Origin: Planctomycetia bacterium
GTDB lineage: Bacteria; Planctomycetota; UBA1135; UBA2386
Direction of reading: 5' to 3'
DNA: 42,078 nucleotides
NCBI GenBank assembly: GCA_005776475.1
Contig: SXPB01000179.1
Span: forward strand, 1-42,078
Below, in pieces: positions 1 through 42,078 of the stretch. Each line of letters begins with the position of its first letter. The first letter of the stretch is position 1. Both the position numbers and the translations under genes were made by a program. The notes beneath the pieces are model-generated. The model did no database searches. It was not told the origin of the DNA and was given only the letters and a program-made list of their open reading frames with translations.

Positions 1-502
1 CACCGAGGCCCGGCGCCGCGAAGTGCACGCCCGGCCCGTCGCCGTTCGCCGCGAGGTCACCGGCGACATCGATGCGCAACGTGATCGCGCCGACCGTCTC
101 CGGCCGGGCGATGACGAACCAGTGCTGGGCGCCATCGGCCCGCACCGTCCAGCATTCCTGCACGCCGCCGAGTTCGCGCGTGAAGTCCTCGCCGCGCCGC
201 TGCCACGCCTGCGCCGTGAGCGGCAGCGCCTGGGCGCCGATCGCGCACCCGGTGAGCCCGAACGTCAGCGGATAGTCGCGCGGTGCCTTCGGGCCAAACA
301 GCGGTTGGAACACCGCCCCTTCCGGCAGCAGGCCGAGCTTGTAGCGATGACCGCGCACCCAGACGGCGCCATCAGCATCGGCGTCGCCGACGAACACGCC
401 TTGGAAAGGGGACGAAGCGGGCAACGGTGCCGGCCCTTCCTGGGCAGGAAGGGCAGCCGCGACCGCGAGCAGGAGAAGGGTCGAGCAGGGAATGCGGATC
501 AT
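1..502 (-). CDS. Exported protein, N-terminal part (runs off the left edge)
   Basis: This reading frame is open to the window edge, so it is missing from the ORF track. I translated it by hand from the ATG whose first base is 502. It begins MIRIPCSTLLLLAVAAALPAQ, a clear Sec signal peptide with cleavage expected after ALPAQ. The mature part reads VFVGDADADGAVWVRGHRYK and later FQPLFGPKAPRDYPLTFGL. That second stretch resembles TFVPFLGSTAPTNYPARFAV in the 772-residue exported protein at 39046-41364, so the two share an N-terminal beta-rich domain. It lies 50 bases downstream of the 553-1179 gene on the same strand and may be the last gene of the plsY run. The function is unknown; a cell-surface or periplasmic structural protein is a guess. 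Only about 167 residues are visible. Confidence 0.75.
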   Translation of the reverse strand, partial: MIRIPCSTLLLLAVAAALPAQEGPAPLPASSPFQGVFVGDADADGAVWVRGHRYKLGLLPEGAVFQPLFGPKAPRDYPLTFGLTGCAIGAQALPLTAQAWQRRGEDFTRELGGVQECWTVRADGAQHWFVIARPETVGAITLRIDVAGDLAANGDGPGVHFAAPGLG

Positions 503-552
503 GCGACCCGACGAGCCAGCATCGCCGCTCCGCTTACTCGCATTCCGGCCGA

Positions 553-1179
553 TCAGGCTTCGCGCACGATGACCGGCAACCGGTTCCCGGTCGCAAACTG
601 CACCGCGGCCAGCAGTCCGGCATAGCCACGCTGCGCTGCCGCGATCAGCGGCGCCCCCGGGGCGGCCGGCGTGGTCCCCCAGCCAGCCGCCTCGGCGGCA
701 TCGGCCTGGAAGGTGCGCTGGTTCAGCCACGCGAGCTGCGCCGCCAGCACGTCGATCGATCCCATCTCGGCGCTGTCGCCGTCGGGCAGCGGCGCGCGCC
801 AGGTGATCGGGAAGTCGCCCGGCAACCAGACGCGGCACGCCAGCAGCTGGCCGTAGCGGCTGCGCGCGAACTTCTGGTCGGCGGCGGCGCGCCACTCCGG
901 ATCGAGTTCGAGCAACGGCGGCACCGTGTCGGGCAGTTCGAGATCGCTGCGTTCGGCGTAGTACGCGAACAGGCGCAGCGCCATCCAGCCGGAGTCGCCG
1001 AGGTCGGCGGTGAACGCCGCGGGGGCCGCTTCGTCCCAGTCGAGCTGGGCGGCGACCTTCTCGGCCACCGAACTGCGCAAGTCCTCGCGCCAGACCTCGA
1101 CGCCGGGGCGCAGACGCCCCGCCTCCGCCGACGTCTTGGCGAAGAACCGCGACAGCGGGCCAGCGAACGCGATCGCCAT
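553..1179 (-). CDS. Conserved-looking protein of unknown function, 208 aa
   Basis: The frame starts at an ATG 22 bases after the stop of the AlgJ-like gene and reads in the same direction, so it probably belongs to the same transcript. The product is soluble-looking: there is no signal peptide, no convincing membrane segment and no cysteine cluster. It is rich in Ala, Trp and acidic residues. I recognise no family and see no catalytic motif. Its place behind an MBOAT/SGNH O-acetylation pair allows, but does not show, a role in polysaccharide modification. Codon usage looks like that of its neighbours, and the opposite-strand ORFs across it look like low-complexity shadows, so it is probably a real gene. 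Confidence 0.65.
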   Translation of the reverse strand: MAIAFAGPLSRFFAKTSAEAGRLRPGVEVWREDLRSSVAEKVAAQLDWDEAAPAAFTADLGDSGWMALRLFAYYAERSDLELPDTVPPLLELDPEWRAAADQKFARSRYGQLLACRVWLPGDFPITWRAPLPDGDSAEMGSIDVLAAQLAWLNQRTFQADAAEAAGWGTTPAAPGAPLIAAAQRGYAGLLAAVQFATGNRLPVIVREA

Positions 1180-1201
1180 CAGCGCGGTCCTCGGGTCGGG
1201 A

Positions 1202-2419
1202 TCACAGCTTCGGGTCCTGCCATTCGGCGGCGAAGAAGCCGCGTTCGACGATGTCCCACACGACGACCTTGGCCTTCGTGCCGGCGCGCAGTTCGGGCAG
1301 CGCCGCCTGCAAGGAGGCCAGCCCCGTGGCGCCGAAGCGGATGCTGGTGCGCAGCGGGCGGCCCAGGGAGTACGACAGCGCTACAGCACCGTTGTCCTTC
1401 GCGAACGACGCCCCGATCAGCAGCACTTCGGCGTCGGCATACTCGCCGTCCATCCTGAGGAAGCCCTGCTCGCTCTGCCACTCGAGCGCGTAGTACTCCT
1501 TCACCTCGGCGAGGCTCTCGGCGAGGAAACTCGCCGGCGCCGTGGTCGCAAGACGCTCCGGGTATTCGACGGTGTGGATCCCCATGTTGGAAACGAGGTC
1601 GCAGACCACGCGCGCAGTGTCCTTGCCCGGCAACCGCATCTCGACGCGCGGCCGCAAGCGATCGCCGACGCGCGCTTCGATCGCCGCCGCCGCGACGGCC
1701 CCCGCCACCAGCGCCCCTTGCGGTCGCCAATGCGTGTCGCGGCGGTAGTAGAGCTCGCCTTCCGGAGTCGCCGGGTGCGGATCCGCCGCGCGCGCCGCCG
1801 CGATCGCGCTGGCGAAATCCGCCGTCGGGATGCCGAGCGTCGCCAGGTCGGCCAGGATCGCCGCGTAGTTGTCCTGCTTCGCCGGCGGCAGCACGCCATC
1901 GGGGTAGCAGAAGTCCGGATAGATGCGCGCCTTGTCCGGGTTCACGAACACGAACAGCTCGGCGCCGCTCTTGCGCACGAGGTCGCGCACTTCGGCGAGG
2001 AAACGCAACCGGTTCGGCCGCGCGCGCTCGAACGCCGCGCGATCGGGGTGCACCGATTCCTTGATGAAGAACCACTCGTCCTTGCCGAAGTGCACCTGCG
2101 CGCTTTCCGGCACGCCGACGCGGTAGCGCAGGTCGTTCCAGGCGCCGCGCAGGTACCAGGACACCGGCGAGGCTTCGCGCAGTTCCTTCTCCTTGGCGAT
2201 CATCCAGCTGCCGTCCATCACGTTCTCGACAGTCGCCGCCGGCGCGTCGATCTGGCTGCGCGTGCGCAACAGCGGCTCGTCGTGCCCGAGCACGCCGTGC
2301 CAGACCACGTGCACGAGCGGCACGACCGCCAGCAGCGCCGCCGACAGCACGAGCCCGTGCCAGCGCACCGCCAGCTGGGCGGACGTCTGCGGCACTTCCT
2401 TGGTCGGGGTCGGAGTCAT
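1202..2419 (-). CDS. AlgJ/AlgX-like SGNH-type O-acetyltransferase partner, membrane anchored
   Basis: This 405-residue protein has one N-terminal membrane segment at about residues 22-42 (LVLSAALLAVVPLVHVVWH), then a periplasmic domain. The domain carries VFVNPDKARIYPD and YYRRDTHWRPQGALV; a D-x-HW signature is typical of AlgJ/AlgX-type proteins. The expected GDSF nucleophile block reads LLIGASFAKDN, so Ser is kept and Asp is Ala. Such proteins take acetyl groups delivered across the membrane by an MBOAT protein and place them on an exopolysaccharide. The MBOAT gene lies immediately upstream with a gap of about 7 bases, which strongly supports the pairing. The polysaccharide is unknown; no alginate genes are visible. 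The gene symbol is left blank because the substrate cannot be inferred. Confidence 0.8.
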   Translation of the reverse strand: MTPTPTKEVPQTSAQLAVRWHGLVLSAALLAVVPLVHVVWHGVLGHDEPLLRTRSQIDAPAATVENVMDGSWMIAKEKELREASPVSWYLRGAWNDLRYRVGVPESAQVHFGKDEWFFIKESVHPDRAAFERARPNRLRFLAEVRDLVRKSGAELFVFVNPDKARIYPDFCYPDGVLPPAKQDNYAAILADLATLGIPTADFASAIAAARAADPHPATPEGELYYRRDTHWRPQGALVAGAVAAAAIEARVGDRLRPRVEMRLPGKDTARVVCDLVSNMGIHTVEYPERLATTAPASFLAESLAEVKEYYALEWQSEQGFLRMDGEYADAEVLLIGASFAKDNGAVALSYSLGRPLRTSIRFGATGLASLQAALPELRAGTKAKVVVWDIVERGFFAAEWQDPKL

Positions 2420-2426
2420 CGCGGGC

Positions 2427-3806
2427 TCAGAACTGGTAGTAGATGAAGGAGACGAAGTCGCCGGTCAGCAGTTGGCAGACGGCGGCCAGGAACAGCAGCA
2501 GCGCCCCCAGCATCACCAGCGGATGGAAGCGCGCGACCAGTTGCTCGCTGCGCGGCAACGCGAACGCGATGAACAACCCGAGCGCGAGCCCGCCGTAGGC
2601 AAACGGCGTCTTCTGGTCGAGCGACGGCATCCCGCCGCCGCCCTGCAGACCGCACAATCCACGCGCCATCTGGCCGAGTTCGGTCACGGTCTGGCACCGG
2701 AAGATCACGAGCCCGAGCGTCCAGATCAGGAACGTGCAGAAGATCTGCCCCGGCCGCGGCAGCCAGCCATACGGCGACACCTTGCCGAAGCGCCGCTCGC
2801 AGACGAGGAACACGCCGTGCCAGCCGCCCCACAGCAGGTAGGTCCACGACGCGCCGTGCCACAGGCCGCCGAGCAACATCGTCAACGCGACGTTGAGCTG
2901 CGCGCGCCCCTCCCCCTTGCGATTGCCACCGAGCGGCACGTACAGGTAGTCGCGCAACCACGTGCTCAGGCTCATGTGCCAGCGCCGCCACAGTTCGGTG
3001 ATGCTGTGGGCGCGGTACGGCGAACGGAAGTTCGGCGGGAAGTGGAACCCAAGCATCAACCCGAGCCCGATCGCGATGTCGCTGTAGCCCGAGAAGTCGA
3101 AGTAGATCTGGATCGAGTAACCGAACGCAGCGAGCCACGACGCGACGAAGCCGGGTGCATCCTGCGCGTAGACGTGATCGACCAGCGGCCCCACCGAGTC
3201 GGCGATCAGCACCTTCTTGGCGAACCCGAGCACCAGCAAGAACAGCCCGTCGGTCGCTTCCTTGAAGTTGACGCGTCGGTCGGTGATCTCGCGCTGCACG
3301 TCGGCGTAGCGCACGATCGGCCCGGCGACGAGCTGCGGGAACATCGACACAAAGCACAACAGGTCGAGGAAGCTGCGCTGCGGCTTCACGTCGCCGCGGT
3401 ACACGTCGATCGTGTAGCTCATCGACTGGAACGTGAAGAACGAGATGCCGACGGGCAGCAAGATCTGCTCCCACTCCACCGGCCACGGCGCCACGTGGTT
3501 CCACGACTCGACGAACAGGTTCGCGTACTTGAACCAGCCAAGCAGGCCGAGGTTCGTGACCACCGAGAACCAAATCCAGAACTTGCGCGGTTTGCCGCTG
3601 CCACACTCGCCCATGCGCAGCGCGGCGAACCAGTCGATGCCGATGCTGGCCAACATCAGCAGCACGTAGTGCGGGCGCCACCAGCCGTAGAACACGACGC
3701 TGGCAACAGTCAGGGTCACGTTCCGCCACCGCACCGGCATGGCGAAGTACACCGGCAGGAACACCGGCAGGAACCAGAACAGGAAGATGAACGAGGCGAA
3801 GACCAC
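2427..3806 (-). CDS. AlgI-like MBOAT O-acyltransferase
   Basis: This 459-residue polytopic membrane protein starts at a GTG (MVFASFIFLFWFLPV), which matches the usual start of AlgI/PatA/DltB-like MBOAT proteins. Family landmarks in order are ILLPVGISFFTFQSMSYTIDVYRG, FPQLVAGPIVRY, YFDFSGYSDIAIGLGLMLGF, NFRSPY, ELWRRWHMSLSTWLRDYLYVPLGGNRKG and LLGGLWHGASWTYLLWGG. The last contains the invariant catalytic His. The protein is expected to move acetyl groups from a cytoplasmic donor across the inner membrane to the periplasmic AlgJ-like protein encoded next. It starts about 39 bases after gpsA, in line with one transcript from plsY. Confidence 0.92.
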   Translation of the reverse strand: MVFASFIFLFWFLPVFLPVYFAMPVRWRNVTLTVASVVFYGWWRPHYVLLMLASIGIDWFAALRMGECGSGKPRKFWIWFSVVTNLGLLGWFKYANLFVESWNHVAPWPVEWEQILLPVGISFFTFQSMSYTIDVYRGDVKPQRSFLDLLCFVSMFPQLVAGPIVRYADVQREITDRRVNFKEATDGLFLLVLGFAKKVLIADSVGPLVDHVYAQDAPGFVASWLAAFGYSIQIYFDFSGYSDIAIGLGLMLGFHFPPNFRSPYRAHSITELWRRWHMSLSTWLRDYLYVPLGGNRKGEGRAQLNVALTMLLGGLWHGASWTYLLWGGWHGVFLVCERRFGKVSPYGWLPRPGQIFCTFLIWTLGLVIFRCQTVTELGQMARGLCGLQGGGGMPSLDQKTPFAYGGLALGLFIAFALPRSEQLVARFHPLVMLGALLLFLAAVCQLLTGDFVSFIYYQF

Positions 3807-3845
3807 GGCCGGCCCGTTCCTATCGCCCTTTCTGCGGCAGCGGCT

Positions 3846-4838
3846 TCATGCCTCGGCCTTGGGGTCGCGTTCCATGAGTTCGCGCACGGCCTGTTTCGCC
3901 GGCAAGCCGTCGAACAGGACCCGGGAGACGGCAACCGCGATCGGCATCTCGACGCCGAGCCGCGCCTGCTCCTTGGCCACGACCTTCGAGGTCCACACGC
4001 CTTCGGCGACCTTCGGCGACGCCTTCAGCGCCTGCTCGAGGGTCTCGCCGCGGCCGATGCGTTCGCCGAACGCACGATTGCGGCCGTGCCGCGAGAAGGC
4101 CGTCACGGCGAGGTCGCCGACGCCGGCAAGGCCGAAGAAGGTGTGCTTGTCGGCGCCGCAGGCGAGGCCGTACCGCTGCATCTCGACGAGACCGCGGGTG
4201 AGGATCGCGGCCTTGGCGTTGTCGCCGTAGCCGAGCCCGTCGGCGATGCCGGCGGCGAGCGCCATCACGTTCTTCAAGGCGCCGCAGACTTCGATGCCCA
4301 GCACGTCGCGGTTGCGGTAGACGCGGAACGACTTCGTCTGCAACGCCGTCTGCAACCACTGCAGCCCGGCTTCGTCGTGGCCGGCAACGACCACCGTCGT
4401 CGGCAGTTCGCGCGCGATCTCCTCGGCGTGGCTCGGGCCGCTCAACGCAAACACGCGCGCCGCGGCCCCGAGCACTTCGGCGATGACTTCGGTCGGCCGC
4501 TTGCCCGTCGCCTGTTCGAGGCCTTTCGCCAGCGAGACCAACGGCGCCGTCACTGGCAGCTGCGGCGCCACCGTGGTCACCACCGAACGCACGTGCTGCG
4601 TCGGCACCGCGACCAGCACCAGCTCGCTGCGGTCGAGCACCGCCGCCGCATCGCTGCCGATGCGGATCGAATCGGGCAGGGTGACGCCGTCGAGGTAGCG
4701 CGGATTCTGCCGCGACGCCGCGATCTGCGTGGTGTAGACGGCATCGTGCCCCCACATCGCCACGGCGTGGCCGGCCCGCGCGAGCGACAGCGCCATCGCA
4801 GTGCCGAAACCGCCGTTGCCGAGGATCGCGACCTTCAT
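3846..4838 (-). CDS. gpsA: Glycerol-3-phosphate dehydrogenase (NAD(P)+)
   Basis: The 330-residue product reduces dihydroxyacetone phosphate to sn-glycerol-3-phosphate for phospholipid synthesis. It starts MKVAILGNGGFGTAMALSLARAGH, the N-terminal Rossmann GxGxxG/A fold. Further landmarks are VSLAKGLEQ, LSGPSHAEEIARELPTTVV and GIEVCGALKNVMALAAGIADGLGYGDNAKAA, the last being the catalytic Lys and substrate-binding block. The track ORF extends upstream to 5237 only because the frame is open; the ATG at 4838 is the right start. It overlaps the plsY stop by four bases (ATGA), so the two are translationally coupled. The product of GpsA is the acceptor used by PlsY. Confidence 0.96.
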   Translation of the reverse strand: MKVAILGNGGFGTAMALSLARAGHAVAMWGHDAVYTTQIAASRQNPRYLDGVTLPDSIRIGSDAAAVLDRSELVLVAVPTQHVRSVVTTVAPQLPVTAPLVSLAKGLEQATGKRPTEVIAEVLGAAARVFALSGPSHAEEIARELPTTVVVAGHDEAGLQWLQTALQTKSFRVYRNRDVLGIEVCGALKNVMALAAGIADGLGYGDNAKAAILTRGLVEMQRYGLACGADKHTFFGLAGVGDLAVTAFSRHGRNRAFGERIGRGETLEQALKASPKVAEGVWTSKVVAKEQARLGVEMPIAVAVSRVLFDGLPAKQAVRELMERDPKAEA

Positions 4839-5455
4839 GCGGCTCCAGCCGCGCGGGCGGCGAAGTGCTTCTTCACGTTGCTGCGGTGCGTCCACACAAG
4901 GAACGCGGCCAGCGCGCAACACAACAGCGTCAGCGGCAGGCGGGCGCCGAACGCAGTGTCGAGGTGCAGGCAGGTCGCGGCCGCCGGCAACGCCACGCCG
5001 AGCGCGATGCTGCCGAGGAACACGTGGCCCGTGGTGAAGCGGACCACGAAGAACACGGCCAGCGCCACCGCGGTCACCTGCCAATCCAAGGCCAGCAGCA
5101 CGCCGGTCGCCGTGGCGACACCCTTGCCGCCGCGGAAGCCTAGAAACGGCGTGAACACGTGGCCGAGCACCGCCGACGCACCGAACAGCACGCCCGCCAG
5201 CATCGGGTCCACGTCGACGACGCCCGGCAGGAACCACGCCGGCACGAATCCCTTGCCCGCATCGAGCACGTAGATGCCGAGGAACGCACCGAGCCGGCCC
5301 GCCTTCGTCGAGAACGCCCGGCTCGCGTTGGTCGCCCCGACGTTGCCGCTGCCGACGGTGCGCACGTCGATGCCCTTGCCCACGCGCACGACGATGAGTG
5401 CGAACGGCACGGCGCCGAGCAGGAACGCGAGCAGGCAGAGGACCGCGACGAGCAT
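4835..5455 (-). CDS. plsY: Acyl-phosphate:glycerol-3-phosphate acyltransferase
   Basis: PlsY is the inner-membrane enzyme that transfers the acyl group of acyl-phosphate to glycerol-3-phosphate, giving lysophosphatidate. The 206-residue product starts MLVAVLCLLAFLLGAVPFALI. It has the family signatures VRTVGSGNVGATNASRAF, LGHVFTPFLGFRGGKGVATATG and TTGHVFLGSIALG in several hydrophobic segments. The ORF-track frame runs to 5986, but the signal-like start and promoter spacing fix the ATG at 5455. It is coupled to gpsA by a four-base overlap. The TAGCCT box 10 bases upstream suggests a leader of only a few bases. Confidence 0.95.
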   Translation of the reverse strand: MLVAVLCLLAFLLGAVPFALIVVRVGKGIDVRTVGSGNVGATNASRAFSTKAGRLGAFLGIYVLDAGKGFVPAWFLPGVVDVDPMLAGVLFGASAVLGHVFTPFLGFRGGKGVATATGVLLALDWQVTAVALAVFFVVRFTTGHVFLGSIALGVALPAAATCLHLDTAFGARLPLTLLCCALAAFLVWTHRSNVKKHFAARAAGAA

Positions 5456-5465
5456 GCGGACGGCA

Positions 5466-5494
5466 AGGCTAGAGCGCGCCACCGGCCAAGCCAA
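5466..5494 (-). promoter_or_regulatory. Promoter of plsY-gpsA, short-leader type
   Basis: Reading the minus strand, TTGGCT (5494-5489), a 17-base spacer and TAGCCT (5471-5466) make a plausible sigma70 promoter. Ten bases separate the -10 box from the plsY ATG, so the message would start about 3-4 bases before the gene. The box and its distance are the same as for the divergent hyuA gene. Confidence 0.5.
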
Positions 5495-5540
5495 CGGACA
5501 AGCTCGCCGCGTTCGGCACGTGCCCTCGGCCGGCAACGCC

Positions 5541-5548
5541 GCTAGCCT
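5541..5548 (+). promoter_or_regulatory. -10 box (GCTAGCCT) of the hydantoinase-like gene
   Basis: TAGCCT ends 10 bases before the ATG at 5559, identical in sequence and distance to the plsY box on the other strand. No good -35 hexamer is seen. A leaderless or near-leaderless transcript is inferred. Confidence 0.4.
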
Positions 5549-5558
5549 GCCCCGCCGC

Positions 5559-7520
5559 ATGGCAGCACGCATCGGCATCGACACCGGCGGCACGTTCACC
5601 GACGTGGTCCGTTGGTCGAAGCAGGGCGTCACCGTGCACAAGCTGCCCTCGACCCCCAGCGACCCTTCGCGCGCCGTGTTGGCGGGGATCGCCGCGGTGC
5701 GGCAGCACGCCGACGAAGCGGTCGACGTCGTGCACGGCACCACCGTCGGCCTCAACGCGGTGCTGACCGGCTCGCTGGCGCGCACCGTGTTCGTCACCAA
5801 CCGCGGCTGCGAAGACCTGATCGAGATCGGCCGCCAGGAGCGCACGGACCTGTATGCGCTCGCCCCCCGCCGGCCGGTGCCGCCCGTGCCGCGCCGGCTG
5901 CGCGTAGGCGTGCACTGCCGGCGCGGCCCGGGCGGCACGATCGACACGCCGCTGAGCAACACCGAGATCGCGCGCACCGTCGCCACTGTTCAGGCCCTGG
6001 CGCCGGCGGCGATCGCGATCGGCCTGTTGCACTCGCCGGCCGACCCCAGCGACGAATTGCGCCTGCAACGGGCGCTGCAGAAGGCGATGCCCGGCGTGCC
6101 TTGCACGGCGAGCGCTTCGCTGCACGCCGCCTTCGGCGAGTACGAACGCTTCTCGGCCGCGATCCTCAACGCCGCGATCGCCCCCGTCGTCTCGGGCTAC
6201 ACGCGGCGCCTGCAAGCCCAGCTGGGCAACGGCCGCCTGCGCTTGCTGCGCAGCAGCCTCGGCATCCTGCCGGCCGACGAAGCCGCCGCGTTCCCGGCCC
6301 GCGCGATGTTCTCCGGCCCGGCGGGCGGCGTGCTCGCGACCGGCCAGATCGCGCGGGCGATGCGGTTACCGCGCGTCGCCGCGTTCGACATGGGCGGCAC
6401 GTCGGCGGATCTCTGCCTCGTCGAGACGGCAACGCGCGCCCACGACGGCGCCACCATCGCCGGGTTGCCGTTGCCCTTGCCGACGGTGCCGGTGCACACC
6501 GTCGGGTGCGGCGGCGGCAGCATCGCCTACGTCGATCGCGGCGGCGCCTTGCGGGTCGGACCGGAGAGTGCAGGGGCGGTGCCCGGACCCGCGTGCTACG
6601 GCAAGGGCTCGGACGCCACCGTCACCGATGCGCATGTCGCCCTCGGCCACCTCGGCACCGACACCCTGCTCGGCGGCGGGTTCCCGATCGACGTCGATGC
6701 CGGCGTGCGTGCCATCGAACGCCTGGCGAAGAAGCTCGGCATGCGCAGCGCCGACGCCGCCCGCGGCATCCTCACCGTCGCCGACGTGACGATGGCCCGC
6801 GCGATCTTGGTGATCACCGCCGAACGCGCCGTGGATCCGGCGTCGGTGCCGTTGCTGGCGTACGGAGGCGCCGGTGGCCTGCATGCGGCGGGATTGCTGG
6901 CGCGCCTCGGCATGCCACACGCGGTGCTGCCGCCATTGCCAGGCGCGTTCTCGGCGCTCGGATTGGCATTGGCCGGCGAATCCGCCGAACTCAGCACGGC
7001 CGTCGGCACCCGGTTCGACGCGCGCTCCTGGCCGACGCTGCGCGACCTGGCCCGTGACCTGGCCAAACGCGCCAATTCCCTGCTGTCCGGCCCCGGTCGC
7101 ACCCACCTGGAAGCGGCCGTGCGCTACCGCGGCCAGGGCGCCGCCCTCCGGCTACCCCTGCGCCGAAGCCTGGCGGCCGATTTTGCCCGCGAGCACCAAC
7201 GCCTGTACGGCTTCCAGACCGATGCCCCGATCGAAGTCGTGCACCTGACGGCGCGCGCCGAACAGCCGGCGCGATCGGCGCCTCGGAACCTGTTCGCTCC
7301 GGCGAATTCCGCAACCTTTTCGTCGCGGAGATTCCGCCAACGGAGGCCGCCGGTGGGCGGCATTCCACTTCCCGTCCACGCCCGCTTGCCGGTCGGGCAA
7401 CGTGTGCAAGGTCCGGCCATCATCGAAGAAACGACCGCCACGACGCTGGTGCCGGCGGGGTTCGAAGCGCACGCGACCCCGTTCGGGATGGTGCTGCGGC
7501 AACGTCGGCCACGGCGCTGA
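5559..7520 (+). CDS. Hydantoinase/oxoprolinase family protein, HyuA-like
   Basis: The 653-residue protein belongs to the HyuA/oxoprolinase N-terminal half family, ATP-dependent enzymes that open cyclic amides or, in relatives, carboxylate ketones. Landmarks are RIGIDTGGTFTDVV (N-terminal phosphate-binding loop), VHGTTVGLNAVL, FSGPAGGVLATGQIARA, FDMGGTSADLCLVET, VGCGGGSIAYVD and PGPACYGKGSDATVTDAHVALG. The track ORF begins at 5274, but the ATG at 5559 gives the conserved N-terminus and sits right after a -10 box. No HyuB partner is visible in the window; usually HyuA and HyuB subunits are adjacent. The substrate cannot be told from the sequence: N-methylhydantoin, 5-oxoproline, a carboxylase role or something else are all possible. 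Confidence 0.88.
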   Translation: MAARIGIDTGGTFTDVVRWSKQGVTVHKLPSTPSDPSRAVLAGIAAVRQHADEAVDVVHGTTVGLNAVLTGSLARTVFVTNRGCEDLIEIGRQERTDLYALAPRRPVPPVPRRLRVGVHCRRGPGGTIDTPLSNTEIARTVATVQALAPAAIAIGLLHSPADPSDELRLQRALQKAMPGVPCTASASLHAAFGEYERFSAAILNAAIAPVVSGYTRRLQAQLGNGRLRLLRSSLGILPADEAAAFPARAMFSGPAGGVLATGQIARAMRLPRVAAFDMGGTSADLCLVETATRAHDGATIAGLPLPLPTVPVHTVGCGGGSIAYVDRGGALRVGPESAGAVPGPACYGKGSDATVTDAHVALGHLGTDTLLGGGFPIDVDAGVRAIERLAKKLGMRSADAARGILTVADVTMARAILVITAERAVDPASVPLLAYGGAGGLHAAGLLARLGMPHAVLPPLPGAFSALGLALAGESAELSTAVGTRFDARSWPTLRDLARDLAKRANSLLSGPGRTHLEAAVRYRGQGAALRLPLRRSLAADFAREHQRLYGFQTDAPIEVVHLTARAEQPARSAPRNLFAPANSATFSSRRFRQRRPPVGGIPLPVHARLPVGQRVQGPAIIEETTATTLVPAGFEAHATPFGMVLRQRRPRR

Positions 7521-7555
7521 CCGCGGCCGCGCGGTGCTCGCGCGGGACTCGCAGT

Positions 7556-7583
7556 TTGACATCATCCCTGTTGGAGCTATTCT
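7556..7583 (+). promoter_or_regulatory. Sigma70-type promoter in a convergent intergenic gap
   Basis: TTGACA (7556-7561), a 16-base spacer and TATTCT (7578-7583) make the best sigma70 match I found in the window. It starts 35 bases after the hyuA-like stop and points toward a gene on the opposite strand. No plausible protein follows it, so it most likely drives a non-coding RNA. Confidence 0.55.
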
Positions 7584-7589
7584 CCTTCG

Positions 7590-7800
7590 CACTTGCCCAC
7601 GGGTTGAGCAGGCCGCCTTCTTGCGGCTTCGGATGTTGGACCCGAGGGCAGAGAACCAAACGAACCACCCGCTGCGCTGGCGTTGCAACGACGCGAGCAG
7701 GGCGGGGAAGACGACACACTGCCGGGGGTTGTCCGCGACGGACGTAAAAACTTGACTCTCCTTCTTCCCCTTTTCCCGAAGTTTAACCCCCGGCTTCCTT
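7590..7800 (+). ncRNA. Candidate structured non-coding RNA of unknown family
   Basis: This gap of 346 bases between two convergent genes has visibly lower GC and no credible protein. After the promoter come four helices. (a) TTGCCC-A-CGGGTT (7593-7605) pairs with GACCCG-A-GGGCAG (7639-7651), 12 pairs around one A-A mismatch. It encloses (b) GCCGC-CTTCTT-GCGGC (7612-7627). (c) GCGTTG-CAA-CGACGC (7680-7694) lies inside CCCGC/GCGGG (7668-7672 with 7702-7706). (d) GCCGGGGGTT (7721-7730) pairs perfectly with AACCCCCGGC (7785-7794) and encloses the hairpin GTCCG-CGA-CGGAC (7731-7743). The last stem is followed by TTCCTTTCCCC, a weak terminator-like tail. I could not match it to tRNA, tmRNA, 6S, SRP or RNase P RNA. 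The 3' end is a guess. Confidence 0.45.
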
Positions 7801-7817
7801 TCCCCTGCTGCTAGCCC

Positions 7818-7839
7818 CGCCCTCAACGGCGGTAGGGCG
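7818..7839. terminator. Possible hairpin terminator beyond the lipoprotein gene
   Basis: CGCCCT (7818-7823) pairs with AGGGCG (7834-7839) across a 10-base loop, 28 bases beyond the stop at 7867. There is no T tract, so intrinsic termination is doubtful. Confidence 0.25.
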
Positions 7840-7866
7840 CGCAGGGTTCGTCGTCATTCCGCCTGG

Positions 7867-8715
7867 TCAGCGGCGTTCCGCTTCCGCAGCGCGCAACATG
7901 GCTCGTGCCGGCGCATGGTCGGGATCGAGTTCGACCACCCGACGCCAGTCGATGATCGCCGACGCCACCGCTCCCTGACCGTACCGCAGCAAGGCGCGCT
8001 GGTGCAGCAACCGCACGAGCCGGAGGCGCACCCGCCCATCGTCGGGAAAGCGGCGCGCCAGCTCCAGCAACTGCAGCACGGCGTCTTCGAGTTGCCCTTC
8101 GCCGAGGCGCCGCTCGACGGCGATCAGCCCGGACGAAACCGGGTCGGCCCCTTGCGGCAACACCACGGACCGCGTCGGCGCCATCTCGATTGATGGGACG
8201 GACGGCGGCTCCGACACGAGCATGGGCGACGGGTCAGTGACGGGTTTGGTCTCGATTTGCGGCACGGCCGCAGTCGCCGCAGCAGGATCCAGCGCGGCGG
8301 CCGGCTCGGCGGCGGTGCGCGGAGTGTCGCCGCCGGACGCAGCGGTTCCGCCGAACAGTTGCAGGCGGTGCTCGGTCGCGTGCATCAGCACATCCAGTCC
8401 CGGCAGCTCAGGCCACACTTCCGCGGCGCGACGCAGCACCACGAGCGCCGCTTCGTCGCGCCATTCGGAACGCAGCAGCAACCCTTCGAGGATCATTTCA
8501 TGGCCGCGCCGCATCTGCCGCTCGACGTCGAGCGCCAACGCCCTCGCCTGCGGAAACCGTGCGTGCTCGACCGGAACGCCATCCAAGGCCCGCAGCGCCT
8601 GCGCCAGATCGCGGCGCTGCAGGGCCCGCTCTGCTTGCAGGAACGGATCCGCGGGCTTCGTCACGCACGAGGCAAGGAGCGCGAGCACGGCCGCCACAGC
8701 CAGCCGTGCCCTCAC
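7867..8715 (-). CDS. TPR-containing lipoprotein
   Basis: The 282-residue product starts at a GTG that overlaps the stop of the HD-GYP-like gene (GTGA), so the two are coupled. The N-terminus MRARLAVAAVLALLASC is a lipoprotein signal, with LASC as lipobox and the Cys at about residue 17. Two helical repeat areas follow. The first is at about residues 25-115 (LQAERALQRRDLAQALRALDGV). The second is at about 195-280 (LIAVERRLGEGQLEDAVLQLL, then YGQGAVASAIIDWRRVVELDPDHAPA). They resemble tetratricopeptide repeats and are split by a Pro/Ala/Thr-rich linker. Such proteins are usually scaffolds at the membrane. Pairing with a sensor-like HD-GYP protein suggests they act together, but how is unknown. 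Confidence 0.8.
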   Translation of the reverse strand: MRARLAVAAVLALLASCVTKPADPFLQAERALQRRDLAQALRALDGVPVEHARFPQARALALDVERQMRRGHEMILEGLLLRSEWRDEAALVVLRRAAEVWPELPGLDVLMHATEHRLQLFGGTAASGGDTPRTAAEPAAALDPAAATAAVPQIETKPVTDPSPMLVSEPPSVPSIEMAPTRSVVLPQGADPVSSGLIAVERRLGEGQLEDAVLQLLELARRFPDDGRVRLRLVRLLHQRALLRYGQGAVASAIIDWRRVVELDPDHAPARAMLRAAEAERR

Positions 8716-10151
8716 GCGCGGTCCTCGCCGTGCAACTCGTCGAACATCACTTCGAGTTCGTCGTCGCCAAGTTCATCGGTGTCGCCATCGGCATCGACGG
8801 CGGCGGCGTTGCGCCACGGCATGCCGCCGGCCGGCACGATCATCACTTCGCGATCGATCGGCGACGGCGGCGCCTTCTCGACCTCTTCGACCAGCAGGTC
8901 GACCAGCCACGGATCGAACGCTTCTCCGCGCGCCTTCTGGATCTGGGCCAAGGCCTCCTGCCAGTCCATCGGCTTGTCGCCCGCGCACGAAGTGAGCAGG
9001 TCGAACGCCGACGCCACTGCCAGCACCCGCGCCCCGAGTGGAATGCGGTCACCGCGCAATCCGTCCGGCGAACCCTTGCCGTCGTGGCGCTCGAGCTGAT
9101 GCCGCAGGATGCGGGCCACGCGGCGCAGGCCAGGCACGCATTCGAGATGCTCCGCGGCGCGCACCGGGTGGTGGTGCAGCGACTGCGATTCGACTTCCGT
9201 CAACGTCCCCTGCTTCTGCAGGATCGACGGGCGCACGAAGGCCTTGCCGAGGTCGACCAGGCGGCACGCGAGCAGCAGCTCGTCGCGATCGGCGGGCAAC
9301 AGTTGCAGGCGCGTCGCGAGCATCGAGGCGAGGTGCGCGACGCGTTCGCCGTGCCCTGGCGGCACGAGACGCCGGCGCTCGAGGCCATCGATCACCGTGA
9401 GCGCCATCGCGACGTAGCCTTCGCCGACCCGCTGCATGCCATCCTGCATGCCACGTTCGAGCTCGCGCATCGCGGAACCCAGATCGCGCAGCTCGGCTTC
9501 GTCGCCTTGGGCCTGCACGCCCGCGATCTCGCCAGCGGCCAGACGCATCAGGGCACCCGTGGCCGAACGCACGCGCGTCGACCAGTGGTGGCCGAGCATC
9601 GCGGCGCACGCGACGAGACTCAGGCAACCGAGCCAGACGAGCCCGAACCACGTCAAGTCGAACGACGCCGCCGACGGCGTCACCGGGCAATGCAACCGCA
9701 CTTCACCGACCACTTCGCCGCCGAAGCGGATCGGCACCAACGTCTCGCGCGTTTCGTCGCCCTCGGCCGACTTCGTGGTGCGCTGGAACGCACCCGAGCC
9801 GGCCAACAGACCCAGCTGCCGTTCGCCGAGCACCAACGCGGTGTCGATCACGACGCGGCCCGAGCGATCGAGCAGCAAGGCCCGCCCAGAAGCCTGATCG
9901 CGCACGACGGCGGCGAGCACCGACAAGCGCATGACGTCGCCCTTGTCGAGCAACGGCGCGCCGCGTTCGGCCAGCGACACGGCGAGCGCGCGTTCGTCGT
10001 CTGCCTGCGCCGCGAGTGCTTCGCCGTGCTCGCGGTCCGCACCGAGGAAGCCGAGCAGCAGCGCGACCAGGAACGAACCCACGGTCAAGGCGACGGTCAG
10101 GCGCTTCGTCAGCGACCATCCACGCGCGCGGCGCTCGTCTCGGAGGACCAT
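8712..10151 (-). CDS. Membrane protein with a degenerate HD-GYP domain
   Basis: The 479-residue protein has a membrane segment at about residues 17-37, an extracytoplasmic sensor-like region, and a second membrane segment at about 165-190 (WFGLVWLGCLSLVACAAML). A HAMP-like helix follows, then a C-terminal HD-GYP-type domain. The domain keeps HGERVAHLA, HHHPVRAAEHL and HDGKGSPDGLRGDRIPLGAR. However, the HD dyad reads LVDLGK (His to Val), the usual HHE before DG reads QLE, and GYP reads GSP. Active HD-GYP proteins hydrolyse cyclic di-GMP with metal ions held by those residues, so this one may bind but not cleave, or serve as a signalling scaffold. An acidic tail ends the protein. The AGGAGG ribosome site is buried in a hairpin around the start codon. 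Confidence 0.82.
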   Translation of the reverse strand: MVLRDERRARGWSLTKRLTVALTVGSFLVALLLGFLGADREHGEALAAQADDERALAVSLAERGAPLLDKGDVMRLSVLAAVVRDQASGRALLLDRSGRVVIDTALVLGERQLGLLAGSGAFQRTTKSAEGDETRETLVPIRFGGEVVGEVRLHCPVTPSAASFDLTWFGLVWLGCLSLVACAAMLGHHWSTRVRSATGALMRLAAGEIAGVQAQGDEAELRDLGSAMRELERGMQDGMQRVGEGYVAMALTVIDGLERRRLVPPGHGERVAHLASMLATRLQLLPADRDELLLACRLVDLGKAFVRPSILQKQGTLTEVESQSLHHHPVRAAEHLECVPGLRRVARILRHQLERHDGKGSPDGLRGDRIPLGARVLAVASAFDLLTSCAGDKPMDWQEALAQIQKARGEAFDPWLVDLLVEEVEKAPPSPIDREVMIVPAGGMPWRNAAAVDADGDTDELGDDELEVMFDELHGEDRA

Positions 10152-10158
10152 GTCCTCC
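10142..10158 (-). promoter_or_regulatory. Start-codon hairpin that hides the ribosome binding site
   Basis: The minus-strand sequence GGAGGAC-ATG-GTCCTCC is a perfect seven-pair inverted repeat with the start codon of the HD-GYP-like gene as its loop. The Shine-Dalgarno sequence forms one arm. Folding would block initiation, so translation may depend on upstream ribosomes, temperature or a helper. Confidence 0.4.
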
Positions 10159-10241
10159 TGCTATCGGCAGCCCCCCCGGTGCGACCGAAGGCCGCCTCGC
10201 CAAGTTCCCCATGGCATCGGCGGACTTCGCCGGGGCGGCGC

Positions 10242-11018
10242 CTACTTGAAGCGCAGCGCTTCCAGGCTCTCGACGTGCAGCTGGTAGATGTCGACGCAGT
10301 AGCCTTCCATCACCGTCGCTTCGACCTTGAACGTGCCGACGATCTTCAGCGGATCAAACAGGTAGTCGGTCGTCTTCCCCTTGGGCATCACCACGCGAAT
10401 GATGCCGTGGATGTCCGGCGGTTGGCCGTAGCAGCACGACCACAGCGACTTGACGAGCAGGAACTCCTTGATGTTCTGGACCTCGTCGATCGGCAGCATG
10501 AAGCCGGTCATCAGCACCCGCTTGCCGGACAGGTCCTTCACGCGCTTGGGCATGCCCTTCAGGCCGTCTTCGTAAGGCCAGCTGTCGAGTTCGTCGAACG
10601 GCAGGATCTTGTCGAGGCCGCTGATCCGGCCGGACTTGATCTCCTCGGCGAGCCGCTTCTCGGCCTTCAGCATGTCCTCGGCGCTCTTCATCGCCGCGAT
10701 GTCCTGGGGGTCGGTGCCCTTCGGAATCGGCTGGTCCGGGTCGGGACGATCGATGCGCGGCTCGTCGACGGCGGGCTTCGGTGGCTCGGTTGCCGGCTTG
10801 TCGGTCACCGGCTTGTCACCCGTTGCGGGCTTGCCCTGGTTCGCCTTCGGATCCTGGGTGCCGGGGGCCGGCAGCGGCGTCGCCTTCGGTTCCTGCTTCG
10901 CCGGCGCGGGTGCCGGCTCGACCTTCGGCGCCGGCGCCGGAGTTGGCTTCGGGTCCTGCGTCACCGGGGTTTGCGCAAACGCCACGGCACTCAACAACAA
11001 CGTGGTCAGCAACTTCAT
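10242..11018 (-). CDS. Exported DUF3299 family protein
   Basis: I place the start at the ATG at 11018 (MKLLTTLLLSAVAFAQTPVTQ), which gives a clean signal peptide and has AAGGA seven bases upstream; the product is 258 residues. The track ORF starts 12 codons earlier. A long Pro/Ala/Lys linker (about residues 18-95) is followed by a helical stretch and the DUF3299 core: KRVLMTGFMLPIDE, EFLLVKSLWSCCYGQPPDIHG, then VVMPKGK. The paired Cys before GQPP are where the family has CxxxPPP-type motifs. DUF3299 genes are often found beside MacB/LolCDE-type ABC transporter genes, as here, so an envelope role with the neighbouring FtsX/LolD pair is likely. The reaction, if any, is unknown. Confidence 0.82.
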   Translation of the reverse strand: MKLLTTLLLSAVAFAQTPVTQDPKPTPAPAPKVEPAPAPAKQEPKATPLPAPGTQDPKANQGKPATGDKPVTDKPATEPPKPAVDEPRIDRPDPDQPIPKGTDPQDIAAMKSAEDMLKAEKRLAEEIKSGRISGLDKILPFDELDSWPYEDGLKGMPKRVKDLSGKRVLMTGFMLPIDEVQNIKEFLLVKSLWSCCYGQPPDIHGIIRVVMPKGKTTDYLFDPLKIVGTFKVEATVMEGYCVDIYQLHVESLEALRFK

Positions 11019-11109
11019 GTTCGGTCCTTGGATGGCGCCTGCCACCGGGCACACAGGATACGGGATATCGGGCTTGGGGACGGTTTCTGGAAAGGGAAGG
11101 GGGCGAGAT

Positions 11110-12504
11110 TCAGTAGTCCTGGGCCAGGTTGTCGGCGACCTGCGTCATCGAACCTTTGATCGCCGGCAGCAGCCCTGCGGTGCCACCGAGAGCAGTGACC
11201 CCGCCGAGCAACCAAAGTTCCCACGTACGGAATTGCAGCCAGTCGAGCCAGACGCCGGTCTGGTCCTCGACCAGGGCGCGCAGGAAGTACGCCGCCGCGT
11301 GGCAGACGACGAGGCCCAGCAACGCACCGAAGAACGACAGCAAGGCCGCTTCGCCGACGATGATCGCCAGGATCTGCCCACGCCGCGCCCCGAGCGAACG
11401 CATGATCGCGATCTCGCGCCGGCGCTCGTTCATAGTGTTGTAGATCGCCACCGTGATCGCCACCGCGGCCACCAGCAGCACGAGCCACGCGATCACCGCG
11501 AGGGCATCCGCAGCGTTGCCGATCTGGCGCAGGAACTTCGGCACCACGTCCTGCGGCCAGGCGACCTGGGCGTCGGGGCGGGTGCCGAAGTCGCGCCGCA
11601 GCACGCGCGCGCCGAGGTGATCCTTCGGGTCGACGATCACCGCGGTGAGGGCAATGTTGCCGGGCTTCACCGGCAGCTTCTTGACGTCGTCCGGGTTCCT
11701 GCCGGGCGGCACTTCGAGCACGAACACGCCTTCTTCGTGGCCGTCGATCAGCAGGTGCGTCGACAGCGGCAGGAAGATCGTCGTGTCGAGCGGGCTGTTG
11801 GTCGGCGCCAGGATGCCGACGATCTCGCACGACGCCTCGGGATGTTCGTGGAAGCCGAACTCGCCCATCTTGCCGTGCACCGGCGTCACCACCGCACCGA
11901 TCGCGAGACCGAGCGTGCGGGCGACGCGCGCCCCGACCACGCACTGCCGCCATTCCGGCAACAGCTTCGGCCGCGCCGGGCGATTCGCTTCTTGCGCGCG
12001 GCGGCCGTTCTCCCACGCCACCAACTCGTCGGCGAACTTCATCAGGTCGTCCCAGCCGAACCGGAACGGCCCGCCGGTTTCGAACACGAGCGGCTGCTTC
12101 TGCCATTCGTACTTCGAGAACATCTCGTCGAGCGTCGCGATGACCGGGAAGTTGAACTGGCTCACGGAATCGCCGCGCGCCTGCGGGATCGCGTAGCGCA
12201 CCTGGCCGCGGCGGCTGACGCCCGCCCCGGCGCGCAGGTCCATGCACACCTGCAGCGGGAACAGGCCCGGCGCCTCGCCGACGTTGAAGATCGTGTTGAG
12301 CACCAGCTCGAGCTGGCTGCAGTCCTTCGGCCCCACCACCGCCTGGTAGCCGCCGATGCTGCCGCGGTAGCGCGCGTCGGTCTGTTCGGCCATCACCAGG
12401 ATCGCCGCGTAGAGCGCGGTCGCGACCACGATCGACGCCATCGTCAACACGGTGGCGACGAGGCGGATGCGCAGGTTGCGCAGGCTGATCGAGACGATCT
12501 TCAT
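11110..12504 (-). CDS. FtsX/MacB-type ABC transporter permease
   Basis: The 464-residue protein has one N-terminal membrane helix at about residues 15-38 (LVATVLTMASIVVATALYAAI), a large extracytoplasmic domain (about 40-315) and three C-terminal helices. The C-terminal block has the typical sequence VAIYNTMNERRREIAIMRSLGARRGQILAIIVGE, the coupling region that contacts the ATPase. This is the MacB/LolC-E topology, used to extract or export substrates at the outer face of the inner membrane rather than to pump through a channel. Its start overlaps the ATPase gene stop by four bases. The substrate is unknown; lipoproteins, lipids or a secondary metabolite are possible. Confidence 0.9.
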   Translation of the reverse strand: MKIVSISLRNLRIRLVATVLTMASIVVATALYAAILVMAEQTDARYRGSIGGYQAVVGPKDCSQLELVLNTIFNVGEAPGLFPLQVCMDLRAGAGVSRRGQVRYAIPQARGDSVSQFNFPVIATLDEMFSKYEWQKQPLVFETGGPFRFGWDDLMKFADELVAWENGRRAQEANRPARPKLLPEWRQCVVGARVARTLGLAIGAVVTPVHGKMGEFGFHEHPEASCEIVGILAPTNSPLDTTIFLPLSTHLLIDGHEEGVFVLEVPPGRNPDDVKKLPVKPGNIALTAVIVDPKDHLGARVLRRDFGTRPDAQVAWPQDVVPKFLRQIGNAADALAVIAWLVLLVAAVAITVAIYNTMNERRREIAIMRSLGARRGQILAIIVGEAALLSFFGALLGLVVCHAAAYFLRALVEDQTGVWLDWLQFRTWELWLLGGVTALGGTAGLLPAIKGSMTQVADNLAQDY

Positions 12505-13184
12505 CGCCCGCCCCCCACGGCGATCTCGCCGCGCAGCGTCGCCAGGTCGACCGTGCGCTGCATGCGTTTCGCCGACTCGGGATCGTGCGTGACCATCACC
12601 ACCGTCTTCTTGCCGTGCGAGGCGATCTGCAGCAGCAGGTCGAGCACCTGCCCGCCGGTGGCCTTGTCCTGGTTGCCGAGCGGTTCGTCCATCAGCACCA
12701 CTTCGGGATCGTTGACGAGCGCGCGGCAGATCGCGACCCGCTGCACCTGACCCACCGAGAGTTCGCGCGGGCGATGGTGCATGCGGTCGCCGAGCCCGAC
12801 TTGTTCGAGCAGGGCTTCGGCGCGCACCCTCGCCTGGGAATCGGCGCCGCGGCCGAACAGCGCGCCGAGCAGCACGTTCTCCAGCGCGGTGAACGGCTGC
12901 AGCAGGTTGAAGGTCTGGTAGACCATCCCGATGTGGCGCCCGCGGTGGCGATCGCGCTGCGCTTCACTGAGCGTGTCGAGACGGCGCCCGACGATCTCGA
13001 CCTCGCCGGAATCCGGCCGCAGGATGCCGGCCAGGATGTGCAGCAACGTGGTCTTGCCGGTGCCAGAACGGCCGACCAGCGCGACCTGTTCGCCGGCAGC
13101 GATATCGAGACGATCGACGGCGCACGCGAGCACCGACTCGGCGCCGCGGCGATAGCTTTTCTGGACCGAACGCAGGTGGATCAT
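12501..13184 (-). CDS. LolD/MacB-type ABC transporter ATP-binding protein
   Basis: The 227-residue ATPase has Walker A GRSGTGKTTLLHILAG, Q-loop VYQTFNLLQPFTALENV, signature ELSVGQVQRVAICRAL (LSVGQ instead of LSGGQ), Walker B VVLMDEPLGNQD and H-loop VVMVTHDPESA. This is the LolD/MacB/FtsE class that partners FtsX-type permeases; the permease gene follows with a four-base overlap. Its own start overlaps the eboE stop, also by four bases, so three genes are coupled. The V in the signature is a mild deviation and probably tolerated. Confidence 0.92.
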   Translation of the reverse strand: MIHLRSVQKSYRRGAESVLACAVDRLDIAAGEQVALVGRSGTGKTTLLHILAGILRPDSGEVEIVGRRLDTLSEAQRDRHRGRHIGMVYQTFNLLQPFTALENVLLGALFGRGADSQARVRAEALLEQVGLGDRMHHRPRELSVGQVQRVAICRALVNDPEVVLMDEPLGNQDKATGGQVLDLLLQIASHGKKTVVMVTHDPESAKRMQRTVDLATLRGEIAVGGGR

Positions 13185-14368
13185 CGGGGCGAACAGGATA
13201 CGGATTGGGGCCCTGGGTCAGGAGTGCGCAGTTGCTGGGCAGCCCAGGACATTTCGTGCGCAATACGCGTCGACAGGGGCGAAGTGCCGGCGAAATCGCC
13301 GAGCACGCCCCAGGTGTAGGTTTCGACTTCGAGCAGCGGCATCGGGGCGGCCCCGGCGGCGAGGGCCCGCAGCACGCGCGCCACTTCCTGCTGGGTCGAG
13401 CCGAACGGGCCCGGCTGGTCCCAGAACAACGGCACGTGGTAGTGCGACCGCACGCGCCCACCGGCGGCGAACGCGGCGCGGTCGGCGGCGACCTCGGGCA
13501 GGTCGAGCGCGCGACGGCCGTTGGCTGCTGCGGTCTGGTGCAGGTAGCGCGGCTCGGCGAACGCCAGCAACGCATCGAGGCCTTCGGGGGCCCGCACTTC
13601 GAGACACGCCGACACCTGGATCTTCGGCACCGCGATGCCGCGCGCGTGCAGGTCGCGCAACGCCAACAGCGGGTCCTCGCCGACGACCGCCAGGTGGCAC
13701 AGGTCGACGCACACGCCGAGATGCCGCCGCAACACGTCACCGGGCACGGTGGTCCAGGCGCCTTCGTCGAACAGCCAGCGCTCCAGGAACGTCGCCGTCG
13801 CCGCCGCCGTCTCCAACAGGCAGTTCGGCTCGGGCTCGAGCGCAAGCACGCAGCGCACGCCGGTCGCTGCCTCGATCGCCGCGAACGCCGAGGCACAGCG
13901 CGCCAGGTTGCGCGCCATCAACCGCAGGTCGGCCGGCGCTTCGCCGGGACCGCGGTAGCCGAGCGGCAAGGTCGACAGCGGCAACTCGCTGCCGCGCGCG
14001 CACAACGCCGCTCCCACCTCGGCGCAGGCGCGCGTGTAGGCCAGCCGTTCCTCGGTCGCCCAGTCGGGCCGGTAGACCGCGGTCTTCACCACCTCGTCGT
14101 GGAAGCCAGAGAACGGGAACACGTTCAAGGTCCACAGCGGCAGGTCCAGTTCGCGCAGGGTCGCCGCCAGCCGGGCCAGGGTCACCGGATCGCGGCGTAG
14201 TTCCTCGACGAGATCCTGCGGCCACCAGCCGCCCACCCCGAACGCCCGCCCGGCCGCCTGCGCCGCCCGTGCCACCGGAGCCGTGTGCTCGCGCAAACCG
14301 GCCTGCACCGACGGCAGGTCGGGGGCGGCGTGCACGTTTCCGCAGTAGGTCAGGCGCAGTTCCGGCAT
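13181..14368 (-). CDS. eboE: EboE-like metabolite traffic protein (TIM-barrel)
   Basis: The 395-residue product matches the EboE family as I know it: an N-terminal LTYCGNVHAAPDLPSVQAGL (family LTYCTNIHPGE), then FGVGGWWP, LWTLNVFPFSGFH, VKTAVYRPDWATEERLAYT, LSTLPLGYRG, LALEPEPNCLLET, LGVCVDLCHLAV and LLEVETYTWGVL. The fold is a xylose-isomerase-like TIM barrel with candidate metal ligands (E/D/H). In other bacteria eboE belongs to an eboABCDEF operon linked to movement of natural-product intermediates across the inner membrane. Here no other ebo gene is visible, and instead it is coupled to a LolD/FtsX exporter. That association is the best hint to its job. Confidence 0.8.
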   Translation of the reverse strand: MPELRLTYCGNVHAAPDLPSVQAGLREHTAPVARAAQAAGRAFGVGGWWPQDLVEELRRDPVTLARLAATLRELDLPLWTLNVFPFSGFHDEVVKTAVYRPDWATEERLAYTRACAEVGAALCARGSELPLSTLPLGYRGPGEAPADLRLMARNLARCASAFAAIEAATGVRCVLALEPEPNCLLETAAATATFLERWLFDEGAWTTVPGDVLRRHLGVCVDLCHLAVVGEDPLLALRDLHARGIAVPKIQVSACLEVRAPEGLDALLAFAEPRYLHQTAAANGRRALDLPEVAADRAAFAAGGRVRSHYHVPLFWDQPGPFGSTQQEVARVLRALAAGAAPMPLLEVETYTWGVLGDFAGTSPLSTRIAHEMSWAAQQLRTPDPGPQSVSCSPR

Positions 14369-14487
14369 AGGCAGGGATCAGAGCGGAGTGCCGGCCGCGA
14401 CACCCGAGTTCCTGCAACAACCCCTCCGGCAGCCACGGGCGGAATGCCGATGGCCGACCCGTGCCCGCACCGACGGACCGTTCCCCG

Positions 14488-15390
14488 ATGACCCAAACTC
14501 CCGGCGCCAACGGCCACGTCCAGCGCGACGATGCCCATATCGAGCGCATCAAGGCGCTGCGAGCGTCGACATCGTACCGGCAGTCGCACATCGACCCGGA
14601 CTTCATGGGCCGCGTCGAATTGCGCCCCGTCCGCCTGCAGCTCGAACTGCTGAAGCCCGAGCTGATCATGCAGGAGCAGGGCGTGCAGTCGACGGTGGTC
14701 GTGTTCGGCGGCACGCGCGTGGTCGAACGCAGCGAAGCGGAACGGCGCTTGCTCGCGGCGCAGGAAGCGCTGGCGAAGAAGCCGAACGACGCCAAGCTCG
14801 TCCGCCGCGTGCGCATCGCCGAGAACGTGCTGCGCAAGTCGCACTTCTACGACGAAGCGCGCGAGTTCGCGGCGCTGGTGTCGGGGCAGTGCCAGATCGA
14901 CCACAAGTGCGACTACGTGATCTGCACCGGCGGCGGGCCGGGCATCATGGAAGCCGCCAACCGCGGCGCATTCGAGGTCGGCGCCAAGTCGATCGGGCTC
15001 AACATCACGCTGCCGTTCGAGCAGGAGCCGAACAGCTTCATCACTCCGGAGCTGTGCTTCGAGTTCAAATACTTCGCGATCCGGAAGATGCACTTCCTGA
15101 TGCGCGCCAAGGCGATGGTCGCGTTCCCGGGCGGCTTCGGCACGATGGCCGAGCTGTTCGAGGCGTTGACGTTGATCCAGACGCGGCGCATGCAACCGAT
15201 CCCGGTCGTGCTGTTCGGCCGCGACTACTGGCGGCGCATCGTCGACTGGGAGCTGTTCGTCGAGGAAGGCACGATCTCGCCCGACGACCTGGAGCTGATC
15301 CACTACGCCGAGACGGCGCAGGAGTGCTGGCAGATCATCCAGGACTTCTGGTCGAAGGCGCCACCGGAACGGCTGCCGCGCGGGCAGTAG
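14488..15390 (+). CDS. LOG/TIGR00730 family protein
   Basis: The 300-residue protein has the LOG (lonely guy) nucleotide-binding fold: VVFGGTRVVERS, YVICTGGGPGIMEAANRGAFEVGAKSIGLNI, MHFLMRAKAMVAFPGGFGTMAELFEALTLIQT, and VVLFGRDYW. PGGFGTMAE is the family PGGxGTxxE motif. LOG enzymes split the phosphoribosyl group from cytokinin-type nucleotides, and many bacterial members hydrolyse AMP or related nucleotides. This is the longer form with an extra N-terminal helix of about 100 residues and an insertion before the GGGPG loop. The track gives a GTG start at 14461; the ATG at 14488 is an alternative I prefer, with no decisive ribosome site for either. It is divergent from eboE and convergent with the M14 peptidase. 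Confidence 0.88.
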   Translation: MTQTPGANGHVQRDDAHIERIKALRASTSYRQSHIDPDFMGRVELRPVRLQLELLKPELIMQEQGVQSTVVVFGGTRVVERSEAERRLLAAQEALAKKPNDAKLVRRVRIAENVLRKSHFYDEAREFAALVSGQCQIDHKCDYVICTGGGPGIMEAANRGAFEVGAKSIGLNITLPFEQEPNSFITPELCFEFKYFAIRKMHFLMRAKAMVAFPGGFGTMAELFEALTLIQTRRMQPIPVVLFGRDYWRRIVDWELFVEEGTISPDDLELIHYAETAQECWQIIQDFWSKAPPERLPRGQ

Positions 15391-15400
15391 CGCGCAACCG

Positions 15401-15414
15401 GACCGCGCGCGGTC
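15401..15414. terminator. GC palindrome between convergent genes
   Basis: GACCGCGCGCGGTC is a perfect 14-base palindrome in the 22-base gap and runs into the stop codon of the peptidase gene. It may help separate the two convergent transcripts. There is no T tract. Confidence 0.2.
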
Positions 15415-17875
15415 AGTGCAGCACGACGCTCTGGGCGTTGCCGCCGAAGCCGAGCCCGCTGGCACCGACGACGAGCCCCTGGAACGCAATCTGCGCGCCG
15501 ATCAGGCCCGGTTGGTTCGGCACCGTGAGGTCGAACGCGGCGAATCGCGACGACCCGATCGCGAGCAACGGCAGCAGCACGACCGAGGTCGGATCGAGCA
15601 GGAACGTGCCACCGATGCCCGGCACGCTGATGCCGGGACCGAGTGCCAACGCGCCGAGCGGCACCATCCAGTCACCGTCTGCAGCGTTCACGCCGAGGCG
15701 CAGCGACGACGCCAAAGCGCCGCTGCCGAGCAGCGTGACGCCGCCCGCAGCAACCGCACCGCGCACCCGGAAGCCGTCGACCGCGGCTTCCACGGTCGAC
15801 GCGAGGATGTCGATGGCGCGAACCCGCAGCACCATCTGCGCGGTCAGCGGCGGCGGCAGCGCGAGTTCGACCGGTTGCCAGCCGGTGGTCGGCAACGAAC
15901 GCGACAGCAGCGTCGTCCACGATGAACCGCCGTCGCGACTCAGCTGCACCAGCAGCGGGTCGTTCGCGGCGCTCTCGGCGAACCAGAGGTCGAAGCGCAC
16001 GCTGGCGCCGGCGACGTGCTGCAGGTCCATGCTCGGCGACAGGATGTCGGTGTAGCCCGCGTCGACGTCGTAGGTGTTCGCGGACGTCCCCGGACGCCCG
16101 TCGGTGACGAGGCAGAGCGTGCCGCCTGGCGTCGTCTGCGTGCCCGGCTGCATCGGCACGCCGGACAACGTCGTCGCCGTCGGCGCCGCCCGTTCCCAAA
16201 GACCGTTGGTCGCCGTGTTGGCACCGCGCGCGAAACCGCGGGCGATCTCGAAATCGTCGTCGACGCAGGTAGCGATGCCGCTGACCGACACCTCGAGCAC
16301 CCGTTCCTGCTGGCGGCCGTCGCCCGCGAGCCGCACGCGCAGCCGCGCGACGTCGCCGACGAAGTTCGTTGGCACCGAGAAGCCGAGCGTGCCGCTGCCG
16401 TTGCTCGCGAACTGCAAGCTGCCGACGGAACCGAGCGCAACGTTGGTGGGTGTGAGCACGAGCTGCGGATCGAGCGGCAGCAGATCCAGCGTGGCCGCAG
16501 CAGCCTGGATGCCGAGGTTCTGCAGCGTCACCGCGACGAAGGCGGCTTCGCCCGGCTCGACGATGCCGTTGCCGTTGCTGCCGGGCGCTTCCTGCGCCAC
16601 GACCGACACGAACGCGAACGCCGCGCCGGCCGACAGCGCCGTCTTGCGGAACATCGGCTGGTGCCGCCGCGCGATCTCCTCGATCTTTGGCCCCACTGGC
16701 CAGAACCCGCCCTCGTTGGAACGGCCGAGTTCGGCCGTCCACGCGCGCGAACCGCGCACCGTGTGGTGGTGGTCGACCGAGGTTCCCGAAGCGATGTAGA
16801 GCAGGGCACTCCACATGCCATGACCGATGCCGCTCTCCTGCACGAGCCAGGCTCCGAGCTGGTTGTACTCGGCGACGTTCGCCGGATTGCCGGCCTGGAA
16901 GGCGTACGGCCGCAGCAGCACGTCGGTGTAGGTGTGCGTGCTCGCGACGACGGCGAATTGGCGCGCCGCTGCGAACGCTTCGAGCGCAGCCGCCTCCGGC
17001 TCGGAGAACGGGCCGCTGCCGCGGTAGGTATCGCTGCTCGGCGTCGCCGAACTGCCGCCGTTCGGCGCGCTCCACTGCGTCGCGTAGTTGCGGTTGAGGT
17101 CGACGCCGTACGAGCCGTCGCCGTTCAACCGGCGGTTCTTGCGCCACATTCCGCCGCCGTTCGGGTTCGTCGTCCGGTTGTGTTCGTAGCCGTCCGGATT
17201 GACGCACGGGATGAAGTACAGCTCGCGTTCGTCGATCACGAACGTCGCCTCGGCGTCGGTGCCGTAACCCGACAGCAGTTCGTCCATGAACAACAGCGTG
17301 GTGCCCATCGACAGCGGCTCACGCGCGTGGTGCAGCGCATCGAACAGCACTTCGGGCTCGCCCTCGTCGCTGCCGACGTTGTCGCTGATCTTCACCATCC
17401 AGATCGGACGGCCCTGGATGGTCGTGCCGATGCTGGTCTTCGCCGAACACCGCGTCGGGTGCTGCAGCGCGAACGCGTCGAGGATCGCTTCCATCTCCTG
17501 CAGCGTGTAGTGCCCGCCCATCGAGCCTTGGCCGATCGCCGGCGTCAGCGTGTCGGGCAGGCCGACCGGTTGGGCCGCGAGCGCCTGCGCGTGCGCCGCT
17601 TCGAGATCGGCGACGAGCACGCTCGTGGCGAACCCCGCTTGCTGGATGCGCGCGAGGTCGCCGGGGAAGGTGATCACCTCGACGCGCCGCTGGCCCGGCA
17701 TCGGCAGCGAGCAACTGGCGAGATCAAGGTCGAGCGCCAGCAGCCGCTGCATCTGCGCAGGACCGCGCACGGTGACCTCGACGAGGCTGCGCACAGGTGG
17801 TGCCGTCGGCGATTGCGCCGTCACGACCACATTGGCAGCGAACAGGGAAGCGGCGGCGACGAGGTTCTGGCGCAA
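15413..17875 (-). CDS. Exported M14 family zinc carboxypeptidase with C-terminal sandwich domains
   Basis: The track ORF starts at 17983, but only the TTG at 17875 puts a signal peptide at the front (MRQNLVAAASLFAANVVVTAQS), giving 820 residues. After a prodomain-like part comes the M14 catalytic domain: DALHHAREPLS (HxxE zinc ligands, around residue 180), FIPCVNPDGYEHN, YGVDLNRNYATQW, VASTHTYTDVLL (zinc His), and TAELGRSNEGGFWP (catalytic Glu). It then has beta-sandwich regions, including DPLLVQLSRDGGSSWTTLL typical of jelly-roll/MAM-like domains. The last 80 or so residues end in VPNQPGLIGAQIAFQGLVV, a domain shared with the multicopper oxidase and the 772-residue protein. It is probably secreted or surface-bound and trims peptides outside the cell. 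A TATTGT box at 17903-17908 (minus) could be its -10. Confidence 0.9.
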   Translation of the reverse strand: MRQNLVAAASLFAANVVVTAQSPTAPPVRSLVEVTVRGPAQMQRLLALDLDLASCSLPMPGQRRVEVITFPGDLARIQQAGFATSVLVADLEAAHAQALAAQPVGLPDTLTPAIGQGSMGGHYTLQEMEAILDAFALQHPTRCSAKTSIGTTIQGRPIWMVKISDNVGSDEGEPEVLFDALHHAREPLSMGTTLLFMDELLSGYGTDAEATFVIDERELYFIPCVNPDGYEHNRTTNPNGGGMWRKNRRLNGDGSYGVDLNRNYATQWSAPNGGSSATPSSDTYRGSGPFSEPEAAALEAFAAARQFAVVASTHTYTDVLLRPYAFQAGNPANVAEYNQLGAWLVQESGIGHGMWSALLYIASGTSVDHHHTVRGSRAWTAELGRSNEGGFWPVGPKIEEIARRHQPMFRKTALSAGAAFAFVSVVAQEAPGSNGNGIVEPGEAAFVAVTLQNLGIQAAAATLDLLPLDPQLVLTPTNVALGSVGSLQFASNGSGTLGFSVPTNFVGDVARLRVRLAGDGRQQERVLEVSVSGIATCVDDDFEIARGFARGANTATNGLWERAAPTATTLSGVPMQPGTQTTPGGTLCLVTDGRPGTSANTYDVDAGYTDILSPSMDLQHVAGASVRFDLWFAESAANDPLLVQLSRDGGSSWTTLLSRSLPTTGWQPVELALPPPLTAQMVLRVRAIDILASTVEAAVDGFRVRGAVAAGGVTLLGSGALASSLRLGVNAADGDWMVPLGALALGPGISVPGIGGTFLLDPTSVVLLPLLAIGSSRFAAFDLTVPNQPGLIGAQIAFQGLVVGASGLGFGGNAQSVVLH

Positions 17876-18065
17876 TGGAGCACATGGGGACGGGGCCGCG
17901 GCACAATACGCCAGTTCGGACCCGGCGCGAAGTGGCGCCCCCGTCGCGCCCGCGAGCGTCTCGTTCCGCGCGACCTGGTTCATGCGCAGTGGCGCGAGCG
18001 CGTCAACAAGGTCGCTCCGGCAGCGAAATGGCCTGCGGCCGGACGTCGACTCGCCGTGACGCTCC

Positions 18066-19640
18066 TCAATTCACCTGCCGCGAGCGCCCGACCCAGAACG
18101 GCTCGCGCAGCACGTGCTTCTGGATCTTGCCGCTCGGCGTGCGCGGCAACGCCGCGACGAAGTCGACCGATCGCGGCACCTTGAAGTCCGCCAGCTGGCG
18201 CCGCGCGAACTGCAGGATCTCGCTCGCCATCGCCGGCCCCGCCGCGACGCCCGCGCGCAACACCACCACCGCTTTCACGACTTCCCCCCAACGATCGTCG
18301 GGCACGCCGATCACCGCCGCGTCCGCGACCGCCGGATGCCCGCACAGCACGCTCTCGATCTCCGCCGGGTACACGTTCTCGCCCGCCGTGCAGATCATGT
18401 CCTTCAGCCGATCGCACACGTGCACGAAGCCTTCCTCGTCGAGGAACCCGGCGTCGCCGGTGTGCACGTAGCCGTCGCGCAACGTCGCCGCGTTTGCTTC
18501 GGGCCGCTTCCAGTAGCCAAGCATGTTCGCCGGCGAACGGATGCAGATCTCGCCGATCGCGCGCGCCGGCAGCACCTTCCCGTTGCCGTCGACGATCTTC
18601 ACGTGCACGCCCGGATACGGCCGCCCCGCCGCCTCCAACAACTCCGTCCGCGCATGGTCCGCGGGCCGCAAACACACCGCCGTGTTGCCGGTCTCCGTCA
18701 GCCCATAGATCTGCGCGAAGCCGCAGCCGAACGTGCGCATCGCCGCTTCGAGATTGGGCCGGGGGATCGGCGAACCGCCGTACACGATCGTGTGCAGTGA
18801 CGAAAAGTCGGTGCGCGCGCAGTCGGGCTCGGACAGACAGACCTGGATCATCGCCGGCACCATGCACGCCTTCGTCACCCGATGCCGCGCGATCGACTGC
18901 AGCACGCGCCAACCGGCGAACACCGGCACCACCACGTTGGTGGCGCCCGCGTTGAACCCGGTCATCGCCCACCACATGCCGCCGATGTGGAAGCTCGGAA
19001 TGCCAAGCAGGCTGACGTCCCTGGGTGACCAGCCGATCCACGGATCGCCCACCGCGCGCATCCCGGCCACCACCGCGACGAACGAACGGTGCGCGAGCAT
19101 CACGCCCTGCGGCTTGCCGGTCGTGCCCGACGTGTACATCTGCACGGCGACGTCTTCGCGCCCGACCACCGGCAGCGATCCCGGCGCCGCGGGCGCCTGT
19201 TGCAGCCAGTCCGTGAAGGCGGGCCACGCCGGATCGGCGCCCCGCAGCGCGACCACGCCGCGCAACCGCGGACACAGCGCCTGCACTTCGCGCGCCTTGC
19301 CGAACAGCTCCGGCCCGACGAACAAGAACGTCGCCTCGGCATCGTCGATCTGGAACGCCAGCTCCGACCCGGTCAACCGCCAGTTGAGGCCGAGCGTCAC
19401 CGCCGCCGCCTTGGCGATCCCGAACACCAGCTCGAACGTGCGCGCGCTGTCGTGGTCCAGCACCGCGATGCGATCGCCCGGCCGCACGCCGTGCCCACGC
19501 AGTGACTGCGCGATCCGATCCGATCGTTCCCCGAGTTCGGAGTAACGAACGTGCTCGTCGCCATCGACGAGCGCCACCGCATCGGGCCGGGCGGCCGCTT
19601 GGGCGGCCAGGATGGCGGGGATCGTGTCAGGTTCGCCCAT
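18066..19640 (-). CDS. AMP-dependent fatty acyl ligase (ScoC/FadD10-like role proposed)
   Basis: This 524-residue ANL-superfamily enzyme activates a carboxylic acid as acyl-AMP and passes it to CoA or a carrier protein. Motifs: MYTSGTTGKPQGVMLAHRS (A3), IPSFHIGGMWW, YGGSPIPRPNLE, IYGLTETGN (A5), GYVHTGDAGFLDEEGFVHVCDRLKDMI (A7-A8) and LPRTPSGKIQKHVLR (A10 Lys). I chose the ATG at 19640 (MGEPDTIPAIL); one seven codons earlier is possible. It has no long FAAL-type insertion that I can see. It is divergent from, and 251 bases away from, the ScoE-like gene, the same company kept by FadD10/ScoC in actinobacterial isonitrile clusters. Its likely job here is to load a fatty acid, perhaps the isonitrile acid, onto the first ACP of the PKS; a plain acyl-CoA ligase cannot be excluded. 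Confidence 0.85.
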   Translation of the reverse strand: MGEPDTIPAILAAQAAARPDAVALVDGDEHVRYSELGERSDRIAQSLRGHGVRPGDRIAVLDHDSARTFELVFGIAKAAAVTLGLNWRLTGSELAFQIDDAEATFLFVGPELFGKAREVQALCPRLRGVVALRGADPAWPAFTDWLQQAPAAPGSLPVVGREDVAVQMYTSGTTGKPQGVMLAHRSFVAVVAGMRAVGDPWIGWSPRDVSLLGIPSFHIGGMWWAMTGFNAGATNVVVPVFAGWRVLQSIARHRVTKACMVPAMIQVCLSEPDCARTDFSSLHTIVYGGSPIPRPNLEAAMRTFGCGFAQIYGLTETGNTAVCLRPADHARTELLEAAGRPYPGVHVKIVDGNGKVLPARAIGEICIRSPANMLGYWKRPEANAATLRDGYVHTGDAGFLDEEGFVHVCDRLKDMICTAGENVYPAEIESVLCGHPAVADAAVIGVPDDRWGEVVKAVVVLRAGVAAGPAMASEILQFARRQLADFKVPRSVDFVAALPRTPSGKIQKHVLREPFWVGRSRQVN

Positions 19641-19891
19641 CGGTTGGCCAACAAACCGCATGCAACCGCGGGGCGCAACACCATCGAAAGGATCGTTCGC
19701 ATCGACGCCGCGGCACCGCCTTTGCATTTGGGGCGAGCTGTATGCCTTCCTCGGGCGGGCAAGGCCGTCGGCGGGCCGCTAGCATCCACCGCCCAAGGAC
19801 GGATCCCGCTCGCCCCCGCTTGCAACCGTCGCCTAGTCGTCGCTGTCGTCGGCCCGCCGACGCAGCAACGAAGCAGAACCGCCTGTTCGTC
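19641..19891. promoter_or_regulatory. Divergent control region of the biosynthetic cluster
   Basis: These 251 bases separate the ligase (minus) and the oxygenase (plus). They contain GCTAGCAT at 19778-19785, which resembles the GCTANNNT boxes before other genes here. If used, it would give a leader of about 100 bases before the oxygenase. I see no operator repeat and no good -35 for either side. Confidence 0.3.
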
Positions 19892-20773
19892 ATGAAGATC
19901 GTGCCTCGCCAGAACTTCGGCGCCGACGTCACCGACGTCGACATGCGCGCGCTGACCGCCGTCCAGGTGGCGGCGCTCAAGGAAGCCGTCTACGACCACA
20001 AGCTGCTCGTGTTCCGTGGCGTCGATCTGCCCGATGGCGAGTACGTCGCGATGGCGCGCAAGTTCGGCGTGCCCCAGCGCTACTTCCAAACCCACTACCA
20101 CCACCCGCAGTTCCCGCAGATCTTCGTCAGCAGCAACGTGCCGCTCGACGGCCAGAAGGTCGGCGTCGCCGGCACCGGCCGCATGTGGCACAGCGACTAC
20201 CAGTTCTTCCCCGAACCGCTGCCGCTGACATTCGTGATGCCGAAGATCGTGCCGCCGGGCGGTTCGCGCGGCACCTTGTTCGTCGACCTGGTCGCGGCGC
20301 TGCGCGATCTGCCGGCGGCGCTGCGCGAAGCGATCACCGGCACGCGCTGCTTCCAGGACGCCGTCTACTACTACAAGGTGCAGCCGAAGGACATCGACCG
20401 CGGCATCGCCGAGCTGATGGACGAGTTCCATCGCGAAGCGCCCGGTGCACTGCACCCGACCATCATCGACCACCCGCTGCGCAAGCGGCAGGCGCTCTAC
20501 GTCAGCAGCGGGTTCACGCTGCGCATCGACGGCATCCCGCACGAACGCAGCCAGGCTCTGCTGCGCGAACTGTTCGCGGCCATCGAACAACCGGAACGCG
20601 TGCAAACCGCGATCTGGGAACCGGGCGCCTTGCTGCTGTGGGACAACCGCCAGGTGATGCACCGTTCGTCCGGCCAGATGCACGGCCAGGCGAGTCGCAG
20701 CTACCGCATCGGTGTCTACGACGGCACGCCGTTCTATCCTGGACTGCCGGTGACCGGCGAGGTCCAACCGTGA
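19892..20773 (+). CDS. TauD-family Fe(II)/2-oxoglutarate oxygenase, isonitrile-forming type (ScoE/Rv0097-like)
   Basis: The 293-residue protein has the facial triad H100-x-D102 (MWHSDYQFFPEP) and H257 (QVMHRSS), with a 2-oxoglutarate-binding Arg near R272 (SYRIGVYDG). Beyond general TauD features it lines up, as I recall them, with M. tuberculosis Rv0097 and ScoE: YHHPQFPQIFVSSN against YHHEDHPEIFVSS, the WHxDYxFxPEP block, RGTLFVDL against RGTYFIDL, and a Lys in YYYKVQPKDI at the place of the substrate-binding Lys. One of the recalled active-site tyrosines (ScoE Y97) is Phe. ScoE enzymes oxidise and decarboxylate an N-carboxymethyl-3-aminoacyl acid to an isonitrile. The next gene encodes the matching ScoD-like enzyme, with a four-base overlap, which makes this assignment much stronger than sequence alone. 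Confidence 0.82.
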   Translation: MKIVPRQNFGADVTDVDMRALTAVQVAALKEAVYDHKLLVFRGVDLPDGEYVAMARKFGVPQRYFQTHYHHPQFPQIFVSSNVPLDGQKVGVAGTGRMWHSDYQFFPEPLPLTFVMPKIVPPGGSRGTLFVDLVAALRDLPAALREAITGTRCFQDAVYYYKVQPKDIDRGIAELMDEFHREAPGALHPTIIDHPLRKRQALYVSSGFTLRIDGIPHERSQALLRELFAAIEQPERVQTAIWEPGALLLWDNRQVMHRSSGQMHGQASRSYRIGVYDGTPFYPGLPVTGEVQP

Positions 20774-21330
20774 GTGCAATGCCCAACCCCATGCGTCAGG
20801 AACCGCTCGGCGAAGCGCTGCGCCAACGCGTTCTTGCGCCCTACAAACCTGACTGCCGCTACGTGTTGGCGGCGACGCTGACCCAGGCAGGCAACGGCCG
20901 CGCGCTGCGTGGCACCGACCCGACTTCGTGGATCCGCATCGAGGCCGAGTGCAGCATCGGCGATCCGTGCTACATCGATCCGACGGGCCACATCAACGCG
21001 GTCGAGTTCAACATCACCTACAACCAGATGCTGTATCTCGGCATCGCCGAGGCGGTGCGCCGGAAGCTGGTGCCCGAACTCGCGCACTGGACGCTCGACG
21101 ACTTCTATCGCGCGCAGTTGCCCGACGTGCTGATCGGCGACTACCACGCGCGCTTCCGGCGCCCGATGCGCAGCGGCCGCTTCCACGGCTGGTTCTCCAT
21201 CGTCGAAGTGCAGGCCCGACCGCAGCGCAACATGCTGCTGCTGCACACGCGGGCCGGCTGCACCACCGACGCCGGCGGCGAGTGCGAAGCCGTGGTCACG
21301 ATTGCGTTGGTGAACTGGCAGCCGGCATGA
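20770..21330 (+). CDS. FcoT/ScoD-like hot-dog fold protein (glycine adduct-forming acyl thioesterase type)
   Basis: The 186-residue product starts at a GTG overlapping the oxygenase stop (GTGA); ATGs at 20779 and 20791 are alternatives. It parallels Rv0098 (FcoT) as I remember it: LRQRVLAPYKPDCRYVL against a VLEPYSCKGCRYL stretch, CSIGDPCYIDPTGHINAVEF against FTIGESAYIRSTGHFNAVEL, YNQMLYLG against FNQLAYS, and LDDFYRAQLPDVLI followed by ARFRRPM. In isonitrile pathways this enzyme adds glycine to an alpha,beta-unsaturated acyl-ACP and releases the N-substituted beta-amino acid, which the ScoE partner then oxidises. No signal peptide or membrane segment is present. Its stop overlaps the PKS start by four bases, so oxygenase, this protein and PKS are made together. 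Confidence 0.8.
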   Translation: MSAMPNPMRQEPLGEALRQRVLAPYKPDCRYVLAATLTQAGNGRALRGTDPTSWIRIEAECSIGDPCYIDPTGHINAVEFNITYNQMLYLGIAEAVRRKLVPELAHWTLDDFYRAQLPDVLIGDYHARFRRPMRSGRFHGWFSIVEVQARPQRNMLLLHTRAGCTTDAGGECEAVVTIALVNWQPA

Positions 21331-24300
21331 ACGGCAGCGAACGCGGCCTGCCCGGGTGGCTGAGAGCCCGGCTCGAGGCGTTGCCGGAATCGGCGCGGGC
21401 CGCGACGTTGTTGGCGCACGTACGCTCGCGCGGCGCGTGGTTCCTGCAACTGGCTTCAGCCGACGCAATCGAGCCGCAGGCACCGTGGACCGCGCTCGGC
21501 CTCGATTCGCTGCGCGCCGTCGACTTCCGCGGCGAACTGGCGCGCGACCTCGACCTCGACCTGCGGTCGACGTTGTTGTTCGACCAGCCGAACCCGCAGG
21601 CGCTCGTGGCACACCTGCTGGAACGCCTTCCCGCCGCGGCACCGGCAGCGCCGCGGGTCCAGGATTCGCCGACGACCGGACACGAACCGATCGCCATCGT
21701 CGGGGCCGCCTGCCGGTTTCCAGGCGGCGAGAGCCTCGACGAGTTCCGCCAGATGCTGGTGGAGGGTCGCGATGCGGTTGCTCCGATCCCGCCGGAACGC
21801 TTCGACGTGGCAGCGTACTACGATCCGGACCCGAACGCCGACGGCAAGCTGTACGTGCGCGAGGCGGCGTTGCTGTCGCACATCGACCGATTCGACGCCG
21901 CGTGCTTCGGCATCAGCCCGCGCGAAGCCGTGATGCTCGACCCGCAACAGCGGCTGCTGCTGGAGACGAGCCTGCACGCGCTCGAACACGCGAACCTGCC
22001 GGCGGCCTCGCTGCGGGGCGGTCGCGTCGGTGTCTACGTCGGCATGCGCGCCAGCGCCTACTTCGACTCGCAGTCCGGCCGCACCGCGGCCGAAGCGACC
22101 GCGTACCAGGCTACCGGCAACGAGATCAGCACCGCCGCCGGCCGCATCGCCTACACGTTCGGCTTCCAGGGGCCGTGCTACGCGCTCGACACCGCGTGTT
22201 CGGGCTCGCTGGTCGCGGTGCACGTCGCGGTGCGGGCACTGCGCGCACGCGAGTGCGACGTCGCGCTGGCGGGCGGCGTCAACACGATCTACGACCCGGT
22301 GACGATGTCGGGGCTGTGCCGCGCGCGCATGCTGTCGCCCGACGGCCGCTCCAAGACCTTCGACGCCAGCGCCAACGGCTACGGCCGCGGCGAAGGCTGC
22401 GGCATCGTGGTGCTGAAGCGTCTGTCCGATGCGCTCGCCGCCGGCGATCGCGTGCTCGCCATCGTGCGCGGCACCTCGATCAACCAGGACGGCCGCAGCG
22501 GCGGTCTCACCGTGCCGCATGGCCCGGCGCAGACGGCGGTGATCCACGATGCTCTCGCCGACGCCGGCGTCGGCATCGACGCCATCGACTACGTCGAGGC
22601 GCACGGCACCGGCACCGCCCTCGGCGACCCGATCGAAGTCGGTGCGCTCGATGCTGCGTTCGCGGGCCGCACGCGACCGCTGCCGATCGGTTCGGTGAAG
22701 ACCAACATCGGCCACCTGGAAGCCGCCGCCGGCATCTCGGGCTTGCTGAAGGTCGTGCTGGCGCTGCAGGCGCGCACGCTGCCGAAGAACCTGCACTTCC
22801 GCACCGGCAATCCCCACATCGACTGGCAACACAGTCTGGTGCGGGTGGTGACCACGACGACGCCGCTGCCGAATGACCGCGAGGTGTTCGCCGGCGTCAG
22901 TTCGTTCGGGTTCTCGGGCACCAACTGCCACGTGGTGTTGTCCTCGCCGGCGGCGGCGAGTCCCCTGTGTGCGCCGGTTGCCGTCGCGCAAGGCCCCGGC
23001 CCGTGGCTGCTGCCGTTGCAGGCGGCGACTCCGGAAGCGTTGCGCGCGCTCGCCGGTGCGCACGCCGAAGCCCTGGCGACGAACGCTGTGGCGTTGGCGG
23101 ACTGGTGCCACGCGACCGCGGTCGGACGCGCCGACGCGAGCCATCGGGCGGCGTTCGTCGCGATGCAGCGCGAGGACCTGGCTGCCGCCTTGCGCGCCTT
23201 CGCCAACGGCAACGATGCCGCCGCCACCGCGCACGGCCACGCCGCCGCGCCAGCACCGCCGGTCGCCTTCCTGTTCCCGGGCCAAGGAGCCCAGCGCGCC
23301 GGCATGGGCCGCGAACTGCACGCCGAAGAGCCGGTGTTCCGCGACGCGTTCGACGCCGCCGCCGCGCGCCTCGCCGACGTGTTGCCGGCTCCGTTGCCCG
23401 AACTCACCTTCGGTGCGCGCACCGACCTGCTCGATCGCACCGACGCGACCCAGCCGGTCCTGTGTGCCTACGAACTCGCCCTGCTGGCGTTGTTCCGTTC
23501 GGTGGGCGTGCAGCCCGAGCAGGTGATCGGCCACAGCGTCGGCGACTTTCCGGCGGCGGTCGCAGCCGGCGTGATGGACGGCGGCGACGCGCTGCGGCTG
23601 TGTGCGGCGCGTGGTCGCTTGATGGTCGAGCGGTGTCCGCCGGGCGGCATGCTCGTCGTGCAAGCGCCGCGCGATCGTTGGCAAGGCCAGCTCGCCGCGT
23701 TCCCGCACGTTTCGATCGCGGTGCAAAACGCCGAAGCGAACACAACCGTCGGCGGCGACGTGCGCGAACTGTTGGCGCTGCAGCGGCAACTCGAAGCTGC
23801 GGGCGTGCCGGCGCGCATGCTGCCGGTCAGCCACGCGTTCCACACCGCGCACACCGAGCCGATGCTGTCGCCGTTCGCGGAGCTGGTCGCCGGCGTGCGG
23901 CTGCGGCCACCGGAACGTGGGTTCGTCGATTGTCGCCGCGGTGGCCTCGTCGATGCCGAAGTCACGACGGCGGCGCACTGGCGGGCGCATGTGCGCGAGC
24001 GCGTCGACTTCCAGCAGGGCCTGCGCACCTTGGCACAAGGTCCGTGCCGCGTGTGGATCGAGCTCGGTCCGACGCCGATGCTCGCGGCGCTGGCGCGCGA
24101 AGCCGCGGGGCGTTCGGTGCGCGTGCTGTGCGCGCAACGACCGGGCCACGTCGGCCGCGCCGGGTTCCTCGCGGTGCTTGCGGACGCGTGGGTGCTCGGC
24201 ATCGAAGTCGATCTGGCGGCCGCCAACCACGGGCGCGGTGCGGCGCGCGCGACGCTGCCTTCGTACCCGCTGCAACGGCAACGCTTCTGGCTCGAACGCA

Positions 24301-27300
24301 GCGCCGGCCCGGCACCGCTGCCCGGCACCGCGTCGGCGAGTGCGCATCCACTGCTCGGCACGCGCATCGAGTCCTCGCTGTTGGCCAACGGGCAGGCCCT
24401 GTTCCAGGCCCACATCGCCGCCACGCAACCCGCCTGGCTCGCCGACCACAAGGCTCTCGGCCAGGTGCTGCTGCCGGCGACGGCGATGCTCGAAGTGGCG
24501 CTGGCGGCCGAAGCAGCCGCCGGCACGCCGTTGCCGCTGGCCCTGCGCGACGTGACCTTGCGGGCGCCGCGGCCGTTGCGCGACGGCACGGTCACGTTGG
24601 AGCTGGTGCGCGCCCCCGCCGCCGGTGGCGGTGCACGGTTCACGCTGCATGGCCGCGACGACGACAGCTCGTTCCGCACGCACCTCGACGGCGAGAGCGG
24701 CCACGACTCGAAGCCGCCGCCAGCGCCGGTGAACCTGGCGGCCATCGCGCAGCGTTGCCCCGCAACGATGACGGCCACCGCGCTCTACGCGCGCGCCGGC
24801 GCAGCCCGCATCGACTACGGCCCGGCGTTCCGGCTCGTGCACTCGGTGCGCATCGGCGACCGCGAGGCGTTGACGACGGTGCAGCTGCCACCCGAACTGG
24901 ACGCCGACCCGTTCGTGCTGCATCCGGCCCTGCTCGACGCGTGCCTGCACGCAATCTTCGCCGCGAGCCCGAACGTCACGCAGCCGTTCCTGCCGATCGG
25001 CTTTGCCCAACTCATCGTGTTCCAACGTGGCACCACCCGCACCCACGTGCACCTTCGCCTGCAGCAGCCGAACGCGACGTCCCTCACCGCCGACCTGGAT
25101 CTGCTCGACGACCACGGCGGTGCGCTGGCGACGCTGCGCGGCCTGCAGTTGGTGCCGGCCGACGCCGATGCACTGCAGGCGGGCGACGTTCGCGACCTGC
25201 TGCACCATGTCGCCTGGGAAGTGGCGCCGCCGACATCGCCGTCGCCGCCGCCGACGCGCCTCGCGATCGTCGGCCATGCGGCGCTGGCGCACGAACTGGC
25301 GGCACGACTGCCGGCCGGCGGCACGCACGTGACTGCCGCCGCCGCCCTGCCCGCGGTGCTCGCCGCGCACCGCATCGACACCGTGCTGCTGCTCGCCACC
25401 GAACCACCGACGGCAACCACGGGCACGGCATGGCTGGCCCCGTTCCTCGAAGCACTGCAGGTGGCGCAGACGTCCGTTCGCCTGCCGCAGGCGATCCGCA
25501 TCGGCGTCGTCACGCACGGCACCTGCGATGCGGCGCCGGCCCCTGCCGCGCCAGCGCCGTTCGCCGCCACCGTGCACGGCCTGTGGCGCACGTTGGCCCT
25601 CGAACATCCGGCCACGCGACCGTTCCTGATCGACCTCGATCCGACGTTGCCGCCGCCCGCCCTAGCCGAACATGCCGCGGCGATCGCGGCCGAACTGCGC
25701 ACCGCCGGCGACGAGCCGGAAGTGGCGTTGCGCAGCGGCCAACGGCGGATCCGGCGATTGCGGCGCGGGGCGGGCCCCGGCGATCGGCTCGTGGTGCCGA
25801 CGACGCCGTTCCGGCTGCGCACGACGGCGTACGGTTGGTTCGAGCACCTCGCCTGCCAACCCCTCGCGCGCAAGAACCCCGGCCCCGACGAGATCGAAGT
25901 CGCGATGACGGCGGCGGCGCTGAACTTCAAGGACGTGCTGCACGCGCGCGGCATGCTGCGTGAGTTCGCCGAGCGCAACGGCATCCACCGCGCCGACCAG
26001 CAACCGCTGGGCTTCGAAGGCTGCGGTGTCGTCGTCGCTCGCGGCGCCAACGTGCGCGACATCGCCATCGGCGACACCGTCGTGGTGCAGGCAGTCGACT
26101 GCATCGCCAGCCACGTGACGTTGGCGGCGACGAATGCGTTCGTGCTGCCGGCGGGACTCGATGCGGTGGCAGCAGCCGGCAGCCCGATCGTCGGCGCCAC
26201 CGTGTTGCATGCGTTGGCAGACCTCGCTCGCGTGCAGGCCGGCGAAACGGTGCTGGTGCACGCCGCGGCCGGCGGCGTCGGGCAAGCGGCGATCGCGTGG
26301 CTGCGCGCGCAGGGCTGTCGCGTGCTGGCCACAACCAGTGCAAGCAAGCGCGCGTTCGTGCAGGGACTCGGCGTCGAGGTCGTCGGCGACAGCCGCGGCG
26401 GGGACTTCAGCCCTGCGGTGCTCGCCGCCACGGCGAACCGGGGTGTCGATGTCGTGCTCAACACACTGAGCGGCGACACGGTGCCGAGCAGCCTGCGCGC
26501 CTTGCGCCGCAATGGCCGCTTCGTCGAACTCGGCAAGCTCGGCGTATGGAGTGCCGAGCAGGTTCGCGGCGAACGCCCCGACGTGACCTTCTTCGCCTTC
26601 GATCTCGGCGACGAGTATGCGCGCGATCCGCTTCTCGCCCCGCGCCTGCTCGCCCGCGTGCGCAACGCACTGGTCGATGGCTCACTGCGGCCACCGACGA
26701 CGACGGTGGTCCCGCTGGCGCGCGTGCGCACCGCCTTCCACCATCTGTCCAAGGGCCACCACACCGGGAAGGTCGTCGTGTCGTTGCCGCAACGCGACCG
26801 CGACGGCCTGCGCCCCGACCGCACGTTCCTGCTGACCGGTGCTTCCGGCGGCATCGCGCCGGCGATCGCGAACGCGCTCGCCGATGCCGGCGCCCGCCAG
26901 CTCGCGCTGCTGTCGCGCAGCGTGGTCGAGCCCGGCTTCCTCGCGTCGCTGCGAGCACGCGGCGTCGCCGTGACGACCGTGCGCGTCGACGTCACCGACC
27001 GCGTGGCGCTGGCGGCGGCATTGCAGACGATCCGCGCGAACCACCCGCCGATCGGCGGCGTCGTGCACGCCGCCGGAACGCTGGCCGATGCGATGCTGGT
27101 GGCGCTCGATGGCGCCCACGCCACCACCGCGCTGGCCCCCAAGGTCGCGGGTGCGTTGTTGCTCGACGAACTGCTCGCCGCCGACCCGCTCGAGCACTTC
27201 GTGCTGCTCGGTTCGATGGCCGCCACGCTCGGCAATCCCGGCCAGGCCGCCTACGCCGCCGCCAACTCGTTCCTCGAGGCGTTCGCCTCGTGGCGTCGTT

Positions 27301-27956
27301 CGCGCGGCCGGCCGGCGACGACGATCGCATTCGGGCCATGGGACGGCGGCGGCATGGCGACGCGGCTCGACGAACGTCTGCGGGCCCGGCTCCGGCAATC
27401 GGGCGTGTCGCTGCTACCCGCTGCGACGGCCGCCCGTCTGCTCCTGCTGCATCGCGATCCCGGCCACGACCTCGCCGTGCTGCCGGTGCGCTGGGCGGAG
27501 TGGATGCAACCGTTCCGCGGTGTCGTACCCAAGGCGCTGCTCGCGCTGCAACCGGCCCACAAGCCGCAGACCACGCCGGCGCGACTCGACTTCGCAAAGA
27601 TGCCGGTCGACGAACGCAGCCGCACCCTGCGATCCGGTGTACGCGCCCAGATCGCGACGGTGCTCGGCTTCGCGGATCCCGAGCACCTGGCGCTGGACCG
27701 CACCTTCCGTGACTTCGGCCTCGATTCGCTGCTCGCGGTCGATGCCAAGGACCGTCTCGAGCGCCTCACCGGTCTCGTCCTGCCGGCGACGCTGCTGTTC
27801 GACCATCCGGATCTCGAACGGTTGGTCGCGCATCTGCACGACCTGCTGTTTTCCGCCACGGCGACGCCGGCCTCCGCCGACCTGGCACCGGCCATCGCGG
27901 CCGAGCTGCGACACGACGCGAACGCATCCAGCAGTGGGAAGACCCACCCGGCGTGA
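21327..27956 (+). CDS. Type I polyketide synthase, single fully reducing module: ACP-KS-AT-DH-ER-KR-ACP
   Basis: The ATG at 21327 overlaps the previous stop and gives 2,209 residues. Domains: N-terminal ACP (about 15-105; [10 protein letters not shown], phosphopantetheine Ser61); KS (about 120-545; DTACSGSL with Cys291, [15 protein letters not shown]); AT (about 650-940; GQGAQ, GHSVGDF with Ser737, HAFH at 836-839, indicating malonyl-CoA); DH (about 1007-1290; [11 protein letters not shown] with His1041, LLDACLH with Asp1204); a structural KR-like stretch; ER (about 1497-1820; [11 protein letters not shown]); KR (about 1830-2050; TGASGGI, Ser1963, Tyr1976); C-terminal ACP ([10 protein letters not shown], Ser2134). 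All catalytic residues appear intact, so one round yields a saturated two-carbon extension. No thioesterase, reductase or condensation domain follows. The leading ACP is a natural acceptor for the acyl ligase product. Confidence 0.95.
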
Positions 27957-27996
27957 CGTTCGCGCGTTCGCAGCTGCGGCTTGCGTACTGACGCGG

Positions 27997-28004
27997 GCTA
28001 TGGT
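27997..28004 (+). promoter_or_regulatory. -10 box (GCTATGGT) of the secreted hydrolase gene
   Basis: TATGGT ends six bases before the ATG at 28011, so the transcript would begin at or beside the start codon. It suggests the hydrolase has its own promoter and is not simply the fourth gene of the PKS transcript. No -35 is evident. Confidence 0.4.
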
Positions 28005-28010
28005 GCCCGC

Positions 28011-29345
28011 ATGCCGCGCTCCGTGCCGTTGTCGAAGTTCGCTGTCGCCGTGCTGGCGCTTGCGCCCATGGCACTCGCCCAGCAGGAACCGCTCGCAACG
28101 GTGCGCACGTGGTTCGCGACGCCCGTCGCGAACCGTGGCGCTGCCCCCGGCGCCGATGTCGCTGTCGATGCCGCCGCGATCGCGAAGTGGCTGCCCGACC
28201 TGACCGCCGCGTGCCGCGACGGCGACCGCGCGCTCGGCCGCGAAACGCTGCCGCCGATCGAACCCGATCCGGAGCAGGCGATGCTCGCCCGCGAACTGCG
28301 GGTCGGCGACTTCACGTTCCCCTACGTGCTGCTGGCGAAGGGCGAACGCCCCGCCGGCGGCTGGCCGCTCTACCTGTGCCTGCACGGCGGCGGCGGCAAC
28401 GGCGAGGCCAAGGGACCGCATGCGTGGGACGTCAACGACCGCGAGTGGGCGGCGCAGAAGACGCTGTGGGCGCGCATCTATCCGTCGCCCGGCCTCTACT
28501 TCATCCCGCGCATGGCCGACGACCGGCAAGGGCGGTGGTACTTCGACCACAACCAGGCCGCGTTCGACGACGTGATCCGGCAGGCGATCCTGTTCCGCGA
28601 CGTCGATCCCGACCGCGTCTACCTGATGGGCATCAGCGAAGGCGGCTACGGCGCGATCCGGTTCGCCGGCAACCGGCCCGACCGGTTCGCTGCGTGTGGC
28701 GGCATGGCGGCGGCCGAGCCGCTCGCCACGTCGCCGCCGGAGAACATGCGGAACGTCGCGCTGCGGATCGACATCGGCGAGAAGGACACGATGTTCGATC
28801 GCGTCGGCCTGGCGCGGCGCATGGGCGAACGGCTCGGCGAGCTGCACAGCCAGGACGCGCGCGGCTACGACTTCGTCGTCAACGTGCAGGCGGGCCGCGG
28901 CCACGGCATCGACTACCGGCCGTGCCCGCAGTGGCTCGCGACCAAGGTGCGCAATGCGCGGCCGGATCGCATCGTGTGGAGCGTGCGGCCGTTCCACACC
29001 ACGCTGGCGCTGCAGAACGGCTGGCTCGCGCTCGACGCGGCACCGACGACGATGCCGCTGCACCTCACCGCGACGTTGCGCGACAACAGGCTCGAACTGC
29101 TCGCCGAGATCGACGACGCGGACAAGCCGGGGGCGCGCCAGCCAGCGCCGAACGGTCGCGTGCTGGTCCGCCTCGATGCGCAACTCTGCGACCTCACGCG
29201 CCCCGTGGCGATCCGCGTCAACGGCAAGGAGCGGGCGGCGGCGCAACCGCAGACGACGCTGGCGACGATGGTGCGCACGCTCGCCGAACGCGGCGACCCG
29301 CGGCTGTGCTTCCCGGCCGAGCTCGTCGTCGAATTGGCGCCGTGA
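28011..29345 (+). CDS. Secreted alpha/beta hydrolase (esterase/depolymerase-like)
   Basis: I use the ATG at 28011 (MPRSVPLSKFAVAVLALAPMALAQQ), which gives a clear signal peptide and 444 residues. The hydrolase core has an oxyanion region (WPLYLCLHGGGGNGEAKG) and the nucleophile elbow LMGISEGGYGAIRFA. An Asp (DIGEKDTMFDR) and a His (AGRGHGIDYRP) are well placed to complete a catalytic triad. A C-terminal beta-rich part of about 120 residues follows. It resembles PHB-depolymerase or feruloyl-esterase type enzymes, but the substrate cannot be inferred. It lies 54 bases after the PKS on the same strand. Because it is exported, it is unlikely to be the missing release thioesterase, and membership of the cluster is uncertain. 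Confidence 0.85.
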   Translation: MPRSVPLSKFAVAVLALAPMALAQQEPLATVRTWFATPVANRGAAPGADVAVDAAAIAKWLPDLTAACRDGDRALGRETLPPIEPDPEQAMLARELRVGDFTFPYVLLAKGERPAGGWPLYLCLHGGGGNGEAKGPHAWDVNDREWAAQKTLWARIYPSPGLYFIPRMADDRQGRWYFDHNQAAFDDVIRQAILFRDVDPDRVYLMGISEGGYGAIRFAGNRPDRFAACGGMAAAEPLATSPPENMRNVALRIDIGEKDTMFDRVGLARRMGERLGELHSQDARGYDFVVNVQAGRGHGIDYRPCPQWLATKVRNARPDRIVWSVRPFHTTLALQNGWLALDAAPTTMPLHLTATLRDNRLELLAEIDDADKPGARQPAPNGRVLVRLDAQLCDLTRPVAIRVNGKERAAAQPQTTLATMVRTLAERGDPRLCFPAELVVELAP

Positions 29346-29348
29346 CGA

Positions 29349-30650
29349 TCAGCCGAGCCGCACGACGTCGCCATCGCGTTCGGCGCGACCATCGGCGACC
29401 AGGCGTTCGATCGCGGCGGCCATCACGTCCTTCACCACGGCCCCGAGCCGCGTGATCTGGAAGCAGCGCGCCGCTTCGCGGGCAAGGTCTTCGGTGGCCA
29501 GCGCCTGGTGTTGCCGCAGCAACCACACCATCGCGTGCACGATCTCGACCTGCGGCAGGTCCTCGACGCCGCGTTCCCGCTCGGCACCATCCTCTGGCAC
29601 CCGGAAGCCGCGGAAGTCGGCGGGGTCGCCGCGATCGGACCACACCACGTCGTCGACCACGGCAGCGTTGGCTGCCAACGCCGAGCGCACGCGTTCGCGA
29701 ACCCGCTCGGTCAAGCGCGACAGACCCCATGCCGCCCCGACGAGGCGGCACAGGCGGTCGAACACCACCGGCTGCTCCGCGGCGATCACCGTCGCCACCT
29801 GCGTGCGCAGGAGGCGAAGTGCGGTTGCGGCCTGGAACTCTTCGGGCGTACCCGCCACTGGCAGTTCGCACCCGCGGTACGGACGTGGACCGTCGGGGTC
29901 GACCGGCGGCGCCGAACTCGGCTCGCCTGGGCCTGGTCCGGGCGCGGGCGCCGCCGCAGGCGCCGCCGCCGCCGGCGCCGCGGTCCCGACGGGTGGTTCC
30001 GTCACCGACTGCTGCACCCGCGCGACGGGAACGGCGGCAGCGGCAGCAGCAGCAGCTTCGCGTGCCGCCGCCAGCGCCTGTTCGATGCGCGCGATCTCGC
30101 CGTCCGGGTCCTGCCAGAAGTCGGTCGACCAGACCCGATGCAGCCGCCAACCGAGCCCACGCAGCACCGCCGCGCGCAGCCGATCGCGATCGCGCGCCGT
30201 CGCCGCGCTGTGGTAGCTCGCACCGTCGCACTCGATGCCGAGCAGATACCGGCCCGGCGCCTCGCGATCGACGATCGCGAGATCGATGCGGTAGCCGGAA
30301 CAACCGATCTGCGTGTGCACTTCGTGGCCGCGCGCCGCCAACGCCTCGCGCACCGCATCCTCGAACGGCGACTCCGTGCCGCGCGACGGGTCGCGCGCCG
30401 TTGCCGCGGCCAGCGCCGCCGTGCCGCGCACCGCATAGTCGAGGAACGTGCGCAGGTGCTGGGCGCCGAGGGCCGCCGTGCGATTGGCGACCTGTTCGGG
30501 ACCGACCGAGGTGAACACCACGAGTTCGCGGCGGGCGCGCGTGACCGCGACGTTGAGGCGCCGCTCGCCACCTTGCAGGTTGAGCGGCCCGTAGTTCTCG
30601 TACAGGCGGCCCTGCGCGTCGGGGCCGTAGCCGATCGAGAACAGGATCAC
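29349..30650 (-). CDS. C-terminal fragment of the DUF4011 helicase: helicase end, Vsr-like nuclease, DUF3320
   Basis: This frame is the direct in-frame continuation of the 30657-35240 gene after one TAA. The listed start is an internal GTG (the V of the family RDVILFSIGYGP block), not a natural start, and I see no ribosome site. It encodes the last helicase motif (GGERRLNVAVTRARRELVVFTS), then a PD-(D/E)xK nuclease of the Vsr/MTES_1575 type (SPFEDAVREALAARGHEVHTQIG, RIDLAIVD, LLGIECDGASYH, VWSTDFWQDP). An Ala/Pro linker and a DUF3320 domain at the end (VEIVHAMVWLLRQHQALATEDLAREAARCF) follow. The nuclease residues D and ExD look intact. On its own it would lack the ATPase, so it is best read as the tail of an interrupted gene. 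It is convergent with the hydrolase, three bases away. Confidence 0.8.
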   Translation of the reverse strand: MILFSIGYGPDAQGRLYENYGPLNLQGGERRLNVAVTRARRELVVFTSVGPEQVANRTAALGAQHLRTFLDYAVRGTAALAAATARDPSRGTESPFEDAVREALAARGHEVHTQIGCSGYRIDLAIVDREAPGRYLLGIECDGASYHSAATARDRDRLRAAVLRGLGWRLHRVWSTDFWQDPDGEIARIEQALAAAREAAAAAAAAVPVARVQQSVTEPPVGTAAPAAAAPAAAPAPGPGPGEPSSAPPVDPDGPRPYRGCELPVAGTPEEFQAATALRLLRTQVATVIAAEQPVVFDRLCRLVGAAWGLSRLTERVRERVRSALAANAAVVDDVVWSDRGDPADFRGFRVPEDGAERERGVEDLPQVEIVHAMVWLLRQHQALATEDLAREAARCFQITRLGAVVKDVMAAAIERLVADGRAERDGDVVRLG

Positions 30651-30656
30651 GTCGCG

Positions 30657-30665
30657 TTAGTCGCA
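30657..30665 (-). other. Nonsense site: TGC-GAC-TAA in place of conserved G-D-E
   Basis: In the coding direction the sequence is GTG CAG TGC GAC TAA CGC GAC GTG ATC. The family motif VQGDERDVI would need GGC and GAA/GAG here. Two G-to-T changes six bases apart would turn GGC-GAC-GAA into TGC-GAC-TAA. The frame is unchanged on both sides. Confidence 0.8.
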
Positions 30666-33600
30666 CTGCACGTTCTCGAGGTTCTTCACGAACAACGGCT
30701 CGGCGGCGGCGCCGAACGCAGCCTCGATCGCCGGGTCTTCGCGCCGCTTCTGGTCGAGCAGGTCTTCGATCAACACCTGCTGCTTCTGGCTGAAGGTGAC
30801 GATGCCGATGCTCTCGCGAGCGCGAACGGGATCGAGCAGGCGGGCCACCACTTCGGCGACCAGTGCCTCGGCCTCGATGCGGTTCTGCTGCGACCCCGCG
30901 CGATCGTAGACGCCGGCCACGCGCACGCAGCGCACGCCGAGTCCGGGGGCGATCGCCGCGGGCGCCGGGAACGTCAACAGCCGGTTCTTGTAGTAGTGGT
31001 GGTTGCTGAACGCGATCAGCGACTCGTGGCGACTCCGGTAGTGCCAATCGAGATGCAGGCGCGGCAGGCCGGCGGCGCCGCATTCGTCGAGCACGCTCTC
31101 GAGATCCTCGGGGATCTCGTCGCTGCCGATCTCGTCGCCTTGCGCCTGCCGCTGGAAGAACGACGTCGGCGGCAACTGGCGGCTGTCGCCGACGCACACC
31201 AGCGACGCGCCGCGGCCGATCGCGCCGACGGCATCCCACATCGGGATCTGCGATGCTTCGTCGAACACCACGAGATCGAACCGCTGCGCGCCGCGGGCCA
31301 GGAACTGCGCCACCGACAGCGGGCTCATCAGCACGCACGGCGCCAGCCGGCCGAGCAGGCCGGGGATCTCGGCCAACAGACGCCGCACCGGCTTGTGCCG
31401 GCGCTGCTTCTTCACTTCGCGTTCGAGGATGCCGAGTTCGCTGCTGGCCACCGTGGTGTCGCGCAACTGCGGTACAGCGGCGGCGAGGCGCGCGCGCACG
31501 ACCGCGGCGGCGAGGCGGATCTGCCGCTGGTCCAATTCGACGAAGCGCGCGATCGCCCGTTCGTGGTCGAGCCCGCGGAAGCGCGCCAGCTCGGGTTCGC
31601 GCGCATGCACACCGTCGAGCCAGGCCTGCAGGAACGAGGCGCGGAACGTCGGCACCAGCGCCGGCGACGCAACCTCGCCGCGCGCATGATCCGCAACGAG
31701 TGGCGCCGTGCCCGCAGCGACGGCGGCATTCGCGGCCGCCTGGTAGGCGCAGTAGTCGCGCAGCATGGGCTCCGACGAGCGCCACCGTTCGCAGCGCGCA
31801 ACCACCGTCGGCAACAACCCGGCCTGGTCCGCAGCCCCGAACGCCAGGTTCTCGTCGACGTCGAGCAGTGCCTGCGCTTCGGCAGTCGCGGCGACGAACT
31901 CGTCGTGCGCACGTTCGCAGGCGGCGATCGCCGGTCCGGCCGGGTTGCCACCCGAGGCCACGGCCTCGCACAAGCGCGCCATCGCCTCCAGGCAGGCGGC
32001 GTCGGGGACCAACGTGCCGGGCGCCAACTGCAGCAGCAGCCGCCGCACCTGCCGCACCTGCTGCACGAACTGCTCGACCTGCGCCCAGTCGGCGAGACCG
32101 GAACGCCAATGTGCGCCGACGGCAGCCGCCAACGCGGCATGCGTCGCCAACGAACGTTCCTCGGCCCGCACCCGCTGCGCCAGCTCGAGATCGGCGCGCA
32201 CCGCGGCAGCGCCACCGACGGCCCCGATGGCCGAGGCGCGCAATTCGGCCTTCACCGGACGCAGGCGCCACCAGCCCAGCACGAAGAACGAGTCGGCAGC
32301 GCGTGCGGCCGCGGCGTGCAGACGATCGATGTCGAGTGCGAGCAGTTCACGCCGCCACCGCGGCGCCAGTTGCGCCCACAGGGCATCGCGGTTGCGCCCG
32401 GTCACCAACGCCGGCGCCAGCGCAGCCTCGACAACGTGCCAATCGGCGCGCACCAGCGAGGCCGGTGGCAACGACGGCGCCTTCGCGAAGCGCAGCAGTT
32501 CGAGCAGCACGGCCACCTGGTTGCGGCTCGGCCCGGCGGCCGGCAGCAGCCGCTCACAACCGAACGCTGCGGCAACCGGCACCAACGCCGCCGCCAACGC
32601 CTGGGCCGCCGCCGCGAACCGCTGCGCCATGGGCGCGACCTGGCGAGCCAACGCCGGCGTCCAGTCGGTGCGGCGCACGCCGTAGAACGCGTGGCGCGCC
32701 GGCACGCCGAGGGGCGTCGCACAGCCAGCCAGCGTCGCGATCGCCGTCGCCGCCTGGGTCACCTTCTCGGCGGCGGCGCCGGCGAGCGCCGGCATCGCCA
32801 CCACGCGCGTGCCGCGCAAACGCACCAGTTCGGCGATCGCCGCGAACACCGAACCCCCGTGTTCGCGCGGTCGATGCAGGTCGTGCACCAACCGGTTGAG
32901 CTGCGCCCGCGCCTGCTGCAGTTCGGCGGCGACCTTCGCCCAATCGGCGGGCTCCCGCTGCTGGCCCACTTCGAGCGCCGAGCGCAATTGCTCGAGCACG
33001 GCCTTCGGACCGCTCTTGCTGGAGTGCAGTTCGAGGCAGAACGGGCCGAGCCCGACCTCGGCGAGGCGACGCTGCACGACTTCGAGCGCGGCGCGTTTCT
33101 CAGCGACGAAGAGCACGCGCTTGCCGGTGGCCACCGACTGCGCGATCAGGTTGGTGATCGTCGGCGACTTGCCGGTGCCGGGCGGGCCTTCGAGCACGAA
33201 CGAGCGCCCGCCCGCCGCCGCCAGCACCGCCGCCACCTGGCTCGAATCCGCGTCCTTGAGGCAGAAGGTCGCCGCCGGGTCCGTCGCGTCCAGTTGTTCG
33301 CGCGGGACCTCGGGCGCGTCCTGCGCAAAGCCGATGCCGGGCCGCTCGACGAGGTGCTGCAACACCGGGCTCTGCAACAGGCCCTCGCGATCGGCGAGGT
33401 CGAGCCACATCAGGTACTTGGTGAACGAGAAAAAGCCGATGCACGCGGTCGGCTCCACTTCCCAGCGCGGCATCGCCAGCGCGGCGACGCGGAACGCATC
33501 GAGCACCGCCCGCACGTCGACACCGGACTCGCCTTCGGGCGGCGTGTCGCCGAGCGCCACGCGCAGGTCGAAGTCGTGCAGGAACTGCAACAACGTCTGG

Positions 33601-35240
33601 TTCAGTCGCGGCTCGGCATCGTCGAGCACGAACCGGAAGCCGTCCTGCACCGACAACCGTTCGACGACGAGCGGCAACAACAACAGCGGCGCGCGCCGCG
33701 GCTTCTGCGATTGCGGACTCTCGAAGAACTTCAGGAAGCCGACCGCGAGGTAGAGCGTGTTGGCGCCGCTCTCCTCCAACGACGTGCGCGCATGCCGGAA
33801 GATCTCGACCAGGCGCGCGTCGAGTTCCTCGGCGTCGAGATCGGCGCGCAAGCGGCCAGCGCGCAGCTCCTCGGCCAGGTACTCGGCGGTGACGTCCTTG
33901 CCGGCGCGCTGCGACGCGAGGTCGAGATCGCGCGGATCGTCGCCGGCGCGCCCCATCTCGGGACGCGGGAACACGCGCACGCGCCCACCGGCCTGCAGCC
34001 GATCCTCGAGCGCTTCGACATCGTGCGCACACAACCGCACCGACTTCTTGGTCTCGGCGAAGTTGAGCAGCCTGTTCCACATCGACAGGTCGAGCAGCTT
34101 CTGCTTCCAGTGCTCAAGGCGATCCTTGGGCGGCGGCGGTGGCGGCGGTGGCGCCGGTTCGGAGGCAACCGTGGGCACTTTGCCAACCGCCGGCACGACA
34201 CCGCTCGCTGGCGCCGCCGACGGCAGTTCCGCAGCAGGAACGAACGCGAGCGTGCGCACCGGCAGCGGCCGGATGCCCGCCTGGCGCGCCGCCGCGACGT
34301 CGATCGCCAGCACGAACGCGTCGTCGTCGAGCAAGCGCTTCTGCGCCGCCGCTGCCGCCACCGCGAACGGCGCGGCATTCGAAGCGCACGCCATCGTGCA
34401 CTCGACGACTGCGAGGGCTTGCAGCTCGACGCGCTTGCGCACTTCGACCGCCGGACCGAACGCCACCGACGGCGCCGAACCCGCCACCAGCCACGCGCCG
34501 ACGAAGGCGTGCTGGCGTTGGATCACCAACACCGGCTGCAGGCCGACGTGCTCGAGCACCGCGGCGTAGAGCAACACCAGGTCGAGGCAGGTGCCGAGCC
34601 GTTCGCCAAGGGCCTGCTCCGGCGTGCGCACCTTCTGGCCGCGCTGCTCGAAGCTCGGCGGCGGCTGCACGTAGGCGATGGCGAGTGCCGCGATCGCTTC
34701 GTGCACCGCCGCCAGCATCGCCCGGGCCCGAGGCAGGCTCTGGCTCTGGTAGCCATCGAGCGCCGCGCTCCCCGTCGCCGCCTGCAGCCGCGCCGAGACG
34801 TCGTGCAGCAACGGCGGCAAGGCCGGGTGGTTCGGCTGCACGAACGCCGCCAGCAAACCCGGCAACACGGCAAGCCCAGGCCATTCGTTCCACGCCAGCA
34901 CGTCGATCGCCGTCGTCGCCGTCGCCAACCGTTCGCCGGCCCGCACTACCGTCGCCGTGCAATCGACGCGCGTTCGTTCGATCACGTTCGCGAACGCTGC
35001 CGCCGACAGCACGAGGTCCGGCGGCGGCACGTCGACGCTGCCGCGCGCGGGCACTTCGGCGACGACCGTGGTCCACGGCGCCGCCAGGTCCCCGGACAGC
35101 GTCAGCGTCACCTGCACATCGCGCAGCGGCGCATCACCATCGTTGCGCACGGTGATGCCGTGCAGCCAACGCACGGCGCACTGCTGCATCGCGTAGCACA
35201 GACTCGCAGCGTGCAGGACTTCGACCTCGACGGCGCTCAC
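30657..35240 (-). CDS. DUF4011 / superfamily 1 helicase, truncated by an in-frame stop
   Basis: The 1,527-residue product (GTG start) is the front of a DUF4011-helicase-Vsr-DUF3320 giant protein. A beta-rich N-terminus leads to a transglutaminase-like stretch (LGERLGTCLDLVLLYAAVLEHV, then QRQHAFVGAWL) and a run of nine prolines at about residue 370. The DUF4011 domain starts at KDRLEHWKQKLLDLSMWNRLLNF. The helicase follows: Walker A LEGPPGTGKSPTITNLIAQ, Walker B FDLVVFDEASQIP, motif III VGDSRQLPPTSFF, LDWHYRSRHESLI and SIGIVTFSQKQQVLIEDLL. The frame stops at ENVQCD followed by TAA, where relatives read ENVQGDERDVI. Proteins of this architecture have been reported as anti-phage effectors. The intact version would be about 1,963 residues. 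Coding content elsewhere looks undamaged. Confidence 0.88.
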   Translation of the reverse strand: MSAVEVEVLHAASLCYAMQQCAVRWLHGITVRNDGDAPLRDVQVTLTLSGDLAAPWTTVVAEVPARGSVDVPPPDLVLSAAAFANVIERTRVDCTATVVRAGERLATATTAIDVLAWNEWPGLAVLPGLLAAFVQPNHPALPPLLHDVSARLQAATGSAALDGYQSQSLPRARAMLAAVHEAIAALAIAYVQPPPSFEQRGQKVRTPEQALGERLGTCLDLVLLYAAVLEHVGLQPVLVIQRQHAFVGAWLVAGSAPSVAFGPAVEVRKRVELQALAVVECTMACASNAAPFAVAAAAAQKRLLDDDAFVLAIDVAAARQAGIRPLPVRTLAFVPAAELPSAAPASGVVPAVGKVPTVASEPAPPPPPPPPKDRLEHWKQKLLDLSMWNRLLNFAETKKSVRLCAHDVEALEDRLQAGGRVRVFPRPEMGRAGDDPRDLDLASQRAGKDVTAEYLAEELRAGRLRADLDAEELDARLVEIFRHARTSLEESGANTLYLAVGFLKFFESPQSQKPRRAPLLLLPLVVERLSVQDGFRFVLDDAEPRLNQTLLQFLHDFDLRVALGDTPPEGESGVDVRAVLDAFRVAALAMPRWEVEPTACIGFFSFTKYLMWLDLADREGLLQSPVLQHLVERPGIGFAQDAPEVPREQLDATDPAATFCLKDADSSQVAAVLAAAGGRSFVLEGPPGTGKSPTITNLIAQSVATGKRVLFVAEKRAALEVVQRRLAEVGLGPFCLELHSSKSGPKAVLEQLRSALEVGQQREPADWAKVAAELQQARAQLNRLVHDLHRPREHGGSVFAAIAELVRLRGTRVVAMPALAGAAAEKVTQAATAIATLAGCATPLGVPARHAFYGVRRTDWTPALARQVAPMAQRFAAAAQALAAALVPVAAAFGCERLLPAAGPSRNQVAVLLELLRFAKAPSLPPASLVRADWHVVEAALAPALVTGRNRDALWAQLAPRWRRELLALDIDRLHAAAARAADSFFVLGWWRLRPVKAELRASAIGAVGGAAAVRADLELAQRVRAEERSLATHAALAAAVGAHWRSGLADWAQVEQFVQQVRQVRRLLLQLAPGTLVPDAACLEAMARLCEAVASGGNPAGPAIAACERAHDEFVAATAEAQALLDVDENLAFGAADQAGLLPTVVARCERWRSSEPMLRDYCAYQAAANAAVAAGTAPLVADHARGEVASPALVPTFRASFLQAWLDGVHAREPELARFRGLDHERAIARFVELDQRQIRLAAAVVRARLAAAVPQLRDTTVASSELGILEREVKKQRRHKPVRRLLAEIPGLLGRLAPCVLMSPLSVAQFLARGAQRFDLVVFDEASQIPMWDAVGAIGRGASLVCVGDSRQLPPTSFFQRQAQGDEIGSDEIPEDLESVLDECGAAGLPRLHLDWHYRSRHESLIAFSNHHYYKNRLLTFPAPAAIAPGLGVRCVRVAGVYDRAGSQQNRIEAEALVAEVVARLLDPVRARESIGIVTFSQKQQVLIEDLLDQKRREDPAIEAAFGAAAEPLFVKNLENVQCD

Positions 35241-35397
35241 GGGATGCCCACGCTACGGCGTCGGCGGTGGGCCGCAATGCGGTCCTCGCCATCCCACTGC
35301 GGCCACCGTCGAAGGGCCCACCCGAGCCCTCGCCCATCGGTCCAGCCTGCGGCGGCGGCGGCATCCTAGCTTCTGAGCCAAACGCCCATCGCGGACT

Positions 35398-35405
35398 GCT
35401 ACGTT
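35398..35405 (+). promoter_or_regulatory. -10 box (GCTACGTT) of the multicopper oxidase gene
   Basis: TACGTT ends 14 bases before the ATG at 35420. The 179-base divergent gap with the DUF4011 gene contains no better promoter that I can see. A leader of about 7-8 bases is implied. Confidence 0.35.
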
Positions 35406-35419
35406 CCCCACCCACGACC

Positions 35420-37180
35420 ATGCGCATTCACCCCCACGCCACCTTCCGTGTCCTCGCGCTGCTCACCGCCGCTTCGCTGCCCGCGCAAGTCGTCGAAGTG
35501 AACCTCACCGCCGCGCCAGGCACGGTGCAGGTGGCACCGGGCGTGAACGTCAACGCGTGGCTCTACAACGGCACGCTGCCTGGGCCGACGCTGCGGATCA
35601 CCCAGGGCCAGACGCTGCGCGTGCGCTTCCAGAACAACCTGCCGGAGTCGACCGCGGTCCACTGGCACGGCCAGCCGATCCAACTCGGCATGGACGGCGT
35701 GCCCGACATCTCGCGGCCAGCGATCGCCGCCGGGCAGGAGTTCATCTACGAACTGCGCGACCTGATCCCGGGCAGCTACTGGTTCCATCCGCACGGTCAC
35801 GAGATGCAGCTCGACATGGGCATGGCAGGCATGCTGATCGTGGACCCGGCGAACCCGGCCAACGACCCGGCCTTCGACGTCGAGCAGACCATCGTGCTCG
35901 ACGAGTGGACAAACCCGCTCGGCGGTGCCTTCTCCGGCCACTTGTTGAACGGCCGCAACAGCGCCGGCCAGCTGCCGATCGCCGTGCAGGCGGGGCAGCG
36001 CCTGCGCCTGCGCATCGTCAACGCCGCGGCGGAGAACAACTACGTGTTCGCGCTCGATGGCCACCCGATGACGGTCACGCATGCCGACGGCAATCGCGTG
36101 CAGCCGGTCGTCGTGCAGGCGATCCCGATCGGCATCGGCGAACGCTGGGACGTGCTCGTCGACTGCGTGAATCCCGGCACCTGGAGCTTCGCGGTCTCCC
36201 TGATCGAGAACCGCAATGCGACCGTCGTGCGCGGCGTCGTGCAGTACGCCGGCCAGACCGGCCCGTTGCCCGCGGCCACGTTCGTGCCGAGCAACCTCGC
36301 CACTGGATCGCTGCTCAACTACGTGCAGCTCGCGTCCTACTTCCCGGTGCAGCCGATCACCGCCACGCCGAACCGCACGTTCACCGCGGCGTTCGCGATG
36401 AGCATGGGCATGGGCGGCGGCGGCATGGTGATGACGCACACGATCAACGGGCAGACCTGGCCGAACGTGACGCCGTTCCTGGTCGCCCACGGCGATCAGG
36501 TGCAGATGACGATGTTCAACAACGGCATGAACGGCATGCCGATGATGCCCGAGTACCACCCGGCGCACGTGCACGGCCACTTCTTCCGGCTCATGGGCAC
36601 GGCCGGCGGCACCGCGAACCCGCCGCAGAAGGACACCGTGCTGCTGCGGCCACTCGGCCAGGCCGGCAGTTCGGTCACGGTGCAGATGACGATGGACAAC
36701 CCGGGCCGCTGGCTCCTGCACTGCCACCACATGGAGCACATGGCGACCGGCATGATGACCGCCATCGAGTACCTGGGTGACGCCGACGCCGACGGCGTGC
36801 CGAGCCGATCCGACTACGAACCGATGGCGCCGCTGCCGGTGCTGACGATCAGCGACCAGCCCGCCGCCTTCGCGCCGGGAGCGAGTAACACCGTGCGCGT
36901 GCAATGGACGCCGAACCAGCTGTTCGCGCTGTTCGCCGGCCCGACCGAACTGGCGCCTTGGGTCGTGTTGCCAGGACTCGGCACGCTCGTGCTCGAGCCG
37001 ACGACCGCAGCGCCGCTCGGCGTGGCGATCACTTCCGCAACGGGCATGGCGACCGTTCCGTATGCGCTGCCGAACAACCCGGCGATTGTCGGTCTGCGCG
37101 TCGGCCTGCAGGGCGTCGGGTTGCTGGCGCCGACGAACAGCCTCTCGCTGTCGACATTCCAGGCGATGACGGCGCGCTGA
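35420..37180 (+). CDS. Exported multicopper oxidase
   Basis: The ATG at 35420 gives a signal peptide (MRIHPHATFRVLALLTAASLPAQ) and 586 residues; the track start at 35267 is too early. It is a three-cupredoxin multicopper oxidase. The copper-binding blocks are all present: HWHGQPIQ, SYWFHPHGHEMQLDMGMAGMLIV, HPAHVHGHFFRL and LLHCHHMEHMATGM (HCH type 1/3 block with the axial Met). A Met/Gly-rich stretch (MSMGMGGGGMVM) resembles the Met-rich region of CueO-type cuprous oxidases. After about residue 450 comes an acidic DADADG linker and the C-terminal domain shared with the M14 peptidase (LPNNPAIVGLRVGLQGVGL). Likely roles are copper detoxification or oxidation of metals or phenols outside the cytoplasm. 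Confidence 0.93.
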   Translation: MRIHPHATFRVLALLTAASLPAQVVEVNLTAAPGTVQVAPGVNVNAWLYNGTLPGPTLRITQGQTLRVRFQNNLPESTAVHWHGQPIQLGMDGVPDISRPAIAAGQEFIYELRDLIPGSYWFHPHGHEMQLDMGMAGMLIVDPANPANDPAFDVEQTIVLDEWTNPLGGAFSGHLLNGRNSAGQLPIAVQAGQRLRLRIVNAAAENNYVFALDGHPMTVTHADGNRVQPVVVQAIPIGIGERWDVLVDCVNPGTWSFAVSLIENRNATVVRGVVQYAGQTGPLPAATFVPSNLATGSLLNYVQLASYFPVQPITATPNRTFTAAFAMSMGMGGGGMVMTHTINGQTWPNVTPFLVAHGDQVQMTMFNNGMNGMPMMPEYHPAHVHGHFFRLMGTAGGTANPPQKDTVLLRPLGQAGSSVTVQMTMDNPGRWLLHCHHMEHMATGMMTAIEYLGDADADGVPSRSDYEPMAPLPVLTISDQPAAFAPGASNTVRVQWTPNQLFALFAGPTELAPWVVLPGLGTLVLEPTTAAPLGVAITSATGMATVPYALPNNPAIVGLRVGLQGVGLLAPTNSLSLSTFQAMTAR

Positions 37181-37195
37181 CGCGCCGGGCCGCTC

Positions 37196-37975
37196 TCACG
37201 ACGTGTACCGCCGATCCAGGTGCACGTAGCCACCGTCGACGAAGAGCACCTGCCCGGTCGTATGGCTGCTGCGCGGGGACGCGACGAACACCACCGTCGC
37301 CGCCACTTCCTCGACCGTCGTGAAGCGCTGGCCGAGCGGCACCGAACGTTCGATGCGAGCCCGCTCCGCCGACGGATCGGCGCATCCCGCCAACCACTGC
37401 TCGTACATCGGCGTCCACACCTCCGCCGGCAGCACCGCATTCACCCGCACGCCGTGCGCCGCCAGCTCCAGCGCCCACTCGCGCGTCAGCGCCAGCAAGG
37501 CACCCTTCGCCGCCGCATAGCCCGACGTGCCGCCCTGCCCCGTCACCGCCACCTTGCTGCCGATGTTCACCACCGCCCCGCGCGACTGCTCGAGCCACGG
37601 CCGTGCGTGGCGCAGCAGCGCGTAGGCGTGCACCAGGTTGTCGCGCAGCGACTGCACGAACGCGTCCTCGCCGCCGTCGAGGCCGACGCCATCGTTGCGG
37701 CCGGCGTTGTTGACCAGCACGGCGACGCCACCGAACCGGCCGACGGCCAACGCGATCGCCCGCGCACACGTGCCCGACGCAGCCAGGTCGCCGCCACAGA
37801 ACGCAACGTCGGCCCGCGGGCCACGCGAAGCGACCAGGGCCTCGCCGGCCACGTCGTCGCGGTCGACGACGACGACGCGCGCCCCCTCGGCCAGAAACCC
37901 ATCGACGATCGCGCGCCCGATGCCGCGGCAGCCACCGCTCACCACCACCACCTTGCCGGCGAGCTGCAGGTCCAT
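37196..37975 (-). CDS. Short-chain dehydrogenase/reductase
   Basis: The 259-residue enzyme starts MDLQLAGKVVVVSGGCRGIGRAIVDGFLAEGA; the GGCRGIG loop and VVVDRDD after beta-2 are a classical SDR nucleotide site. It continues with LVNNAGRNDGV, the catalytic triad VVNIGSKVAVTGQGGTSGYAAAKGAL (Ser, Tyr, Lys), VNAVLPAEVWTPMYEQWL and a C-terminal TTGQVLFVDGGYVHLD. The Asp-rich end of beta-2 favours NAD(H). The track start at 38032 is in the upstream gene; the ATG at 37975 has GAGG just before it. It follows the fumarylacetoacetase-family gene by 10 bases, so both probably act in one sugar-acid or aromatic-type catabolic pathway. The exact substrate is unknown. Confidence 0.9.
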   Translation of the reverse strand: MDLQLAGKVVVVSGGCRGIGRAIVDGFLAEGARVVVVDRDDVAGEALVASRGPRADVAFCGGDLAASGTCARAIALAVGRFGGVAVLVNNAGRNDGVGLDGGEDAFVQSLRDNLVHAYALLRHARPWLEQSRGAVVNIGSKVAVTGQGGTSGYAAAKGALLALTREWALELAAHGVRVNAVLPAEVWTPMYEQWLAGCADPSAERARIERSVPLGQRFTTVEEVAATVVFVASPRSSHTTGQVLFVDGGYVHLDRRYTS

Positions 37976-37985
37976 GGTGCCTCGT

Positions 37986-38900
37986 TCAGTTCGTCGCGTC
38001 GGCAGCGACCACCGGGTTGCGCAACACGCCAAGCCCTTCGACTTCGACTTCGCAGACGTCGCCCGCCTTCAGGTAGATCGGCGGCTTGCGGAAGCAGCCC
38101 ACGCCCGGCGGCGTGCCGGTGGCGATCACGTCGCCCGGTTCGAGCGTGATGTCGGCGCTGATCGATGCGATCAGCTGCGGCACGTTGAACACGAGCTGGT
38201 TGGTGTTCGAGTCCTGCATCGTCGTGCCGTTCAACCGCAGCCGGATGCGCAGCACGTGCGGATCCGGGATCTCGTCGGTGGTCGCCACGAACGGCCCGAA
38301 TGGCGCCAACGTGTCGCACGACTTGCCGCGTTGCCACTGGCCGTCGGCGAACTGGAAGTCGCGCGCCGAGACGTCGTGCAGGTTGCAGTAGCCGAGCACG
38401 TGCCGCATCGCGTCGGCTTCCGCGACGCGCGCCGCGCGCCGGCCGATCACCACGCCGAGCTCGGCCTCGAAGTCGGTCTGCGTGCTGCCGCGCGGGATGC
38501 GGATCGGTCCCTCCGGTCGCTGCACGCAGGTGACGAACTTGCTGAACAACAGCGGGCGCTTCGGCAGTTCGGCGTTCTGTTCGGCGGCGTGGTCGCGGTA
38601 GTTGAGCCCGATGCACAGGATCTTGCCGGGCCGCGGCACCGGCGCGTGCAGCTGCACGGCACTCCGCAGCAGCACCGCACCGGCCGCTCGCCACCGTTCA
38701 CGTTGGCCGGCGTCAGCGGCGCGCCCCACGGCAGCGCGCGCTGCCGCCAGGAACGGATGCGCCAGGTCGTAGGCGTCGTTGGGTTGCCCCCGCGCCGGCA
38801 AAGCCAGGGTCGGATGGGCGAGGTCGAGCACGGTGTCGGCATCGAGCAGGGCACCGGGCCGAACGAGAGAAGACGACGTGGCGAAGGCGACGAGTTTCAC
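37986..38900 (-). CDS. Fumarylacetoacetate hydrolase family protein
   Basis: I take the GTG at 38900 (VKLVAFATSSSLVRPGALL) as start, giving 304 residues; the longer track frame adds a low-complexity front. The FAH fold shows PGKILCIGLNYRDHAAEQNAEL, RPLLFSKFVTC, the metal-binding Glu pair in DFEAELGVVIGRRA, GYCNLHDVSARDFQF, the Asp block GKSCDTLAPFGPFVAT, and EPGDVIATGTPPGVG. Family members hydrolyse or decarboxylate beta-diketo or 2-keto-3-deoxy acids with Mg2+/Mn2+. The N-terminal extension of about 70 residues is common in the FAHD2/ureidoglycolate-lyase-like members. It forms an operon with the SDR downstream, a frequent pairing in sugar-acid catabolism (for example fucose or rhamnose), which is an inference. 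Confidence 0.92.
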   Translation of the reverse strand: MKLVAFATSSSLVRPGALLDADTVLDLAHPTLALPARGQPNDAYDLAHPFLAAARAAVGRAADAGQRERWRAAGAVLLRSAVQLHAPVPRPGKILCIGLNYRDHAAEQNAELPKRPLLFSKFVTCVQRPEGPIRIPRGSTQTDFEAELGVVIGRRAARVAEADAMRHVLGYCNLHDVSARDFQFADGQWQRGKSCDTLAPFGPFVATTDEIPDPHVLRIRLRLNGTTMQDSNTNQLVFNVPQLIASISADITLEPGDVIATGTPPGVGCFRKPPIYLKAGDVCEVEVEGLGVLRNPVVAADATN

Positions 38901-39045
38901 GCGGCCGACAAGCGGACTGCATCGGCCGGCGGCGCGCAACCGCGGATCGACGGGCGGCTTCGGGCGGCGACGGTTGCTGGCCGGCACACCCCCGAAATCC
39001 GCAACTTCCTGCCACACCACGCTGCGGATTCCGGCTGACCTGGGC

Positions 39046-41364
39046 ATGCACCCCACTCCCGCCCTCGTCCTCCTCCTCGCCGCCGCGCTAGGCGCCCAAG
39101 AGACCCAGAATCCACCGAAGATCCCGCGCCAGCCGTCCGGCGGTCGCGAGGCCCCGGCGGTGACTTCGGAGGTCCAGATTCCCGATGCACCCATGCCGTT
39201 GGGGATGCCGACGCCCGCCCTCGCCGAGCCCGCGGCGCCGATGGCGGCCGACGCGACGATCCCGGCCTTTCCGGTGCGCGAAGACCGCGTTCGGTTCGAT
39301 CGCGGTGCCGATGGCACGCTGTGGGCAGCCGCGGCGGGCTGGAAGGCATCGTTCGACGGCACGGCGGCGACGTTCGTGCCCTTCCTCGGCAGCACGGCCC
39401 CGACCAACTACCCCGCTCGCTTCGCCGTGAGCAGCGTGCACGCCGGCGGCGTTGCGATCGAAGTGAGCGACGGCGTCGCCACCGAGCAGGGCCAGACGAT
39501 TTCGATCGGCCGCGGCGGCATGGTCGAGCAGTACGTGGCGTCGACGGCCGGCATCGAGCAAAAGTTCGTCTTCGATCGACTGCCCACACGCGGCCTCGTC
39601 GCTGTCACGATCGGCGTCGATAGTGGCTACGCGGTGACCGCCGAGAACGGTGGCTACCGATTCACCTGCGCGCACGGTTCGTTCACCTACGGTACCGCGA
39701 CGGCGTTCGACGCGAACGGCCGCAGCACGCCGGTCGCCAGCGAATGGACCGGCAACGCGATCCGGCTCACGGTGCCGGAGTCGTTCGTCGCCAACGCGAG
39801 CCTGCCGCTCGTGATCGATCCGCTGATCGGCAACACCAGCATGGTGTTCGGCCCGTCAACGCAGCTGATCGAAGCGACCGACATCGCCTTCGATGCGTCG
39901 CTGAACGAATACCTCGCCGTGCGCGAACAGGCCTTCAGCCTCGCGGACAGCGACGTCTACGCGCAGCGGTTCGACGCGGCCATGCAGCCGATCGGCGGTC
40001 CCCTGACCATCGACTTCTCGGGTACGTCGTGGCGCGCTTGCCGCATCGCCGGGCTCAACCTCTACAACAAGTTCCTGATCGTCGCCGAGTGCCAGGTGGG
40101 CGCGAACGCGACCTACGTCGCGGGTCGCATCGTCGATGCGAACGGGTGGACGCTGGGCTCGACTTTCGACATCGAACACGGCGCGGTCGCCTGCTCGAGC
40201 CCCGACGTCGGCGGCGATCCGAGTTTGATCGGGCCAGTGTTCTGGACCGTCGTCTACGAGCGCCACTACTCCGCCAACGACCACGACGTCGTCATCCGCC
40301 AAGTGCAGTCCGATGCGGTCCTGCGCGGCACGTCGTACACCAGCATCGGCACGTCCGTCGATAATGAACGCGCGCCGGTGATCTCGAACTCGAACGGTGC
40401 CGACGGCTCGTTCTCGACCCAACGGTGGTGCATCGCGTTCTGGCGTGACCTCGGCTTCAACACCACCATTCGCACCTCGACCGTGGCCTGGGACGGCGTC
40501 GTCGATCCCGTGCAAACGGTGAGCGGCGGCTACCCGGTGCAGGACTCCGCCGATCTGACGGTCTCGTCGCCGACGCTGGCGTCGATGGGGCGCAACTTCA
40601 TGGTCGCGACGACGCGCTACAGCTATGTGTTCAATCTCAAGCACATCCACGCCGCGGTCGTCGGCAACGGCGTCGTGGTCGCCCCGCTCACCGAGGCGAT
40701 CGACTACAACACCGAGCAGGGCTGCCCAGTCGCCGACACCGACGGCCGTCGCTTCGCGCTCGCCTACACCCGGCGCCCCACGCTGGCGAACCCCTACTAC
40801 TACCTCGCGACCCACGACCTCGTCGGCAGCACTCTGGTGTTGCGTGAAGTGCGGTCCATCGGTCCCTCGTCCAACCTCGAATGCCGCCATTCGCTGTGCT
40901 CCGAGATCTCCGGCGGTGCGGGGCGGCAGCGTCGCTACGGCGGCTTGTGGGTCGAGCGCACCGCCGCAGGTGACCTGGTGCACGCCGCGAACTACGCCGG
41001 CGTGGCGAGCCCCGGCGGCGCCACCATTCGCCCAACCGGCTGCGGCACCTTCGGCATCACGGTGCCGGCCCACTACGACTTCGCCGCGATCGGTGGCTCG
41101 ATCCACATCGACGCGACCAACAACACCGGCCTGATGGGCTGGGGCTTCGGCGTCCCGGTGTCGGCGCCACTGCCCGGCTGCGGCGCTTGCATGATCGGCA
41201 CCACGGCCGACGCCATCCTGGTCGGCGCAACACTCGACATTCCGGTGCCGTTCAACGTCAACCTCGTTGGCGCCCTGTTCGCTTGCCAGTCGTTCCGCAT
41301 CGGCTTTGGCACTTGCCTCGGCGACTTCGAGTTCAGCGACACGGTCGATGTGACGATCCGCTGA
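39046..41364 (+). CDS. Large exported protein with the shared N- and C-terminal domains
   Basis: The ATG at 39046 gives MHPTPALVLLLAAALGAQ, a signal peptide, and 772 residues; the track start at 38779 lies in the opposite gene. An N-terminal beta domain (about 65-265; PVREDRVRFDRGADGTLWA, PFLGSTAPTNYPARF, ending LPLVIDPLIGN) looks like a DUF7948-type domain of large surface proteins. It is paralogous to the partial protein at 1-502. The middle (about 270-650) has repeated strands with DSDVYAQRFDAAMQPIG-type segments, like WD or beta-propeller surface proteins. The C-terminus has four cysteines (PGCGACMIG and others) and the shared VPFNVNLVGALFACQSFRI motif. No enzyme motif is seen; adhesion or a cell-surface role is a guess. 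Confidence 0.85.
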   Translation: MHPTPALVLLLAAALGAQETQNPPKIPRQPSGGREAPAVTSEVQIPDAPMPLGMPTPALAEPAAPMAADATIPAFPVREDRVRFDRGADGTLWAAAAGWKASFDGTAATFVPFLGSTAPTNYPARFAVSSVHAGGVAIEVSDGVATEQGQTISIGRGGMVEQYVASTAGIEQKFVFDRLPTRGLVAVTIGVDSGYAVTAENGGYRFTCAHGSFTYGTATAFDANGRSTPVASEWTGNAIRLTVPESFVANASLPLVIDPLIGNTSMVFGPSTQLIEATDIAFDASLNEYLAVREQAFSLADSDVYAQRFDAAMQPIGGPLTIDFSGTSWRACRIAGLNLYNKFLIVAECQVGANATYVAGRIVDANGWTLGSTFDIEHGAVACSSPDVGGDPSLIGPVFWTVVYERHYSANDHDVVIRQVQSDAVLRGTSYTSIGTSVDNERAPVISNSNGADGSFSTQRWCIAFWRDLGFNTTIRTSTVAWDGVVDPVQTVSGGYPVQDSADLTVSSPTLASMGRNFMVATTRYSYVFNLKHIHAAVVGNGVVVAPLTEAIDYNTEQGCPVADTDGRRFALAYTRRPTLANPYYYLATHDLVGSTLVLREVRSIGPSSNLECRHSLCSEISGGAGRQRRYGGLWVERTAAGDLVHAANYAGVASPGGATIRPTGCGTFGITVPAHYDFAAIGGSIHIDATNNTGLMGWGFGVPVSAPLPGCGACMIGTTADAILVGATLDIPVPFNVNLVGALFACQSFRIGFGTCLGDFEFSDTVDVTIR

Positions 41365-41413
41365 TAGCGGCTTCCGGAGCGTTGGCAACGACGCCTCCGC
41401 CGACGCGGCAACG

Positions 41414-41439
41414 CCGGCAACCGAGCACCCGGTTGCCGG
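41414..41439. terminator. Perfect 10-pair hairpin between convergent genes
   Basis: CCGGCAACCG (41414-41423) and CGGTTGCCGG (41430-41439) are exact inverted repeats with a six-base loop, AGCACC. The site is about 50 bases after the stop of the 772-residue protein and about 130 bases from the end of the LUD gene. It has no T tract on either strand. It is a likely bidirectional transcription stop. The rest of the 208-base gap shows nothing else. Confidence 0.4.
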
Positions 41440-41572
41440 TGGACCAGGTTCGGACGACACTGCTCCCGCCCATGCCCGACGGCACCGGGCTGCCGAAGGC
41501 GAACAGGCCGACCCGCTTCGAGGAACCGGCTTTTCCCGACGAGGAACGTCGGCGGCATCCGTGGCGGCGAAC

Positions 41573-42078
41573 TCAAACGTCTTCGACGAGCACGACGTGC
41601 ATCGCTTTCGGTCCGTGCACGCCCACGACCAGCGTGAGTTCGATGTCCGCGGTGCGCGACGGTCCGGTCACGAACGTGATCGTGCGGGCGACCGGCGCGC
41701 CGTCCGTTCCCTGCAGCGCCGCAAACGCGTCGCCGAGCGTGCCACTGAGGCGCGAACAGGGCAGCACGGCGATGTGCAACGCCGGCAGCAACGAAGCCAG
41801 GCGACTCTGCTCCTGCGAAGACAGCAACACCAGGGTGCCGGTCTCGGCGATGCCGTGCTGTGCGAAGGTGACGCCGGCGTCGGCGGCGAGCAGTTCGTCG
41901 CGCGGTGCATCGGGCAGCAGTTGCACGCCGGTTGGCCACGCGTTGGCGAACGTGACCAGTTCCGGCGCGTCGCTGAGCGCCACGCGCTTCGCCCCCGCCG
42001 CGACGAGCAGTTCGCGCACGCGCGCGCCGGCAGCGGCGAGACCGCGCACGCGATCGACGCGACCACCGATCTTCGTCA
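41573..42078 (-). CDS. LUD/LutC-type domain protein (5' end beyond the window)
   Basis: The track starts it at an internal GTG (42049), but the frame is open to the window edge (TKIGGRVDRVRGLAAAG), so the beginning is missing. The visible 168 residues fit the LUD domain of LutC/YkgG proteins: VRELLVAAGAKRVALSDAP, VTFAQHGIAETGTLVLLSSQEQSRLASLLPALHIAVLP, VTGPSRTADIELTLVVGVHGPKAMHVVLVED. The GPSRTADIE and GVHGP blocks are the family hallmark. LutC works with LutA and LutB in lactate oxidation with iron-sulfur clusters. If lutB/lutA are upstream they lie to the right of this window, on the same strand. Confidence 0.9.
   Translation of the reverse strand, partial: TKIGGRVDRVRGLAAAGARVRELLVAAGAKRVALSDAPELVTFANAWPTGVQLLPDAPRDELLAADAGVTFAQHGIAETGTLVLLSSQEQSRLASLLPALHIAVLPCSRLSGTLGDAFAALQGTDGAPVARTITFVTGPSRTADIELTLVVGVHGPKAMHVVLVEDV

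Follow-up and report, generated by a model that had tools for sequence, protein, structure and literature searches.

The locus raises the question of what is encoded, and to what end, in the gap between two converging genes of a planctomycete genome. In the window, which is the whole stretch of 42,078 nucleotides that was analysed, a hydantoinase A gene on the forward strand ends at 7520 and a TPR-like lipoprotein gene on the reverse strand ends at 7867; the initial annotation had placed between them a structured RNA, unassigned to any family and served by its own promoter, in a region of lower GC content and without a protein. The convergent gap is present and its GC content is indeed lower (64-66% across the gap vs. 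approximately 70-73% in genes), and the promoter TTGACA-N16-TATTCT, of sigma-70 type and, like the parts of the RNA described below, on the forward strand, is found at 7556-7583 with 10 of 12 matches to the consensus (0.1 expected in shuffles). Promoters with at least 9 of 12 matches also stand upstream of 11 of 27 relatives (0.45 expected), and the predicted fold of 7580-7800 reaches -93 kcal/mol (z = -3.4), a stability equalled by none of 200 shuffles.

The position of the promoter and a conserved module at the 3' end point to an RNA gene of approximately 200-215 nt (7590-7805), which would be transcribed from its own promoter, start near 7590 and end at or just past a T-rich stretch, TTCCTTTCC, at 7795-7803. 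Located 3' of helix P1, this stretch may, judged from the relatives, act as a weak intrinsic terminator; longer T-runs occupy the equivalent place in several of them, for example L020 and L037, and a terminator scan of the window detected no intrinsic terminator at 7795-7803.

With respect to known RNA families, Rfam 15 gave no match to the window at the gathering score and chance-level hits only at E<=10, while a search of 15 relatives returned only two tRNAs, neither overlapping the element, and ARAGORN detected no tRNA or tmRNA gene in the window. The earlier impression that the RNA fits none of the common families is thereby upheld for Rfam 15, and as none like it is described in the open-access PMC literature searched, the RNA family appears to be new. 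The window fits the definition of this family, a P1/P2/P3 junction with GGUU and GUAAAA junction strands and a pyrimidine-rich loop L3, and scores 101-111 bits with the covariance models R1-R3, for the building of which its sequence was among those used.

The 5' part of the predicted RNA consists of two hairpins joined by a linker. Hairpin 1 (7593-7651) contains the 12-pair helix with a single A-A mismatch that had been claimed (7593-7605/7639-7651), 7593-7598 pairing with 7646-7651 and 7600-7605 with 7639-7644 on either side of A7599-A7645, and encloses an inner hairpin at 7611-7628. The linker GAGAACCAAACGAACC (7652-7667), unpaired in the fold, leads to hairpin 2 (7668-7706), which the fold and the comparison with close relatives delimit; the two hairpins listed at the outset, at 7611-7628 inside the helix and at 7668-7706, are both real. 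Folding predicts a comparable first hairpin for several close relatives, in which linkers loosely like GAGAACCAAACGAACC can be seen by eye; distant members lack it, and in other families and some phages little or nothing lies, by eye, between promoter-like sequence and P1. As both 5' hairpins recur among close relatives of the window only and distant members lack them, the 3' junction and its loop are taken as the functional core.

Conservation is concentrated in the 3' module (7721-7794), where the helices P1, P2 and P3 meet in a three-way junction and P3 closes a loop of 25 nt. A CACAC motif immediately 5' of P1 (7715-7719) is retained, by eye, as such or as a close variant in most phage copies and most copies of the window's own family (f1). 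P1 pairs 7721-7728 with 7787-7794, and all eight pairs change on both sides in relatives; the junction strand J1/2 (UU, 7729-7730) is nearly invariant in the alignments A1, A4 and A5 described below, a simple pattern finding GGUUG here in 58 of 67 members. In the P2 hairpin (7731-7743) the four modelled pairs all change on both sides, the strand J2/3 (7744-7747) begins a GUAAAA motif (7744-7749) recognizable in 58/67 members, and the P3 hairpin (7748-7784) is formed by pairing of 7748-7753 with 7779-7784, again with changes on both sides at 6/6 pairs. The perfect long-range stem of 10 pairs around a third hairpin that had been proposed exists in the window (7721-7730/7785-7794), but its conserved pairs number only eight; the last two are probably peculiar to the window sequence, as the UU on the 5' side hardly ever changes whereas the bases opposite it differ freely between relatives, and the stem encloses two hairpins, P2 and P3, rather than one.

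The loop L3 (7754-7778) is the conserved 25-nt pyrimidine loop GACTCTCCTTCTTCCCCTTTTCCCG, which reads GACUCUCCUUCUUCCCCUUUUCCCG in the window and recurs exactly or nearly so within the family and on 13 viral contigs. Across the 67 members L3 measures 21-50 nt and is composed of 44% C, 41% U, 10% A and 4.5% G, and the combination of GGUU-P2-GUAAAA with a G-poor, C/U-rich loop is common to nearly all of them. The loop core, of UUCCC(C)UUU type in 57/67 members, is duplicated in L245, which carries ATTTTCCCCTTTTC twice, and in part also in L123. The extra host copies L123:2924-3027 and L124:2942-3047, second paralogues in the genomes G018 and G020, have an L3 enlarged by a 6-nt duplication (CTCTCCTTCTCCTTCTTCCCC) and a longer P3.

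That selection acts on the structure is evident from comparison of the relatives. When 61 genomes were searched at the DNA level, 7713-7800 was recovered from most members of the window's family, mostly at 87-98% identity, and the sequence upstream of it from only two close relatives. In A1, a structure-blind MAFFT alignment which is not fitted to the model and hence free of bias towards it, 98.3% of cells are paired and 10 cells carry double changes versus 1.1 in shuffles. The alignments fitted to the model, and thus leaning towards it, show the same on a larger scale: with phage and extra copies added (A3), 17 of 18 pairs have double changes (108 cells vs. 21.8 in shuffles), with other families added (A4), all 18 module pairs (210 vs. 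55.6), and 20 members found later and standing outside model building (A5) contribute 71 such cells versus 19.3. In each alignment the signal is lost when the partners are slid by 1-3 columns, and constrained folds of 34 individual copies arrive at the same junction in most but with different stems, P2 being missing or deviating in L045, L049 and L047. The conservation and compensatory changes for which the initial annotation had proposed to look in the stems are thus found in the 3' module.

A protein-coding reading of either strand was considered, as a 224-aa reverse-strand open reading frame covers the module and its translation recurs in relatives; it was rejected on account of 1-2 nt indels in P2 and L3 of L011, L023 and L024 and of sequence changes that track base pairing, and the statement that the region holds no protein stands. 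The claim of a structured RNA that is unassigned and has a promoter of its own is likewise supported by the conserved, covarying and Rfam-negative 3' module, and comparative sequence analysis establishes a conserved, covarying RNA family with gene-like placement that is present in phage contigs.

Model R1 recovers the RNA in 29 of the 34 genomes of the window's family, the loop being identical or nearly so in approximately 29 of 34, as well as in the two f7 genomes and the one genome each from f4 and f3; the numerous f5, f6 and f8 genomes of this order, by contrast, gave no match. Of 392 genomes from across the phylum, 43 carry it according to R2 and 50 according to R3; they come from about 15 families, and the covariance-model E-values are rough owing to short calibration. 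Genomes usually carry one to four copies, often two to four. Relatives in public assemblies are nearly all metagenome-assembled genomes labelled Planctomycetota; single matches labelled Panacagrimonas and Candidatus Eisenbacteria (L083:2914-3000 and L064, the latter on the complement) may be mis-binned or transferred, and mis-binning is suggested for L064 by its near identity with the planctomycete copy L034. In one genome, two extra copies in inverted orientation (G016:C79; L039:953-1038 on the forward and L039:3004-3092 on the reverse strand) flank a two-gene segment of approximately 2 kb (proteins of 236 and 395 aa) like the ends of a cassette.

Each family keeps its own genomic neighbours, and those of different families are unrelated. 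In f1 the RNA mostly lies between hydantoinase and TPR/HD genes, in f27 and f47 it faces the 3' end of a convergent gene identified by its sequence as smc, and in f63 and f71 the neighbours are different again. These family-specific neighbours, together with members that comprise little beyond promoter and junction and with the single copy on each of the 13 viral contigs described next, argue for a trans-acting RNA rather than a riboswitch.

The RNA is shared with viruses. The exact loop occurs in 10 IMG/VR contigs and a looser pattern added three, which makes 13 viral contigs, every one of them with exactly one copy; those tested encode phage proteins, for example DNA polymerase, helicase, primase, terminase or integrase. 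Scanning viral sequences more broadly with GTAAAA-N-TTCCCCTTTTCYCC brought up three matches, none of which has the fold, and no substantial match was found in collections of named phages and plasmids; L121 and the chance matches L142-L145, all without the fold, were rejected as members. Among the phage modules, those of L044 and L051 lie just past a stop codon, that of L047 coincides with one and that of L046 follows tRNA-like sequence; the next ATG is a short distance downstream. In L046 (approximately 8180-8280), the preceding sequence ends like the 3' half of a tRNA (GGTTTGATTCCCCCACGGTCCACCA), and a tRNA-like transcript may end in the element. Two related phage contigs also have intergenic arrays of degenerate repeats of approximately 34 nt (L045:1200-1555 and L045:2665-3060, also L049), built from alternating half-units resembling GAGTGAGCCA and GATACCCA; one array leads straight into the P1/L3 hairpin, and the arrays are possibly a repeat RNA or a partition-like DNA array.

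The f1 loop persists letter for letter even in phage copies whose stems differ entirely. As L3 is under selection while the stems that surround it are rewritten, the loop is suggested to contact a specific partner. The reading we favour, at slightly less than even odds (a probability of roughly 0.45), is a small structured RNA that belongs to a new family, acts in trans and has its loop bound by a pyrimidine-specific protein. The three-way junction with its conserved GGUU and GUAAAA strands would keep the loop (21-50 nt, poor in G and rich in C and U) open and single-stranded; in the window, the junction would form the 3' end of a transcript of approximately 200 nt made from its own promoter. 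The RNA would be expressed, the loop would be its working part, recognized by a single-strand RNA-binding protein with pyrimidine specificity such as Rho or a cold-shock, S1/KH or RRM-type protein, and the RNA would act as a sponge, scaffold or cofactor; phages, carrying their own copy, one per sampled contig, would thereby reach the same host partner during infection.

A possible, although on balance unlikely, alternative is a trans-acting antisense small RNA whose CU-rich loop, like that of LhrC in Listeria, pairs with purine-rich ribosome-binding sites in a restricted group of mRNAs and blocks their translation. LhrC1-5 of Listeria monocytogenes and UCCC-motif small RNAs such as RsaE and RNAIII display short G-poor, CU-rich stretches with UCCC and UUUU in loops, and the LhrC motifs CUCCC(...)UUUU, one of them in the terminator loop, are resembled by the loop core CUUCCCCUUUU; moreover, LhrC is multicopy and G-poor (PMC4132741), and several of the present genomes harbour 2-4 copies. 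The UUCCC(C)UUU-type core itself amounts to an LhrC-type CU-rich UCCC/UUUU motif in a single-stranded loop, and the loop contains CUCCUU. On the other hand, LhrC belongs to a different phylum, and a GGUU/GUAAAA three-way junction, characteristic of the RNA here, is not described for LhrC in the passages of that paper considered here (PMC4132741).

The pairing expected of such an antisense RNA was not detected either. At 191 well-defined starts taken from 60 stretches of 20 kb of f1 genomes (L209-L228, L254-L293), the loop finds 7 strong sites versus 6.7 expected from 60 pyrimidine-shuffled loops, and no pairing preference for start regions is detected; its apparent anti-complementarity in a first test with mononucleotide shuffles was gone with pyrimidine-only shuffles. 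SD use is modest, with SD-like motifs at only 43/191 of these starts (15 and 24 at control positions), though the 3' end of 16S rRNA carries CCTCC. Pairing of the loop with 16S rRNA and its 3' flank was no better than that of shuffles and mostly worse, in a crude test in which the shuffles also moved G and A and so exaggerated the deficit of the loop. A strict complement of the loop occurs in its own genome only at the element itself, a wobble-tolerant 22-nt complement yields counts close to those of the reversed-pattern control in 34 genomes, no long complement is common to the family, and an exact 25-nt loop exceeds what short seeds need. On these sequence data, a pyrimidine-binding protein on a G-poor multivalent loop would fit somewhat better than antisense pairing. 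Two counterpoints apply: a generic pyrimidine-binding protein does not obviously need 25 identical letters in approximately 18 genera plus phages, and the pairing tests are compatible with a few specific mRNA targets.

It is improbable that the RNA is mainly an elaborate intrinsic terminator, or a module that stabilises the 3' ends of varied transcripts, with a loop that recruits a termination or 3'-end factor in cis. As in intrinsic terminators, a T-run comes after P1 in many of the copies from f1 and phages, clearly so in L036, L037 and L040, and the location of phage modules just after or at stop codons or after tRNA-like sequence would suit such a role. However, P1 encloses two further helices and the conserved loop, T-runs are weak in f63 members and absent in f47, and several families without a T-run end in a separate terminator-like hairpin downstream (L137, L240, L248). 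Furthermore, promoter-like sequence, seen by eye, directly precedes the junction in L159, L167 and L175, and terminators recur genome-wide, unlike this element, which is single in each viral contig and usually numbers one to four in a genome. Since P1 and the T-run are terminator-like in some f1 and phage copies, termination may account for part of the selection there.

Less probable still is a cis-acting riboswitch or leader controlling a downstream gene: some extra and phage copies do lie 10-60 nt upstream of an ATG, but in the window, as in most relatives within f1, the gene that follows converges on the RNA, a placement that largely refutes this reading, the downstream genes differ entirely between families, so that fixed co-oriented neighbours of related function are lacking, and what is conserved is a pyrimidine loop. 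Host chromosomes and phages have the same 25-bp core flanked by inverted repeats, which might point to a DNA-level site, for instance for phage attachment or at the end of a mobile element, but this reading is scarcely credible given stems compensated in a manner particular to each phage copy, junction strands conserved across families, mostly syntenic sampled f1 copies and promoters preceding the module.

Known protein-bound RNAs offer analogies for the favoured protein-bound loop. The Ro/Rsr-associated Y RNAs and YrlA are small, have a pyrimidine-rich single-stranded loop, tether a protein and also occur in phages, the loop and the phage occurrence being shared by the RNA here; their Ro-binding stem is conserved, whereas P1, P2 and P3 vary at nearly every pair, and the element is Rfam-negative. 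CsrB/RsmZ and 6S are trans-acting RNAs that sequester a protein and provide a possible mechanistic analogy as protein-binding decoys, but the GGA-loop repeats of the former and the long duplex with central bubble of 6S are lacking here, and Rfam is negative for both.

Novelty is claimed for the family, as its working mode may prove to be of a known kind, a protein sponge or a CU-rich small RNA. The family spans about 15 families of Planctomycetota, nearly all represented by metagenome assemblies, and is shared with their probable phages, in a phylum on which little small-RNA work was found in the open-access PMC literature searched. A tentative, rather speculative extension is that this phylum-wide RNA serves as the dedicated partner of a core host machine, for example of transcription termination or RNA decay, through its pyrimidine loop, and that the loop-identical copies of phages, one per genome, take over or protect that machine. 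A 25-nt loop kept letter for letter amid rewritten stems is a sharp and directly testable sign of a specific partner, the identity of which would reveal to what use a dedicated RNA is put by these bacteria and their viruses.
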